Origin: Thiobacillus sp.
GTDB lineage: Bacteria; Pseudomonadota; Gammaproteobacteria; Burkholderiales; Thiobacillaceae
Direction of reading: 5' to 3'
DNA: 64,000 nucleotides
Assembly: GCF_030696885.1 (NCBI RefSeq)
Contig: NZ_JAUYRI010000003.1
Span: forward strand, 62,001-126,000
A model generated the notes under the pieces. That model saw only the letters and a program-made list of their open reading frames with translations, was not told the DNA's origin and did not search any database. The position numbers were made by a program, and so were the translations under genes. Position 1 is the stretch's first letter. Each line of letters begins with the position of its first letter. Shown here one piece after another: positions 1 to 64,000 of the stretch.

Positions 1-35
1 GCGAGGCGCGGTTCATGCAGAAGTGGCTGCGCTAA
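1..35 (+). CDS. 3' end of an unidentified gene (partial)
   Basis: A reading frame enters from the left edge and stops at TAA 33-35, encoding the C-terminal residues EARFMQKWLR. Nothing in so short a tail identifies the family. It runs toward pgeF, which is on the opposite strand, so the two genes converge over about 140 bp that contain a palindromic repeat. The frame could also be chance, since only ten codons are visible. Confidence 0.4.
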   Translation, partial: EARFMQKWLR

Positions 36-60
36 GTACACGCTGATTAATTCAAAAAGT

Positions 61-147
61 GTCATTGCGAGTGCAGCGAAGCAATCCAGAAAGCCAGCGG
101 AATCAACGAACGCTGGATCGCCACGGCCCTGCGAGCCTCGCGATGAC
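61..147. repeat. Dispersed palindromic (REP-like) intergenic repeat
   Basis: An 11-bp left arm GTCATTGCGAG (61-71) is matched by CTCGCGATGAC (137-147), its inverse complement with one mismatch. The interior contains AGCGAAGCAATCC and GGATCGCCACGGCCCTGCG. Repeats with these ends and this interior are common between convergent genes in many proteobacterial genomes. The element lies between two converging genes, where it may act as a transcript-end hairpin. Copy number in this genome cannot be judged, as only one copy is in the window. Confidence 0.7.
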
Positions 148-175
148 AGAAAAAATCAGCGCTTTCCTGAGCTAA

Positions 176-889
176 TCAGCCCAGCCAGATCAAGGACGCC
201 ATACGCCCGGTCACGCCATCGCGGCGATAGGAATAGAAGGCGTCCGCTTCATTGAAGGTGCAGCGTCCGCCGCCGTACACCGCCTCCACCCCGGTGTGGC
301 CGAGACGGATGCGCGCGAGGGCATAGATATCGGCCAGCCATTTGCCCGGCGCGTGCGGCACAAAGGCGGCGGCCGCCTCGGGATGCTGCGCGACGAAGGC
401 CGCGCGCACCTCGTCACCCACTTCGAATGCCTGCGGGCCGATGGCCGCGCCCATCCAGGCCATCACCTCGCCCGGTGGCACCTGCATTGCAGCGACCGTG
501 GCTTCCAGCACCCCGTCTGCCAGCCCGCGCCAGCCGGCATGCGCGGCCGCCACCACGCTGCCGGCCCGGTCGCAGAACAGCACCGGCAGGCAGTCGGCAG
601 TGAGCACCACGCAGACCTGCCCGGTTTCGCGGCTAAACGATGCATCGGCTTCGGGAGTGGGATCACGTCCGGCTTCGATCACGCGGGCGCTGTGAACCTG
701 GCGCAGCCAGGCCGGCTCGGCCGGCAACTGCCGGCGCAGCTGTGCGCGGTTGGCCGCTATATGGGCCGGCTCGTCGCCGACGTGATCGCCGAGGTTGAAA
801 CTGGCCCACGGCGCCTGACTGACGCCGCCTGTGCGCACCGTCATCAGGCCATGCACCCGTGCGGGCGCGGGCCAGTCCGGCAGGATCAC
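176..889 (-). CDS. pgeF: Peptidoglycan editing factor PgeF (YfiH, laccase-domain)
   Basis: A 237-residue member of the multicopper polyphenol oxidase/YfiH family, whose E. coli member prevents mis-incorporation of L-serine into peptidoglycan precursors. The family metal-site residues are present: His66 in QVHS, Cys100 in TADCLPVLF and His117 in HAGWRG; the C-terminal YSYRRDGVTGRMASLIWL is also typical. I place the start at GTG 889, one base after the rluD stop, because MILPDWPAPARV aligns with the usual N-terminus; an ATG at 940 inside rluD would add 17 residues without family support. It is cotranscribed with rluD, the same pairing as in E. coli. Confidence 0.92.
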   Translation of the reverse strand: MILPDWPAPARVHGLMTVRTGGVSQAPWASFNLGDHVGDEPAHIAANRAQLRRQLPAEPAWLRQVHSARVIEAGRDPTPEADASFSRETGQVCVVLTADCLPVLFCDRAGSVVAAAHAGWRGLADGVLEATVAAMQVPPGEVMAWMGAAIGPQAFEVGDEVRAAFVAQHPEAAAAFVPHAPGKWLADIYALARIRLGHTGVEAVYGGGRCTFNEADAFYSYRRDGVTGRMASLIWLG

Positions 890-890
890 C

Positions 891-1868
891 CTATTTGGCC
901 CAGATCGTGTTGTCGCGCAGGGCAGCAAGCAGCGAGGCAAAATCCGGCGGCAACGGGCATTCCCAGTGCATGGATTCCTGGGTCACCGGATGGATCAGGC
1001 CCAGTCGTTCGGCGTGCAATGCCTGGCGCGGGAAGGGAATCTTGTGATGGCTGCGTCGGCTGGCGCTGTAGACCGTCTCGCCCACCAGCGGATGGCCGAT
1101 GTGCTGCATGTGCACCCGGATCTGGTGGGTACGCCCGGTTTCCAGCTTGCAGCGCAGCAGCGTAAAGCCGGGGAAGCGCTCGACCACGTCGTAATGCGTG
1201 ATGGCTTCCTTGCCCATGCTGTGTACGGTGCGCTTGGTGCGGTTGTGCGGGTCGCGCGCCAGCGGCGCATTGACGGTGCCCGGCCGGTCGACCTCGCCAT
1301 ACACCAGGGCAAGATATTCGCGTTTGACCGTGCGCGCCTGCAACTGGCGCACCAGGTCGGTATGCGCCCGGATCGTCTTGGCGACGACCAGCAGGCCGGA
1401 GGTGTCCTTGTCCAGCCGGTGCACAATGCCGGCACGCGGCAGCTCGGCCACCTGCGGCACCCGGTGCAGCAGCGCGTTCAGCAGCGTGCCGTGGCGGTTG
1501 CCGCTGCCGGGATGCACCACCAGGCCCACCGGCTTGTTGATGACCAGCAGCATCGAATCCTCGAACACCACGTCGAGCGGGATCGCCTCCGGCGCATCCG
1601 GCGTGGCGTCCGGATCGGGCTCGACCTCGACCCGCACCGACTCGCCGCCGTTGACCTTCATCCGGGTGGTGCCCCAGGCGTCGTCCACCGCGATCTTGCG
1701 CGCGCGGATCCAGTTCTGGATGCGATTGCGCGAGAACTCGGGCAGCATGGTCGCCAGCGCCTGGTCCAGGCGCTGGCCGCCCTGGGCGTCCGGAATCACC
1801 AGCTCGCGGACGCCGGTTTCCGTATTTCCCTTATAATCGTCGGACAAATTTTCCGTGTCTGTTCCCAT
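891..1868 (-). CDS. rluD: 23S rRNA pseudouridine(1911/1915/1917) synthase RluD
   Basis: A 325-residue RluA-family pseudouridine synthase, close to the 326 residues of E. coli RluD. An S4 RNA-binding domain (QRLDQALATMLPEFSRNRIQNW) is followed by the catalytic domain with the diagnostic HRLDKDTSGL motif, where the aspartate is the nucleophile. The frame opens at 1955, but that would run over the bamD start. I take ATG 1868 (MGTDTENLSDD), which leaves a 34-bp divergent space to bamD. It modifies helix 69 of 23S rRNA. The divergent neighbour bamD and downstream pgeF reproduce a common proteobacterial arrangement and support the assignment. Confidence 0.93.
   Translation of the reverse strand: MGTDTENLSDDYKGNTETGVRELVIPDAQGGQRLDQALATMLPEFSRNRIQNWIRARKIAVDDAWGTTRMKVNGGESVRVEVEPDPDATPDAPEAIPLDVVFEDSMLLVINKPVGLVVHPGSGNRHGTLLNALLHRVPQVAELPRAGIVHRLDKDTSGLLVVAKTIRAHTDLVRQLQARTVKREYLALVYGEVDRPGTVNAPLARDPHNRTKRTVHSMGKEAITHYDVVERFPGFTLLRCKLETGRTHQIRVHMQHIGHPLVGETVYSASRRSHHKIPFPRQALHAERLGLIHPVTQESMHWECPLPPDFASLLAALRDNTIWAK
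1832..1837 (+). promoter_or_regulatory. Possible -10 element for bamD
   Basis: A perfect TATAAT lies 65 bp before the preferred bamD ATG, inside the 5' end of rluD. There is no recognisable -35 hexamer 16-18 bp upstream, so it would be a -10-dominated promoter, or chance. Its position favours a bamD start downstream of GTG 1855. Confidence 0.3.
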
Positions 1869-1902
1869 GCTCAAGCAATGCTTTTCCGGTTTTAATGCGT
1901 TC

Positions 1903-2712
1903 ATGCAGGCGCCTGGTCTCAAACGGGCGTGCGGAGGTGCCCTGCTCGTCGCCACGCTGGCCCTGGGCGGCTGCGGCCTGCTACCCGAGGTTCAGGATGA
2001 AACCGCGGGCTGGTCGGCGCAAAAACTCTACGCCGAAGCCAAGGATAACCTCAACGGCGGCAACTACGAGCGCGCGATCAAACTGTTCGAAACGCTGGAA
2101 TCGCGCTACCCCTTCGGGCGCTACGCCCAGCAGGCCCAACTGGAAGTCGCCTACGCCTATTACAAGGACAACGAGCCGATTTCCGCCATCGCCGCCTGCG
2201 ACCGCTTCATCAAGTTACACCCCAATCACCCTAACGTCGATTACGCCTACTATCTGAAGGGCCTGGCGAATTTTAATGACGACCTCGGCCTGCTCGGCAA
2301 CCTGGTTGACCAGGACCTGTCCGAACGCGATCCGCGCGCCGCGCGCGACGCCTTCCTGGCATTCAAGGAGCTGGTCACCCGCTTCCCCGACAGCAAATAC
2401 GCCGAGGATTCGACCGCCCGCATGAAATACCTGGTCAACGCGCTGGCCAGCCACGAAGTCCACGTCGCCAAGTATTACCTCAAGCGCGAAGCCTGGGTGG
2501 CCGCCGCCAACCGCGCCAAGGAAGTCCTGAAAACCTATCCCGAAGCCCCCGCGCTGGAAGAAGCGCTGGCAATCATGGTCGTGTCCTACGACAAGCTCAA
2601 GCTCAACGACCTGCGCGACGACACCCTGCGCGTCCTGACGCTCAACTTCCCCAACAGCAAGTACACCAAGGGCGTGAACATCGAGGGCAAGCCGTGGTAC
2701 CGGTTCTGGTAA
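1903..2712 (+). CDS. bamD: Outer membrane assembly lipoprotein BamD (ComL)
   Basis: A 269-residue TPR lipoprotein of the BAM complex, which inserts beta-barrel proteins into the outer membrane together with BamA (also in this window). The signal peptide MQAPGLKRACGG... ends in the lipobox LALGGC. The mature part shows the BamD hallmarks: ERAIKLFETLESRYPFGRY, PNVDYAYYLKG, DPRAARDAFLAFKELVTRFPDSKYA. The open frame extends back to GTG 1855 and ATG 1867, but ATG 1903 gives a standard 23-residue lipoprotein signal. No clear Shine-Dalgarno sequence precedes any of the three candidates. It is divergent from rluD, a conserved betaproteobacterial arrangement. Confidence 0.93.
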   Translation: MQAPGLKRACGGALLVATLALGGCGLLPEVQDETAGWSAQKLYAEAKDNLNGGNYERAIKLFETLESRYPFGRYAQQAQLEVAYAYYKDNEPISAIAACDRFIKLHPNHPNVDYAYYLKGLANFNDDLGLLGNLVDQDLSERDPRAARDAFLAFKELVTRFPDSKYAEDSTARMKYLVNALASHEVHVAKYYLKREAWVAAANRAKEVLKTYPEAPALEEALAIMVVSYDKLKLNDLRDDTLRVLTLNFPNSKYTKGVNIEGKPWYRFW

Positions 2713-2827
2713 GAGCCCCGCGATGCCGGCCATCGAAGCCGGCTGCGGGTCTTGCATGAAGCGGCACGGCTAAATCGCGTCGAACTCGGGCCAGCCCTCG
2801 CACGATAACGCAGGTAAGTCACCCACC

Positions 2828-3352
2828 ATGAAGCGCGCTCAACTCGCCCTCGTCATCGTCGCAAGCCTGATCCTCGGCGCCTGCACGACTGCCCACCCGC
2901 CGCTTCCGACCGTCCCGGCGGTCAACCTGGATCGCTATGTCGGCACCTGGTATGAGGTCGCCCACCTGCCCAACTGGTTCCAGAAAAAATGCGTCGCGGA
3001 CACCCGCGCGACCTATCGGCAGGAAGATGCGCAGATTGCGGTGCTGAACGAATGCCGCACCGCGGCCGGCACCTTCGATCAGGCGAAAGGCATTGCTCAC
3101 GCGGTGGAAGGCAGCCGCAACGCCAAGCTGCGGGTAAGCTTCTTCCGGCCGTTCTACGGCGATTACTGGATACTGGCGCTCGACCCGGACTACCGCTGGG
3201 TGCTGGTGGGCGAACCGGGGCGCGACTATGCATGGATTCTGGCGCGCACCCCGCAACTCGACGCGGCCACACTGGAGGCGCTGCTGGCGCAGGCGGCGTC
3301 ACTGGGCTTCGACCGCCAGGCTTTCCAAATGACACCGCACACGCAGCCCTGA
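2828..3352 (+). CDS. blc: Lipocalin family outer membrane lipoprotein (Blc-like)
   Basis: A 174-residue lipocalin with signal peptide MKRAQLALVIVASLILGAC, the cysteine being the lipidation site. The first structurally conserved lipocalin region is explicit: LDRYVGTWYEVAHLPNWFQ. Further family blocks are VSFFRPFYGDYWILALD and WVLVGEPGRDYAWILART. Blc-type proteins bind lysophospholipids and fatty acids at the inner face of the outer membrane and are often envelope-stress inducible. The gene follows bamD after 115 bp on the same strand. The family is clear; ligand and regulation are not visible. Confidence 0.85.
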   Translation: MKRAQLALVIVASLILGACTTAHPPLPTVPAVNLDRYVGTWYEVAHLPNWFQKKCVADTRATYRQEDAQIAVLNECRTAAGTFDQAKGIAHAVEGSRNAKLRVSFFRPFYGDYWILALDPDYRWVLVGEPGRDYAWILARTPQLDAATLEALLAQAASLGFDRQAFQMTPHTQP

Positions 3353-3389
3353 AAATCGTGGTTCGCGGTATTCCGCAGGATGCACAACC

Positions 3390-4913
3390 ATGCCGGAAAC
3401 GATAAGTGAGTCGGCCAAACTAATCCAAAGCCTGCACAACCCGGCCTGCTTCAATCACGCGGCCGGCCCGGTCCGGGTCATCGAAACCCATATCTCCTGG
3501 GTTCTCCTCACCGGCGAATTCGCCTACAAGATCAAGAAGCCGCTCAACCTCGGCTTCCTCGATTTCAGCAGCCTCGACAAGCGCCTGCACGCGTGCTGCG
3601 ACGAAGTGCAACTCAACCGGCGGCTCGCGCCGGCCATCTATCTCGACGTCGTCCCCATCACCGGCACCCCGGCCGCCCCGCGCATCAACGGCAGCGGCGC
3701 GACCTTCGAGTACGCCGTGAAGATGAGGCAGTTCCCGGTGGACGCCACGCTCGACCGACTCGACGCAGCGGGCGGCCTGACCGCGCACCATGTCGAAGCC
3801 ATCGCCGCCACCCTTGCCCGCTTCCATTTCGAAGGCTGCGCACGCGCCGCGTCAGACAGCCTCTGGGGCACGCCGGAAAAAATCCGGCAGCCAGTGGTGC
3901 AGAACTTCGAGCAGATCGCGCCGCGCCTTGACGACCCGGCCGACCAACACAGCCTCGACGCCCTGCAGCGCTGGAGCGAAACCGAACATGCCCGGCTCGC
4001 CCCGCTCATGGCTGCGCGCAAGCGCGACGGTTTCGTGCGCGAATGCCACGGCGACCTCCACCTCGGCAACCTCGCCTGGGTCGACGAGCAGCTGCTGGTG
4101 TTCGACTGCATCGAATTCAATCCCGAGTTGCGCTGGATCGACATCCAGTCCGAAGTCGCCTTCTGTTACATGGACCTGCTGCAGCGCGGCCATGCCGACT
4201 GGGCCTGGCTGTTCCTCAACCGCTGGCTGGAAGCCACCGGCGATTACGCGGGGCTCGTGCTCTTGCGCTACTACGCCGTCTACCGCGCATTGGTGCGCGC
4301 CAAGGTCGCCGCCATTCGCACTGCGCAGACCTCAGGCCAAGAGCGCGCTGCCGCGCTCGCCGAAGTGCGCACGCTGCTGAACCTGGCAAGCACCCTGACC
4401 CACGCCCAGCCCATGCGCCTCGACATCACCCACGGTCTGTCCGGCTCCGGAAAGACCACCGTCACGCAAAAACGGATGCAGACGCCAGGCGCCATCCGCC
4501 TGCGTTCAGACGTCGAGCGCAAGCGCCTCGCCGGCCTCGATGCCCTGGCGAAAAGTGGCTCCGGCGTCGGACGGGATTTATACGCAGCCGATGCCACGCG
4601 CCGCACCTATGCCCATCTGGCCAGGCTGGCGGGAGAAATCCTCGACACCGGCTGGCCGGTCATCGTCGACGCCACCTTCACCGCACGCTGGCAACGCGAC
4701 CTGCTGCGCGAAGTGGCGCACACCCGCAACGTCGAATTCCGCATCCTCGATTTCCCCGTCCCCGTCGCCACCCTGCGCGAACGCATCGTCCAGCGATCAC
4801 GCGCTGGCAACGACGTCTCGGAGGCCGACCTCGCCGTGCTGCAGCATCAACTCGAGTCCGAAGAGCCGCTCGACACCGACGAGCAGGCAGACATTGTCGG
4901 AATCGACACGTAA
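3390..4913 (+). CDS. APH-like kinase / P-loop ATPase fusion protein
   Basis: A 507-residue two-domain protein. The N-terminal half (about 1-330) is an aminoglycoside phosphotransferase/choline kinase-like fold with the catalytic block CHGDLHLGN and the metal-binding stretch FDCIEFNPELRWID. The C-terminal half (about 345-507) is a small P-loop kinase-like domain with Walker A GLSGSGKTT and a later VIVDATFT strand, as in gluconate/shikimate-kinase-like AAA_33 proteins. Proteins of this exact fusion are widespread in proteobacteria and usually annotated as bifunctional phosphotransferase/ATP-binding proteins without a known substrate. It should not be read as a resistance gene. It is the last high-GC gene before the accessory island. 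Confidence 0.8.
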   Translation: MPETISESAKLIQSLHNPACFNHAAGPVRVIETHISWVLLTGEFAYKIKKPLNLGFLDFSSLDKRLHACCDEVQLNRRLAPAIYLDVVPITGTPAAPRINGSGATFEYAVKMRQFPVDATLDRLDAAGGLTAHHVEAIAATLARFHFEGCARAASDSLWGTPEKIRQPVVQNFEQIAPRLDDPADQHSLDALQRWSETEHARLAPLMAARKRDGFVRECHGDLHLGNLAWVDEQLLVFDCIEFNPELRWIDIQSEVAFCYMDLLQRGHADWAWLFLNRWLEATGDYAGLVLLRYYAVYRALVRAKVAAIRTAQTSGQERAAALAEVRTLLNLASTLTHAQPMRLDITHGLSGSGKTTVTQKRMQTPGAIRLRSDVERKRLAGLDALAKSGSGVGRDLYAADATRRTYAHLARLAGEILDTGWPVIVDATFTARWQRDLLREVAHTRNVEFRILDFPVPVATLRERIVQRSRAGNDVSEADLAVLQHQLESEEPLDTDEQADIVGIDT

Positions 4914-5684
4914 TTGTGCAAGTGTGTGCCAGAGCCAGTTTAAATAACGGCGTGGCGTATTGATTTTCAGGGCTGGGGGGCGTGCGCAGGCTTAATGAAC
5001 TCGATAACCCCGCGCAAAATCAAGTCCGCAAGTTATTGTTGAATTCGATTTCGTTCAGGTCCGAGCCAAGTGCTCGTCGACCGGTTGAATCCGCAGCCAA
5101 GAACAGAAGTTTCTGCTGGTAATGGCGAGCGTCCATTCATCGGCCAAAGGCGACAACTACCTTTCGATTGACCGCGTCCGCTGTAGTCGCAAGACCGGTC
5201 GTTGGCTCGCCTCTCGCTCCGGAACGACCGCTTCCCTCAGTTCGGACGGCAGAACCCGACCCTAAGCGGTCGGTCATGCATCGTTCGTCCTACGTCCTCT
5301 CAACCATCGAAAGGAGTCATACACTGCGTACTCCTTAGGTGAAACTTTCTGCCATGCCGAGTCCATTAACGGTGCTTCGTTGCTGACTACCGACGGAGGG
5401 CCGACACCTCGATTGAAGCCATAACACCTCCGCAACTACGACTAAAGTTGTATATCTATTTTAAAACCTCTGTCCTAAGCTGATTTCTTCAACTACAAGC
5501 ATGATTTATCTGCTCATGGCCGCCTCTCACTCGAGCACGCCCAAGGAGGGCTCGACGATAGGCGCAATCGATCGGCGTCACGAGTTCGCGCCAGCGTCGC
5601 GTCCGAATTGACTGGCGTAGCGGGAAGAACAAGCGGATTGACGCTGCTGCGGCGACTAGCCAACCGAGGTGAGGAAAAATCGAA
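4914..5684. other. Gene-free left flank of the accessory island
   Basis: About 770 bp without a convincing gene. GC content drops and stops are frequent in all frames. Around 5190-5280 there are short inverted matches (CGGTCGTT at 5196-5203 against AACGACCG at 5223-5230, then another GCGGTCGGTC), which look like a decayed intergenic repeat. An AT-rich patch at about 5441-5470 could hold a promoter, but no hexamer pair is convincing. No transposase remnant or tRNA attachment site is recognisable. Confidence 0.5.
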
Positions 5685-6560
5685 ATGATATTTCAAATGC
5701 TTAAACGAATACTTCTCGTCGCTTTATTGTTCCACTCTGCTGAGTCATTCTCGGGTCCCGGCCCTATTTATGGAACGGTGTATGGCTATGACGGCAAGCC
5801 GTTACCTGAGGCCAGGGTTCGTGCCTTCGATGAAGATGAGCTCCAATCGGGCGGAATCGGCCCCAGAGTTAACCGAGATGAAAAAATGGGCGAAGCCATC
5901 ACGGACAAGGAAGGCAAATATCGGATTACCTACACGAGTTACGATGAAAAACATTGGGATGGCCCAAAGACACAGTTTCATACCAATTGGCGGCCGGATG
6001 TTTACCTCGTTGTTGCGATACAGCAGGACTATAACAATCAGAAGCACTGGTCTAAACGATATGTTTCTAAAGTACACATGAATCACCCCATGAGAGATCC
6101 ACTCAAAATCGACATACGTCTCCCTCCCGGAAAGTGCGGGGCGGGTGAGCCGCTCAACTGCTCGATTCCTTGGCTCGCCAAAGTAATCGAACCCCATCAT
6201 TGGATCACGGGGGGGACTGGCAAAATTCCTGGTCTCTTTAATAACGCCTGCAAACGCCACGACTATTGCTATCGGCATGGCTTCCTGACTTACGGTAAGT
6301 CGAAGGCGAAATGCGATAAGGATTTTATGGACGACATGTCGGATGCCTGTACTAGCAACAATCGGGCGGCACATGTCCTCACCGCGGGTCTATCTACGTC
6401 CGCCTGTCTAGCGACTGCTGGTGAGATGTTTGGAGCAGTAAGCTTGCTTGGGGACAAGGACTTTCGTAAAAAGAATGGGTCCATTTGTGAATACGAAGGG
6501 CCTCAGCAACCAATAAGCGGCGGGGCTGGATCAAGAGATAAACAAGATCGTCTTCGGTGA
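5685..6560 (+). CDS. Exported phospholipase A2-like protein with N-terminal regulatory-like domain
   Basis: A 291-residue protein. The start MIFQMLKRILLVALLFHS looks like a Sec signal peptide. Residues about 28-150 begin GTVYGYDGKPLPEARVRAFD and resemble a transthyretin-like/carboxypeptidase-regulatory beta domain. Residues about 150-270 resemble the prokaryotic phospholipase A2 fold: NACKRHDYCYRHG, with the His192-Asp193 pair expected at the active site, followed by KCDKDFMDDM. Eight cysteines in this half suggest disulfides and an extracytoplasmic location. A purine-rich ribosome site (GAGGTGAGG) precedes ATG 5685. It is the first gene of a tight four-gene operon and its stop overlaps the frame of the next gene. 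Enzymatic activity is inferred from the motif only. Confidence 0.7.
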   Translation: MIFQMLKRILLVALLFHSAESFSGPGPIYGTVYGYDGKPLPEARVRAFDEDELQSGGIGPRVNRDEKMGEAITDKEGKYRITYTSYDEKHWDGPKTQFHTNWRPDVYLVVAIQQDYNNQKHWSKRYVSKVHMNHPMRDPLKIDIRLPPGKCGAGEPLNCSIPWLAKVIEPHHWITGGTGKIPGLFNNACKRHDYCYRHGFLTYGKSKAKCDKDFMDDMSDACTSNNRAAHVLTAGLSTSACLATAGEMFGAVSLLGDKDFRKKNGSICEYEGPQQPISGGAGSRDKQDRLR

Positions 6561-6595
6561 GCCTTGTTTCAACGGGAATTTTGACTGGAGCGACG

Positions 6596-7381
6596 ATGAC
6601 CGTTCATATGTGTGGCGTATTACACAGAGTGATTGCTGGGGCCGCGTTTGCGTTGTCGACCACTCTTTTGTCGGGTTGTGGAACGGTGCAACCGTCCAGT
6701 GATGTCACCCAAGATGTAAGACTCGAGGAGGTGTGGAAAAGCCTTGAAAAGAAAGGGTATACACGCAATGCTGATCTGTCGTCCAAGATACGTCCTGCTG
6801 TAATAATTCAGACCACAAGTCGTGGGGCCGACAATCGCCCCGTGCCAGAAACGACACCCATTGTCTTTCTCGGGGGAGCAGACTGCTTCCCCGATGCGAA
6901 GACAGACGAAAGCGCTGTTCCTGACATTGCGGCCGGGGGCACCAACAGTAAAGTGCTAGTTCTGGAAGCTCAACTGATAAAGAACGTCCTGCCGAGCTTG
7001 AAAGTTGATGCCTCCATGGTTGACACCTTCTCGCTGGTTCTTACGGACATGAAGACTGTGCTGATACCGCGCGCCGAACTGATGAACATGGCAGACACTT
7101 GTAACAAAATTCTCGACCAGACGTTAAAGCGTGGCGATCAACTGGCATGGTTTAAGATCGTTAATGAGGTGGTCGCCGCGGAGGGCATCACGCTTGATGT
7201 GACCTGGACGGCTAAAGGCGGTGCCAATATTGCCTATCAGAAGAAGTTGGCGGAGATCGTTGCCGGCCCCACCGCAACATTTGCCCCTAGCTTAATTAGC
7301 GAGCGCCGCGCCAGCCTCAAGACCGACAAGCGCATCGTTCTCGGATATAAGACACGCACCGTCGAGGAGATCAAGAACTAA
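6596..7381 (+). CDS. Putative lipoprotein of unknown function in the caspase operon
   Basis: A 261-residue protein of no family I recognise. MTVHMCGVLHRVIAGAAF... ends in lipobox LLSGC with Cys28 as the predicted lipid site. I prefer ATG 6596 because GGAG at 6587-6590 sits five bases upstream; the frame also opens at GTG 6557, overlapping the phospholipase stop. The mature part is mixed alpha/beta in character with a few cysteines and no obvious catalytic motif. Position between a phospholipase-like gene and a DUF4384 gene suggests a membrane-anchored partner, adaptor or immunity factor, but this is only context. Base composition matches the island, not the flanking core genes. Confidence 0.75.
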   Translation: MTVHMCGVLHRVIAGAAFALSTTLLSGCGTVQPSSDVTQDVRLEEVWKSLEKKGYTRNADLSSKIRPAVIIQTTSRGADNRPVPETTPIVFLGGADCFPDAKTDESAVPDIAAGGTNSKVLVLEAQLIKNVLPSLKVDASMVDTFSLVLTDMKTVLIPRAELMNMADTCNKILDQTLKRGDQLAWFKIVNEVVAAEGITLDVTWTAKGGANIAYQKKLAEIVAGPTATFAPSLISERRASLKTDKRIVLGYKTRTVEEIKN

Positions 7382-7431
7382 TGATCTGGAGAAGAACCAT
7401 CTAGGATCCACGATCTTGACGGGAGAGAGTC

Positions 7432-8166
7432 ATGGATGGAATCAGTTCGAGATTGCTACGGGGAGGTTGGGGGCCAGTTCGATGGATGAGTTTTTTATCA
7501 TTAGCTGCATTCGTGGCTAGCAGTCTGTCCAGCGTTCAAGCCGAGTCGTTTGGCGCGCGCGACATCTGGCATAAGGATGACGCAGCAGGGCAATCCGAGC
7601 GAACAGCGGCTAAATTCATCCTTCAACTGATCGAAGGTCAGCAGCAGCGCCGGGTAAGCATGGATCACACGTTTCGCACTGGCGATGAATTCCAGTTTGT
7701 GCTCACGCCCAATCGAGAAATCTACCTGTACGTTGTCAACATCAATCCCAAAGGCGTGGCCAGCTGTGTTTGGCCATCGGAAACGCAAAACACGAATAAC
7801 CGGCTGGCCAAGGGTGCCGAAACGCGGATACCCACATCGGGAACCTTCCAATTTAGTGGCGCGACCGGTGAAGATTGGTTGTTGGTGATTCTGTCCCCAT
7901 TTAAACAACGTCCAAACCTGGATCGATTACAGCGCGAATTGCCGGATTATCGGAAAGCGCCGGGGCATGTGGTCGAGTATCCCGAAATCCACATCCCGCC
8001 CCGCAAGTTCGGTGCTAGAGGTAATCCGGGCTTGACGGATGATCCGATATCAACTGATCCTGCCACCTATGGGGCACAGAGGAGCTCTGGCGAACGAGTG
8101 CTGGTCTATCCGTATCTATTGCAGCATCAGCCAAGGAATGGTGACAAGAAGCCACCTCCTTCATGA
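7432..8166 (+). CDS. Exported DUF4384 domain protein
   Basis: A 244-residue protein. A long N-terminal stretch ends in a hydrophobic signal (WMSFLSLAAFVASSLSSVQA), followed by about residues 65-150 that match the DUF4384 pattern: TGDEFQFVLTPNREIYLYV, VNINPKGVASCVWPS and DWLLVILS. DUF4384 domains often accompany or are fused to caspase-like and kinase domains, where they are thought to be ligand- or protein-binding beta modules. The C-terminus is proline-rich. GGGAGAG stands seven bases before ATG 7432. Its TGA overlaps the ATG of the caspase gene (ATGA at 8163-8166), so the two are translationally coupled and probably act together. Confidence 0.78.
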   Translation: MDGISSRLLRGGWGPVRWMSFLSLAAFVASSLSSVQAESFGARDIWHKDDAAGQSERTAAKFILQLIEGQQQRRVSMDHTFRTGDEFQFVLTPNREIYLYVVNINPKGVASCVWPSETQNTNNRLAKGAETRIPTSGTFQFSGATGEDWLLVILSPFKQRPNLDRLQRELPDYRKAPGHVVEYPEIHIPPRKFGARGNPGLTDDPISTDPATYGAQRSSGERVLVYPYLLQHQPRNGDKKPPPS

Positions 8167-11100
8167 AGTTCCTTCGATATCTCATGCTTGCAGTGCTCAC
8201 GTTAACGCTGCCATCACACGCCTTTGCTGTGGATAAGCCTGACGTGTTTGTAACACTAGAGGAAATAGGAAAAACCGTAAATGCCCTTGCCTTCTCCTTG
8301 GACGGCCGCCTTATAGCATCTGGAGGCGGGCCCTACATTACGCTGTGGAATGCGGCGAGCGGACGTGAGCTTCGAACGCTGACAGATCAAGGAGGAGAGA
8401 TCCTTAGCGTCGCGTTTTCGCCGGATGGCCGCATGCTCGCGTCGGGGAGTAACGAGGATGGTTACTACTTAATCAAACTGTGGGACGCGGCGAGCGGGCG
8501 AGAGCTTCGGACGCTGCGAGGCCATACTGCAAGTGTTTTGACTGTTGCCTTTTCCCCGGATGGCCGCATGCTGGCGTCGGGGGACAGAAACAATACGGTC
8601 AAACTGTGGGACGCGGCGAGCGGGCGAGAGCTTCGAACTCTGAAAGGCCGCAATGTAGGCCTTTCGAGAGTTGTCTTTTCCCCGGATGGCCGCATGCTGG
8701 TGTTGGGTGACACGGTCTTGGATGTCCCGAATGGGCGTGAGCTTCGGACGCTGAAAGTACCAGGGAGATCGGTAGCATCCCCGGATGGTCGCATGATGGC
8801 GTCGCTGAGCGCAGACAACACAATCAAGCTGTTGGACATGGCAAGCGGGCGTGAGCTTCGAACGCTGACAGGTCATAGAGGGGAGATCCTTAGCGTTGAC
8901 TTTTCCCCGGATGGCCGCGTGCTGGCGTCTGGGGATAGAGACAACACGATCAAACTGTGGGACGCGGCGAGCGGGCGAGAGCTTCGGACGCTGCGAGGCC
9001 ATACTGCAAGTGTATTTACGGTTATCTTTTCCCCGGATGGCCGCGTGCTGGCGTCGGGGGACAGAAACAATACGGTCAAACTGTGGGACGCGGCGAGCGG
9101 GCGAGAGCTTCGAACTCTGACAGGCCACGCTGCAGATCTTCCGACATTTGTCTTTTCCCCGGATGGCCGCATGCTGGCGTCGGGGAGTGGAGGCACGATC
9201 AAACTGTGGGATGCGGCGAGCGGGCGAGGGCTTAGGGCTTTAAAAGGTCATAAATGGGGGATCCTTAGCCTTGCCTTTTCCCCCGATGGCCGCATGCTGG
9301 CATCATCTGCGCGTTGGGACCAGACAATCAAACTGTGGGACACGGCGAGCGGGCGCGAGCTTCGAACGCTGAAAGGTTATCGAGCGCGTGAGGTTCATAG
9401 CCTCGCCTTTTCCCCGGATGGCCGCATGCTGGCATCGGGGAGTAGGGACGGCAGGATCAAACTGTGGGACCCCTCGAGCGGGCGTAAGCTTCGAACGCTA
9501 AAAGGTCATAAAACGCGTGATGAGGTTCATAGCGTCGCCTTTTCCCCGGATGGCCGCATGCTGGCGTCGGGGAGTAGGGACGGCACGATCAAACTGTGGG
9601 ACCCGTCGAGTGGGCGTAAGCTTCGAACGATTCATTTCAGCGGATTCATGAGTACTGTTGCCTTTTCCCCGGATGGACGCATGCTGGCCTCCGGAAACTG
9701 GGGCGGCACGATCAAACTGTGGGACACAGCGAGCGGGCAAGAGCTTCGGACGCTGGACTGGCAGCATGGAGGGGTCGACAGTGTCGCATTTTCCCCGAAT
9801 GGCCGCGTACTGGTGTCGGGGGGGGCGGGGGATAGCCCGATCAAGCTGTGGGATACTGAAAGTGGGAAATTGCTTCGCACGTTTAAAGTCGGCTCTTATG
9901 TGCGGCCGTTCGGACTCGAAGCCTATGGTCCTGTAACCAGTGTCGCATTTTCCAATGAGGGTATGCTGGCGTCGGGCGGCAATGCCGTGCGGCTGTGGGA
10001 TGTCAATAGCGGCGCCGAGCGCGTCAAGCTAATCAGCCTGAGTGATGGCGGTTGGCTTGCTATTACCCCCGAGGGCTACTACGACGCCTCACCCGGTGCC
10101 GATAAGTATGTCAATGTCCGCATTGGCAACCAAGTATACGGTGTTGATCAATACCGTAATCGCTTCTATCGCCCCCTTGTCGTGCAGGCAGCATTGGCGG
10201 GCAAGCCGATCACCGATCTGGCCAACATCGCCAATGTTAAACCGGCTCCCTCGGTCGCCATCGTTGACACTCCCTTAATGGTGGATAAGGAAGAGGTGAA
10301 AGTACGTGTTCATGTGACCGACCAGGGCGGCGGCATTGGCGATGTTCGGTTTTATCTCAATGGCACTCTGGTTGGCCAGGTACAGAGCCGCGATATTCTG
10401 TTGAGAAGTAACACCGATACCAGCAAAGGGCACACCCTAACATATAACCTTAAGCTCGTAGCCGGCAAAAACGCGCTCCAAGTAATCGCGTTCAATGCCG
10501 AGAACTCCATGCAAAGTATCGAAGCCGTGCATACAATCAAGGCACGGATCGCCGATTTTTTGCCGACTCTGCATGCATTGATTATCGGAATCGACGAATA
10601 CGACAATCCGAAATACAAACTCCAGTATGCAGTTGCTGATGCGGTTCTGATAGAGAAAACGCTGAATGACAACGCTGCAAAGTTTTACAAGAATCGAGTT
10701 CGCATTCAACGCCTCACGACTCGCCCCAAGACCACCAAAGATGTAATTCTCGCGGCGCTTAAGGGCTACCGAATACAGGTCAAGCCAAACGATGTATTCC
10801 TCTTCTTCATCGCTTCCCACGGAACGATTGATCATGGGGAGTTTTACCTCCTTACATCGAATGTTGACTCCGTGTCGAGCCACATACTGCGCGCTTCTGC
10901 CTTGAGCCAGAAAGACATTACGAGCGCGATCGCCAACATCCCAGCAACCAAGAAAATTGTGCTCATAGATTCCTGCAACTCCGGCAAGCTCGGTGACGCA
11001 ATTCAGGTGGCACTCCTGACACGTGGGCTCAGCGAAGAAACGGCACTCAAACTGTTGGGGGAAGCGGTTGGCTCGGTGCTGCTGTCGGCTGCCACCTCGC

Positions 11101-11327
11101 AACAGCAAGCGATTGAAGGCTACAAGAGCCATGGCCTTTTCACTTACGTGGTGACCGAAGGGATGAAAGGCGCGGCCGATGAAAACCGAGACGGCTTTGT
11201 GTGGACCAATGAGCTCGTTGGTTACGTTGATTCACAGGTCCGATCTATATCGGAGAGCCACTTCGGACAGAAACAATCCCCTACAACGGGATTGACTGGC
11301 ATCTTTCCACTGACGAAAACGCACTAA
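8163..11327 (+). CDS. Exported 14-blade WD40 / caspase-like (C14) protein
   Basis: A 1054-residue protein with a Sec-type signal peptide (MKFLRYLMLAVLTLTLPSHAFA). Residues about 39-628 hold fourteen WD40 blades with the recurring FSPDGRMLASG and IKLWD cores (blade 4 degenerate), enough for two seven-bladed propellers. A linker with an Ig-like stretch (GDVRFYLNGTLVG) follows. Residues about 803-1050 form a peptidase C14 caspase-like domain: HALIIGIDEYD, FFIASHGT with His886, and VLIDSCNSGK with Cys938, the expected catalytic dyad. Cytoplasmic relatives use propellers as sensors and the caspase as effector; an exported version is less usual. Coding DNA of the blades is highly repetitive, showing recent duplication. 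It is the last gene of the operon. Confidence 0.88.
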   Translation: MKFLRYLMLAVLTLTLPSHAFAVDKPDVFVTLEEIGKTVNALAFSLDGRLIASGGGPYITLWNAASGRELRTLTDQGGEILSVAFSPDGRMLASGSNEDGYYLIKLWDAASGRELRTLRGHTASVLTVAFSPDGRMLASGDRNNTVKLWDAASGRELRTLKGRNVGLSRVVFSPDGRMLVLGDTVLDVPNGRELRTLKVPGRSVASPDGRMMASLSADNTIKLLDMASGRELRTLTGHRGEILSVDFSPDGRVLASGDRDNTIKLWDAASGRELRTLRGHTASVFTVIFSPDGRVLASGDRNNTVKLWDAASGRELRTLTGHAADLPTFVFSPDGRMLASGSGGTIKLWDAASGRGLRALKGHKWGILSLAFSPDGRMLASSARWDQTIKLWDTASGRELRTLKGYRAREVHSLAFSPDGRMLASGSRDGRIKLWDPSSGRKLRTLKGHKTRDEVHSVAFSPDGRMLASGSRDGTIKLWDPSSGRKLRTIHFSGFMSTVAFSPDGRMLASGNWGGTIKLWDTASGQELRTLDWQHGGVDSVAFSPNGRVLVSGGAGDSPIKLWDTESGKLLRTFKVGSYVRPFGLEAYGPVTSVAFSNEGMLASGGNAVRLWDVNSGAERVKLISLSDGGWLAITPEGYYDASPGADKYVNVRIGNQVYGVDQYRNRFYRPLVVQAALAGKPITDLANIANVKPAPSVAIVDTPLMVDKEEVKVRVHVTDQGGGIGDVRFYLNGTLVGQVQSRDILLRSNTDTSKGHTLTYNLKLVAGKNALQVIAFNAENSMQSIEAVHTIKARIADFLPTLHALIIGIDEYDNPKYKLQYAVADAVLIEKTLNDNAAKFYKNRVRIQRLTTRPKTTKDVILAALKGYRIQVKPNDVFLFFIASHGTIDHGEFYLLTSNVDSVSSHILRASALSQKDITSAIANIPATKKIVLIDSCNSGKLGDAIQVALLTRGLSEETALKLLGEAVGSVLLSAATSQQQAIEGYKSHGLFTYVVTEGMKGAADENRDGFVWTNELVGYVDSQVRSISESHFGQKQSPTTGLTGIFPLTKTH
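8403..9880 (+). repeat. Tandem WD40-coding DNA repeats with a recent two-blade duplication
   Basis: Units of about 115-135 bp share cores such as TTTTCCCCGGATGGCCGCAT and ATCAAACTGTGGGA. Within them 8472-8643 (blades 2-3) and 8949-9120 (blades 6-7) match over 172 bp at a fixed offset of 477 bp with six mismatches counted by eye, far closer than other blade pairs. This is the trace of an in-frame segmental duplication or gene conversion of 159 codons. Confidence 0.85.
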
Positions 11328-11515
11328 CACAGCGATGTGGGCGGCAGCAGACATGACTGGCATCCGACCGCTCAAGAAACCGTGAGCGGACCGCTTACCT
11401 TGCTAGGTATAGGGCCGCTTTGGCCGAGCACCGGACGGTGGCGACAACCTCGACCGTCTCTTCCTGGCTGATTTAATACCGCTGCAAGTCCCTCACAAGC
11501 AAACGCTGCCCGGTC
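11328..11515. other. Right flank of the accessory island
   Basis: Non-coding. A perfect 7-bp inverted repeat CCGCTCA (11368-11374) / TGAGCGG (11383-11389) with an 8-base loop follows the caspase gene but lacks a T-run, so it is a poor intrinsic terminator. The surrounding GACCGC/GGTCGG-rich text resembles that on the left flank, as if both sides carry decayed copies of the same intergenic repeat family. Confidence 0.45.
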
Positions 11516-13463
<1,948 letters not shown>

Positions 13464-13464
<1 letters not shown>

Positions 13465-13901
13465 CAACTGCGGGAAGAGCAAGTGTTGATGGAGTACGCG
13501 TGACTCAGAACCCAGCCAGAGTAGTCGCCAGTACCGTAACGCACACCAACATGAAGCAATGGGATCTCCAGATCATCCTCAAACTTAGCCTTGCTCACAA
13601 ATTCACAGAACACAGATTTCAAATCATCGCCCAACTCAGAAACAAATGGAACTTCTGCCACCCCGTCTTCGGGAACCCTGATCAATTGGAACTGGACCTG
13701 AGCAATCTGCTCTTTAAAATCGATATATCCCAATTTCAAATCTGGGCGCTTTCCTATTACTGCCTCAGCATACTGTTCGCCGAACTCCGTTTGTCTTTGG
13801 CTCAACCACCAAGCCATAAGACCAGCAAGAACCAGCAATAAAAGCCGAATCAGCGCAATACCTCGGCCCGTACGTCCAGCAAGTGCGCCCGCATCATTCA
13901 T
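13464..13901 (-). CDS. Small membrane-anchored protein of unknown function
   Basis: A 145-residue product with one N-terminal transmembrane helix ([19 protein letters not shown]) and a mostly acidic, beta-rich remainder. I recognise no family. It starts four bases after the sucD stop with GAG immediately upstream, and its TGA shares a base with the nadE ATG, so it is wedged into the operon with coupled junctions at both ends. Its third positions are much less GC-rich than those of sucD or nadE, so it looks recently acquired or weakly constrained. The coupling argues that it is translated; function is unknown. Confidence 0.6.
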
Positions 13902-13904
13902 CTC

Positions 13905-14776
13905 TTATCGCGCGCCGAGCGCCAACTGCACCGCTTCGCCCAGCCCGGCCGGGCTTTGCGCGACGACGACGCCGGCGGCTTCGAGCGCGCGGATCTTGGC
14001 GTCCGCCGTGCCGCTGCCGCCGGCTATGATCGCGCCGGCATGGCCCATGCGCTTGCCCTTGGGTGCGGTGCGGCCGGCGATATAGGCGGCGACAGGTTTC
14101 TTCATGTTGGAGCGGATGAACTCGGCCGCCTCTTCCTCGCGGCTGCCGCCGATTTCGCCGACGAGGATCACCGCTTCGGTCTGCGGGTCGGCCTCGAACA
14201 GTTCCAGGCAGTCGATGAAGTCCAGCCCCTTGATCGGGTCGCCGCCGATGCCGACGCAGGTCGACTGGCCCAGCCCCAGCTGCGTGGTCTGATGCACCGC
14301 CTCGTAGGTCAGCGTGCCGGAGCGCGAGACGATGCCGACCTTGCCTTTCTGGTGGATGACGCCGGGCATGATGCCGATCTTGCATTCGCCCGAGGTGATG
14401 ATGCCGGGGCAGTTGGGGCCGATCAGTTTGGCGCCGTTGGCACGCAAGGCGGCCTTGACGTTGAGCATGTCCAATACCGGGATGCCTTCAGTGATGCAGA
14501 CGATGACCTCGATGCCGGCGTCGGCCGCTTCCAGGATCGAGTCGGCGGCGAACGCGGCCGGCACGTAGATCATCGTCGCCTGCGCGCCGGTCTGGCGCAC
14601 TGCGTCGCGAACGGTGTTGAATACGGGCAGGTTTAGATGCGTCTGCCCACCCTTGCCGGGGGTGACGCCGCCGACCATCTGCGTGCCATAGGCAATCGCC
14701 TGCTCGGAATGGAACGTGCCCTGCTTGCCGGTGAAGCCCTGGCAAATGACTTTAGTGTTTTTGTCGACGAGGATGC

Positions 14777-14780
<4 letters not shown>
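13905..14780 (-). CDS. sucD: Succinyl-CoA synthetase alpha subunit
   Basis: A 291-residue alpha subunit of the TCA-cycle enzyme that interconverts succinyl-CoA and succinate with ATP/GTP formation. It shows the CoA-binding N-terminal fold ([22 protein letters not shown]), [20 protein letters not shown], and the active-site histidine block [12 protein letters not shown] whose His is phosphorylated. Length is normal. Its start overlaps the sucC stop (ATGA at 14777-14780), keeping the two subunits stoichiometric. Confidence 0.96.
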
Positions 14781-15937
<1,157 letters not shown>

Positions 15938-15962
15938 TGTTTTTTCTGAAAGCCGCCAAAAC

Positions 15963-17144
15963 GTGCATTTTGAAGCAAAGCCCCCCGCGACGGAAGCCGA
16001 GGCTGCGGACACCGTCATCCGCGTTGTGACCCGGATTGCGGAATTGCCGGCCGACGCCTGGAACGCGCTGGCCGGCGATTCACCCTTCGTGCAGCATGCC
16101 TTTCTGCATGCGCTGGAAGCCACCGACTGCGTCGGCGCCCACATCGGCTGGGAGCCGGTGCATCTGGCGCTGTTCCGCGGCGACCGGCTGGATGCGGCGA
16201 TGCCGCTGTATGTGAAGCACCATTCCTGGGGCGAATTCGTATTCGATTGGGCGTGGGCCGACGCTTATCGCCGCCATGGGCTTGCCTACTATCCCAAGCT
16301 GGTGTGCTGCGCGCCCTTCTCGCCGGTGCCCGGGCCGCGGCTGCTGGCGAAGAATGACACCGACCGCGCGACGCTGATCGAGGCCGCGCTGAAGCTCACC
16401 CGCGACCTCAACTGCTCGTCGTTCCACATCCTGTTTCCCACCGAGCCGGATCACGCCGCGCTCAACGCGACCCCTTTGCTGCACCGCAGCGGTTTCCAGT
16501 TCCACTGGAATAACGCGGGCTACGCCAGTTTCGACGATTTCCTCGCCGCGCTGACGCACGACAAGCGCAAGAAAATCCGCCAGGAACGGAAGAAGCTGGC
16601 CACGCTGGGTGTGACGTTTCGCTGGGTCGAAGGCGCTGCGAGCACCGACGCCGACTGGGACCATTTCTACCGCTGCTACGCCGACACCTACGCCCGCCAT
16701 CGCAGCGAGCCGCATCTGAACCGCGCGTTCTTCGCCAAGCTGCGCGAGACGATGCCGGACAACCTGCTGCTGATCATTGCGGACAAGGACGGCGAGCCCG
16801 TCGCCTGTTCGTTCTGCATCAAGGATGGCCAGCGCCTGTACGGCCGTCACTGGGGCACGCTGGAATACGTGCCCGGCCTGCATTTCGAGACCTGCTACCA
16901 GCAGGGCATCGAATACGCGATCGCAAAGGGTTTGCAAGTGTTCGAAGGCGGCGCGCAGGGCGAGCACAAGCTGTCGCGCGGCCTGGTGCCCACCACCACG
17001 CATTCCTGGCACTGGCTGGAAAACGCCGAATTCCGCGAGGCGGTCGATCGTTTCCTGGAACGCGAAACCGACGCCATCGCGCACTACATGGATGAAATGG
17101 AAGGCCCGTTCCGCCGCGAGCAGCCGGCAGACCGGAAACCCTAA
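15963..17144 (+). CDS. GNAT/FemAB-like acyltransferase (DUF482 family)
   Basis: A 393-residue protein of the peptidogalycan-biosynthesis/DUF482 family, a double GNAT-like fold. Recognisable blocks include SPFVQHAFLHALEATDCVG near the N-terminus, KRKKIRQERKKLATLGVTF in the middle, and YGRHWGTLEYVPGLHFETCYQQGIEYAI with GAQGEHKLSRGLVP toward the C-terminus. Members are widespread in proteobacteria with no assigned substrate; aminoacyl or acyl transfer is assumed from the fold. GTG 15963 is the apparent start; no better ATG lies nearby. A thioredoxin-like gene follows after nine bases, implying one transcript. Confidence 0.8.
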   Translation: MHFEAKPPATEAEAADTVIRVVTRIAELPADAWNALAGDSPFVQHAFLHALEATDCVGAHIGWEPVHLALFRGDRLDAAMPLYVKHHSWGEFVFDWAWADAYRRHGLAYYPKLVCCAPFSPVPGPRLLAKNDTDRATLIEAALKLTRDLNCSSFHILFPTEPDHAALNATPLLHRSGFQFHWNNAGYASFDDFLAALTHDKRKKIRQERKKLATLGVTFRWVEGAASTDADWDHFYRCYADTYARHRSEPHLNRAFFAKLRETMPDNLLLIIADKDGEPVACSFCIKDGQRLYGRHWGTLEYVPGLHFETCYQQGIEYAIAKGLQVFEGGAQGEHKLSRGLVPTTTHSWHWLENAEFREAVDRFLERETDAIAHYMDEMEGPFRREQPADRKP

Positions 17145-17153
17145 GTTTTCAGC

Positions 17154-17507
17154 ATGCGGCCCATTGCGGACGGATTCGAACGCTTGAACGAGGGGGATTA
17201 CCACAGCCGCCTCGCCGCTGTGTGCGGCATCGCTGTGGTGCTGTTCAGTGCACCCCACTGCGGCAGTTGCCGGGCCTGGAAGCGGCTGCTTCCGGAGTCA
17301 CTGAGTGGTTTGGATTACCACCTGTTCGAAGTGGATGTCAGCGAAGCCACCGGCGTGGCGCGCGGTTTCGGCATATTTCATCTGCCGACGATCTACCTCT
17401 ATCGCGATGGCCATTTTCACGCCGAACTCCAGTGCGAGGGCCGGCGCGACGTCATCCGCGAAGTCGTGCCCCGCCTGCTGGCCCAGCCGGCGCAGGACGA
17501 ACCCTAA
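17154..17507 (+). CDS. Thioredoxin-fold protein with CGSC active site
   Basis: A 117-residue thioredoxin-like protein. The active-site helix reads APHCGSCRAWKRLLP, so the dithiol is CGSC rather than the CGPC of classic thioredoxin; the cis-proline strand is HLPTIYLYRDGHF. There is no signal peptide, so it is probably cytoplasmic. It is translated directly after the acyltransferase and converges on the CopD-like gene with seven bases between stops. It may be a redox partner of an unknown substrate. Confidence 0.8.
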   Translation: MRPIADGFERLNEGDYHSRLAAVCGIAVVLFSAPHCGSCRAWKRLLPESLSGLDYHLFEVDVSEATGVARGFGIFHLPTIYLYRDGHFHAELQCEGRRDVIREVVPRLLAQPAQDEP

Positions 17508-17514
17508 CCGTCGG

Positions 17515-17967
17515 TCAGGCCAAAGCGCGGCCGAGGAACACCACCGCGATGGTGAGCAATCCGATGCTGAGGTTGATGCCGATCAGCATGCGGATCTGGG
17601 CGAGGGCGGCGCCGCCGGCTTTCCAGTCCTGCGCGGCGACGGCGCGCTTGAGTTTCTTGTAGGGCGCAAAGAACACGTGCGCGAAGATCACCATCATCAG
17701 CACACCCAGCACCAGCATGGCCAAGACGTAATGCGGCGCAGCCATGCCGCCGAACACCATCAACATGTGCAGGCCGGTCAGCAGGATCAGCGCCACCGAC
17801 GCCCACACCCAAGGGAAAAACTTGTCGAATACGCCGGCCCACAGGGTCAGCCGCTGCGGCGGTTCGAGCACGCTGGCGGCGACCGGGCGCAGCACCATGT
17901 AGGCGAAGAACATGCCGCCGACCCAGATGACGACGCTCAATACATGCAGAAACAGGGACAGGCTCAT
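17515..17967 (-). CDS. CopD-like four-helix membrane protein
   Basis: A 150-residue integral membrane protein with four predicted helices: LSLFLHVLSVVIWVGGMFFAYMVL, a second around FFPWVWASVALILLTGLHML, a third around YVLAMLVLGVLMMVIFAHVFF, and a C-terminal one around INLSIGLLTIAVVFLG. The pattern HVLSVVIWVGGMFF is typical of CopD/DUF2269-like proteins, some of which are linked to copper or heme handling. ATG 17967 has AAGGAAA seven bases upstream. It follows rnhB by ten bases and may be the last gene of the long lipid A operon. Function is not established. Confidence 0.75.
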   Translation of the reverse strand: MSLSLFLHVLSVVIWVGGMFFAYMVLRPVAASVLEPPQRLTLWAGVFDKFFPWVWASVALILLTGLHMLMVFGGMAAPHYVLAMLVLGVLMMVIFAHVFFAPYKKLKRAVAAQDWKAGGAALAQIRMLIGINLSIGLLTIAVVFLGRALA

Positions 17968-17977
17968 GGCTTTCCTT

Positions 17978-18592
17978 TCAGAATAAAACGGCTTGATCGA
18001 GAACGAGTTTGACCGGTGCAAAGCTGCGGCGGTGCTGCGGACAGGCGCCATGCGCCTTCAGCGCGGCCAGATGCGCGGCGGTGCCGTAGCCCATGTGTTT
18101 TGCAAACCCGTAGGCGGGATAGTCGTCGTGCAGGCGGCACATGTACTGGTCGCGCGCGGTCTTGGCGAGAATCGACGCGGCGGCGATCGCGGCGACCTTG
18201 TCGTCGCCCTTGACCACCGCCTGCGAACGCCATGCCCAGTTCGGGCAGCGATTGCCGTCGACCATCACCTCGTCGGGCGGCCGCCCGAGCCCGGCGACGG
18301 CGCGCTGCATCGCCAGCATCGTGGCCTGCAGGATATTGAGTTGGTCGATTTCGGCGACGCTGGCCTCGGCCACGCACCAGGCGGCGGCGTGCTGGCGAAT
18401 TTCATCCGCCAGGCGTTCGCGCGCAGCGGCGGACAGCTTCTTGGAATCGCGCAGGCCGTTGATCGGCCGTTCGGGGTCGAGCATGACCGCAGCCGCTGTC
18501 ACCGGTCCCGCGAGTGGGCCGCGGCCGGCTTCATCGACGCCGCACAGGCCGAGCGGGCCGACATGCAGAATGACCGTCGAGCGCACCGTCAT
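17978..18592 (-). CDS. rnhB: Ribonuclease HII
   Basis: A 204-residue RNase HII that removes ribonucleotides from RNA/DNA hybrids. The first acidic residues lie in [15 protein letters not shown], followed by the KKLS block and the downstream VDGNRCP and the [12 protein letters not shown] stretch. ATG 18592 overlaps the lpxB stop as ATGA; the open frame upstream of that is antisense-like sequence inside lpxB. The lpxA-lpxB-rnhB order is conserved in proteobacteria. Confidence 0.95.
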
Positions 18593-19716
18593 GTGCGCTC
18601 CAGATAGGGCTCGAGTGCCTCGGCGATGCGCGCGCTGGCATTCTGCCGCAGGCTCAAATGCATGGCGCGGAAGGTGTCGACGGCAGCCTCGCGGCGCGGC
18701 GCATCGGCCAGCCAGGCGAGCGCATCGTTCGCCAGGTTCTCGGGCGTAGCGGCTTCCTGTATCCGCTCCGGCACCACGAAATCGCGCGCCAGGATATTCG
18801 GCAGCCCGATCCAGGGCTGCAAGGCTTTTTTGCGCATCAGGTAAGCCGTCAACGCCGGCACCCGGTAGGTGATTACCATCGGTTTTTTGAACAGCGCGGC
18901 TTCGAGCGTGGCGGTGCCCGAGGCCACCAGCGCGACGTCGCACGCCGCCAGCGCGGTGTGCGATTGCCCCGCCAGGATGTGGAGCGGCAAGTCCAGACCC
19001 TGTGCCGCCTGCCGGATCAGCCGCGCCGCCGCTTCGCTGGCGGCGGGCAGTACGAACTGCGCCCTAGGATGAAGTTGATGGATGCGCACGGCAGCGTCGA
19101 GCATCAGCCGCGCATGGCGTTTTACCTCAGACAGCCGGCTGCCCGGCAGTAGCGCGATCACCGGCCCGGATACCAGGCCCAGTGCAGCACGCGCGCCCGC
19201 GGTATCGGGTTCCAGCGGAATCACGTCGGCCAGCGGATGGCCCACATAGCTGACCGGGATGCCGGCGTCGCGGTAAATCTGTTCCTCGAACGGGAATACC
19301 ACCAGCATGTGCGAGACAGCCTGCTTGATCCGATGGATGCGCTCGGGCCGCCACGCCCAGATCGACGGGCTGACGAAGTGCACGGTTGGGATGCCGGCCT
19401 GCTTGAGCTTCGCTTCCAGCACGAAATTGAAATCGGGCGCATCGATACCGACAAAGACGCGCGGCCGCTCGTTGAGAAAATGGCGCGTGATGCGCGAGCG
19501 GATCCACAACAGCTCCGGCAGGTGACGCAGCACTTCGACGTAGCCGTTGACCGCCAGCTTGTCGCTCGGGTAGATCGCCTCGACGCCGGCTTCGACCATG
19601 CGCGGACCGGCGATGCCGGCGGCGCGCAAGTTGGGGTGGTTTTGCTTCAGCGCCGCGACGAAGTGCGCGCCGAGGAGATCGCCGGACGCTTCACCGGCGA
19701 TCAGTCCAATATCCAT
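18589..19716 (-). CDS. lpxB: Lipid-A-disaccharide synthase
   Basis: A 375-residue GT19 glycosyltransferase that condenses UDP-2,3-diacylglucosamine with lipid X. The N-terminal [15 protein letters not shown] is diagnostic, with [11 protein letters not shown] and [13 protein letters not shown] in the middle and [10 protein letters not shown] near the nucleotide site. Its ATG shares a base with the lpxA stop (TGATG) and its stop overlaps rnhB, so the three are coupled. The protein acts at the cytoplasmic face of the inner membrane. Confidence 0.96.
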
Positions 19717-20492
19717 CAGCGGATGATGCCGCGCTCGGCACGCGCGAGAAAGTCGAGCAGCTGGCGCACTTCAGGATGGTTCACGGCCTCGGGTTCGAGC
19801 TTGGCCTGCGCTTCGGCCAGCGTGTTGCCCTCGCGATAGAGCATCTTGTAGGCGCGCTTCAATGCCGCCAGCGCTTCGGCGGAAAACCCGCGCCGCTTGA
19901 GGCCTTCGCTATTGAGACCGTGCGGCGCGGCCGGCTGGCCGGACGCCATGATGAAGGGCGGGATGTCCTTGAACACCACGCTGGAAATGCCGGTCATCAC
20001 ATGGGCGCCGACCTTGCAGAACTGGTGTACGCCGGTGAAGCCGCCGAGGATCGCCCAGTCGCCGATTTCGGCATGGCCCGCCAGCGAAGCATTGTTGGCG
20101 AAGATGGTGCGGTCGCCCACCACGCAGTCGTGCGCGATGTGGACGTAGGCCATGATCCAGTTGTGGCTGCCGATCGTCGTGACGCCGCGGTCTTGCACGG
20201 TGCCGGTGTTGAAAGTGCAGAACTCGCGGATCACGTTGTGATCGCCGATTTCCAGACGGGTCGGTTCGCCGTCGTATTTCTTGTCCTGCGGCGCCTCGCC
20301 GAGCGAGACGAAATGGAAGATCTGGTTGTGCACACCGATTTTCGTATGGCCGGTGATCACAGCGTGCGCACCGACCGTGGTGCCGGCGCCGATCTCGACG
20401 TGCTCGCCGATGATCGAATAGGGTCCGATCTCGACGTCATCGGCAAGCCGCGCGCCCGGCGCGACCAGCGCGGTTTCATGAATCATTCTCAT
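19716..20492 (-). CDS. lpxA: UDP-N-acetylglucosamine acyltransferase
   Basis: A 258-residue left-handed beta-helix protein with hexapeptide repeats throughout the first 190 residues (for example VEIGAGTTVGAHAVITGHTK). The block HDCVVGDRTIFANNASLAGH carries the catalytic histidine region and GVHQFCKVG is typical. It performs the first committed step of lipid A synthesis. Two in-frame ATGs lie six bases apart (20492 and 20486); I use the outer one, just after the fabZ stop. Confidence 0.96.
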   Translation of the reverse strand: MRMIHETALVAPGARLADDVEIGPYSIIGEHVEIGAGTTVGAHAVITGHTKIGVHNQIFHFVSLGEAPQDKKYDGEPTRLEIGDHNVIREFCTFNTGTVQDRGVTTIGSHNWIMAYVHIAHDCVVGDRTIFANNASLAGHAEIGDWAILGGFTGVHQFCKVGAHVMTGISSVVFKDIPPFIMASGQPAAPHGLNSEGLKRRGFSAEALAALKRAYKMLYREGNTLAEAQAKLEPEAVNHPEVRQLLDFLARAERGIIR

Positions 20493-20493
20493 G

Positions 20494-20940
20494 TCAGGGC
20501 TTGTCTCGCAGCGTGGCCATCAGTTCGGCTTCGGCGACCAGCTTGCCGTCGACTTCGGCGCGTCCGGTGTATTTCCAGATGCCGCGCATTTCGCGCACGA
20601 TGTTGATCTTGAGCACCAGCTGGTCGCCCGGTTTGACCGGCTTCTTGAAGCGCGCGCCATCGATACCGGCGAAATAGACGACGCCGATGTCCTCAGGTGC
20701 GTAGTTCTTGGTCTTGAACGACAGGATGGCCGCCGCCTGCGCCATGGCTTCCAGGATCAGCACCCCCGGCATCACCGGCGCCCCGGGGAAATGTCCCGGA
20801 AAGAACGGCTCGTTGATGGTGACGTTCTTCACCGCGGTGATCGACTTGCCGAGCTCGAGCTCGGTGACGCGGTCGATCAGCAGGAAAGGGTAACGGTGCG
20901 GCAGGTACTGCATCACCTGCTCGATGTCCATAACGCTCAT
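20494..20940 (-). CDS. fabZ: 3-hydroxyacyl-ACP dehydratase FabZ
   Basis: A 148-residue hot-dog-fold dehydratase of fatty acid synthesis. The substrate tunnel and catalytic histidine lie in [22 protein letters not shown]; the N-terminal [13 protein letters not shown] is also canonical. It sits between lpxD and lpxA, where it can balance 3-hydroxyacyl-ACP use between phospholipids and lipid A. Its start overlaps the lpxD stop by four bases. Confidence 0.96.
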
Positions 20941-21968
20941 GATTTATTTTCCAGTTCAGTTAGGCGTTTCTCAAGCTGTTTGATGCGGTTGACCAGCTTG
21001 TCGAGATTGCGCATGTGCACGGCGTTCTTCTGCCAGACCTCGTGCTCCGAGAACGGCAGTGCCGAGGTGTAGGTGCCGGCTTTCGGCAGCGACTTGGTAA
21101 TCAGCGTGTTGGTGGAAATGCGGGTGTTATCGGCAATCTCGATGTGGCCGAAAATCATCGCTGCGCCACCGATGGTGCAGTGGCGGCCGATTTTAGCGCT
21201 GCCGGCGATGCCGGTGCAGGCGGCAATCGCAGTATGTGCGCCGATCACCACGTTGTGCGCGACCTGGATCAGATTGTCGAGCTTGACGCCCTCCCCGATC
21301 ACCGTGTCTTCCAGCGCGCCGCGGTCGATGGTGGTGCAGGCGCCGATCTCGACGTCGTCACCGATCAGCACGCGGCCAATCTGCGGAATTTTCTCCCAGC
21401 GTTCGCCGTCGGGTGCAAAGCCGAAACCATCGGAACCGATCACGCAGCCCGAATGCAGGATGGCGCGGTCGCCGATCTCGCAGCGATGGTAGAGGGTGAC
21501 GTTGGCGTGCAGCAGGCAGTCGGCACCAATGCGGGCGTGCTCGCCGACGACGCAGTTGGGGCCGACCACGCTTCGCGCGCCGACCACCGCGCCCTGGCCG
21601 ATCACCGCGCCGGCAGCGATGCTGGCGTCGGCGGCGATGTCCGCATCGGCGGCAACGCTGGCTGCGGGATGCACCCCCGCAGGCGGACACGGCGGTGGAT
21701 TCAGCAGCGCCGAAACGCGCGCGAAATACAGGTAAGGGTTGGGGGTCAGGATGCGTGGCAGATCGGTGGCATCGCGCGCATCCACCGGCAGGATGACCGC
21801 ACCCGCCCGGGTGTCCGCCAGCTGGGCGAGGTATTTGCTCTGCGAGACAAAGGCGATCTCGTCCGCGGTGGCACGCTCAAGCGGCGCCACCTGCTGCACC
21901 GACCGCGCCCCGTCGCCGACGAGCTCTCCGCCGAAACGGGCGACCAGCGCTGCCAGCGTCACGGCCAT
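20937..21968 (-). CDS. lpxD: UDP-3-O-acylglucosamine N-acyltransferase
   Basis: A 343-residue protein with an N-terminal uridine-binding domain ([23 protein letters not shown]) and a long hexapeptide beta-helix ([18 protein letters not shown] and others). The catalytic histidine lies in the [19 protein letters not shown] region, and the C-terminal [19 protein letters not shown] is the usual short helix. It adds the second 3-hydroxyacyl chain in lipid A synthesis. It lies between skp and fabZ as in most proteobacteria. Confidence 0.96.
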
Positions 21969-21995
21969 CGGATGAACCGAATTTTGAGGTTGGAC

Positions 21996-22499
21996 TTACT
22001 TGCCACCCAGGGCCTTCATCACCCGATCGGTGATGTCGCTCTTGGGATCGACGAAGACGGCCTGTTCGACGATCAGATCGAATTTCTCGGCGCGGGCAAT
22101 CTCCTGGATCGCCTTGCGCGCGCGTTCCTGAATCTGGCCCAGCTCCTCGTTGCGACGCAGGTTGAGGTCTTCGCGGAATTCGCGTCCCTGGCGCTGCAGG
22201 TCACGATTGAGGTTGCCGAGATCGCGCTCCTTGGTCTTGCGGTCGGTATCCGACATGGTCACGCCATCCTTGTCCAGCTGGGCCTGCAGGTCACGCGCCT
22301 GTTTGGCGAGCTTTTGCAGCTCCTGGTCGCGGGCAGCAAATTCACGCTCGAGCTTCTTTTGCGCGGCAACCGACAGTGGCGCTTCGCGCAGCAGGCGCTC
22401 GGTGTTGACGAAACCGATCTTGGTGTTGGCCAGAACGGGCGCCGCCACGAACGCGGACACCAGCAGCAGGGAAACGGCGAGTTGCTTTAACTTCATCAT
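21996..22499 (-). CDS. skp: Periplasmic chaperone Skp (OmpH)
   Basis: A 167-residue exported protein. The signal peptide MMKLKQLAVSLLLVSAFVAAPVLA precedes NTKIGFVNTERLLREAPLS, the typical Skp opening, and a long charged helical hairpin (KKLEREFAARDQELQKLAKQ and following) that forms the tentacles of the trimer. Skp holds unfolded OMPs between Sec and BAM; here it directly follows bamA in the same operon. A methionine pair leaves the start uncertain by one codon. Confidence 0.93.
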   Translation of the reverse strand: MMKLKQLAVSLLLVSAFVAAPVLANTKIGFVNTERLLREAPLSVAAQKKLEREFAARDQELQKLAKQARDLQAQLDKDGVTMSDTDRKTKERDLGNLNRDLQRQGREFREDLNLRRNEELGQIQERARKAIQEIARAEKFDLIVEQAVFVDPKSDITDRVMKALGGK

Positions 22500-22524
22500 C
22501 TAATTACTCCAGAACGACTTACCT

Positions 22525-24825
22525 TCAGAACACATTGCCGAAGGTGAATTGGAACACTTCGGTCTCATCACCCTCTTTTTCGACCAGCGGCTGCGCCAGG
22601 CTGAATTTGAGCGGGCCGAGCGGCGACACCCACAGCACTGCGATGCCGGCGGAATAACGCAGGCCGTCGATGGAAAAGTCCTCGTTCGTTCCATAGGCAG
22701 CGCCCGCATCGACGAACGCCGACATGCGCAGGGACTGGTTGTCCTTGAGTCCCGGCAGAGGGAAGAAGAGTTCCGCGTTGCCGACTATGCGCTTGTTGCC
22801 ACCCAGCGCATCGCCATTGGCGGCCTTGGGCCCCAGCGAGCCACTTTCGAAACCGCGCACCGAGCTGGTTCCGCCCGCGTAGAAGTTCTTGAAGAACGGC
22901 AGCGGCTTGCCGGACAGGCCGTCGCCGAAACCGATTTCGCCGTTCAGCATCAGCGTGAAATCCCGGGTCATCGGGAAATACTGCTGGTGCTGCAGCGATA
23001 GCTTGTAGTACTGCAGGCTGCCGAGCGGGGTGCCGACTTCGGCCGCGACGCGCTGGAAAATCCCCCGGGTCGGGAACAGGGCGCTGTTGCGGGTGTCGCG
23101 CGCCCACGAGGCATCCAGACGTACCGTGTCGTTATCGGCACTATTGATGCCGTCGCCAAACTCGTCGACGAAGTCTATGTACTGGATTGGCGCAGTTGCG
23201 CGATCGATCGAAAGTGAAGTCTGTTCGTAGGTCAGGCCGAGTGAAATGAAGTCCCGCTCGTTGACCGGCAGGCCGAAGCGCACCCCGGCTCCGTAGGTCG
23301 AGGTTTTGTAATCGCCGACGTTGTCGAGTTCGGTCGCGTCGACGTCGCGCCGGTACAGGTCATAGCCGAGGCTGATGCCGTCGATCGTGTAATACGGGTT
23401 GGTGAAGGACAGCGAATACACGGTATTGACACTGCCCGAGTTGAGCTGGGCCGACAGCCGGTTGCCGGTGCCGAACACGTTGTTTTGCGACACCGAGCCC
23501 GACAGCACCAGGCCTTCGGACGAGGAGAAACCCGCGCCCAGCATGATGTTACCGGTCGACCGCTCAGCCACGCTGACGTTGACGTCGACCTGGTCGGTGG
23601 TACCCGCCACGCCCGGCGTCTCGATATTGACTTCGCTGAAGTAGCCCAGGCGGTCGAGCCGTTCACGCGAGCGGTTGATTTTCTCGGCGTCGTAATATGC
23701 GCCCTCCATCTGGCGGATTTCGCGGCGCACCACTTCGTCGCGCGTCTTGGCGTTGCCCGCCACGTTGATGCGGTTCACATACACACGCCGGCCCGGGTCG
23801 ACGAACAGGGTGAAGGCCACCGTGCTCTTTTCCTTGTCGAGCTCGGGCACGGCATTGACGTTGGCAAACGCATAGCCGTCGTTGCCGAGGCGGTCGCCGA
23901 TTTTCTTGGTGGTTTCGGTCAGGCGGTCGCGCACGAAGACTTCGCCGGGCTTGATCGTGATGAGCTTCTGCAGTTCCGCCTCCGGCACCAGCATCTGGCC
24001 CGCCAGTTTGACGTCGGACACCTTGTATTGCGGCCCTTCGGTCACGTTGACAGTGACGTAGATGCCCTGCTTGTCGGGCGAGATCGACACCTGGGTGGAG
24101 TCAACGTTGAATTCGAGGTAGCCGCGGTTGAGATAGAACGAGCGCAGGGCCTCGATGTCGCCGCCGAGGCGCGACTTCGAATACTGGTCGCTCTTGGTGT
24201 ACCAGGTCAGCCAGCCGGGCGTGGTGGAGGAAAACTGCTTCAGCAGTTCCTTTTCCTTGAATGCCTGGTTGCCGACGATGTTGATCTGCTGGATCTTCGC
24301 GCTGTCGCCTTCGACCACGTCGAACTGGACCGCCACCCGATTGCGCTCCAACGGCGTCAGCGTGGACTTGATCTCGACCGCGTACTTGCCGCGATTGAAG
24401 TACTGTCGCTGCAGTTCCTGTTCGGATTTTTCGAGCAGCGCGCGGTCGAGCACGCGGCCCTCGGCCAGGCCTGTCTGCTTGAGGCCGGCTTTCAGGTCAG
24501 CATCGGAAAATTCCTTGATGCCGTTCAGGGTGATCTTGGCGATCGAGGGACGCTCCTCGACGGTGACGATCACCACGCCGTCGCGCGCTTCCAGCCGCAC
24601 GTCCTTGAAGAAGCCGGTGGCGTACAACGCCTTGATCGCCGCTGCGGTCTTTTCGTCGGTCATCACGTCGCCGACCTTGACCGGCAGGTAGCTGAAGACC
24701 GTGCCCGCCTCGGTACGCTGGATGCCCTCGACCCGGATGTCCTTGACGACGAAAGGCGCTTCGGCCCAGGCGGAGTGCGCAGCAAATACGGTGACAAGGG
24801 CCAGCGTCAAACGGTTCAGGGTCAT
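22525..24825 (-). CDS. bamA: Outer membrane protein assembly factor BamA
   Basis: A 766-residue Omp85 protein. After a signal peptide (LALVTVFAAHSAWA) come five POTRA domains, the first starting FVVKDIRVEGIQRTEAGTVF. The C-terminal 16-strand barrel contains the lid motif SVRGFESGSLGP (the VRGF signature) and ends in the phenylalanine of TFGNVF, a correct OMP beta-signal. It is the central BAM insertase; its lipoprotein partner BamD lies at 1903. rseP, eight bases upstream, and skp downstream give the conserved order. Confidence 0.97.
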   Translation of the reverse strand: MTLNRLTLALVTVFAAHSAWAEAPFVVKDIRVEGIQRTEAGTVFSYLPVKVGDVMTDEKTAAAIKALYATGFFKDVRLEARDGVVIVTVEERPSIAKITLNGIKEFSDADLKAGLKQTGLAEGRVLDRALLEKSEQELQRQYFNRGKYAVEIKSTLTPLERNRVAVQFDVVEGDSAKIQQINIVGNQAFKEKELLKQFSSTTPGWLTWYTKSDQYSKSRLGGDIEALRSFYLNRGYLEFNVDSTQVSISPDKQGIYVTVNVTEGPQYKVSDVKLAGQMLVPEAELQKLITIKPGEVFVRDRLTETTKKIGDRLGNDGYAFANVNAVPELDKEKSTVAFTLFVDPGRRVYVNRINVAGNAKTRDEVVRREIRQMEGAYYDAEKINRSRERLDRLGYFSEVNIETPGVAGTTDQVDVNVSVAERSTGNIMLGAGFSSSEGLVLSGSVSQNNVFGTGNRLSAQLNSGSVNTVYSLSFTNPYYTIDGISLGYDLYRRDVDATELDNVGDYKTSTYGAGVRFGLPVNERDFISLGLTYEQTSLSIDRATAPIQYIDFVDEFGDGINSADNDTVRLDASWARDTRNSALFPTRGIFQRVAAEVGTPLGSLQYYKLSLQHQQYFPMTRDFTLMLNGEIGFGDGLSGKPLPFFKNFYAGGTSSVRGFESGSLGPKAANGDALGGNKRIVGNAELFFPLPGLKDNQSLRMSAFVDAGAAYGTNEDFSIDGLRYSAGIAVLWVSPLGPLKFSLAQPLVEKEGDETEVFQFTFGNVF

Positions 24826-24832
24826 GGTTGTT

Positions 24833-26185
24833 TTATCCGCTTATCAGGCGTTGCAAATCGTTGAAGAGGGCGAACGACATCAGCATCAGCAGGAGCACCA
24901 TCCCAATGCGCGCGCCCATTTCCATGACGCGCTCGGACACCGGCCGGCCGGTCAAAACCTCGGCAACATAATACATGAGGTGTCCGCCGTCCAGTAGCGG
25001 GATCGGCAGCAGGTTCAGCACGCCAAGGCTCACGCTCACCAGCGCCAGGAAACTCACAAAACTGATCCAGCCGAGGGTGGCGCTCTGCCCTGCGTAATCG
25101 GCAATGGTCAACGGGCCGGACAGATTCTTCCACGACACCTGCCCCAGCACCATGCGGCCCATCATTTCCAGCGTGAACACGCTCATGTCCCAGGTCCGGA
25201 TCGCGCCATGCCAAAGCGCGTCGAGCGGACCGTAGCGCACCTCGGTCATCAGCATGGCCAGCACGGAGTCGTCGACCTGCGGGCCGGCGCCGATCTTGCC
25301 GACGCGCTCGCCCGCTTCGTCCACCGCGTCGGGAACGACGGTCAGCTCACTGCGTTGCCCCTGCCGTTCGAATTCGATGCGCAGGGCCTGGGCGGGATGC
25401 TGGCGAACCACTTGCACCCAGCCCTGCCAGGTGTCCACCGTTTCACCGTTTGCCGCGAGCAGGCGGTCGCCGGTCTGCATGCCTGCGCGCGCAGCGGCCC
25501 CGTCCGCCAGCACCTGACCGATCACGGGCGCGATCACGGGGTCGTAACGCACGATGCCGAGCGGGCGCAGGTTGTCCTGCTCCAGATTCTCGGTCTGCAT
25601 CGGCTGGGCATCGAGCCGCACGCGGCGGCCGTCGGTCAGCTCCAGCGTGATCGCCTCGGACGCCACGCCCACGCGCAGCAGCGTCAGCCGCAAATCCTGG
25701 AACGACGGCGTATCGGTGCCGTTGACGCGGCGGATTTCGTCGCCCGCCACCAGGCCGGCCTGCGCCGCTGGCGTGCCGGCGGGCGGTTCGCCGATGATGG
25801 GTTTCAGCGCCGGCAGCCCGTTCAGCAGCAGCGCCCAGTAAAACACGATGGCGAGCAGGAAGTTGGCGGCCGGCCCGGCCAGGACGATGCCGATGCGCCG
25901 CCACACGCTGGCGCGGTTGAAGCTGCGATGCGCGTCGGCCGCCGGCACCTCCCCCTCGCGCTCGTCGAGCATCTTGACGTAGCCGCCGAGCGGCAGCGCG
26001 GACAGCGTCCATTCGGTCTGGTCGCGGCCGAAACGGCGGCTCAGCAGCGGCTTGCCGAAGCCGACCGAAAAACGCAGCACCTTGACGCCGGCCCAGCGCG
26101 CCGCCAGGTAATGGCCGAATTCGTGCACCACCACCAGAATGCCGATGGCGATCAGGAACCACAGGATCGTATGCAGCAGACTCAT
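24833..26185 (-). CDS. rseP: Site-2 intramembrane protease RseP
   Basis: A 450-residue zinc metalloprotease of the inner membrane. The HExxH motif is in VVVHEFGHYLAARWAGV within the first helix; two PDZ regions follow (ALKPIIGEPPAGTPAAQAGL; IGQVLADGAAARAGMQTGD); the C-terminal LDGGHLMYY supplies the third zinc ligand. It cleaves the anti-sigma factor RseA after an initial periplasmic cut and so activates the envelope stress response. Start and stop are coupled to dxr by an ATGA overlap. Confidence 0.95.
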   Translation of the reverse strand: MSLLHTILWFLIAIGILVVVHEFGHYLAARWAGVKVLRFSVGFGKPLLSRRFGRDQTEWTLSALPLGGYVKMLDEREGEVPAADAHRSFNRASVWRRIGIVLAGPAANFLLAIVFYWALLLNGLPALKPIIGEPPAGTPAAQAGLVAGDEIRRVNGTDTPSFQDLRLTLLRVGVASEAITLELTDGRRVRLDAQPMQTENLEQDNLRPLGIVRYDPVIAPVIGQVLADGAAARAGMQTGDRLLAANGETVDTWQGWVQVVRQHPAQALRIEFERQGQRSELTVVPDAVDEAGERVGKIGAGPQVDDSVLAMLMTEVRYGPLDALWHGAIRTWDMSVFTLEMMGRMVLGQVSWKNLSGPLTIADYAGQSATLGWISFVSFLALVSVSLGVLNLLPIPLLDGGHLMYYVAEVLTGRPVSERVMEMGARIGMVLLLMLMSFALFNDLQRLISG

Positions 26186-27381
26186 GCGCGCAAAGCTCCC
26201 AGATACATGCCGGCCACGCTGCGGGCCTGACGGTCGGCTTCGAGCAGATCCTCCAGCGTGGCGGCGGCGCCGCCGGCCAGTTTCTCAAGCGTATGCGCGA
26301 TGCTGGCGGCGATGGCGCCGAACGGCACCGCGCCGTCGAGGAACCGCGCCACCGCGACTTCGTTCGCCGCGTTCAGCACCGCCGCGGCATTGCCGCCGGC
26401 GGCGAGCGCGTCGAACGCCAGTTGCAGGCACGGAAAGCGCGCCGTATCGGGCGCCTCGAAGCTCAGCTGTCTGTTCATCAGTTCCAGTGCCGGAACGCCC
26501 GCTTCAATGCGTTCGGGAAAACCCAGGGCGTAGGCAATCGGGGTGCGCATGTCGGGCGTGCCCATCTGCGCAATCACCGAGCCGTCGGCGTATTCGACCA
26601 TCGAATGCACGATGCTCTGCGGATGCACCACCACCTTGATCTGGTCGGGACGCGCGTTGAACAGCCAGCGCGCCTCGATCACTTCCAGCCCCTTGTTCAT
26701 CAGGCTGGCCGAGTCGACCGATATTTTCTTGCCCATCACCCAGTTCGGATGCGCCACCGCCTGCGCCGGGGTGGCGGCGGCGATCGCCTCGGCCGACAAC
26801 GTGCGGAACGGACCGCCGGAGGCGGTAAGCCACAGCGCCTTCACCCCGGCCTGCTGAAAGTCGCCGTCGAAGTCGCGCGGCAGCGCCTGGAAAATGGCGT
26901 TGTGCTCGGAATCGATCGGCAGCAACTCGGCGCCGCTGGCGGCGATCGCATCCATGAACAACTGGCCCGACACCACCAGGGTTTCCTTGTTGGCCAGCAG
27001 AATCCGCTTGCCGGCCTGGGCCGCCGCCAGCGTGGCCGGCAGGCCGGCGGCGCCGACAATCGCGGCCATCAGCGTATCGACTTCGGGCGCGGTGGCCACC
27101 TGAGTGAGCGCGGCAGCGCCTTCGAGCACCTCGACACCCAGCCCCTCGGCGGCAATCCGCTCGCGCAGCGCCGCGGCGGCGGCCGGCTCGCTCATCACCG
27201 CAAAGCGCGGGCGATGGGCGCGGCACTGCTCGACCATGCGCTCGACCTGAGTGGCACCGGTCAGCGCGAAGATTTCGAAGCGGTCGGGATGGCGCGCCAC
27301 CACATCGAGCGTGTTGACGCCGATGGTGCCGGTGGCACCGAGGATGGTCAGCACGCGCGGCTTCATGCGGTGGGCATTCAT
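26182..27381 (-). CDS. dxr: 1-deoxy-D-xylulose 5-phosphate reductoisomerase
   Basis: A 399-residue enzyme of the MEP isoprenoid pathway. The NADPH-binding ILGATGTIGVNTLDVV is near the N-terminus, and the metal/substrate stretches read LPIDSEHNAIFQ and MGKKISVDSASLMNKGLEVIEA. ATG 27381 overlaps the cdsA stop (ATGA) and is preferred; ATG 27366 (MKPRVLTILG) is also plausible and nearer the E. coli start. Its product feeds undecaprenyl phosphate made by uppS in the same operon. Confidence 0.95.
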   Translation of the reverse strand: MNAHRMKPRVLTILGATGTIGVNTLDVVARHPDRFEIFALTGATQVERMVEQCRAHRPRFAVMSEPAAAAALRERIAAEGLGVEVLEGAAALTQVATAPEVDTLMAAIVGAAGLPATLAAAQAGKRILLANKETLVVSGQLFMDAIAASGAELLPIDSEHNAIFQALPRDFDGDFQQAGVKALWLTASGGPFRTLSAEAIAAATPAQAVAHPNWVMGKKISVDSASLMNKGLEVIEARWLFNARPDQIKVVVHPQSIVHSMVEYADGSVIAQMGTPDMRTPIAYALGFPERIEAGVPALELMNRQLSFEAPDTARFPCLQLAFDALAAGGNAAAVLNAANEVAVARFLDGAVPFGAIAASIAHTLEKLAGGAAATLEDLLEADRQARSVAGMYLGALRA

Positions 27382-28202
27382 GCAGCGCGCGCCAGCCACA
27401 TCAGCATGCCGCTGGCGACCGGCAGGGTGGCGGTCAGCGCGTCGATGCGATCGAGCACGCCGCCATGGCCCGGCAGGATGTCGCCGCTGTCCTTCATGCC
27501 GGAGACACGCTTGATCCAGGATTCGAACAAGTCACCCAGCACCGACAGATACAGCAGCACGGCGATCAGGACGAACAGCGAGACAAACGGCATGCCGGCA
27601 AATGCGCTCACCACCACGGCGTACAACGCCAACGCAACCAGCGCGCCCGCCACGCCCTCCCAGGTCTTGCCGGGGCTGATGGTGGGGGCGAGCTTGTGGC
27701 GACCAAAATGCCGGCCGGAAAAATAGGCCGCGGTATCGGCGACCCAGACGACCGCCATCACGCCCAGCAGGACGGCGGGGCCGCGCGCATGCAGATCCAG
27801 CAAGGCCGCCCAGGTGGGCAGCAGCACCACGACACCGACCATGGCGCGCATGAATGGCGCCTCGACGCGCCAGTGCCCCGCCAGCCACAGCGGCACCACC
27901 AGCAGCCAGAAGGCGATGGCCAGCCCGATCAAACCTGTTTGAAACGTCGGCCAGTCGAGTGCGGGCAGGTACGGCAGCCCCAGTGCGCACAGCGTCAGCA
28001 GCGCGGCGTAGAGGCGCGCAGAGACCGGCGGGAAATGGCTCAACCGCGCCCATTCGTGCGCCGCCACGCCGACCATCCCTGCCATCAACCCGCCCCAAAG
28101 CCACGTCGGCGCCCACAGCACCGCAGGCACGAATACGGCCAGCAGCAGCATGGCGGTAAGCACCCGGCGGGCTAATGGCGTCATGGATGGACCATCCGGC
28201 AT
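27378..28202 (-). CDS. cdsA: Phosphatidate cytidylyltransferase
   Basis: A 274-residue polytopic membrane enzyme that makes CDP-diacylglycerol. The family signature near the C-terminus is SGMKDSGDILPGHGGVLDRID, and KLAPTISPGKTWEGVAG lies before it. I use ATG 28202, four bases after the uppS stop; ATG 28184 (MTPLARRVL) is an alternative six codons in. The open frame further upstream runs through uppS and is not part of the gene. Confidence 0.94.
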   Translation of the reverse strand: MPDGPSMTPLARRVLTAMLLLAVFVPAVLWAPTWLWGGLMAGMVGVAAHEWARLSHFPPVSARLYAALLTLCALGLPYLPALDWPTFQTGLIGLAIAFWLLVVPLWLAGHWRVEAPFMRAMVGVVVLLPTWAALLDLHARGPAVLLGVMAVVWVADTAAYFSGRHFGRHKLAPTISPGKTWEGVAGALVALALYAVVVSAFAGMPFVSLFVLIAVLLYLSVLGDLFESWIKRVSGMKDSGDILPGHGGVLDRIDALTATLPVASGMLMWLARAA

Positions 28203-28206
28203 GCCG

Positions 28207-28953
28207 TCACGATGCGGCACGTACCTGTTCGCTGGTACGGCCGAAGCGGCGCTCGCGCGCACGGTAGGACGCAATCGCAGCATCGAGCGCTGCATTGTCG
28301 AAATCGGGCCACAAGGCATCGGTGAAATACAGCTCGGTGTAGGCCAGCTGCCACAGCAGGAAATTGCTGATGCGCTGTTCGCCGCCGGTGCGGATGAAGA
28401 GGTCCGGCTCGGGCATGTCAGCCATGCTGAGCTGTTGCGCCAGCATTTCCTCGCTCACGTCCGCCGGATCCAGGTTCGAAGCCATCAGCTTTTTCACCGC
28501 CTGCACCACATCCCAGCGGCCGCCGTAATTGGCTGCCACCGTGAGGACGAGGCGGGTGTTGTCGCGCGTCAGCGCCTCGGCGTCGCGGATCAGGGCCTGG
28601 ATGCGCTCGGAGAATCCGGACAGGTCACCGATGACGCGGAAACGGATGCCGTTCTCATGCAGCTTGGCGACTTCGTTTTCCAGCGCGCGCATGAACAGTT
28701 CCATCAGCAGGGTGACTTCGTCCTGCGGGCGCCGCCAGTTTTCCGAACTGAAGGCAAACACCGTGAGATTCGCCACACCGCGCTCGGCGCAGGCACGAAT
28801 CACGCCACGCAGCGCCTCGACCCCCTTGCGGTGGCCCGCGACGCGCGGCATCAGCCGCCGTTTCGCCCAGCGGCCGTTGCCATCCATGATGATGGCGATG
28901 TGCCGCGGCACATCGGGGTTGGCCGGAGTCGCTTTCAGGGTTGGGGTAGACAC
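28207..28953 (-). CDS. uppS: Undecaprenyl diphosphate synthase
   Basis: A 248-residue cis-prenyltransferase making the C55 lipid carrier for peptidoglycan and O-antigen. The catalytic Asp lies in [16 protein letters not shown]; other signatures are [12 protein letters not shown] and [19 protein letters not shown]. Length and motifs are complete. It follows frr after ten bases, in the usual order. Confidence 0.96.
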
Positions 28954-28963
28954 GCGGGGCTGC

Positions 28964-29533
28964 TCAGACTGCGAGCAGGTCTTTCTCTTTGTCGGCCAGC
29001 ATCTTGTCGATATCGCCGATGAATTTGTCGGTCAGCTTCTGCACGTCGTCCTGGGTGCGGCGCTCCTCGTCCTCGGTCGCGGTCTTGGCCTTGACCATTT
29101 CCTTCACCGTGCCGTTGGCATCGCGCCGGATGTTGCGCACCGCGACGCGCGCACCCTCGGCTTCGTTGCGCACCACCTTGATCAGGTCGCGGCGGCGCTC
29201 CTCGGTCAGCGACGGCATCGGCACGCGGATGATGTCGCCGTGCGCCGCCGGATTCAGGCCGAGGTCGCCATCGCGGATGGCTTTCTCGATCTTGGCGACC
29301 ATGTTTTTTTCATACGGCTGCACGCCCAGCGTGCGCGAATCGACCAGCGACACGTTGGCCACCTGCGGCACCGGCGTCGGGTTGCCGTAGTAATCGACCA
29401 TGACGTGGTCGAGGATGCCGGTGTGGGCGCGCCCGGTGCGCACCTTGGCCAGGTCGTTCCTCAGCGCATCCAGCGTCTTGCCCATTTTCTGTTCGGCGGA
29501 TTGCTTGATCTCGGCGATGGTGGGTTCAGCCAT
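28964..29533 (-). CDS. frr: Ribosome recycling factor
   Basis: A 189-residue protein, near the 185 residues of E. coli RRF. The three-helix bundle shows [19 protein letters not shown] at the N-terminus and [18 protein letters not shown] in the central hinge region. With EF-G it splits post-termination ribosomes. It lies between pyrH and uppS as is typical. Confidence 0.97.
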
Positions 29534-29554
29534 GTCAACTCCTCTACGTGTAGA

Positions 29555-30271
29555 TCACGAACTCAAGGTCACGCGCGTGCCTTCGTCCTCGCCCATCACC
29601 ACGCGCTTGAGCGCACCGGGCTTGAAGACGTTGAACACGACCAGGTTCAGGTTCTGTTCGCGGCACAGCGCGAACGCGGCGGTATCGAGCACGCCCAGAT
29701 TTTTTTCGATGGCCTCGTCGAACGACAGCGTGTGGTAGCGCGTGGCGCCCGCGTCCTTCTTCGGGTCGGCCGTATAAACACCGTCGACCTTGGTTGCCTT
29801 CAGCAACAGGTCGGCGCCGATCTCGGCCGCGCGCAGCGCCGCTGCGGTGTCGGTGGTGAAAAACGGGCTGCCGGTGCCGCCGCCGAAAATCACGACTCGT
29901 CCGGCCTCCAGATGACGCACTGCCGTGTCGCGTTCGAAGTCCTCTCCGAGATGGGCGATGTGTACCGCGGTCTGCACCCGTGCATCGACGCCGGCCTGCT
30001 GCAACGCATCCTTCAGCGCCACCGCATTCATCACGGTCGCCAGCATGCCCATCGAATCGGCGCTGGCGCGGTTCATGCCGGACAGCGCGCCCGTCGCGCC
30101 GCGAAACAAATTGCCGCCGCCGACCACGATGCCGACCTGCACACCCGCCGCCGCCACGTCACGGATCTGGCCGACGAAACCGGCCATGGTTTCAGCGTGG
30201 TAACCGAAGCCCTCCGGCCCCATCAGGGCCTCGCCGGACAGCTTCAGCAGGATACGTCGGGCAGCCGCCAT
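29555..30271 (-). CDS. pyrH: UMP kinase
   Basis: A 238-residue amino-acid-kinase-fold UMP kinase. Blocks seen are [26 protein letters not shown] with the glycine-rich site, [17 protein letters not shown], and [17 protein letters not shown]. It phosphorylates UMP for pyrimidine nucleotide synthesis. It follows tsf by six bases. Confidence 0.96.
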
Positions 30272-30277
30272 AGCCGG

Positions 30278-31150
30278 TCAGACCTGGGACGCAGCGGCCA
30301 CTTCGGCGGCAAAGTCGGACACCTTTTTCTCGATGCCCTCGCCCACCACGTACATCATGAAGCCGTGGCACTGCGAGTTCTTGGCCTTCAGCACCTGCTC
30401 GACGGTCTGCTTGTCATCCTTGACGAAGGGCTGCGACAGCAGCGTGACTTCCTTGAGGAATTTCTGCACCGTCCCCTCGGCGATCTTTTCCAGCATGGCT
30501 TCCGGCTTGCCGGCTTCCTTGGCCTTCTCGATCGCCACGCGGCGTTCGGTGTCGATCAGGTCGGTCGACACGCCAGACGCATCCAGCGACTTCGGCTTGG
30601 ATGCCGCGATGTGCATGGCAACGTCGCGCGCCAGCGCTTCGTCGCCGGTGACGTCGACCAGCACGCCGATCTTGCCGCTGTGGATGTAGCTGGCGAACTT
30701 GCCCTGGCCGTCCAGGCGCACGAAGCGGCGCACCGACATGTTCTCGCCAATCTTGCCGACCAGCTCGGTGCGGAAGGCTTCGACCGTTGCGCCCTTGTAG
30801 GCTAGCGCGGACAGCGCGGCAACGTCGGCCGGCTTCTGGTTCAGCACCATCTCGGCCAGCGCGTTGGAAAGCGCGAGGAAGTCGTCGTTCTTGGCGACGA
30901 AGTCGGTTTCGCAGTTGACTTCGACCATCGCGGCAGACTTGCCGTCGGCGCTGATAGCGATGGTCACCACGCCTTCGGCGGCGATGCGGCTGGCGCTCTT
31001 GGCGGCCTTGTTGCCGAAGCGCACGCGCAGGATTTCTTCCGCCTTCTGCATGTCGCCGCCGGCTTCCGACAGCGCCTTCTTGCAATCCATCATCGGCGCG
31101 TCGGTTTTCTCGCGCAGTTCCTTGACCATGCCTGCAGTGATTTCTGCCAT
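30278..31150 (-). CDS. tsf: Elongation factor Ts
   Basis: A 290-residue guanine nucleotide exchange factor for EF-Tu. The N-terminal UBA-like domain reads [19 protein letters not shown], and the conserved [14 protein letters not shown] follows, with the core subdomain motif containing the TDFV contact residues. An AGGAG lies seven bases before the ATG. It is separated from rpsB by 105 bp that hold two hairpins. Confidence 0.97.
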
Positions 31151-31184
31151 TTCGTACTCCTGTCCAGTTTCTTCAATACAGAAA

Positions 31185-31202
31185 GAGGGGCCATCGCCCC
31201 TC
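31185..31202 (-). terminator. Attenuator-like hairpin in the rpsB-tsf gap
   Basis: A perfect 7-bp stem GAGGGGC / GCCCCTC with a four-base loop, followed on the minus strand by TTTC. The T-run is short, so it is probably a partial terminator or processing site that sets the ratio of S2 to EF-Ts messages. It ends 34 bases before the tsf start. Confidence 0.5.
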
Positions 31203-31215
31203 CTTAAAATTCCGC

Positions 31216-31238
31216 TCGCCGGAACCCGGTTCCGGCGA
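31216..31238 (-). promoter_or_regulatory. Strong stem-loop just downstream of rpsB
   Basis: A perfect 10-bp inverted repeat TCGCCGGAAC / GTTCCGGCGA with a three-base loop, 17 bases after the rpsB stop. It lacks an adjacent T-run on the minus strand, so an mRNA-stabilising 3' structure or processing signal is more likely than full termination. Confidence 0.5.
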
Positions 31239-31255
31239 GATGGCGTGCGCTGCGC

Positions 31256-32002
31256 TTACTCGGCAGCGGGTGTCGTATCTTCTTCTTCGACCTCGACGAA
31301 TTCTTCGCCGCCGACGATGTCGCTGATGACCTGGGAACGGCCTTCCAGCGCCGCATCGGCCATGCCGCGTGCATACAGGCGAATCGCGCGGGCGGAGTCA
31401 TCGTTGCCGGGAATCACGTAGTCCACGCCTTCCGGGCTGTTGTTGGTGTCGACCACGCCGATCACCGGAATGCCCAGCTTCTTGGCCTCGACCACGGCGC
31501 CCTTCTGGTAGCCGACGTCGATGATGAACAGCGCGTCGGGCAGGCCGCCCATTTCGCGGATGCCACCCAGGCTGCGGTTCAGCTTGTCGACTTCGCGCTG
31601 CACGGTCAGGGTTTCCTTCTTCGACAGACGGCCCGGCTCGGCCAGGTTGGCCTCCAGGTCGTTCAGGCGCTTGATCGACTGCTTGACCGTCTTGAAGTTG
31701 GTCAGCATGCCGCCCAGCCAGCGGTTGTCGACGTACGGCATGCCGGCGCGCTCGGCTTCCTCGCGGACGATTTCACGCGCGGCGCGCTTGGTGCCAACGA
31801 ACAGCACGCTGCCCTTGTTGGCGGCGAGCTGACGGACGAATTTCTGCGCATCCTGGAACAGCGGCAGCGACTTTTCCAGGTTGACGATATGGATCTTGTT
31901 GCGATGACCGAAAATGAACGGGGCCATCTTGGGGTTCCAGAAGCGGGTCTGGTGGCCGAAGTGGACACCGGCTTCCAGCATTTGACGCATGGTGACAGAC
32001 AT
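31256..32002 (-). CDS. rpsB: 30S ribosomal protein S2
   Basis: A 248-residue S2 protein. It opens [25 protein letters not shown], with [16 protein letters not shown] and [19 protein letters not shown] further on, and ends in an acidic tail ([15 protein letters not shown]). It heads the long operon that continues to at least rnhB. AGGAGA precedes the ATG. Confidence 0.97.
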
Positions 32003-32012
32003 GAAAATCTCC

Positions 32013-32078
32013 TAAAGGGTTAAGCCTCCACCCGTCAGCAGCAGCACGTTTTCGAACCGAACGCGCCGCCACCCTTTA
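32013..32078 (-). promoter_or_regulatory. Folded leader of the rpsB mRNA (possible S2 autoregulatory site)
   Basis: Within the leader, TAAAGGGT (32013-32020) and its exact complement ACCCTTTA (32071-32078) can form an 8-bp helix that closes a 50-base loop region and ends right beside the AGGAGA ribosome site. Such a helix could gate translation. S2 autoregulates through leader structures in other proteobacteria; whether this is the same element is inference. Confidence 0.4.
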
Positions 32079-32123
32079 ATGACAGGTGTGCGAATTTGTC
32101 CGAACCATTTCGGACAGCCGGCG

Positions 32124-32152
32124 ATTCTAATTCGAATGGACGCTTATTTCAA
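32124..32152 (-). promoter_or_regulatory. Sigma70 promoter of the rpsB operon
   Basis: On the minus strand TTGAAA (32147-32152) is separated by exactly 17 bp from TAGAAT (32124-32129). Both hexamers match five of six consensus bases. Transcription would start near 32117, giving a leader of about 115 bases before rpsB. Confidence 0.7.
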
Positions 32153-32161
32153 GGTTCGCCC

Positions 32162-33484
32162 TCAGCCCGCCGGCTGTGCGACGATCTGCAGCCAGGCCTC
32201 CAGCCCGCCGCCGCCGCGCGTCTGCAGACTGACCTGCCAGCCCTGTGCGTCTGCCAGCTGGCGCACGATCGCCAGCCCCAGCCCGGAACCGCCGGTGCTG
32301 GCGCTGCGCGAGGCTTCGAGCCGGTAGAACGGACGGAACACGGCTTCCCGGTCCGCTTCCGGAATGCCGGGGCCGCGGTCGAGCACGCCGATACGGCAGC
32401 CGCCTGCCATCGCTTCTGCCCGCAGGGTGACCGGCTGGCCGCCGCCATAGCGCAGGGCGTTCTCCAGCAGGTTGGCGAGAATGCGGCGCAAGGCGCCCAC
32501 CGGGACATCCAGTTCGATATCAGGCGCCTCGACCTGCACCCGTTCCGCCGCGCCCGGGGTGGCCTGCACCAGATCAGCCAGCAGGTCGGGCAGCGCCACC
32601 CGCTGGTGGGCTTCGTGGCCGAAGCCGCGCGCCAGCGTCAGCACGTCGCCGATCAGACGATCCATCGCCTCGATGTCGCCCTCCACTTGCGCGGCCAGCT
32701 CTGCGCTCGGCTTCTTTACCAGCATCTCCACCGCCAGCCGCAGCCGCGCCAGCGGTGTACGCAGGTCGTGCGACACCCCAGCCAGCAGCACGGTGCGGGC
32801 GGCCAGCAGGTCGTCCACCTGCTTCGCCATTTCGTTGAAGCGACGGCTCAGCGCAGCGATCTCGCGCGGCCCGGTTTCGGGCAGGCGTTCCGGCGTCTGC
32901 CCGCGCCCCAGCGAGGTGACCGCCTGCTGCAGCCGCTGCAGCGGGCGGGTGGCGCGGCGCGCCAGCCACCAGGCTGCGAGCAGGGTCAGCAGCGCCCCGC
33001 CCGCCAGCGAAGCCAGCAGGGCATGGATCGGGCGCGGGCCGATGCGGCTGTGGGGGAAGCCCACCGAGAGTTGCCTGCTGCCTGCCGGAAGCGACACCCA
33101 GAACCATTGCGCCCCCTGGATTTCCTCGCGCGACGACACCACTGGCCCGCCCACCCGATCGTTCAGCGAAGCCGTCAGAAAGTGCAGATAGGGTTCCCGC
33201 CACGAAGGGCGCTCGGGATCCTGCGGCGGCTCGGCGCGCAGCGCCAGCCCGTGCGAACGCGCCAGCTCGATTTCAAACGCAGGGCGGGTGACCGGCGGCA
33301 GCTCGCTCCAGGTCTGCGCCGACAGCGCCATCAGGCCGGCCAGGTCGGTCGCCGATCGGCGCGCCATAGGCAGCATCAGGAAATAGGTGACGGCGCTGGC
33401 TACCAGCAGCTCGAAGGCCAGGAAGAACACCACCAGCAGCAGGGCATTCTGCTGCGTCAGGCTCAGGCGCGACGACAGCCTCAC
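32162..33484 (-). CDS. envZ: Sensor histidine kinase, EnvZ-type
   Basis: A 440-residue inner-membrane kinase. Two membrane helices (LLLVVFFLAFELLVASAVTYFLM and ALLASLAGGALLTLLAAWWLA) bracket a periplasmic domain of about 120 residues. A HAMP segment (RRATRPLQRLQQAV) leads to the phospho-acceptor box GVSHDLRTPLARLRL, then the ATPase domain with LLENALRYGG (N box), LDRGPGIPE (G1) and GGSGLGLAIV (G2). Its start overlaps the stop of the response regulator gene by four bases. EnvZ/OmpR assignment follows sequence style and pairing; the stimulus is not known. Confidence 0.88.
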   Translation of the reverse strand: MRLSSRLSLTQQNALLLVVFFLAFELLVASAVTYFLMLPMARRSATDLAGLMALSAQTWSELPPVTRPAFEIELARSHGLALRAEPPQDPERPSWREPYLHFLTASLNDRVGGPVVSSREEIQGAQWFWVSLPAGSRQLSVGFPHSRIGPRPIHALLASLAGGALLTLLAAWWLARRATRPLQRLQQAVTSLGRGQTPERLPETGPREIAALSRRFNEMAKQVDDLLAARTVLLAGVSHDLRTPLARLRLAVEMLVKKPSAELAAQVEGDIEAMDRLIGDVLTLARGFGHEAHQRVALPDLLADLVQATPGAAERVQVEAPDIELDVPVGALRRILANLLENALRYGGGQPVTLRAEAMAGGCRIGVLDRGPGIPEADREAVFRPFYRLEASRSASTGGSGLGLAIVRQLADAQGWQVSLQTRGGGGLEAWLQIVAQPAG

Positions 33485-34203
33485 GCCTCGCTGCCGCGCG
33501 GATTGAACAGATAGCCCTCGCCGCGCACGGTGCGGATGTAAGCTGGTTCGGCAGGATTGAGCTCGATCTTGCGCCGTAGCCGGGTGACACGGGTGTCGAT
33601 GCTGCGGTCGAACGGATCGCGCTCGTAGCCCTTGAGCATGTCGATCAGGATGTCGCGCGACAGCACCCGCAGCGGGTGCTCGACGAAGATGCGCAGCAGG
33701 GCGAATTCCGCGGTCGACAGCTTCACCTCGGCGCCGTCCTTGGTGAGCCGGTGGCTGGCAGCATCGAGCTGGAAAGGTCCGAACATGGGAAGTGTGGCCT
33801 GCTGGACTGGCCCGGTCTGCCCCTGGCTGCGCCGCAGTAGCGCACGCAAGCGGGCCAGCAACTCACGTGGGCTGAACGGTTTGGCCAGGTAGTCGTCAGC
33901 GCCCATTTCCAGCCCCACCACGCGGTCGATTTCCTCGCCGCGTGCCGACAGCATGAGGATGGGCACGTTCGACTGGCTGCGCAGCCGGCGCGCCAGCGAC
34001 AATCCGTCCTCGCCGGGCATCATCAGGTCGAGCACGATGGCGTCCGGCATTCCCTGCTCCAGTGCCTGCCACATGGCCGCACCATCCATTGCCGTTGCCA
34101 CGGTGAACCCGCTGTCGCCCAGATAGGCCTCCAGCAATGTCCGCATGCCCGGGTCATCGTCCACCACCAGAATGCGGGCCGACGCACCCTCCATCATGGG
34201 CAC
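33481..34203 (-). CDS. ompR: Response regulator, OmpR family
   Basis: A 240-residue two-domain regulator. The receiver shows ILVVDDDPGMR (acidic pocket), IVLDLMMPGEDG (phospho-Asp) and GADDYLAKPFSPRELLAR (Lys). The C-terminal winged helix reads KLSTAEFALLRIFVEHPLRVLSRD and YIRTVRGEGYLF. It is the first gene of the kinase pair. It may control nearby envelope genes, but no binding sites could be read. Confidence 0.9.
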   Translation of the reverse strand: MPMMEGASARILVVDDDPGMRTLLEAYLGDSGFTVATAMDGAAMWQALEQGMPDAIVLDLMMPGEDGLSLARRLRSQSNVPILMLSARGEEIDRVVGLEMGADDYLAKPFSPRELLARLRALLRRSQGQTGPVQQATLPMFGPFQLDAASHRLTKDGAEVKLSTAEFALLRIFVEHPLRVLSRDILIDMLKGYERDPFDRSIDTRVTRLRRKIELNPAEPAYIRTVRGEGYLFNPRGSEA

Positions 34204-34519
34204 ACCCCAAGCCTCAACACGGCAGTTCGGCAGGAATCAGATTTACTCGCTTGCATCCTGTAATAATCGCAAAGTTTTATGGCCAAACAAGCCTGTTTCC
34301 CCAAGCGGGCGCGGGCGTTAACCTGCGCTCAGGGCGGCATGGATCTCTGAATCATCCTACCCTACTTCAGGATGCTTCCTGTCGGGTAGACACACACCGA
34401 CACACACTGACACGCGATGCCACCCCGTGGGCATACCCGAGCCACTACGCACGCCCAAAATCCGTTCCACGCTATCAATAGTGATGGCGCAAATCGAACT
34501 TCAAACCTAGAACCTGCTC
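34204..34519. other. Intergenic region between ompR and the small secreted ORFs
   Basis: About 316 bp between divergent genes, less GC-rich than the flanks, so probably holding promoters for both directions. It includes a short CACACACCGA/CACACACTGA near-tandem repeat at about 34391-34411. I found no convincing -35/-10 pair and no gene. Confidence 0.4.
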
Positions 34520-34888
34520 ATGCCACGCTTTCATCTGATCCTGTTGCCGTCTGTCCTGACCCTGATGTTTCCAGGCTGGGTGGAAGCAGGCCAGAAAAAG
34601 GCGCCCGCCTCGCAAGTCCGTCCCCTAAACCTGTCCCTGCCGCAGGATGTGCTGCTGCACACACCGGCCAACGGGCAGGCTGATGAGGCGGCGCTGCGCA
34701 ACTTGCGTGCACCCGCCCCAAGCGGGGATGGATCGAATGCAAACGCCCGCCCGACCAGCTTGCCTTATGGAAGTGGTTACGAACATCGTCATCAAGAGAT
34801 GAGGGGGGCGGGCGGTGCTGCTGGATCAGGCGGTGCTGCTGGACCGGGTGCCAGCGTGGGCAATGGTGCAGGCCGGCGAGGTCGGTAA
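34520..34888 (+). CDS. Small secreted Gly/Ala-rich protein of unknown function
   Basis: A 122-residue product with a probable signal peptide (MPRFHLILLPSVLTLMFPGWVEA), a middle part with LRPLNL-like hydrophobic patches, and a C-terminus rich in Gly, Ala and Arg (GAGGAAGSGGAAGPG). No family recognised. No strong Shine-Dalgarno sequence precedes the ATG. It sits 28 bp before another small secreted ORF, so the two may be one unit. Low-complexity C-terminus leaves open that only part is translated. Confidence 0.5.
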   Translation: MPRFHLILLPSVLTLMFPGWVEAGQKKAPASQVRPLNLSLPQDVLLHTPANGQADEAALRNLRAPAPSGDGSNANARPTSLPYGSGYEHRHQEMRGAGGAAGSGGAAGPGASVGNGAGRRGR

Positions 34889-34916
34889 ATTAATCCACGC
34901 TTAAGGAGCACTAAAG

Positions 34917-35207
34917 ATGAAATCGCTAAAAGTTCTTTCCCTGGTTTTGATTGCCACCAGCCTCGCCAGTGGCGCGGTCTACGCCAAGGGTGGCGGCGGC
35001 GGTAGTGGCATGGGGGGCGGCATGGGTAGTGTCCGCGCTAGCAGCGCCGACCATGCCCAGCGCACCGAAACCCGGAGCCAGGAACGGACCCAGAAGCGCG
35101 ACGGCTCGCAAGCCGGCAACGCCCAGCGCAATGAATACCGTTACGAAAATCGCTACGAAAACCGTGAGCAGATGAGTAACGGGGGCGATCTGCCGTCGAT
35201 GCAGTAA
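34917..35207 (+). CDS. Small secreted Gly-rich / Arg-Asn-rich protein
   Basis: A 96-residue product. MKSLKVLSLVLIATSLASGAVYA is a textbook signal peptide, followed by a glycine/methionine segment (KGGGGGSGMGGGMGS) and a charged tail with repeats of the NEYRYENRYENRE kind. AAGGAG stands eight bases before the ATG, so translation is likely. A clear intrinsic terminator follows. The composition suggests an intrinsically disordered periplasmic protein; no function is known to me. Confidence 0.65.
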   Translation: MKSLKVLSLVLIATSLASGAVYAKGGGGGSGMGGGMGSVRASSADHAQRTETRSQERTQKRDGSQAGNAQRNEYRYENRYENREQMSNGGDLPSMQ

Positions 35208-35249
35208 ACGCGCACAGCCGGGTGTTTTGCCTGGCTAACCGTATAACAG

Positions 35250-35276
35250 GGGGACGCCGTAGCGCGTCCCCTTTCT
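35250..35276 (+). terminator. Intrinsic terminator after the small secreted ORFs
   Basis: GGGGACGC (35250-35257) pairs perfectly with GCGTCCCC (35264-35271) around a six-base loop, followed by TTTCT. It closes the transcript of the two secreted ORFs before map. Confidence 0.7.
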
Positions 35277-35320
35277 ATTGCCTCTCGCTGGCGTGGTTTT
35301 CCGGTGCGTACCGGGCACGC

Positions 35321-35326
35321 TAGAAT
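35321..35326 (+). promoter_or_regulatory. Possible -10 element for map-glnD
   Basis: TAGAAT in the context CGCTAGAATGCG lies 27 bp before the map ATG, after the terminator. The -35 region is weak (TTTTCC, 18-bp spacer). The same CGCTAGAAT string precedes purT. Confidence 0.4.
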
Positions 35327-35352
35327 GCGTCTTTGTTTCCAGTACCCGCACC

Positions 35353-36162
35353 ATGACCGTCACCATCAAAACCGGCGCAGAAATCGAGGGCATGCGCATC
35401 GCCGGCCGGCTCGCGTCGGAAGTGCTCGACTACATCACGCCCTTCGTCAAGCCCGGCGTCACCACCGGCGAGCTCGACCGGCTGTGCCATGACTACATGG
35501 TGAACGTGCAGGGCACCATCCCGGCGCCGCTGAACTACGCGCCGTCCGGTCACGCGCCCTACCCCAAGTCGATCTGCACCTCGGTCAACAACCAGGTCTG
35601 CCATGGCGTGCCGGGCGACAAGCTGCTGAAGAACGGCGACATCGTCAACCTCGACATCACGGTGATCAAGGACGGATGGCACGGCGACACCAGCCGCATG
35701 TTCGCGGTCGGCGAGGCGACGATCCAGGCCAAGCGCCTGATCCAGATCACCTACGAAGCGATGTGGGTCGGCATCGACCACGTCAAGCCGGGCGCGCGCC
35801 TGGGTGACATCGGCCATGCCATCCAGCGTTTCGCCGAGAACCACGGCTACAGCGTGGTGCGCGAATTCTGCGGTCACGGCATCGGGCTCAATTTCCACGA
35901 AGACCCGCAGGTGCTGCACTACGGCAAGTCTGGCACCGGCCTGGTGCTGGAAACCGGCATGACCTTCACCATCGAGCCGATGATCAACGCCGGCCGCCGC
36001 GACATCCGCCAGATGAACGACGGCTGGACCATCGTCACCAAGGACCGCAGCCTGTCGGCGCAGTGGGAACACACGATCCTGGTCACCGACAGCGGCTACG
36101 AAGTGCTGACCGTGTCGGCCGGCTCGCCCGCCGTACCTGACCACGTCCGCCGGGCCGCGTGA
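35353..36162 (+). CDS. map: Methionine aminopeptidase, type I
   Basis: A 269-residue metalloprotease that removes the initiator methionine. The five metal ligands are in place: NLDITVIKDGWHGDTSRMF (two Asp), CGHGIGLNFHEDP (His), TIEPMI (Glu) and the final Glu in SAQWEHTILV. The start is MTVTIKTGAEIEGM at 35353; the frame upstream to 35278 crosses the terminator and promoter. Its stop overlaps the GTG of glnD. The substrate-preparing enzyme Def is also in this window. Confidence 0.95.
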   Translation: MTVTIKTGAEIEGMRIAGRLASEVLDYITPFVKPGVTTGELDRLCHDYMVNVQGTIPAPLNYAPSGHAPYPKSICTSVNNQVCHGVPGDKLLKNGDIVNLDITVIKDGWHGDTSRMFAVGEATIQAKRLIQITYEAMWVGIDHVKPGARLGDIGHAIQRFAENHGYSVVREFCGHGIGLNFHEDPQVLHYGKSGTGLVLETGMTFTIEPMINAGRRDIRQMNDGWTIVTKDRSLSAQWEHTILVTDSGYEVLTVSAGSPAVPDHVRRAA

Positions 36163-38711
36163 GCACGCCGCCGTTCGCCGACCTCCGCGAGCGGCTCAAA
36201 TCGGGTCGCGCCGCACTCGCAGCCGGCTACCTCAAGCGCCGCGCCGCGGCGCATTACCTGACGCGCCACGCCGCACTGGTCGACGGCGTGCTGTCCGAAC
36301 TGTGCGAGCGGGTGCAGCTTCCCGCCGCCTATTGCCTGGCCGCCGCCGGCGGCTACGGCCGCGGCGAGCTGTTTCCCGGCTCGGACGTCGACGTGCTGCT
36401 GATGCTGTCGCACGAGCCCGCGCCGGACGAACAGGCTGCGCTGGAAACCTGGGTGCAGGCCTGTTGGGACGTCGGCCTGGAAATCGGTCACAGCGTGCGC
36501 ACCATCGAGGCCTGCATCACCGAGGCCGATGCCGACATCACGGTGGAGACCAACCTGATGGAAGCGCGCTTCGTCTGGGGCAACAGCGCGCTGTTTGACA
36601 CCTTCGAGCGCCGCTTCCAGGCGCGCTTCAACGCCCAGCACTTTTTTGACGGCAAGCTGGCCGAGCAGCTGGCGCGCCATGCACGTTTCGACGACAGCGC
36701 CTACAAGCTGGAGCCCAACCTCAAGGACAGCCCGGGCGGCCTGCGCGACCTGCATACCATCCACTGGCTGGCGCAGGCCTGCGGCATCACCGGCGGCTGG
36801 AACGGCATCGCCCGCGCGGGGCTGCTGACCCAGGCCGAGGCGCGCCGTATCGCGCGCGAGGAGCGCGCGCTGGCGACCCTGCGGATCCAGCTGCATTTGC
36901 TGGCGGGCCGCCGCGAAGACCGCCTCGCCTTCGATTACCAGACCGAGCTTGCCGAGCGCATGGGACTGGCCGCCGCCACGCACAAGCGTACGGGCGAAAC
37001 CCTGATGCAGGGCTACTACCGCGCCGCCAAGCTGGTGCAGCGCGCCAACGATATTCTGATCCAGTCGCTGCGGGTGCGGCTTTTTCCGGTGACGGCGCCG
37101 CCGCAGCCGATCGATGCCGATTTTCAGGTGCGCGCCCGCCTGCTCGAAACGCGCGCGCCCAATCTGTTCGAACGCAAGCCCGACGCGCTGTTGCGCATCT
37201 TCATCGTCTATGCCCAGCATCCTGCGCTGGCCGGATTCGAGCCGGCCACGCTGCGTGCGCTGTGGCGTGCCAGCACCCGCATCGACGCCGCCTTTCGTGC
37301 CAATCCGACGCATCGGGCGCTGTTCATGACGCTGCTGCGGCAGACCACCGGCATCACCCGCGCGATGCGCGCGATGCACCGCTACGGCCTGCTGGCGCGC
37401 TACATCCCGGCATTCGGCCGCGTGGTGGGGCAGATGCAGCATGACTTGTTCCACGTCTACACGGTGGACGAACACATCCTGACCGTGCTGCGCAACATGC
37501 GGCGCTTCACGGTGCCCGAGCTCGCGCACGAATATCCGCTCGCCAGCCGTCTGATCGCAGCCTTCGACAAACCCGAGTTGCTGTATCTGGCCACGCTGTT
37601 CCACGACATCGCCAAGGGCCGCGGCGGCGACCACTCGGTGCTCGGCATGGCCGATGCGCGTCGGTTCTGCCGCCAGCATGGGCTCGACCGAGCCGACAGC
37701 GATCTGGTCGCCTGGCTGGTGGAGATGCACCTGGCGATGTCGCGCACCGCGCAGAAAGAAGACATCAGCGATCCGGACGTGATCGCCGCGTTTGCCGCTC
37801 GCATCGGCAACCCGCGGCACCTGGCGGCGCTGTATCTGCTGACCGTGGCTGACATCCGCGGCACCAGCCCCAAGGTCTGGAACGCCTGGAAAGGCAAGCT
37901 GCTGGAAGACCTCTATCACGCCACCCACGCCCGGCTGGCGGGCGGTGACGAAGCGGTGGCCGACATCGCCGCCAAGCAGGCCGAAGCGCGGGTCAATCTC
38001 GCCCTCTATGGCCTGCCGAACAGTGCCGCCGACACTCTGTGGCAGCACCTTGATGCACGCTATTTCATCCGCTTCGACGCCCGCGACATGGCCTGGCAGG
38101 CGCGCATGCTGTGGCGCCGCACCAGCAGCCCCGATGCCGTCGTACGGGCGCGCCTGTCGCCCGCTGGCGAAGGCATCCAGGTGCTGGTCTACACGCCCGA
38201 CCGCCCCGATCTGTTCGCCCGCATCTGCGGCTTCTTCGCGCGCATCCAGTACACCATCCTCGAAGCCAAGATCCACACCACCCGGCACGGCTATGTGCTC
38301 GACACGTTCCAGGTGATGGACATGGCCAATCGCGGCATTCACTACCGCGATTTTCTGAGCTATGTGGAGCACGAACTGACGCGCGATCTCGATCCGGCGC
38401 GTCCGATGCAGGCGGTACCGCGGGGCCGCCTGTCACGCCACCAGCGCCACCACCCCTATCCGACCACGGTCAGGCTGGAGGCCGACGCGCAGGGGCACGG
38501 CCACATGTTGTCGATCACCTGTGCGGATCGCGGCGGTTTGCTGTTTGCGGTGGCGGAAACCCTGATGCAGCATGACGTGAACGTCTATGCCGCCAAGATC
38601 GACACGCTCGGCGAGCGGGTGGAGGACACGTTTCTGATTCGGGGCGCCGGCCTCGAGACGCCGGCCGGGATGCAGGCGGTGGAAACCCGCGTGCGTGAGG
38701 TGCTGCAGTAA
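36159..38711 (+). CDS. glnD: [Protein-PII] uridylyltransferase / uridylyl-removing enzyme
   Basis: An 850-residue bifunctional enzyme that uridylylates PII when glutamine is low and de-uridylylates it when glutamine is high. Order of domains: nucleotidyltransferase with GGYGRGELFPGSDVDVLLM (about 60-90), a GlnD_UR_UTase middle part, an HD hydrolase domain with LFHDIAKGRGGDHS (about 480-500), and two C-terminal ACT domains starting near 700 and 775. It starts at GTG 36159, overlapping the map stop as GTGA. The substrate GlnB is encoded at 11516-11854. Confidence 0.96.
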   Translation: MSTPPFADLRERLKSGRAALAAGYLKRRAAAHYLTRHAALVDGVLSELCERVQLPAAYCLAAAGGYGRGELFPGSDVDVLLMLSHEPAPDEQAALETWVQACWDVGLEIGHSVRTIEACITEADADITVETNLMEARFVWGNSALFDTFERRFQARFNAQHFFDGKLAEQLARHARFDDSAYKLEPNLKDSPGGLRDLHTIHWLAQACGITGGWNGIARAGLLTQAEARRIAREERALATLRIQLHLLAGRREDRLAFDYQTELAERMGLAAATHKRTGETLMQGYYRAAKLVQRANDILIQSLRVRLFPVTAPPQPIDADFQVRARLLETRAPNLFERKPDALLRIFIVYAQHPALAGFEPATLRALWRASTRIDAAFRANPTHRALFMTLLRQTTGITRAMRAMHRYGLLARYIPAFGRVVGQMQHDLFHVYTVDEHILTVLRNMRRFTVPELAHEYPLASRLIAAFDKPELLYLATLFHDIAKGRGGDHSVLGMADARRFCRQHGLDRADSDLVAWLVEMHLAMSRTAQKEDISDPDVIAAFAARIGNPRHLAALYLLTVADIRGTSPKVWNAWKGKLLEDLYHATHARLAGGDEAVADIAAKQAEARVNLALYGLPNSAADTLWQHLDARYFIRFDARDMAWQARMLWRRTSSPDAVVRARLSPAGEGIQVLVYTPDRPDLFARICGFFARIQYTILEAKIHTTRHGYVLDTFQVMDMANRGIHYRDFLSYVEHELTRDLDPARPMQAVPRGRLSRHQRHHPYPTTVRLEADAQGHGHMLSITCADRGGLLFAVAETLMQHDVNVYAAKIDTLGERVEDTFLIRGAGLETPAGMQAVETRVREVLQ

Positions 38712-38712
38712 A

Positions 38713-38964
38713 TCAGGCGGACGGGCGGGCGTATTCGTCGACGTAGCGTCCGCGCGCGGGTGCCTTGCGGGCAGGCGGCGCTTTCTTGCGCACGCCGTCG
38801 GCCGGTTTTTTGACTTTCTCTTCCGGCTCGGTCTTGGTGCGGTTACGCACGCGCCCCGGGCGCACCACGGTGCCCACTTCTGCGGCCACCAGGGCATATC
38901 GGCCTCCGGCAGCATTCGCCTGGCCGTCGATCCCGCTACGCGGGGCCCTCGCCGGGTGGCTCAT
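38713..38964 (-). CDS. Small basic protein of unknown function
   Basis: An 83-residue, strongly basic product with a Lys/Pro/Ala-rich middle (VKKPADGVRKKAPPARKAP), reminiscent of nucleic-acid-binding tails. ATG 38964 overlaps the stop of the FlaF-like gene (ATGA), implying coupled translation. It converges on glnD with a single base between the two stops. No family recognised; a real gene is likely from the junction but not certain. Confidence 0.5.
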   Translation of the reverse strand: MSHPARAPRSGIDGQANAAGGRYALVAAEVGTVVRPGRVRNRTKTEPEEKVKKPADGVRKKAPPARKAPARGRYVDEYARPSA

Positions 38965-39344
38965 GCGGCCACCCGCCATTCCTTGAGGCTGCCGGCCAGG
39001 GTGCGGGTGAGGGCGATAAGGCTGCCGAGAAGGTCGGGGCTGGGGGTGGCTTCGCAGAGATCGATCTTGCTGTCGGCGTAGACCGACAGGATCAGCAGGT
39101 TGTGTTGCACGTCTGCCGGCAGGTCGAGCGTGCCTTCGGCCAGCGCGGTCTGGATCGCATGCCAGACCGTGCGGCTGGCCTGCAGGGCCTGCGCCAGACG
39201 CAGTTCGTGGTCAGGGGTGTTCCAGTGCCGCTGCACGTCCATCAACTGGGCGGCGATGTCGTCGAGTTGGGCGACCTCGCCCATCGCCACGCCGGTACGG
39301 GCGGTGCGGTGCGGAATATGCAGAATCGCGGGTTCCGGGATCAT
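38961..39344 (-). CDS. FlaF-like protein
   Basis: A 127-residue protein whose C-terminal two thirds fit the flagellar regulator FlaF pattern: LAQALQASRTVWHAIQTAL, then LPADVQHNLLILSVYAD, then LLGSLIALTRTLAGSL. In alphaproteobacteria FlaF works with FlbT in flagellin export and assembly. No flagellar gene is nearby, so either it acts in trans or the family has another job here. The first 30 residues (EPAILHIPHRTART) look unrelated. The assignment rests on pattern recognition alone. Confidence 0.5.
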   Translation of the reverse strand: MIPEPAILHIPHRTARTGVAMGEVAQLDDIAAQLMDVQRHWNTPDHELRLAQALQASRTVWHAIQTALAEGTLDLPADVQHNLLILSVYADSKIDLCEATPSPDLLGSLIALTRTLAGSLKEWRVAA

Positions 39345-39458
39345 TCTTGTCCTTGTTGCCTGTGCCGGGACACCACGCCCACGGTTACGCTACAAATTAG
39401 CGGTCAGGACCGGGACAACTTTAGACGGCAGCAATGGCACAAAACGACCGTTGGTCGG

Positions 39459-40007
39459 TCAGTCATCCTGCAGATGCTGGCCGGGAAACAGCACGTCGGT
39501 GAAGCCGAAGTCGCGCAGATCGCGGATGCGCATGGGGTATAGGATGCCATTGAGGTGGTCGACCTCGTGCTGGACCACACGGGCATGGAAACCGCTCACG
39601 CTGCGATCGATCGGCCGCCCTGCCGCGTCGTGCCCCTGGTAGCGCAGCGCCACGTGGCGCGGCACCCGCCCGCGCATGCCGGGCACCGACAGGCAGCCCT
39701 CCCAGTCCGTTTCCATCTCGTCGGACAGTGGGGTGAGCACCGGATTGATGAGCACCGTGAACGGCACGGATTCGGCGTCGGGGTAGCGCGGATTGAGTTG
39801 CCGCGGGTCGACGTTGACCTCGAACATCACCACCTGCAGGCCGACGCCGATCTGCGGCGCGGCCAGACCGGCACCGTTCAGCGCGCGCATGGTGTCGTGC
39901 ATGTCGACGATCAGCTGCGCGAGCTCGGGCGAGCCGAAATCGCCCACCGGGCGCGCCGGCGCCAGCAGGCGTGGATCGCCCATCCTCAGGACGTCGCGGA
40001 TCGCCAT
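39459..40007 (-). CDS. def: Peptide deformylase
   Basis: A 182-residue metalloenzyme that removes the N-formyl group from new proteins. All three motifs are intact: [18 protein letters not shown] (metal Cys) and QHEVDHLNG (metal His and catalytic Glu). The start [15 protein letters not shown] at 40007 overlaps the end of rsuA by 22 bases; the open frame further upstream is rsuA read out of phase. Together with map it forms the N-terminal maturation pathway. The end of the gene overlaps a weak GACCG/CGGTC hairpin followed by TTTT. Confidence 0.94.
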
Positions 40008-40708
40008 GGCTGCTCCAGTTGATTCAAGTCTGTAGCTTCGAGCCAGCGCCAGCCGCCGGGCGGCAGATCCGCAGGCAGCGGAAAATGGCCGACCGCCTCG
40101 CGGTGCAGCGCAATGACCCGGTTGCCGGTCGCACCGATCATGCGCTTGACCTGATGGTATTTGCCTTCGGCCAGCGTCAACTGCAGCGTGGTCGCGTCGA
40201 GCCGGTCGCAGGCCAGGGCGGCAACCGGCACCGGCGTGTCGTTGAGCTGGACGCCGCTGCGCAGCGCATCCAGCATGGCATCCGTCACCTCTTCGGCGCA
40301 GCGGGCACGGTAGACCTTGGCCACGCCTTTCTTCGGCGAGATCATGCGGTGGATGAACTGGCCGTCGTCGGAAAACAGCAACAGGCCGCTGGTGTCCTGG
40401 TCGAGCCGCCCCACGCACTGCACGCCACGCTGCAGCAGCAGCGGCGGCAACAGGGAAAACACGCTCGGATGATGGCTGGGATGGTGCGAGCATTCGTAGC
40501 CGACCGGCTTGTGCATCAGCACATAGGCCTGCGCGCGGTAAGGCCAGCTGACGCCGTCAAGCGTCAATTCCAGCCCGGCGGGATCGACCTCGGCCTCGGG
40601 GTCATCGCACAGCGTGCCATTGACCGCCACCTCGCCGGCCCGCACCCGTGCCGTGCAGGCCTTGCGCGAACCGAAGCCCTGCGACTGCAATGCACGCACC
40701 AGTTTCAT
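39986..40708 (-). CDS. rsuA: 16S rRNA pseudouridine(516) synthase
   Basis: A 240-residue RsuA-family protein. An S4 domain ([20 protein letters not shown]) precedes the catalytic [17 protein letters not shown] with the nucleophilic aspartate; [19 protein letters not shown] is the later family block. ATG 40708 is taken in preference to GTG 40723. It follows the phosphorylase gene by 19 bases. RsuA versus the related RluE/RluB cannot be settled completely, but the short S4 and overall length favour RsuA. Confidence 0.85.
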
Positions 40709-40727
40709 GTCGCCCGCACCCACGCCT

Positions 40728-41489
40728 TCAGGCCTTGCTTTGCGCAGTGGCGTCGTCGGTCACCAGCTGTTCGATCAGGCGCCGCACCTGCAGCATCACT
40801 TCACCCAGCATGGCCTGGACTTCACCCATCTGGATGCCTTCGGCCGAGCGCCCGCGGCCGGCCGCCTGGTTCACCACCGCGCCGACGGCGGCGTAGCACA
40901 GCTCGAGTTCGCGTGCCAGATAGGCTTCGGGCATCCCGGTCATGCCGACCATGTCGACGCCGTCGCGCTCCATGCGGTTGATTTCGGCCGCCGTTTCCAG
41001 GCGCGGCCCCTGCGTCACGCCGTAGACCCCGCCATCGCGCAGCGTGATGCCGGCGCTGGCGGCGGCCTCGAGCAGCGCCGCACGCATCGCCTCGCAATAC
41101 GGCAGGGTGAAATCGAGATGGACCACGGGCTTGTCGCCACCGACGAAATACGTCGCCTCGCGGCCGTGCGTGTAGTCGATGATCTGGCTCGGGATCACCA
41201 GCATGCCGGGAAGCAGGCCGGGATGGATCGCCCCGACGGTGGCCACCGAGACCACCCGGTCGACGCCGTGGTCTTTCAGCGCCCACAGGTTGGCTCGGTA
41301 GTTGACGTTGTGCGGCGGAATGGTGTGGCCATAGCCGTGGCGCGCCAGAAAGATCACCTCCTGGCCGCAGATGCGTCCGAAGGTGAGTGCGCCCGAGGGT
41401 TCGCCGTAGGGCGTGCGCGCCACCTGGCGGTGAGTAATTTCCAGATTGGCGAGCTGGGTAAGCCCGGTGCCGCCGATGATTCCCAACAT
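40728..41489 (-). CDS. mtnP: S-methyl-5'-thioinosine/thioadenosine phosphorylase family
   Basis: A 253-residue purine nucleoside phosphorylase of the MTAP family. It begins MLGIIGGTGLTQL and carries ARHGYGHTIPPHNVNYRANL (phosphate and base contacts), TQGPRLETAAEI and MVGMTGMPEAYLA. This reading is very similar to Pseudomonas methylthioinosine phosphorylases, which make hypoxanthine rather than adenine. hpt lies two bases upstream on the same strand, as expected if hypoxanthine is salvaged. The methylthioadenosine-specific alternative cannot be excluded. Confidence 0.85.
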   Translation of the reverse strand: MLGIIGGTGLTQLANLEITHRQVARTPYGEPSGALTFGRICGQEVIFLARHGYGHTIPPHNVNYRANLWALKDHGVDRVVSVATVGAIHPGLLPGMLVIPSQIIDYTHGREATYFVGGDKPVVHLDFTLPYCEAMRAALLEAAASAGITLRDGGVYGVTQGPRLETAAEINRMERDGVDMVGMTGMPEAYLARELELCYAAVGAVVNQAAGRGRSAEGIQMGEVQAMLGEVMLQVRRLIEQLVTDDATAQSKA

Positions 41490-41491
41490 GT

Positions 41492-42049
41492 TCAGTCTTC
41501 CTTCAATGCATAAATTGCAGGCAGGTTGCGCCACACGCCGTAGGCGTCCATGCCGCAGCCGAATACATAACGATCGGGCACGTCCAGTCCGACGAAATCG
41601 GCCCGGATCGGTTTGGCGAGGCCGTTGGCCTTGTCGGTCAGCACGGCCGACCAGACGCGCGCCGCGCCCATTTCCAGCAGCTTGTCGCGGATCGCCGCCA
41701 GCGTTTCGCCCTCGTCCAGGATATCGTCCAGCACCAGCACATGGCGGCCGGCCACGCTTTGCCCCGGCAACACCTTCCATTCGATCTCGCCGCCGTGCGT
41801 CTTGCCGCGATAGCGGGTGACATGCAGGTAATCGAACTCCAGCGGAAAGCCCAGCTTCGGCAGCAACTGCCCGGCAAACACCACCGCGCCGCCCATCACC
41901 GGCAGCACCAGCGGAAACGCCTCACCCAGGGCCTGGCCGATTTCGTCCGCCAGGCGATCGATGGCCGCCTGCACGGTTTCCGCAGACGCGACGCATTCGG
42001 CATGGTCCAGCAACTGCTGCGCTTCCGGCGGTGTCATGGCGTCAGGCAT
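41492..42049 (-). CDS. hpt: Hypoxanthine-guanine phosphoribosyltransferase
   Basis: A 185-residue type I PRTase. The PRPP-binding motif is HVLVLDDILDEGETLA, preceded by the flexible-loop region RYRGKTHGGEIEW, and followed by KANGLAKPIRADFVGLDVPD. It converts hypoxanthine or guanine to nucleotide. It heads the run hpt-mtnP-rsuA-def and is divergent from ampD with 75 bp between starts. Confidence 0.9.
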   Translation of the reverse strand: MPDAMTPPEAQQLLDHAECVASAETVQAAIDRLADEIGQALGEAFPLVLPVMGGAVVFAGQLLPKLGFPLEFDYLHVTRYRGKTHGGEIEWKVLPGQSVAGRHVLVLDDILDEGETLAAIRDKLLEMGAARVWSAVLTDKANGLAKPIRADFVGLDVPDRYVFGCGMDAYGVWRNLPAIYALKED

Positions 42050-42124
42050 CCAGGCAAAAACCGGCAGTCTAAGCCCTCGACGCCGATGTTTCCAGACTGC
42101 ATGTGCCTCAAGTAAGCTTGCGCC

Positions 42125-42685
42125 ATGTCAATTCCCGCTGCATCACCCCCCGCATTCGACGCCGTCGGCTGGCTGGCCGACGCGCGCCAGCTGCCTTCGC
42201 CCAATTGCGATGCCCGGCCCGAGAACGTCGCGATCGAACTCATCGTCATCCACAACATCTCGCTGCCGCCCGGTGTATTTGACGGCGACGCGGTGATCGA
42301 ACTCTTCACCAACCAGCTCGACTGGGATGCGCACCCGTATTACCAGGGCATCCGCGGCCTCAGGGTATCGGCGCATTTCTTCATCCGCCGTGATGGCACG
42401 CTGATCCAGTTCGTGCCGTGCAGTCTGCGCGCCTGGCACGCCGGATCATCGACCTGGCAGGCGCGCGACTGCTGCAACGATTTTTCCATCGGCATCGAAC
42501 TCGAGGGCACTGACGACCTGCCCTTCACCGACGCCCAGTACGCGACCCTGGCGCCGCTGCTGCAGCAGTTGAAGCAGGCCTATCCGATCCGCGACGTGGT
42601 CGGGCACAGCGACATCGCGCCAGGCCGCAAGACCGACCCCGGTCCCCATTTCGCCTGGCAGCGGCTCGATGCGCCGCTGGCCTGA
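42125..42685 (+). CDS. ampD: 1,6-anhydro-N-acetylmuramyl-L-alanine amidase AmpD
   Basis: A 186-residue zinc amidase of peptidoglycan recycling. Zinc ligands are visible in LIVIHNISLPPG and GHSDIAPGRKTDPGPHF; the substrate region has RAWHAGSSTWQAR and IGIELEGTDD. No signal peptide, so cytoplasmic, as for AmpD. The last 17 bases overlap the start of the PLD-family gene in another frame. Confidence 0.93.
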   Translation: MSIPAASPPAFDAVGWLADARQLPSPNCDARPENVAIELIVIHNISLPPGVFDGDAVIELFTNQLDWDAHPYYQGIRGLRVSAHFFIRRDGTLIQFVPCSLRAWHAGSSTWQARDCCNDFSIGIELEGTDDLPFTDAQYATLAPLLQQLKQAYPIRDVVGHSDIAPGRKTDPGPHFAWQRLDAPLA

Positions 42686-44258
42686 TTCGCTGCGGTACGT
42701 CAGCATTGGCCTCGCCGCGCTGCTGGCGCTGTCCGGCTGCGCCGCGACGCTCGATCTGGACGTCGAACGTCCGATCTCGCATGCCGTTTCCCGGCACGCC
42801 GACACGCCCTTGAACGCGCAGCTGGCGCCGCAGATTCCGGCGGGCGAATCGGGCTTTCATCTGCTGCACGATGGCCACGCCGCGCTGGCAGCCCGGCTGT
42901 CGCTGGCGCAACGCGCCACCCGCACGCTCGATGTGCAGTCCTATCTGTTTCACAACGACACCACCGGCAAGCTGGTCGCAGCCACCTTGCTGGCCGCGGC
43001 GGAACGCGGGGTGCGGGTGCGCCTGCTGGTCGACGACATCGATACCGCCGACAAGGAGCTCCGTCTCGTCACGCTGAACGCGCACCCCAATATCGAAGTG
43101 CGCCTGTTCAACCCCTTTCACACCCGCAGCGCCAGCCTGCTGGTCAAGGCCTGGCAGGCGCTGCTGGACCACGTCCGGCTCAACCGCCGCATGCACAACA
43201 AGGTCTTCATCGCCGACAACCAGATCGGCATCACCGGCGGACGCAATATCGGCGACGAATATTTCAACGCTCATATGGATTTCGCTTTCATCGACCTTGA
43301 CGTTATCGCCGCCGGCGCCATTGTTGACGCCCTGTCGCAATCGTTCGACCAGTACTGGAACAGCGCTGCCGCGGTGCCCGCGACCGCCCTGCCGGTCGCC
43401 CCGGATGACGTCCAGCTGCTGCGCGCAACCCGTTTTCTGCAGCAGTTCCGTTCCCGCAACCTGGACAGCGACTACGGCCGCACCCTGACGGCCGCCGACC
43501 CGCTGCCAAAGCTGCTGGCAGGCCATCTGCCCTGGCACCTCGCGCATGCCGATCTCATCGTCGACCCGCCCGAAAAAGCCATCAACCCGGAGACGGCCGC
43601 GTCCGAGCTGCTGATCGGCCAGCTCGCGGGTTTGTGGATCGACCCCGCACAACGCGCGCTGATCGTGTCGCCCTACTTCGTTCCGGGCGCGATGGGCATG
43701 GCGTATTTCAACTACTGGCGCCATCAGGGCGTACAGATCGACGTGCTGACCAACGCCTATGCCGCCAGCGACGTCCCGCTGGTGCATGCCGGCTACGCCA
43801 ACTACCGCGTGCCGCTGCTCGAAGCCGGCGTCAATCTCTACGAACTGAAACCGACCGCCGAACCGATCGGCGGGCGCCTGCGCGATCTCGGCAGCGGTTC
43901 GTCGAACGCCAGCCTGCACGCCAAGACTTTTGTCTTCGACGACGCGCATGTGTTCATCGGCAGCTTCAACTTCGACCCGCGCTCGATGCACCTCAACACC
44001 GAGATGGGGCTGGTCATCCGATCTCCAGCACTCGCGCGCCAGGTCACTGCCCTCGTCGAGCACGCCATGCGTCCCGAACGCAGCTACCAGCCGCGCCTGG
44101 TGACCGCAGATGCCGACAACGGCACGGCAAAACGCCTGCAATGGCACGATACCCACCAGGGCGTCGCGCGGGTTTTCGAGGTCGAACCCGAAACCAGCCC
44201 GATCCAGCGCGGCCTGCTGCGTGTGCTGCAAACGCTGCCGATCGAAGAACATCTGTAA
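42669..44258 (+). CDS. clsC: Phospholipase D family lipoprotein, ClsC-like cardiolipin synthase
   Basis: A 529-residue protein with two HKD motifs: RMHNKVFIADNQIGITGGRN (about 175-195) and SLHAKTFVFDDAHVFIGSFN (about 415-435). A lipoprotein signal peptide ends LALLALSGC, so it is probably membrane-anchored. Architecture and motifs match ClsC/YmdC, which joins phosphatidylglycerol and phosphatidylethanolamine to cardiolipin. It overlaps ampD, which makes a common envelope transcript likely. A phospholipase role is the alternative. Confidence 0.8.
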   Translation: MRRWPDSLRYVSIGLAALLALSGCAATLDLDVERPISHAVSRHADTPLNAQLAPQIPAGESGFHLLHDGHAALAARLSLAQRATRTLDVQSYLFHNDTTGKLVAATLLAAAERGVRVRLLVDDIDTADKELRLVTLNAHPNIEVRLFNPFHTRSASLLVKAWQALLDHVRLNRRMHNKVFIADNQIGITGGRNIGDEYFNAHMDFAFIDLDVIAAGAIVDALSQSFDQYWNSAAAVPATALPVAPDDVQLLRATRFLQQFRSRNLDSDYGRTLTAADPLPKLLAGHLPWHLAHADLIVDPPEKAINPETAASELLIGQLAGLWIDPAQRALIVSPYFVPGAMGMAYFNYWRHQGVQIDVLTNAYAASDVPLVHAGYANYRVPLLEAGVNLYELKPTAEPIGGRLRDLGSGSSNASLHAKTFVFDDAHVFIGSFNFDPRSMHLNTEMGLVIRSPALARQVTALVEHAMRPERSYQPRLVTADADNGTAKRLQWHDTHQGVARVFEVEPETSPIQRGLLRVLQTLPIEEHL

Positions 44259-44265
44259 GCCACGC

Positions 44266-44271
44266 TAGAAT
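44266..44271 (+). promoter_or_regulatory. Possible -10 element for purT
   Basis: TAGAAT in CGCTAGAATCGG, 27 bp before the purT ATG and eight bp after the upstream stop. No good -35 hexamer is seen. The spacing to the ATG equals that seen before map. Confidence 0.4.
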
Positions 44272-44298
44272 CGGATCTTTGAGTTACCAGGACTGCGC

Positions 44299-45495
44299 AT
44301 GCGCCTCGGCACCCCCCTCTCCCCTTCCGCCACCCGCGTCATGCTTCTGGGTGCGGGCGAACTCGGCAAGGAAGTCATCATCGCGCTGCAGCGGCTGGGG
44401 GTGGAGGTCATCGCGGTTGACCGCTACGCCAATGCGCCCGGCCACCAGGTGGCCCATCGCGCCTATGTAACCGACATGAGCGACCGCTCGGCGCTGCGCG
44501 CGCTGATCGAGGCGGAAAAGCCGCACTGGGTGGTGCCGGAAATCGAAGCCATCGCAACCGAAGTGCTGCTGGAGATCGAGGCCGCCGGCATTGCGGCCGT
44601 CATCCCCACCGCGCGCGCCGCCAACCTCACCATGAACCGCGAAGGCATCCGCCGGCTGGCTGCCGAAACGCTGGGGCTGCCGACTTCGCCCTACGTGTTC
44701 GCCGACACGCTGGCTGAGATGACGGCCGCCGCGGAAAAGCTCGGCTACCCCGTCATCGTCAAGCCGGTGATGTCGTCATCCGGCAAGGGTCAGTCGAAAA
44801 TCGACGACGCCAGCCAGCTGGGGGCGGCCTGGGATTACGCCTCCGCCGGCGGACGCGTCAACAAGGGGCGCGTCATCGTCGAGGGGGTGATCGACTTCGA
44901 TTACGAAATCACGCTGCTGACGGTGCGTGCGGTCGGGGCGTCGGGCGAGATCGAAACGCATTTCTGCGAACCCATCGGGCATGTCCAGGTGGCGGGCGAT
45001 TACGTCGAATCGTGGCAGCCGCAGCCGATGTCGGCCGCGGCGCTGCAGCGCGCACACGAGATTGCCGCCGCCGTCACCGGCAACCTCGGCGGCCGCGGCA
45101 TTTTCGGCGTGGAACTGTTCGTGAAAGGCGACACCGTCTGGTTCTCGGAGGTGAGTCCGCGTCCGCACGACACCGGCATGGTGACCATGGCCACGCAGCG
45201 GCAGAGCGAATTCGAACTGCATGCGCGCGCCATTCTCGGTCTGCCGGTCGATGTCAGCCTGCGCGAACCCGGCGCCTCGGCCGTGATCTACGGCGACATG
45301 GAGGCGGCCGGCATTGCGTACGACGGCGTGGCCGAGGCGCTGCGCACGCCCGGCGTCGACCTGCGGCTGTTCGGCAAGCCGCAGGCCTTCGTCCGTCGCC
45401 GCATGGGCGTGGCGCTGGCTTTCGCAGCCGACACCGATACGGCGCGGCGGCACGCCAAGGCCGCCGCCGCCGCGATCAAGCCGGTGAAGATCTGA
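44299..45495 (+). CDS. purT: Formate-dependent phosphoribosylglycinamide formyltransferase
   Basis: A 398-residue ATP-grasp enzyme. The N-terminal [18 protein letters not shown] and the stretch [23 protein letters not shown] are characteristic, with [12 protein letters not shown] forming the ATP-grasp lid and [16 protein letters not shown] near the active site. It carries out step three of purine synthesis from formate instead of formyl-tetrahydrofolate. A truncated hemoglobin gene follows after two bases. Confidence 0.95.
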
Positions 45496-45497
45496 AT

Positions 45498-45878
45498 ATG
45501 CAGACGCACTACGAACGCCTCGGCGGCAACGAGATCATCCGGCAACTGGTCGACCGCTTTTACGACCTGATGGACGAAGACCCCGACTACTACGGCATCC
45601 GCAAGCTGCATCCGGCCGACCTCACCGAATCGCGCAACAAGCTGGCCTGGTTTCTCTCCGGCTGGACCGGCGGGCCGCCGGAATACACCGACCGCTTCGG
45701 CCACCCCTTCCTGCGCCGCCGGCATATGCCCTTTACCGTAGGCGTTGCCGAACGCGACCAGTGGATGGGCTGCATGATGCGCGCGATGCAGGACGTCGGC
45801 GTGGACGCGGCGCTGCAGCAGGAACTGACCGCCGCCTTCTTCAAGACCGCCGATTTCATGCGCAACCAGCCTGAATAA
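45498..45878 (+). CDS. Group II truncated hemoglobin
   Basis: A 126-residue 2-on-2 globin. It opens [22 protein letters not shown], contains [12 protein letters not shown] with the conserved tryptophan region, and the proximal histidine lies in [12 protein letters not shown]. Such proteins bind oxygen or nitric oxide with high affinity and may protect against nitrosative stress. It is translated just after purT. Group II is inferred from the RRRHMPF and WTGGPP motifs; the ligand is not determined. Confidence 0.85.
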
Positions 45879-45879
45879 G

Positions 45880-47136
45880 ATGAAACGTTTCATTGGCTGG
45901 AGTGTGCTTTTTTTCATGCTGGCCGGGCTCATTGTGCTGCCCTGGCTGGCGCTGGAGGACGCGCCGGCGATCGAACCGCCCGCCGAATTCCGCCGCACCG
46001 ACCTGGCCTGGGTCAAATCGCTGTTCCAGAAGCACGACCCGCGCCGCCAGACCCCCGACGTGGTCCACAGCATCCTGCTCGACGAAGCCGAGGTCAACCG
46101 GCTGCTCAATTACGCGGTCGAATTGCGCCAGGTCAATGGCATCGCAGCCGAGCTCACGCCCGGTCTGGCCACCCTCACCACCACCCTGGCCGTGCCGCGC
46201 AATCCGTTTGGCCGCTATCTCAACTTCACCGCCGAAGTGGCGGATGTGCCCGGCGGCATTCGCATCCGCAGCCTGCAGCTCGGCAGCCTGCCGGTTCCGG
46301 GCGCGCTGGCCGACGGCATCGCACGGCTGACGCACCGCAGGCTGCTGCGCGACGAAACCTACGCCTCGCTTGCCGCGGCTTTTTCCCAGGTGAATTTCGA
46401 CGAAAACCAGGCCACGCTGGATTACCGCTGGCACCCCGCTCTGATGACGCAGATCGAGCGCAAAAGCGCGGAGCTGCTGATCGCGCCGGAGGATCAGGCA
46501 CGCATGCTGGTCTACGCCGAGCACCTCGACAGCCTGATCAAGCGCTATCCGCATGGCCGCACCGTGGCACTGGTTGAGGTGGCTGCACCGCTGTTCGACT
46601 TCGCCCGGACAATCGACGGCGACGAAGCCGAGGAAAACCGCGCCGCGCTCACCGCCCTGGGCGCCTACCTCTCCGGCATCAGCCTGCCCAAGCTGCTGGA
46701 AGGCGACAGCCGCTCGATCCGGCGCGCGCCGCGCGTGCTGCTGTCGCTGTACGGGCGGCGCGATTTTGCCGAACACTATGTGATTTCCGCCGCACTCGCC
46801 GTCAATGGCGGCAGCCGGCTCGCCAATGCCATCGGCCTGATCAAGGAAGAGGAAGATGCGACCAAGGGCTCCGGCTTCAGCTTCACCGATCTGGCCGCCA
46901 ACCGCGCCGGCGTTCAGCTCGGCGAGCACGCGCTGGGCGAGACCGCCGCGCAGGTTCAGCAACAGCTGGCCGCCGCCCGCAGCGACGCCGATCTGATGCC
47001 CGATTTCCGCGATCTGCCAGAATTCATGTCGCAGATCGAATTCGACCGGCACTACGGCCCCATCGGCGGTCCGCGCTACCAGCAGATCATCGACCGCATC
47101 GACGCCCGGCTGGCGGCGCATCCGCTGGCTCAATAA
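45880..47136 (+). CDS. Conserved membrane-anchored protein of unknown function
   Basis: A 418-residue protein with one N-terminal hydrophobic helix ([19 protein letters not shown]) and a large presumably periplasmic domain. A segment around 60-150 ([44 protein letters not shown]) reads like a barrel or lipid-binding-type beta region; the C-terminal half is alpha-helical. It is one base after the hemoglobin stop. I recognise the pattern as a betaproteobacterial conserved hypothetical but no function. Confidence 0.75.
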
Positions 47137-47151
47137 ATAGTCAATAAACCC

Positions 47152-47160
47152 TGATATAAT
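47152..47160 (+). promoter_or_regulatory. Extended -10 promoter of typA
   Basis: TGATATAAT combines a perfect -10 hexamer (TATAAT, 47155-47160) with the TGn extension, which can work without a -35. It lies 30 bp before the typA ATG, just after the preceding stop. Confidence 0.7.
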
Positions 47161-47190
47161 GCTGGGTTTCCCCGAATCCTGGCACCCATC

Positions 47191-49023
47191 ATGTCCCGCA
47201 AGCTCCGCAATATCGCCATCATCGCGCACGTCGACCATGGCAAAACCACGCTGGTCGACCAGCTCCTCAAACAGTCCGGTACCTTCCGCGACAACCAGGC
47301 GGTTGACGAGCGGGTGATGGATTCCAACGACCTGGAAAAGGAACGCGGGATCACCATTCTGGCGAAGAACACCGCCATCATGTACGGCGACTACCACATC
47401 AACATCGTAGACACCCCCGGCCACGCCGACTTCGGCGGCGAAGTCGAACGCGTGCTCGGCATGGTCAACGGCGTGGTGCTGCTGGTCGACGCCGTCGAAG
47501 GCCCGATGCCGCAGACGCGCTTCGTCACCAAGAAGGCCCTGGCGCTGGGCCTCAAGCCCATCGTCGTGATCAACAAGGTCGACCGCCCCGGTTCGCGCCC
47601 GGACTGGGTCGTCGACCAGACCTTCGACCTGTTCGACAAGCTCGGCGCGACCGACGAACAACTCGACTTCCCGATCATCTACGCCTCGGGCCTGAACGGC
47701 TGGGCCTGCATGGACCTGAAGGATGCGCCGTCACACGGTGGCGCCGCGGCCGACATGGTGCCGCTGTTCGACACGGTGCTGGCCCACGTCCCCACCCCGC
47801 CCGGATCGGCGGATGCGCCGCTGCAGATGCAGATCGCCGCGCTCGATTATTCGACCTACACCGGCCGTCTCGGCGTGGGCCGCGTGCTCAATGGCCGCAT
47901 CAAGCCCGGCATGTCGGTGGTGGTGATGAACCACGAAGATCAGGTCGCAACCGGCCGCATCAACCAGGTGCTCGGCTTCAAGGGTCTGGACCGCGTGCCG
48001 GTGGACGAAGCCGAAGCTGGCGACATCATCATCATTTCCGGGCTCGACGACATCGGCATCGGCGTCACCATCTGCGACCGCGAAAACCCGGTCGGCCTGC
48101 CGGTGCTGCCGGTGGACGAGCCGACGCTGAACATGGACTTCATGGTCAACGCGTCGCCGCTGGCCGGCACCGAAGGCAAGTTCGTCACCAGCCGCCAGAT
48201 CCGCGACCGCCTGGCCAAGGAACTGCTGGTCAACGTCGCCTTGCGCGTCGATGAAACCGGCGACGCCGACGTGTTCCGCGTCTCCGGCCGGGGCGAACTG
48301 CATCTCACCATCCTGCTGGAAAACATGCGCCGCGAAGGCTTCGAGCTGGCCGTCGGCAAGCCTCGCGTGGTCTACAAGGAAATCAACGGCGAAAAATGCG
48401 AGCCGTATGAAAACCTCACCATCGACCTGGAAGACGATCACCAGGGCGGCGTGATGGAAGAAATCGGCCGCCGCCGCGGCGAACTCACCAACATGGAATC
48501 GGACGGCAAGGGTCGCACCCGGCTGGAATACCACATTCCCGCGCGCGGTCTGATCGGCTTCCAGAGCGACTTCATGACGATGACGCGCGGCACCGGCCTG
48601 ATGAGCCACGTGTTCGACGACTACGGTCCGGTCAAAGCCGACCTGCCGGGCCGCCATAACGGCGTGCTGGTGTCGCAGGACAACGGCGAGGCCGTGGCCT
48701 ATGCCTTGTGGAAACTGGAAGATCGCGGCCGCATGTTCGTCTCGCCCGGCGACAAGCTCTATGAAGGCATGATCATCGGCATCCACACCCGCGACAACGA
48801 TCTGGTGGTCAACCCGATCAAGGGCAAGCAGCTGACCAACGTCCGCTCCTCGGGTACCGACGAAGCGGTGCGTCTGACCACGCCGATCAAACTGACGCTG
48901 GAATCCGCAGTCGAGTTCATCGACGACGACGAGCTGGTGGAAATCACGCCGAAGTCGATCCGCATCCGCAAGCGTCACCTGCAGGAACATGATCGCAAGA
49001 AAGCCTCGCGCGCAGCCGCTTGA
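47191..49023 (+). CDS. typA: Ribosome-associated GTPase TypA/BipA
   Basis: A 610-residue translational GTPase. G1 is [18 protein letters not shown]2 [11 protein letters not shown]3 [12 protein letters not shown]4 NKVDRPG. The C-terminal EF-G-like and BipA-specific domains follow, with [21 protein letters not shown] and [15 protein letters not shown]. It assists 50S assembly and stress adaptation. It has its own extended -10 promoter and a strong terminator. Confidence 0.97.
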
Positions 49024-49051
49024 ATCCCCACCCGGCCTTGCGCCGGGACTG

Positions 49052-49088
49052 CGTAAAAAAGCCCGGCTTCGCGCCGGGCTTTTTTACG
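49052..49088. terminator. Bidirectional intrinsic terminator after typA
   Basis: A perfect 16-bp stem CGTAAAAAAGCCCGGC / GCCGGGCTTTTTTACG around the loop TTCGC, with six Ts on each strand's 3' side. It is one of the strongest structures in the window. The frame of rmuC is open through it by chance. Confidence 0.9.
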
Positions 49089-49112
49089 TGGGTCACGGGT
49101 AAAATCGACGCC

Positions 49113-50405
49113 ATGCGTCCTGTCGAAATCGCCCTTTTCATTGGCCTTGCCGTCCTCATTCTGCTGGCTGTGGTGCTGCTGCTGCGCCTCGGCGCATTGC
49201 GGCGCGAACAAACCGGACTGCCCGCCCTGCTGACGCAAGACATGGATGCACGCCACCGTGCGGTGCTGACCGACCTGCATGCGGGTCTTGCACAGCAGTC
49301 CGACCGCATGCAGAGCCAGCTCGCCGCGCTGCAAATCGCGCAGACCGAACGGCTGGCAGAAACGCGCGCCACCGTCACCGGCCAGTTCGGCCAGTTCCAG
49401 ACCGCGATGCTGGAAAAACTGATCGAGCAGGGACGCGCCGAGCAAAGCCTGCTGCAGGACACGCTCAAGGGCATGACCGCGCATTTCAACGAGCGCGTGC
49501 AGCAGCTCTCGCAGACCGTCGATGGTCGGCTCAACGAAATCTCCGGCAAGGTGGCCGAGCGGCTCGACGAGGGCTTCAAGAAAACCAACGAGACGTTTAC
49601 CTCGGTGATGTCGCGGCTAGCGGTGATCGACGAGGCGCAAAAGAAAATCGAGGGCCTGGCGTCCAACGTCGTGTCGCTGCAGGAGATTCTCGGCGACAAG
49701 CGCTCGCGCGGCGCCTTTGGTGAAGTGCAGCTGGAAGCGCTGGTGCGGAACAGCCTGCCACCCGACGCCTATGCGTTCCAATACACGCTGAAAGGCGGTG
49801 CACGCGCCGATTGCGCCCTGATCCTGCCGGAGCCGACCGGTACGGTGTGCGTCGATTCCAAGTTTCCGTTGGAAAACTACAGCCGCATGTTCGACGACAG
49901 CCTGCAGTCGGGCGAGCGCGATGCGGCCAAGCGACAGTTCAAGACCGACGTCAAGAAGCACGTCGACGACATCGCCGCCAAATACATCGTCGCCGGCGAA
50001 ACCTCCGACGGCGCGGTGATGTTCCTGCCGGCGGAAGCCGTGTTCGCCGAGATCCACGCCTACCATCCGGACCTGGTCGAGCACGCGCAGAAGAAGCGCG
50101 TGTGGCTCACGTCTCCGACCACGTTGATGGCGGTGCTGAACACCGCGCGCGCAGTGATCCGCGATTCGGAAACGCGGCGCATGGCGCACGTGATCAAGGA
50201 CGAACTCTCCAAGCTGGCAAAGGATTTCGCCCGCTTCGACGATCGCATGAAGAAGCTCGCCAGCCACATCGAGCAGGCCAACAAGGATGTCAGCGAAGTG
50301 CGCATCTCCAGCGACAAGATCAGCCGCCGCTTCCAGCAGATCGAGCGGGTCGAGCTCGAACACCCGGACGTGGATGGCGCACGCCTGCTCGACAGCGACG
50401 AATGA
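49113..50405 (+). CDS. rmuC: DNA recombination protein RmuC
   Basis: A 430-residue protein. An N-terminal membrane helix (IALFIGLAVLILLAVVLLL) is followed by a long coiled coil and the RmuC nuclease-like domain: GDKRSRGAFGEVQLEALV, CVDSKFPLENYSRM, VMFLPAEAVFAEIHAY. RmuC limits inversions at short repeats. ATG 49113 is preferred; the frame is open to 49020, but that stretch is the typA terminator. TAAAAT at 49100 could be its -10. It ends in an ATGA overlap with mtfA. Confidence 0.9.
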   Translation: MRPVEIALFIGLAVLILLAVVLLLRLGALRREQTGLPALLTQDMDARHRAVLTDLHAGLAQQSDRMQSQLAALQIAQTERLAETRATVTGQFGQFQTAMLEKLIEQGRAEQSLLQDTLKGMTAHFNERVQQLSQTVDGRLNEISGKVAERLDEGFKKTNETFTSVMSRLAVIDEAQKKIEGLASNVVSLQEILGDKRSRGAFGEVQLEALVRNSLPPDAYAFQYTLKGGARADCALILPEPTGTVCVDSKFPLENYSRMFDDSLQSGERDAAKRQFKTDVKKHVDDIAAKYIVAGETSDGAVMFLPAEAVFAEIHAYHPDLVEHAQKKRVWLTSPTTLMAVLNTARAVIRDSETRRMAHVIKDELSKLAKDFARFDDRMKKLASHIEQANKDVSEVRISSDKISRRFQQIERVELEHPDVDGARLLDSDE

Positions 50406-51181
50406 ACTGGTTTACCCGCTGGCGGCGCGCCCGCATTCTCGAGCGGCACGCCATATCCCCCGACGATTTCGACGCGGCCGCCGCCGCGTTACCCATCCTG
50501 CAGGGACTCGATGCAGCGGAGCGCACACGCCTGTGCGAAGCTGCCAGCCTGTTCATCCACGACAAGACGTTTTCCGCCGCCGGCGGCGCTGAAGTCGAGC
50601 CCGCCACCCGGCACCTGATCGCGTTGCAGGCCTGCCTGCTGACGCTCAACCTGTCCGAGGACAGCTACCGCGGCTGGAGCGAGATCATCCTGTATCCCGA
50701 GGAATTCCTGCGCCAGCGCGTAGAGACCGACGAAGCCGGCGTGGTGCATCACTCGCGCGACATCCTCGCCGGCGAATCCTGGCACGGCGGTCCGCTGGTG
50801 CTGTCGATCGCCGATGTGGCGGCGAGTGGTCTGGCCGACGGCTTCAACGTCGTGCTGCACGAGTTCGCCCACAAGCTCGACATGTTGAACGGCGATGCCA
50901 ACGGCTTTCCGCCCTTGCACCGCGGCATGGATGCCGCCAGCTGGGCGCGCGATTTCACCATGGCCTATGAAGACCTGTGCGCGCGCGTCGACGCCGGCGA
51001 GGACACGGTCATCGATCCCTACGCAACCACCGACCCCGCCGAGTTTTTTGCGGTGCTGACCGAGGTGTTCTTCGAGACGCCGCATCTGCTCCATGCCGAA
51101 TATCCGGCCATTTACCGGCAGTTGCAGCAGTTCTATCGCCAGCATCCACTGGTGCGCCTGGCAGCCCATGCGCACGCCTAA
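50402..51181 (+). CDS. mtfA: MtfA-type zinc peptidase
   Basis: A 259-residue metallopeptidase related to Mlc titration factor A. The zinc motif is VVLHEFAHKLDMLNG; the third ligand region reads DPAEFFAVLTEVFFE. N-terminal features WFTRWRRARILERHAI and an SDSYRGWSEIILYP-like segment match the family. In enterobacteria MtfA regulates the glucose repressor Mlc; here that link is unproven. The gene starts in the rmuC stop codon, and the aminotransferase begins before it ends. Confidence 0.88.
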   Translation: MNWFTRWRRARILERHAISPDDFDAAAAALPILQGLDAAERTRLCEAASLFIHDKTFSAAGGAEVEPATRHLIALQACLLTLNLSEDSYRGWSEIILYPEEFLRQRVETDEAGVVHHSRDILAGESWHGGPLVLSIADVAASGLADGFNVVLHEFAHKLDMLNGDANGFPPLHRGMDAASWARDFTMAYEDLCARVDAGEDTVIDPYATTDPAEFFAVLTEVFFETPHLLHAEYPAIYRQLQQFYRQHPLVRLAAHAHA

Positions 51182-52334
51182 GCCCCATACGGCCGCCCGC
51201 ATGGACGGCATCGCGCCCTTCCACGTGATGGATATCCTGGCGCGCGCGCAGGCGCTGGAAGCCGCCGGGCGCGACATCATCCATCTCGAAATCGGCGAAC
51301 CCGATTTCGCCACCCCGGCGCCCATCGTCGAGGCGGGCGTCGAGGCGCTGCGGGCCGGCCACACCCACTACACCGGCGCGCTGGGCCTGCCCGCCCTGCG
51401 CATGGCCATCGCTGGTTTTTATGCGACACGCTGGCAGACCACCGTCGATCCCGCGCAGGTGATCGTCACGCCCGGTGCGTCGGGCGCATTGCTGCTGGCG
51501 CTGGGTCTGCTGGCCGGCCCCGGTGACGACGTGCTGATGGCCGACCCCGGCTACCCCTGCAACCGCCATTTCGCCCGTTTCTGCAATGCGCGTGTGGTCA
51601 GCATTCCGGTCGGCGCCGACAGCGGCTTTCAGCTCACGCTCGACCTGATCGAGCGCCACGCCACGCCCAGCACGCGTGCGGTGCTGATCGCCAGTCCATC
51701 CAATCCCACCGGAACCGCCATCGCAGCGGATGAACTGGCGCGCATTCACAGCTGGTGCGCGGCACACGACATTGCGCTGATCGTCGACGAAATCTATCTG
51801 GCGCTGACCTACGACGGCGCTGAACACAGCGCCGCGCGCTGGGACGACGTGTTCGTCGTCAACAGTTTTTCGAAATATTTTCTGATGACCGGCTGGCGGC
51901 TGGGCTGGCTGCGCGCCCCCGACTGGGCGCTGGCCGATCTGGAGCGTCTGGCGCAAAACCTGTTTCTGGCCGCGCCCACGCCGGCGCAACATGCGGCGCT
52001 GGCTGCCTTCTCAGCGACCACGCTGGAGGAACTCGAAACCCGCAAGGCCGAACTGCGCGCGCGCCGCGATTATTTGCTGCCTGCGCTGCGCCAACGCGGC
52101 TTTATCATCCCCACCCAGCCGCAGGGCGCCTTTTATTTATATGCCGATTGCAGCGCGCACACCGACGACAGTTTTCGTTTTGCGCAAAACCTGCTTGAAC
52201 AGGCCGGCGTGGCGGTGACCCCTGGCCTCGATTTTGGCGAGCATCAGCCGCAACGCTACCTGCGCATCGCTTACACGCAGCCGCTCCCGCGCCTGATCGA
52301 AGCGGTGGCCCGCCTCGACCGGTTCCTGGCCTGA
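51168..52334 (+). CDS. Class I/II pyridoxal-phosphate aminotransferase
   Basis: A 388-residue fold-type I aminotransferase. Typical blocks are IHLEIGEPDFATPAPI, TPGASGALLLALGLLAGPGD, SPSNPTGTAIAADEL, and the lysine that binds PLP in NSFSKYFLMTGWRLGW; the C-terminal substrate-arginine region is RYLRIAYTQ. Specificity cannot be read. ATG 51168 overlaps mtfA by 14 bases; ATG 51201 is a shorter alternative that would drop MRTPKPHTAAR. Confidence 0.88.
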   Translation: MRTPKPHTAARMDGIAPFHVMDILARAQALEAAGRDIIHLEIGEPDFATPAPIVEAGVEALRAGHTHYTGALGLPALRMAIAGFYATRWQTTVDPAQVIVTPGASGALLLALGLLAGPGDDVLMADPGYPCNRHFARFCNARVVSIPVGADSGFQLTLDLIERHATPSTRAVLIASPSNPTGTAIAADELARIHSWCAAHDIALIVDEIYLALTYDGAEHSAARWDDVFVVNSFSKYFLMTGWRLGWLRAPDWALADLERLAQNLFLAAPTPAQHAALAAFSATTLEELETRKAELRARRDYLLPALRQRGFIIPTQPQGAFYLYADCSAHTDDSFRFAQNLLEQAGVAVTPGLDFGEHQPQRYLRIAYTQPLPRLIEAVARLDRFLA

Positions 52335-52361
52335 ACACGCGCTCCCCGCGAATTGCAGGCG

Positions 52362-52391
52362 AAAAAAAACCGGCCCGAAGGCCGGTTTTTT
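52362..52391. terminator. Bidirectional intrinsic terminator
   Basis: CCGGCC (52370-52375) and GGCCGG (52380-52385) around CGAA, continued by six A-T pairs so that T-runs flank the stem on both strands. It serves the aminotransferase gene and the oppositely oriented alanine-rich lipoprotein gene. Confidence 0.9.
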
Positions 52392-52408
52392 CGTTCCTTG
52401 CCTTGGTA

Positions 52409-52702
52409 TTACTGGGCAGGAGCAGGAGCAGGAGCGGCAGCGTCAGCAGCGGCGCCAGCAGCTTCGCCAGCAGCAGTTGCGGCTTCGCCAGCAGCAGCAG
52501 CAGCGTCAGCAGCGGGAGCAGCAGCGTCAGCAGCGGCTTCGCCAGCTTCGACAGCAGCATCGCTGGCTTCGACTGCAGCTTCGCCAGCTTCGATTGCAGC
52601 TTCGCCAGCAACTTCAGCAGCAGGCGCAGCAGCTTCTTCTTTTTGGCCGCAAGCGGTCATGGAAACAGCCAGCAGAGCGGCCAGGAGGACGGAATATTTC
52701 AT
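52409..52702 (-). CDS. Alanine/glutamate-rich repeat lipoprotein
   Basis: A 97-residue protein. The signal peptide MKYSVLLAALLAVSMTAC ends in a lipobox with Cys18. The rest is almost wholly Ala, Glu, Gly and Asp in short helical repeats of the EAGEAAVEASDAA kind, ending PAPAPAQ. Codons form quasi-repeats (GCTGGCGAAGC-type units), so the length is probably variable between strains. AAGGGAAA precedes the ATG. It resembles small alanine-rich envelope lipoproteins of other betaproteobacteria; function unknown. Confidence 0.75.
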   Translation of the reverse strand: MKYSVLLAALLAVSMTACGQKEEAAAPAAEVAGEAAIEAGEAAVEASDAAVEAGEAAADAAAPAADAAAAAGEAATAAGEAAGAAADAAAPAPAPAQ

Positions 52703-52777
52703 TTGATTTCCCTTAAATTACGATTGATAACCCACACCAGAGATCGGTCCGGGATTTGATATCCAGCCGACGCGCGG

Positions 52778-52783
52778 ATTCTA
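52778..52783 (-). promoter_or_regulatory. Possible -10 element for the alanine-rich lipoprotein
   Basis: TAGAAT on the minus strand in GCTAGAATCC, about 75 bp before the ATG, with an AT-rich stretch upstream but a poor -35. The region 52703-52921 otherwise holds nothing I can identify. Confidence 0.35.
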
Positions 52784-52921
52784 GCAAATCGGCAAAAGAA
52801 AACCACTATCTATTAATTTTCTTCCATTCCGGCCGTTACACGTTGTTACGCCGCAACACTTTGCGCTGTTCGCATGGGCAGGCACGCGCTGGCGCATCCG
52901 CCAAAACCACGCTCGCCGGCG

Positions 52922-53950
52922 CTATTCGGCGCTCTTTTCGCGCACGAAGGCCAGCAAGGCATCCGGCAGGTTTCCCGCCGCCAGCGCACGATGAAACGCC
53001 GCGCGCGCTTCGCCGACCCGGCCCTGCGCTTCCAGCGCGAGGCCCAATCCCATCCACCAGGTCCCCTGCCCCGGCTGCAGGTCGAGCGCCAGCTCGTACT
53101 GGCGCACCGCCTCGGCATGCCGTCCCAGGTTCACCAGCAATGCCGCCAGCGTGGCGCGGTATTCCGCATTGACGCCGCGTCCTGCCTGTCCGCCCAGCAG
53201 GGTGGCGGCGGCCGCCGCCGTATCGCCCCGCGCCGCCTGCAGCCGCGCCAGTGCCAGCGCAAACCAGGCCTCCTCGGGCGCAACCGCACGGCCTTCATTC
53301 AGCACCGTCTCGGCTTCCCGGTCCTGGCCTGCCTCGCTCAGCAGGGTGGCCAGCATCTGGCGTGCGGCAATGTGGCGGGGAAACGCCTGGAGCGCGGCTT
53401 CCAGCAAGGGACGCGCCTGGGCATCACGACCCGCGCGGACCTGCGCGATCGCCTTGCGATAGTGCGTTTCGGCGTCTTCCTCGGGGGTGGGCTGCCGGGC
53501 CTGCTTGCGAATCTCCGGCGGCGGCAACGCTGCTGCGGGCGGCGCGGGGACGACCGCCGCCGCCACGGGCATCGGGGTCAGTGCGGATGGCGTGGGGTCA
53601 ACGGGCGGCGCAAGGGCCTCGGCGGGCAACGCGGCCGGGGGCGCAGGCGTCTCAGCCGGCAGCGCAAGCGCGGGAGCAACCGGAACCGGCTCAACGGCCA
53701 CCGGCGGCGGAGTTTCCGCTACCGGCACGTTCGCTGCGGGCAGCATGGGGTCGAGCGCAGCCGGCATGTCGGCCGGCTGCGGCCACAGCCACAGCAGCAC
53801 GCCGGCGAGCACCAGCAACGCGCCGGCCAGGCCCCACAGCGCCGGGACGACACGCCGCGGCGAGGCCGGCGCCTGCGCGGGCGCCGGGGCGGCGGGGGCA
53901 GCGTCCTTGCGCGCATCGAGTTCACGCAGGGTCTGGTTGATGATGCTCAT
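52922..53950 (-). CDS. mshN: MSHA biogenesis protein MshN (TPR)
   Basis: A 342-residue protein. A short cytoplasmic N-terminus (MSIINQTLRELDARKDAA), one membrane helix (VPALWGLAGALLVLAGVLLWLWP), a long Pro/Ala-rich linker and a C-terminal set of TPR repeats (AETHYRKAIAQVRAGRDAQARP onward). The opening SIINQTLRELDARK is typical of MshN, thought to be an inner-membrane platform component. Last gene of the cluster in this direction. Confidence 0.8.
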   Translation of the reverse strand: MSIINQTLRELDARKDAAPAAPAPAQAPASPRRVVPALWGLAGALLVLAGVLLWLWPQPADMPAALDPMLPAANVPVAETPPPVAVEPVPVAPALALPAETPAPPAALPAEALAPPVDPTPSALTPMPVAAAVVPAPPAAALPPPEIRKQARQPTPEEDAETHYRKAIAQVRAGRDAQARPLLEAALQAFPRHIAARQMLATLLSEAGQDREAETVLNEGRAVAPEEAWFALALARLQAARGDTAAAAATLLGGQAGRGVNAEYRATLAALLVNLGRHAEAVRQYELALDLQPGQGTWWMGLGLALEAQGRVGEARAAFHRALAAGNLPDALLAFVREKSAE

Positions 53951-53972
53951 GCGGATCGCTCCGACCGGGTCA

Positions 53973-54962
53973 TCATGTCAGGCTGGCCAGATACAACCCA
54001 CCTGCAGCCGCGCCGGCAGCGCACAGCGCCAGCACACCCGCTGCCCAGCGCCGGGCGCGGTGGAGCGGGCGGGCAGCCAGGGTGTCGCGTGCGGCCAGTC
54101 GCATGTCACGCCGGTCGACATGCCATACCCCCCGGCCGTACGCCAGCATCAGCGCCTTGTGGGCGATGACGTTGACGACGCGCGGGACGCCGCGGCTGGC
54201 CTGATACAGCAGGCCGACGCTGGGTGCGCTGAACGGCGATCCCCGTCCGACGGCGTGGCCGGCGCGCGCGAGCCGGTGGTCGAGATAGCGCGGCAACTCG
54301 GCGCGCGTCAGCGGACGCAGCCGGTCGTGGAAACTGATCCGGGTCTTCAATTGCGGCACGGCATCGAGACGTTCGTCCAGTTCCGGCTGCCCGAACAGCA
54401 CAATGGTCAGCAGCTTGCGCTTTTCGGTTTCCAGATTGGACAGCAGGCGGATCGTTTCCAGGCTCGCGAGTGGGATCGCCTGGGCCTCGTCGACGATCAG
54501 CACCACATGGAGCTGCTGCTGTGCCAGCGCGATCAGTCGCGACAGAATGGCCTTGTGCACGTGGTAATGGCTTTCCGCACCGGTCAGCTTAAGGCCCATC
54601 TCCTCGGCCACGGCAAACAGGATGCCATCAGGCTCGAGCGCAGGATTGGGCAGATAGACGGCACGACAGTGCGTAGGCAGCGAAGCCAGCAAGGTGCGGC
54701 ACAACAGGGTCTTGCCGGTGCCGACCTGGCCGACGATCTTGATGAAACCTTCGCCGTTCTCCAGTGCGTACAGCAAGGTGTTGAGCGCTTCCTGATGCGG
54801 CGGCGAGGCAAAAAAGAAGTCGGTGTCGGGCGTCAGCCCAAACGGCGCCTCGGCGAGGCCGAAATGCGCCAGGTACGACAGGCTGCGACTGTCCGGCGCC
54901 GCCACGGTGCTATCGCTGCTCGGATTCGGTTCAGCAGGCATGGCGCACGCCAGCGTGGTCAT
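53973..54962 (-). CDS. mshM: MSHA biogenesis ATPase MshM (ExeA-like)
   Basis: A 329-residue AAA ATPase. YLAHFGLAEAPFGLTPDTDFFFASPPHQEAL is the typical opening of ExeA/MshM proteins, interrupted here only by numbering; Walker A is GQVGTGKTLL and Walker B VVLIVDEAQAIP. A C-terminal hydrophobic helix (AAGVLALCAAGAAAGGLYLA) anchors it. It probably helps secretin placement through peptidoglycan. It overlaps mshL (ATGA). Confidence 0.85.
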   Translation of the reverse strand: MTTLACAMPAEPNPSSDSTVAAPDSRSLSYLAHFGLAEAPFGLTPDTDFFFASPPHQEALNTLLYALENGEGFIKIVGQVGTGKTLLCRTLLASLPTHCRAVYLPNPALEPDGILFAVAEEMGLKLTGAESHYHVHKAILSRLIALAQQQLHVVLIVDEAQAIPLASLETIRLLSNLETEKRKLLTIVLFGQPELDERLDAVPQLKTRISFHDRLRPLTRAELPRYLDHRLARAGHAVGRGSPFSAPSVGLLYQASRGVPRVVNVIAHKALMLAYGRGVWHVDRRDMRLAARDTLAARPLHRARRWAAGVLALCAAGAAAGGLYLASLT

Positions 54963-56614
54963 GGCTGCGGGGCGGGCCGCTCGAAGCGTTCGAGGCGGAT
55001 GCGCGTGGCTTCCGCATCGGCCTGCCAGTCGTCATGGCTGTTGATGACGGTCGGCTTGATCAGAATCACCAGTTCGCTCTTGCTTGCGCTCTGGTTGGTG
55101 TTGCCGAAGAAATACTTCAGCAGCGGGACGCTGCCCAGCCCGGGCACGCGATTGGCCGTGTCGTCGAACGACTGTTTCATCATGCCGCCGATGGCGACGA
55201 TGCGGCCGTCTTCCACCTGCACGATGCTGTCGGTTTCCGACACCGCGCTGGAGGCGAGCGGCAGGGTCAGGCTGCCCGCCTCGCCGGCGTCGATATTCTT
55301 GATCTTTTCCGTCACCACGCTGACCGAGGGCCGCACATGCAACGTGATGCGGCCTTTCTCGTCGATCTGCGGCGTCACGTCGAGCGCAATGCCGGAGAAG
55401 AACGGCTGCAGCGTTACGCTGGGCGTGGTGGTGGTGCCGGCGCCGCCGGTGTTGCTGGTGGTGGACACGTCGGTCACGAAGAAATCGTCGGTGCCGACCT
55501 TGATCACGGCTTTCTGGTTGTTGAGCGCGGCGATGCGCGGGCTCGACAACACATGGACCGAACCCTGGGTTTCCAGAAAGTTGATCAGTGCGGCAAAACT
55601 GCGCGTCTGGAAGGCCAGGCCGAACAGGCCGCCGGAGGTGCCGGACGCCGCGGGCAAGCCGCTGCCGAGCACGCTCGCCAGGGTGCCGGTGACGGCGCCG
55701 GTCACCAGATCGAAGCTGCCGCTATTCGCGCCCATCGAAGCCTTGTGCACGCCGTCGTTCAGAATCGACCAGTTGATGCCGGTCTGGAAGCCGTCGTTGA
55801 GACGCACTTCGAGGATCTTCGCTTCCAGCATGACCTGCCGTTCGACCGCCAGCGCCGTCGCCTTCAGAAAGCGTTCGACTTCGCGCATGGACCGCGGCAC
55901 CGCCTTCACCACGACGACGCCGGAATGCGGGCTCAGGATCACCGTGCCAGCTTCACCGACGATGGCGGTCAGCGCCAGCTTCAATTCGCCCCAGAAATCC
56001 GAATTGAGCGTCGTGTTGATTTTGCTGGTTTCCAGCGACTGCTGCGAACTGCCGCCGCCTCCGCTTGCGCTGCCGCCGGATGCGGAACTGACCGATCCCG
56101 AAATCACCCGAGTGTCGGAGGCGCCCGAGCGCGTGCCGGCGAGGTAGTTGACCTTGAAGATACGAGTTTGCGCAGTCAGCGGCTGCACCACGACACGTCG
56201 ATCCTCGATGACGTAGTCGTAGCCGTACAACTCGCGGATCGCGGACAGCGCTTCGGGCACGGTGGTGTTCTTGAGGTTGGCCGAAATCGTGCCGGCGACA
56301 TCGGGATGCACCAGCATGCTGTAGCGCGTGCCGGAGACGATGGCCATGAACACGTCCTGCGCCGGCGCGCCGCTGACCACCAGGTCGAAGCGCGGCTCCA
56401 CCGGATCGAGCGCGCCCTTGGGCAGTTCCAGCTTGAGCGGGGGCATCAGCGCGGCGCGCGCCTGCGCGTCGGTGACGGCCGGCGCGGCCGGCACCGGCTG
56501 CGCCGCCTGCACGATTTCCTGCTGGATCGCCTGCTGCGCCTCGCGTTGCGTGAGGGGGCCGGCACACGCCGACAAGATCAGCGGGGCCAGCATCAGAGTG
56601 AAGCGCGTCTTCAT
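54959..56614 (-). CDS. mshL: MSHA pilus secretin MshL
   Basis: A 551-residue secretin forming the outer-membrane pilus channel. A lipoprotein signal (MKTRFTLMLAPLILSAC) is followed by an STN-like domain (ISANLKNTTVPEALSAIREL), an N-domain, and the C-terminal secretin core with VLSSPRIAALNNQKAVIKVG and VEDGRIVAIGGMM. I prefer ATG 56614, eight bases from AGGAG, to ATG 56620, which is too close to it. Confidence 0.9.
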   Translation of the reverse strand: MKTRFTLMLAPLILSACAGPLTQREAQQAIQQEIVQAAQPVPAAPAVTDAQARAALMPPLKLELPKGALDPVEPRFDLVVSGAPAQDVFMAIVSGTRYSMLVHPDVAGTISANLKNTTVPEALSAIRELYGYDYVIEDRRVVVQPLTAQTRIFKVNYLAGTRSGASDTRVISGSVSSASGGSASGGGGSSQQSLETSKINTTLNSDFWGELKLALTAIVGEAGTVILSPHSGVVVVKAVPRSMREVERFLKATALAVERQVMLEAKILEVRLNDGFQTGINWSILNDGVHKASMGANSGSFDLVTGAVTGTLASVLGSGLPAASGTSGGLFGLAFQTRSFAALINFLETQGSVHVLSSPRIAALNNQKAVIKVGTDDFFVTDVSTTSNTGGAGTTTTPSVTLQPFFSGIALDVTPQIDEKGRITLHVRPSVSVVTEKIKNIDAGEAGSLTLPLASSAVSETDSIVQVEDGRIVAIGGMMKQSFDDTANRVPGLGSVPLLKYFFGNTNQSASKSELVILIKPTVINSHDDWQADAEATRIRLERFERPAPQP

Positions 56615-56634
56615 CCGCATGTCTCCTGTTTCTG

Positions 56635-56958
56635 TTATTTGCCGCGCGGTCGTTTATCGACCAGCGGATAGAGTTTCAGCACCGTGGTGTCGCCGTCGCG
56701 GCGCAGCACTACTTCACTTTCGGTGATGCGCACCACCGTGGCACCTTGATATCGACCCCCGACGGCGATTTCCTGACCGCCGATGATGGCGATGCGCCGG
56801 TTGCCGACCTGCATGATCGCGGTCAGCGGAATGTCCGTTCCGGCAGCTTCGCCAGGGGCGACCATGGCGGGCGGCGCGGTCGGGTCCTGCAGGGCGCCCG
56901 CCGCCAGCGGCAACGCCAGCCCCGCAGCCAGGATCATCCGCATCATACGCGCAGCCAT
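56635..56958 (-). CDS. mshK: MSHA biogenesis protein MshK (pilotin/PilP-like)
   Basis: A 107-residue exported protein. Signal peptide MMRMILAAGLALPLAAGA precedes LQDPTAPP and a beta-rich region with TAIMQVGNRRIAIIGGQEIAVG and KLYPL, like the C-terminal domain of PilP/GspC that touches the secretin. GGAGG five bases upstream fixes ATG 56958; the open frame further upstream lies in mshJ. Naming rests on context and size. Confidence 0.75.
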   Translation of the reverse strand: MAARMMRMILAAGLALPLAAGALQDPTAPPAMVAPGEAAGTDIPLTAIMQVGNRRIAIIGGQEIAVGGRYQGATVVRITESEVVLRRDGDTTVLKLYPLVDKRPRGK

Positions 56959-57599
56959 GCTTCCTCCAGGCTCAGGGTGTGAATGATCAAGGTAAGCGAC
57001 AGGTCGGGACGTGTCGAAGCGTCGAGCCTGGCCTCGACCCAGCTCAGATTCCATGGCAGGGCTTCCAGCTTCTCGAGATAAGCGACCAGATCAGCATATC
57101 CCCCCTTCACGGTGACCTCGATGCGGTGCCGATAAAACCCGGGCAACGCGCCCTCGGGCGCGCCCGGCAACGCAACCGGCTGCGGACTCAGCGTCTTGAA
57201 ACCTTCGACCCGGATACCCGGCTGTCCGCGCACCACATCCCTCAGCACCTCGCGCATCTGCTCGGGCGGAATCAGGGAGCGCTCGCGTAACTCGAGTTCG
57301 GCATTCAGTTGCGCCAATCGCGCGTCCTGCACGGCAAGCGCTTGCCGTGCAGCCTGATCGGGGTCGCGCCCTGCCGGTCCGGCATGCAGGCTGCGCTGCT
57401 GCGCAATGGACTCGAGCCCTGCTGTGGCCATATCCAGACGCGCGTGCGCCGCCTGCTTGCGGCCTTGCGCGACATCGATCAGCAGCGTTTGCACGAGCGC
57501 AAGCCCGACTATCACCGCCGCCGCAAAGATGAACCCCCTTTCGCGCAGGCTCATCGCGCCAATGCGCTCATTCAACAGGGTCAATTGCTTATTGGCCAT
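56943..57599 (-). CDS. mshJ: MSHA biogenesis protein MshJ (PilO-like)
   Basis: A 218-residue inner-membrane protein: short cytoplasmic start (LTLLNERIGAMSLRERG), one helix (FIFAAAVIVGLALVQTLLI), a coiled coil and a ferredoxin-like periplasmic domain (HRIEVTVKGGYADLVAYLEKLEALPW), the layout of PilO/MshJ. It overlaps both neighbours. Confidence 0.85.
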   Translation of the reverse strand: MANKQLTLLNERIGAMSLRERGFIFAAAVIVGLALVQTLLIDVAQGRKQAAHARLDMATAGLESIAQQRSLHAGPAGRDPDQAARQALAVQDARLAQLNAELELRERSLIPPEQMREVLRDVVRGQPGIRVEGFKTLSPQPVALPGAPEGALPGFYRHRIEVTVKGGYADLVAYLEKLEALPWNLSWVEARLDASTRPDLSLTLIIHTLSLEEAWLRV

Positions 57600-58215
57600 C
57601 GGATTTCCCCTGTTTGTCCGTGTTGCCCGAGATCAGGGTGAAGTCGATATGCGCGGGCAACCCAGCAACCTCTGCCGTGGAAGCCCCGGCTGTCATTCCG
57701 GAAAACCGCATGCCGGAAAAGGCGGCCTGCTTGCCGAGCTGGTCCAGGTAGGTCGTCAGCAATCCGGCATTCAAGGACGATCCCTGGAGCTCCACGTAAC
57801 CCGGCGCGAGGGTGAATCCATTCAGCCACACGCCCTCCGTGTGGCTGTGCGAGAGTGCGCGCAGGCGCGGCGCAAAGCCCGTCGCGGTGCTTTTGAGCGT
57901 GCCGCCGATGGACGCGAGCAAAGCCTCACGTTGCACCACCTGGGCCCGCACCGTCTCGATGCGCCCGGTCAGCAACGCGCTCACCGGGCGGTCGGCGGCG
58001 GCGGTCAGCTGGTCCAGCTCCTGTTGTGCAGTGGCCTGCAGCGCTTCCTGCTCGGCCGCCCGGGTTTCAAGCGCGCCGGCCTGAACATGCAGATACGCCG
58101 TCCACGCCAGCGCCACGGCCAGAATCCCGCCCAGGCCCAGCGCCATTTCGCGCAAGCCGAAGGCATAGCGCTTTTTGAGCAGCAGCGGGCTGATGAGGTT
58201 GATCTGCTGGCTCAT
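57589..58215 (-). CDS. PilN-like protein of the MSHA operon
   Basis: A 208-residue single-pass protein. MSQQINLISPLLLKKRYAFG is the classic PilN opening that contacts PilM; a membrane helix (LGGILAVALAWTAYLHVQA), coiled coil and small alpha/beta domain follow (VWLNGFTLAPGYVELQG). In Vibrio the PilM/PilN pair is partly merged under mshI; here they are two genes. Overlaps mshI by four bases. Confidence 0.85.
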   Translation of the reverse strand: MSQQINLISPLLLKKRYAFGLREMALGLGGILAVALAWTAYLHVQAGALETRAAEQEALQATAQQELDQLTAAADRPVSALLTGRIETVRAQVVQREALLASIGGTLKSTATGFAPRLRALSHSHTEGVWLNGFTLAPGYVELQGSSLNAGLLTTYLDQLGKQAAFSGMRFSGMTAGASTAEVAGLPAHIDFTLISGNTDKQGKSDGQ

Positions 58216-59120
58216 GGCTTGGTGTCTTCGATGCGCAGCGCGGCGCCAATGGCATGAAAACAGGGAGACGGCAGCGCGTTCACTTCCGGAACGGCCGATA
58301 TATCCAGCACCTTCGCCACATCGAGCACCTCGACCGGCAGGGCCAGATTGCGTGCGAGACCGTCACGCAGGCGGTCGGCCTGCTCCATTGGCACCAGCAG
58401 CAGGCGATCGACCGGAATGCCGCCGAACTGGCGGTCGAAGTGATCCAGGCTGCGCTGAATTTCCAGGGTCAGGCGTTCCAGTGCAGTGTCGACCCCCTCG
58501 CTTTCCAGCAGCGACTGATTCACGCCCAGCGTGCGCGCCATGCACAATTCGCCGTCCAGCGTCAGCGTCAGCAGGCCGCCGGATTCGATGAAGGAAAAGA
58601 TGGCCATTGCGCGTCCCGGCGTTTCCAGCCGGGTGGCCAGGTTGCGCTGGGCGGTTTCGAGTATGTCGATGATGCCGAGATTGAGGCCTGCCCGGGACGC
58701 GAGCATGGCCTCCTCGGCAAGCAGACTGTTTTGGGCCGCCACCGCAAAAATCTGCCGCGCATGGGTCAGGTGTTCCGGATGCGGCACTTGCATCACGTCG
58801 ACGGTGCCGTCACCGGCATGAAAATCGAGCATGTCCTGAATCTGCCAGCGCACCGCGGACTTGAGTTCATCGGCGGGCACATTCGGCGCATCGAGCACAC
58901 GCAGCCGGTAATCGGCCGGGTTCAGCACCACACTGGCCGGTCCCTTGCCGTGCAGTTGCGCCAGGGCGTCGCGCCAGTTGTCGCCCTTGACCGGCAGCAC
59001 GCCGGCAGCGAGCAACTTGGGAATGGCCACCCTGCGGTCGACGCGCGCGAACGCAATGCGCCCCGGTAGGCGCAAATACGCGGTTAAGCCCTGCTCGCTC
59101 GCTCGACGGAAGAACCACAT
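58212..59120 (-). CDS. mshI: MSHA biogenesis protein MshI (PilM-like)
   Basis: A 302-residue actin-fold-like cytoplasmic protein. Opening MWFFRRASEQGLTAYLRL and the region ELKSAVRWQIQDMLDFHAGD are MshI-like; LGIIDILETAQRNLATRL and FSFIESGGLLTLTLDGE are further conserved parts. It would bind the N-terminal peptide of the next gene product. First gene of the mshI-to-mshN run. Confidence 0.85.
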   Translation of the reverse strand: MWFFRRASEQGLTAYLRLPGRIAFARVDRRVAIPKLLAAGVLPVKGDNWRDALAQLHGKGPASVVLNPADYRLRVLDAPNVPADELKSAVRWQIQDMLDFHAGDGTVDVMQVPHPEHLTHARQIFAVAAQNSLLAEEAMLASRAGLNLGIIDILETAQRNLATRLETPGRAMAIFSFIESGGLLTLTLDGELCMARTLGVNQSLLESEGVDTALERLTLEIQRSLDHFDRQFGGIPVDRLLLVPMEQADRLRDGLARNLALPVEVLDVAKVLDISAVPEVNALPSPCFHAIGAALRIEDTKP

Positions 59121-59144
59121 GGGTCTGACCTGAAAGTTTTTCTG

Positions 59145-59173
59145 AACTTAAACAAATAAGCCATTGTTGTCAA
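59145..59173 (-). promoter_or_regulatory. Possible promoter of the mshI-mshN operon
   Basis: A perfect -35 TTGACA (59168-59173) is 17 bp from TAAGTT (59145-59150), a weak -10. It lies in the only gap (68 bp) between mshQ and mshI. Confidence 0.5.
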
Positions 59174-59188
59174 AGGATTTAACCATGG

Positions 59189-62100
59189 CTAATGCATCTC
59201 GCGCAGGTAAATCAGCGGCTTGCTGCCGCGATGCAGGCCGAAACTCGCCCGCGCCGCCGGGTTCTGGTTGTAGACACCGCTGCTCGAACGCCCTTGCAGC
59301 CAGCTCTGCGACGCCGCGCTCGCAGGGGTCACCGCGTTCGCCACACAGGTCGTGCCGGTGGCTGTTGCGCCCAGCTGCAGCGTCATATTGACGCTGCCGG
59401 TGTTGCCCGCGCCCGGCGCGGAAAACCTCAGGTTGCCGCGCCCGGCGTTGAAACGACCGGACAGCGAAACCGATGTGTCACAGGCATCGAGATCGCGCTG
59501 CCAGTTGGCAAGCACCACATTGGCAGCCGCAAGCTGGGTGCAGGAATCTGCGGTAAGTGGCGTGCCGAGAACTGGCGTGCCGAGAATAAACCCGCTACCG
59601 TTCCAGAATCGGGCTTCGAGGGGTACCGGCAGGCCGAGCAGTTCCGAACCGTGGGCGTTCGACAGCACCAGTTGACCGAATCGGATTTGATTACCCGCGT
59701 CGAATCCGATGCTCGAAAACACCGCGGGCGTGAGGGTGTCGATGGTGCCGTTGCCGGACACGCCCGCCTCGGCGATGTCCTCAATGCTCATCGACAGGCT
59801 GATGTCCGCAAGAAAGGGCGCGACCGGGGTGGTGCGCACAAACGCAATCTCATCCGCCGCATTGGCCGCCAGGGTGCCCACCCCGCTGCCGCTCGCCGTA
59901 ACGGTCGGCGCACCCAGCAAGCCGATATCCAGTCCGCCGGTGACGGGCGTGTGGACTTGCACGCTTCCTGCGGGCACGAGCTTCCATAGCGCGCCCGCGT
60001 AGTTGAGCGTAGTGGCACCCGCGGCGTTCTTTGCCGTGATCGTGGCTTCGGGCACGGTGAGATAGCCGAAGGGTTGGCCCGCATAGGTGAACGAGCGCGC
60101 GGCGCAGGTGGGGTCGTTGAAGGTCTTGAATTCGGGCGTGCTGGCTGTCGTCAGCACGAAATGGTCCGGCACGAAGCGGCCGACGTTGACGGCCGCCGAC
60201 TCGATCGTTCTCTCGGCCGCGCTGGAGCCGTCGGCCGCATCCACCGCGGCGAAGTTCGCATCCACCAGTGTCATCGCGAAGGCACCCACCTCGGAATAGC
60301 TCGCGGTCGACGTCGTCAGCACGCCGGATGCGGTCGACCAGGCGCCGGGTGACAGCACGCCGAGGGTGCAACCGGAAGCAGGCAGCAGACAGACCGTCGG
60401 ACTGGCCACCGGTGTGCCGACGTAGTTCGCCGTGGCCGTGCCCGCGGCGTTGCGTGCCGTCGCCTCGATCTGGAACGGTCGCCCGGCCTTGTGGACCGTG
60501 CCGCCGGTAACCGCAACGTTAGCGAGCGTGCGCAAGCTGCTCGGTGGGGGACTAAAGGCGGTAACGCTATCGAAATCCCTCGCCATCACGCCGCCAAAAC
60601 TCGCCGGGCGAATCGCGAAGTTGTCGCCCGAGCAGGCAACGACCGTCGCCGTGCCCGTCGCCGGATAGCGCATGCGCACCCGCACATTGGGCCAGGCTTC
60701 GGGTTCGCCGATGCCGGCGAGCGTCTTCCGGCCCTGGTCGCCGGCGGCGAAGGTGAGCGTCCCGAGGTTGCGGATCAGCGAATAGGCACCGCATGCGCCG
60801 CCACCCGCCGCGTTGACCAGCTCCACCCCGACCGCACCGGTAAAGGCGGTTTCGACCGCCGTCGCGGTCGTGTTGAGCGCGACCACATCGACGGCGAATG
60901 CACTGGCGGCCACCTTGGTCCGGATCACCCCGCTGATGCTGCCGGCTGCGGTCGTCGTCTCGAACGCATTGAAGCCGCCCGGCGTCACCGGTGTCACGCT
61001 ACTGCACGGCCGCGTCTCGCTCATCACGTCCACCAGCCGTGCCGCGCTCAGCGCGCCGCTGAACACATTGACCTCGTCCAGGTTGCCGCTGAACTTGAAA
61101 TTCGGGCCGCTTTCGCCCGACGCATTGTTCTCGCCGCCGATCGACGCGGCACCGGCATCTGTGCCCCAGGTACCGTTATAGGTTTGCGAGACAGCGGCAA
61201 GTTGGGTGCCTGCCTGGTTGTAGACATAAATACGCTTGGTCCGGTTGACGAGATCGGCGACCGCCGCGACGAAATACCAGGTGTTGTTTGCGACGACGTT
61301 GGGGGTATCGAGGATGATGGCGCTGACCGAACGGGTATAGAAGCGTACCCTGCCGGTGCCGCCGTCACCCAGGCTGAATCCGTAGCCGCCGGAATTGCTC
61401 TGGTCGTCGATGAAGATGCGCTGGCCGCCCCGCGCGTTGTTGGTGGTGCGGATCCAGGCGGTGATCGTGAAATCGGTCACGAGATTCGGGAACGAGGTCG
61501 GCACCGCCACGTAATCGTTGCTGCCGTCGAGCATGCCGTAGTTGCAGGTGCCCGGGGTGCCGGAGATCGCCGGCATCGTGCCGCCGGTGGTGGCGCCGTT
61601 GACCGCCGAGGCGTGATGGCTGCGGCCCGAACTGTCCGTGACCTGCCCCGACACGCCGGTCCAGGCCGCCTCGTCCATGCGGTAGCTGGCGATGACGTTG
61701 GATTGCAGTGAGACCAGATGGGCGACGCTGACGGCGGCCGTACTTGCCGTCGCCACCCGGCTGCCGGTCGCGGCGATCCCGCCGGAATAGGCCTCGTCGG
61801 CAAGTTCGATGGCGATCCCGTTATTGGGGCCGCCTGCGGTATTTTCATCTGCGTGTTCGGTCATGCCGGCGGGTGGCGCGAAACCGGCATTGCCATTGGC
61901 CACGGCAAACAGGCCGACGAGCCGCGTGCCGGCGACGGTCGGCGACACCGAATTGGCCGTCACACTCGTGCTGCTGGCGTTGCTGCGGACTGAATGGACG
62001 TTGACGGGCGCGACCGGATCGACGCCCCGATACGCGACCACCGCAGCAGCAGCGCGCACGGACGCACTGATGCCCCAGTTTTCGCTGGCGGGCGTGGCGG

Positions 62101-62425
62101 CGGTGACGCGCCGCCAGTAGACCGCCTGGGTCAGCGCGCTCCCGTCGTAGGTGAGGTTGATCAGCGTCCAGCCAGTCGGCGGGGGGGTAAAGGTCCGATC
62201 GCCGCGCGCGGCAATCTGCACGATCAGCACATCATCGACCTGCCTGCCCGCCGGATACGTCAGCGTCAGACTGGTCGTGCCGCTTCCGCCCGACACCGCA
62301 GACGCCGCGCCGACCAGCGTGATCGCAGACCAGGCCTGCGGCATCGCGGCCAGCCAGAGTGCGACGCCGGCGACGAGCACGCTGCCGATTCGGTGCATCA
62401 GGCGAGGGACGAGTCGGGTGCTCAT
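59189..62425 (-). CDS. mshQ: MshQ-like exported LamG / DUF6701 protein
   Basis: A 1078-residue exported protein. After a signal peptide (IGSVLVAGVALWLAAMPQAWS) come a repetitive beta region, a LamG-type jelly-roll at about 255-430 (MLDGSNDYVAVPTSFPNL, DFTITAWIRTT, NTWYFVAAVADLVNRTKRIYVY) and a long C-terminal beta-rich part of the DUF6701/MshQ kind (about 480-1078). It probably decorates the pilus tip or surface, by analogy with PilY1-like adhesins. It overlaps mshP by four bases. Confidence 0.82.
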   Translation of the reverse strand: MSTRLVPRLMHRIGSVLVAGVALWLAAMPQAWSAITLVGAASAVSGGSGTTSLTLTYPAGRQVDDVLIVQIAARGDRTFTPPPTGWTLINLTYDGSALTQAVYWRRVTAATPASENWGISASVRAAAAVVAYRGVDPVAPVNVHSVRSNASSTSVTANSVSPTVAGTRLVGLFAVANGNAGFAPPAGMTEHADENTAGGPNNGIAIELADEAYSGGIAATGSRVATASTAAVSVAHLVSLQSNVIASYRMDEAAWTGVSGQVTDSSGRSHHASAVNGATTGGTMPAISGTPGTCNYGMLDGSNDYVAVPTSFPNLVTDFTITAWIRTTNNARGGQRIFIDDQSNSGGYGFSLGDGGTGRVRFYTRSVSAIILDTPNVVANNTWYFVAAVADLVNRTKRIYVYNQAGTQLAAVSQTYNGTWGTDAGAASIGGENNASGESGPNFKFSGNLDEVNVFSGALSAARLVDVMSETRPCSSVTPVTPGGFNAFETTTAAGSISGVIRTKVAASAFAVDVVALNTTATAVETAFTGAVGVELVNAAGGGACGAYSLIRNLGTLTFAAGDQGRKTLAGIGEPEAWPNVRVRMRYPATGTATVVACSGDNFAIRPASFGGVMARDFDSVTAFSPPPSSLRTLANVAVTGGTVHKAGRPFQIEATARNAAGTATANYVGTPVASPTVCLLPASGCTLGVLSPGAWSTASGVLTTSTASYSEVGAFAMTLVDANFAAVDAADGSSAAERTIESAAVNVGRFVPDHFVLTTASTPEFKTFNDPTCAARSFTYAGQPFGYLTVPEATITAKNAAGATTLNYAGALWKLVPAGSVQVHTPVTGGLDIGLLGAPTVTASGSGVGTLAANAADEIAFVRTTPVAPFLADISLSMSIEDIAEAGVSGNGTIDTLTPAVFSSIGFDAGNQIRFGQLVLSNAHGSELLGLPVPLEARFWNGSGFILGTPVLGTPLTADSCTQLAAANVVLANWQRDLDACDTSVSLSGRFNAGRGNLRFSAPGAGNTGSVNMTLQLGATATGTTCVANAVTPASAASQSWLQGRSSSGVYNQNPAARASFGLHRGSKPLIYLREMH

Positions 62426-62847
62426 TGGGAGAACACCGCCTCGATCCGGCGTTCGACAAAATCCACCTCGCCGGGTTGGCCCGAGGTCGCCGTCGAGGTG
62501 ATCTGGTAGATCGCCACCGTATCGGCGCCATCGGTTTCAACGAAGGGGGTGCAGCTGACATCCACCGAAAAGGCGGCAAGCGTCTCCTCCAGTACCAGCG
62601 TGGTCGCGGCCGGGCACGGCGCCGGACTCGGCTGCAGCCCCTGCGGATCGATCACCTGCCACGCCGCCCATTCGATGCCGGCGCGCGCCGCCAGGTAGGC
62701 GCGACTGCCCTGAATGTCGAGTGCGCTGCTGATGTGACTGGTGCGCGACAGCGACACCATGTAGGCCGCCAGCGCAGCCAGGATGACCAGCAGGAAAATC
62801 GCGGTGGGCAGGACGAAGCCCGACTCGGTGTGCGGCACGCGCTTCAT
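62422..62847 (-). CDS. mshP: MSHA minor pilin-related protein MshP
   Basis: A 141-residue protein with a PilX-like N-terminus: SGFVLPTAIFLLVILAALAAYM, a hydrophobic helix after a glycine, followed by a small globular domain with several cysteines. Type IV prepilin-like but with VLPT instead of TLVE. Overlaps mshO and mshQ by four bases each. Confidence 0.82.
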   Translation of the reverse strand: MKRVPHTESGFVLPTAIFLLVILAALAAYMVSLSRTSHISSALDIQGSRAYLAARAGIEWAAWQVIDPQGLQPSPAPCPAATTLVLEETLAAFSVDVSCTPFVETDGADTVAIYQITSTATSGQPGEVDFVERRIEAVFSQ

Positions 62848-63659
62848 GGCTGGTTGCTCACCTGGGTGGTGGCATAGAGATTGACGGTTTCGCCGGACTG
62901 GCTCAGGGCCAGCGTGATGCTGACCAGGCCGCCGCGCTCGGTGACGCCGGGCTGGTAGTCGAAACTGCAGGCGCTGACACCGGTGGCCAGCAGCGCGCTC
63001 GGCGCAGGCGCGGGTGGCGTGGGCTGATTCGGATCAATGCCATAGCCCCAGAAGCGCGTCAGCGTACCCAGGCCGGGATTAGCCGGGTCAGGCGCGCACG
63101 CATAGGTCACCGGCCCCTCGACGACCTGGAAACGGTGGCCGGGCGAGGCCAGCGGAAACTGCTTGGCGGCAATGGCGATATTGGTCACGCTGCCGGCTGC
63201 ACCGGCATAGGAGGCGAGCGTATTGCCCGCCACCGCCCAGGCGTCGGCGCCCGGAATGCCGAGGTTGTACACGGCGATGCGGTCGCCAGCCTGGATCGCG
63301 ATGGCGGGACCGAGCACGTCGAAGCTGTTGTCGGCCGTCGTGAAATCGAGGATGTCGCCGCCTCCCGCCACGCGATAGCGGCCACCGCTGCGGGTGGCGA
63401 GAAACTCCAGATACACCACGCCGGCCGCATCCGTGGTGACCCGCACGCTGTTGGGCAGCGCCAGCCGGATGTCGCGTCCCATGCGGCGCAACGCGGTGTC
63501 GGCCGCGTCCGCCAGCCGCGCACGGCGGTCCTGGGCCACATAGCTTTCCAGCGGCGCGCGCAGGAACACCGCCACCATCGAGCCGATGATGGCGGTAATC
63601 GAGATGACGATGATCATCTCGACCAGGGTGAAGCCGGCGTGGTCAGAAATTGGGCGCAT
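62844..63659 (-). CDS. mshO: MSHA minor pilin MshO
   Basis: A 271-residue type IV pilin-like protein. The prepilin peptidase site is HAG|FTLVEMIIVISITAII, followed by the alpha-helical spine and a large C-terminal domain with two spaced cysteines (YACAPD, SACSFD). Size and order match MshO. Confidence 0.87.
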   Translation of the reverse strand: MRPISDHAGFTLVEMIIVISITAIIGSMVAVFLRAPLESYVAQDRRARLADAADTALRRMGRDIRLALPNSVRVTTDAAGVVYLEFLATRSGGRYRVAGGGDILDFTTADNSFDVLGPAIAIQAGDRIAVYNLGIPGADAWAVAGNTLASYAGAAGSVTNIAIAAKQFPLASPGHRFQVVEGPVTYACAPDPANPGLGTLTRFWGYGIDPNQPTPPAPAPSALLATGVSACSFDYQPGVTERGGLVSITLALSQSGETVNLYATTQVSNQP

Positions 63660-64000
63660 AACGCGTGCGGTAGCCGGACAGGCTGACGCCCAGGTTGCCG
63701 GGAGCGGTGACGGTCACGGTCACCAGCAGGGTTTCGCCTGCGGGGATGCCGTTGAAAGCCCCAGCCGGCTGCACCTGCACGGTCGAGGTATAGCCGGCGA
63801 GCCCGGTCACAGGAGCGCCACTAAGGTCGACGATGGGGTTCATGGAAAAGCCATCGTAATCGTTGACGTTGTCGAACGGCGGGACACCGGGATCGCGCGT
63901 CTCTCCAGCCTCTGGCCCCATGGTGTCCTCGCGCACCGCGCAATCGCCAAAACCGCTTGCCGTCTCCACATTGGCATCGTCCGGATCGCAATAGGTGTAG
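63643..64000 (-). CDS. mshD: MSHA minor pilin MshD, C-terminal part (runs off the window)
   Basis: The frame is open to the right edge, where it reads YTYCDPDDANVETASGFGDCAV; its stop at 63643 overlaps mshO by 17 bases. The visible 118 codons form the C-terminal beta domain (YTSTVQVQPAG, TLLVTVTVTAPGN). The prepilin N-terminus is outside. Name from position before mshO-P-Q and from character of the domain. Confidence 0.75.
   Translation of the reverse strand, partial: YTYCDPDDANVETASGFGDCAVREDTMGPEAGETRDPGVPPFDNVNDYDGFSMNPIVDLSGAPVTGLAGYTSTVQVQPAGAFNGIPAGETLLVTVTVTAPGNLGVSLSGYRTRYAPNF

What the first reader, a model, noticed from the sequence alone, without database searches (positions are those of the whole stretch)
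5685..11327. Four-gene exported cassette: phospholipase A2-like protein, lipoprotein, DUF4384, WD40-caspase
The genes form one operon (stop/start overlaps at 6557-6560 and 8163-8166, a 50-bp gap at 7382-7431). All products appear to have export signals. Caspase-like proteases and phospholipases occur separately in bacterial defence and toxin systems, but here both appear outside the cytoplasm. A plausible model is that propellers sense a ligand, the caspase cuts and releases a membrane-degrading enzyme, and the lipoprotein or DUF4384 protein restrains or recruits it. I do not know a described system with this set.
Basis: partly seen in the sequence, partly recalled or inferred. Interest (0 to 1): 0.85.

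Follow-up and report, generated by a model that had tools for sequence, protein, structure and literature searches.

The report
Exported caspase and phospholipase gene island
A bacterium carries a foreign-looking four-gene island whose products all look exported: a WD40-caspase protease with a DUF4384 partner often found beside caspases, next to a phospholipase A2-like enzyme and a lipoprotein without known relatives; a working link between protease and phospholipase is a hypothesis.

Summary
In detail: four co-directional genes at the stated coordinates, all with export-signal-like starts (judged by eye). Gene 1 is a group XIV-type phospholipase A2 domain (catalytic residues present) behind a carboxypeptidase-regulatory-like region. 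Gene 2 is an orphan lipoprotein. Gene 3 carries DUF4384. Gene 4 has 13-14 WD40 units, an Ig-like domain and a caspase domain with an intact His/Cys dyad. The block has low GC and lies in a segment (2714-11515) missing between the same flanks in one same-genus and one same-family genome.

The parts behave differently. DUF4384 and caspase domains recur together: 22 of 33 DUF4384 domains lay within 5 kb of a caspase domain in 200 genomes of the order (window included). The phospholipase does not follow them: 0 of 46 caspase-bearing stretches held one, and 1 of 14 phospholipase loci held a caspase. The lipoprotein had no homologue in any search made.

So a recurrent caspase-DUF4384 pair is joined here, so far uniquely, to a secreted phospholipase and a lipoprotein. 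Caspase control of the phospholipase is possible but untested; an enzyme-immunity pair travelling beside an independent protease pair fits about as well.

The parts
5685..6560 (+). Gene 1, 291 aa: signal-peptide-like start, CarboxypepD_reg-like region (28-83), PLA2 domain (about 150-270) with H192, D193, D211
6557..7381 (+). Gene 2, orphan predicted lipoprotein, 274 aa (261 aa if the start is ATG 6596)
   Evidence: lipobox LSGC by eye
7432..8166 (+). Gene 3, 244 aa, exported-looking DUF4384 protein (domain 80-156)
8163..11327 (+). Gene 4, 1054 aa: signal-peptide-like start, 13-14 WD40 units, linker, Big_7 Ig-like domain, caspase (C14) domain with H886 and C938
8472..9755 (+). Tandem array of WD40-coding repeats, period 126 bp, 10.4 copies by Tandem Repeats Finder
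2714..11515 (.). Segment absent between the same flanks in G167 (same genus) and G231 (same family); the low-GC part is about 4914-11330

Best explanation
A horizontally acquired envelope module. Its core is an exported WD40-caspase with a DUF4384 partner, a pairing that recurs in this order. Joined to it are a secreted, probably disulfide-bonded phospholipase A2 and an orphan lipoprotein that probably anchors, restrains or neutralises it. Most likely working: the propeller or the DUF4384 protein senses something in the envelope, the caspase becomes active, and one of its targets is the PLA2 (its N-terminal region acting as restraint) or the lipoprotein, so that phospholipid hydrolysis damages the cell's own or a neighbour's envelope. 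Shown by sequence: gene content, catalytic residues, low GC and the missing segment in relatives, DUF4384-caspase recurrence. Inferred: location, enzyme activities, any cleavage of PLA2 or lipoprotein, a conflict role.
For: Four co-directional genes with overlaps or a 50-bp gap. Low GC, 51-60% against mostly 62-68% in the flanks, and absence between the same flanks in G167 and G231. PLA2 residues H192, D193, D211 and six cysteines invariant in 11 aligned sequences. Caspase motifs SHG and DSC present. DUF4384 within 5 kb of a C14 domain in 22 of 33 cases.
Against: PLA2 and caspase are not associated elsewhere: 0 of 46 and 1 of 14. Gene 2 has no homologue in 300 order and 350 class genomes. No cleavage site, interaction or activity was tested. 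PADLOC has no match for genes 1-3; gene 4 matches a caspase model (1.8e-11) and, through its WD40 part, another model.
Confidence: 0.33

Rival explanations
1. Two independent cargoes on one island: a secreted PLA2 with its lipoprotein immunity partner (genes 1-2) beside a DUF4384-caspase envelope pair (genes 3-4). The lipoprotein protects the producer; the caspase has nothing to do with the phospholipase.
For: PLA2 relatives occur without caspases (13 of 14 loci) and caspase loci without PLA2 (46 of 46); gene 2 directly follows gene 1 and has no homologue, as a fast-changing immunity protein might. Periplasmic lipoproteins are known immunity partners of phospholipase effectors (recalled, not from a call).
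Against: All four genes run in one direction within a single low-GC block. None of the 14 PLA2 loci has a gene-2 relative, so the pair itself does not recur.
Confidence: 0.32
2. Envelope lipid upkeep or stress response: the PLA2 removes misplaced outer-membrane phospholipid and the caspase-DUF4384 pair tunes it; no conflict role.
For: Export-like starts of all four products (by eye). In a genome of the same family two caspase genes and a DUF4384 gene sit beside a FecR-domain gene.
Against: Genes 1 and 2 are found in the window's genome alone among the family genomes searched, and the segment is absent in G167 and G231, unlike a housekeeping function.
Confidence: 0.13
3. Genes 1-2 make a secreted enzyme aimed at other cells (bacteria, protists or fungi); the protease pair only matures or ignores it.
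For: Secreted group XIV-type PLA2 domain.
Against: No secretion-system gene was looked for or identified; the closest PLA2 relatives, L068 and L069, look like cell-bound lipoproteins (lipobox by eye).
Confidence: 0.08

Closest known systems
Caspase with alpha/beta-hydrolase pairs and the EACC1-caspase two-gene system (PMC7159879, passages read)
   Same: A caspase-superfamily protease encoded with a possible lipid- or ester-cleaving enzyme; the EACC1 system is described as membrane-associated.
   Different: Here all products look exported, the enzyme is a PLA2 and not an alpha/beta hydrolase, and the EACC1-type caspase model is matched below its cut-off (72.8 against 140 bits). EACC1 itself was not searched for.
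Group XIV secreted phospholipase A2 (Streptomyces violaceoruber, 1faz/1lwb; Tuber borchii, 4aup)
   Same: Profile match 1e-6 and 0.0025; His and Asp residues in place.
   Different: Extra N-terminal CarboxypepD_reg-like region; a caspase operon.
Prokaryotic WD40 proteins with repetitive blades (PMC5587647, passages read)
   Same: Tandem blades with 59% mean pairwise identity over 13 units, inside that paper's moderate class (0.4-0.7) by my own measure.
   Different: Export-like start and a caspase domain in the same protein; the passages report caspase genes as neighbours of WD40 genes in cyanobacteria.
Caspase homologues with DUF4384 (PMC6426788, passages read)
   Same: DUF4384 linked with caspase-like domains.
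   Different: There in one protein together with a trypsin-like domain; here in a separate exported-looking protein.

Membership tests
Group XIV (prokaryotic) phospholipase A2 | Sequence match to the family | tested here: met
   Narrowly: trimmed domain 29.6 bits against the PF09056 cut-off of 29.4, whole protein 27.5, below it; profile of 10 sequences hits 1faz at 1e-6
Group XIV (prokaryotic) phospholipase A2 | Catalytic His/Asp dyad and Asp next to the His | tested here: met
   H192, D193 and D211 invariant in 11 aligned sequences; roles taken from passages of PMC11525133
Group XIV (prokaryotic) phospholipase A2 | PLA2 fold | tested here: inconclusive
   Model mean pLDDT 52.8, helical core 69-91 by blocks over residues 181-250; Foldseek of the whole model found no PLA2 among the 50 of 186 matches shown, none at E<=0.001
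Group XIV (prokaryotic) phospholipase A2 | Phospholipid hydrolysis | not testable with these tools
   needs an assay
Caspase / orthocaspase (C14) | C14 domain above cut-off | tested here: met
   PF00656 63 bits against 21.4
Caspase / orthocaspase (C14) | His-Cys dyad | tested here: met
   SHG at 885-887 and DSC at 936-938, at the places of the HG and DxC motifs of other C14 domains
Caspase / orthocaspase (C14) | Protease activity after basic residues | not testable with these tools
   needs an assay
DUF4384-caspase pairing | DUF4384 and C14 domains in one frame or within 5 kb | tested here: met
   Window domains 2.7 kb apart; 22 of 33 in 200 genomes of the order, window included
EACC1-associated caspase system | EACC1-type caspase model NF047832 above cut-off | tested here: not met
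   72.8 bits against 140
EACC1-associated caspase system | Neighbouring EACC1 gene | not tested
   no EACC1 model was run; NCBIfam named none of genes 1-3
Described anti-phage defence systems (PADLOC-DB 2.0.0) | Match to system proteins | tested here: inconclusive
   genes 1-3 none; gene 4 a caspase model 1.8e-11 and HEAT-ARM_XIII 4.8e-24 over WD40 units
Gasdermin | Sequence match of gene 2 | tested here: not met
   no Pfam family up to E=10; no gasdermin among 5 PDB matches of its C-terminal part up to E=10

The most novel reading that the evidence does not exclude
A caspase-controlled membrane-degrading module sited in the bacterial envelope: an exported propeller-caspase acts as an extracytoplasmic sensor and releases a secreted phospholipase A2, an envelope counterpart of cytoplasmic caspase-effector cell-death systems.
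Probability: 0.18. Interest if true: 0.78.

Novelty: new variant of a known kind. Interest (0 to 1): 0.42.

Why it matters
Bacterial caspase systems are mostly discussed as acting inside the cell (my general knowledge; passages of PMC7159879 describe a membrane-associated one). A caspase-DUF4384 pairing that recurs across an order, in several loci with exported-looking proteins, is little described: a full-text search for DUF4384 found 5 papers, 3 of which also mention caspases. If one member controls a secreted phospholipase, regulated membrane destruction would exist outside the bacterial cytoplasm. Even if not, DUF4384 gains a testable assignment as partner of caspases.

Tried and rejected
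PLA2 scan of genome contigs with the single protein found nothing; with alignment A1 it found 11 loci. Viral contigs gave nothing for PLA2 or gene 2. Phages gave one chance-level hit (E=0.5). The order-level match in G273 (L058) covers only the N-terminal region and has no PLA2 motif, so it was not counted as a PLA2 relative.

Sinorhizobium L007 looked like an independent PLA2-caspase association. I set it aside as probably another pair: the caspase is 3.5 kb away, follows an ORF that looks like an alpha/beta hydrolase by eye (no Pfam match at E<=0.01), and no caspase was found near the PLA2 of its relatives L008, L072, L074 and L076. It still counts as the 1 of 14.

Gene 2 as a gasdermin-like protein came to mind from its size and caspase neighbour; sequence gave no support and the protein could not be modelled (pLDDT 34).

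My export heuristic tests many start codons and flags 9 of 42 window ORFs even with one start each; I use none of its counts. Greedy ORF calling lost the PLA2 ORF of L069, L074 and L075, so the co-occurrence counts come from an all-frame search. Of 47 caspase-centred stretches there, L066 had no caspase domain and was dropped, leaving 46; several overlap or come from one genome (G016, G115, G129, G139, G083, G088, G187, G020), and at least one is short (L051, 4 kb). L058 and the window's own L060 were left out before that count. PLA2 alignments used 10 of the 11 loci (A2, without L074) and 9 of 11 (A3, without L074 and L075).

G042 is not among the 22 of 33 because PF00656 did not list it, though searches show a caspase beside its DUF4384. 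The 5-kb limit was chosen after seeing the two lists; 5 of the 22 are on opposite strands. The 0.15% chance figure is a crude average over 200 genomes and would be a few times higher for genomes that hold both families.

The WD40 units show pN/pS 0.57 over 13 units: no overall sign of diversifying selection.

Full report
What is there. Gene 2 has an alternative ATG at 6596 that fits its lipobox and an upstream GGAG, so the first overlap may not be real.

Gene 1. Behind a signal-peptide-like start lies a region resembling CarboxypepD_reg (28-83, E 0.0013, below cut-off). It is shared with a protein of another genome of the order that lacks the PLA2 part and weakly matches a transthyretin-like family. 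The C-terminal part is a phospholipase A2 domain: whole-protein hits to PF06951 and PF09056 below their cut-offs, the trimmed domain just over the PF09056 cut-off (29.6 against 29.4 bits), 1faz by single sequence at 0.0013, and a profile of 10 sequences at 1e-6 to the Streptomyces PLA2 and 0.0025 to the Tuber PLA2. H192, D193, D211 and six cysteines (159, 189, 195, 210, 222, 241) are invariant in 11 aligned sequences; the protein has eight cysteines. The AlphaFold model has mean pLDDT 52.8 with a moderately confident helical core; Foldseek of the whole model gave no match at E<=0.001 and no PLA2 among the 50 shown, so the fold is not confirmed.

Gene 2. A predicted lipoprotein without homologues: only itself among 300 genomes of the order and among 350 of the class, which include a few of the order again; none on plasmids (for its C-terminal part up to E=10) or in viral contigs; no Pfam, NCBIfam or PADLOC model. 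Its single-sequence model is worthless (pLDDT 34).

Genes 3 and 4. Gene 3 is an exported-looking DUF4384 protein (4.8e-14). Gene 4 has 13-14 WD40 units with a 126-bp tandem array (59% mean pairwise identity of 13 units), a linker with ITPEGYYDASPG, a Big_7 Ig-like domain (7.6e-6) and a caspase domain (PF00656 4.3e-17) with SHG and DSC motifs. By a loose pattern an HG motif was found in 36 of 36 and a D-x-C motif in 28 of 36 caspase domains examined, some loci listed twice.

An acquired block. GC is 51-60% across the genes and mostly 62-68% on both sides; one flanking stretch, 13001-14500, is 59.6%. In G167 (same genus) and G231 (same family), DNA matching window 181-2713 (179-2713) and 11520-13465 (11516-13464) lies 301 and 71 bp apart. 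So 2714-11515 is an insertion here, or a loss in both. The segment also carries a 507-aa gene (3390-4913) that is present in all 9 family genomes searched, own included, lies on other contigs in G167 and G231, and whose G167 neighbours gave no match beside it in the window's genome. The place was thus rearranged as well as invaded. Misassembly is unlikely, because family-typical genes end about 770 bp to the left and 190 bp to the right of the four genes, but it is not excluded.

Which parts belong together. In 200 genomes of the order, PF14326 gave 33 matches in 29 genomes and PF00656 gave 104 matches in 54. 22 of the 33 DUF4384 domains lie within 5 kb of a caspase domain, 17 on the same strand; roughly 0.15% would be expected by chance. 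Eight of the 22 share strand and open-frame length with their caspase, hence are probably in one protein. The window's own pair is one of the 22. L062 and L063 show separate caspase and DUF4384 proteins side by side; L105, from the same family, has two exported-looking caspase genes followed by a DUF4384 gene and a FecR-domain gene.

The PLA2 does not follow this pairing. A single-sequence search found gene 1 in 2 of 300 genomes of the order, one being the window's own and the other only the N-terminal region. A profile-guided scan of genome contigs gave 11 loci; with three plasmid loci that makes 14. One of them (L007) has a caspase in the stretch held. L068, L073 and L078 are short or one-sided, so a neighbour could be missed. 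Conversely 0 of 46 caspase-bearing relative stretches hold a PLA2 or gene-2 relative. The nearest PLA2 relatives, L068 and L069 from gammaproteobacterial MAGs, are proteins of 220 and 212 aa with lipobox-like starts.

How it probably works. The DUF4384-caspase pair is best read as an envelope sensor and protease. The PLA2, with conserved cysteines and a signal peptide, should act outside the cytoplasm on phospholipid. The lipoprotein between them is placed to anchor or neutralise the PLA2 or to be a caspase substrate. Operon layout and the shared low-GC block make a link reasonable; the lack of recurrence leaves it unproven. I put the coupled reading (0.33) level with an enzyme-immunity pair beside an independent protease pair (0.32).

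What is in print. The closest text seen (passages of PMC7159879) describes caspases encoded with alpha/beta hydrolases and a membrane-associated EACC1-caspase system. Passages of PMC6426788 mention DUF4384 in caspase-like proteins; passages of PMC5587647 mention caspase genes near WD40 genes in cyanobacteria. Group XIV PLA2 features are from passages of PMC11525133. No paper was read whole.

Noticed in passing
L104:7885-11777 (G000:C26, own genome, outside the window): A second caspase-domain gene without an obvious export signal, followed by an alpha/beta-hydrolase-like gene (Pfam hits all below cut-off) and a gene that looks like a subtilisin-type protease by eye.
   Followed up: partly
window 5111-5271: A stretch of about 130-160 bp in the spacer before gene 1 is 81-82% alike to one other place in the same genome and one in the same-genus genome G167: a dispersed intergenic repeat.
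   Followed up: partly
window 3390-4913: A 507-aa gene present in all 9 family genomes searched sits in the segment missing at this place in G167 and G231, and lies elsewhere in them.
   Followed up: partly
L007:7800-14637 and L008:7800-11754: Sinorhizobium plasmids carry a PLA2-domain protein of 710 aa followed by a phage-lysozyme-domain protein; L007 also has a caspase gene downstream, L008 S8 peptidase genes.
   Followed up: partly
L054 (G115:C18:1-16000): Four caspase-domain genes in a row, one with WD40 repeats and one fused to DUF4384.
   Followed up: no
L049:7297-10771 (G023:C5): A caspase-domain gene followed by a gene whose start looks like an LCAT/PGAP1-type lipase by eye; not tested.
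   Followed up: no
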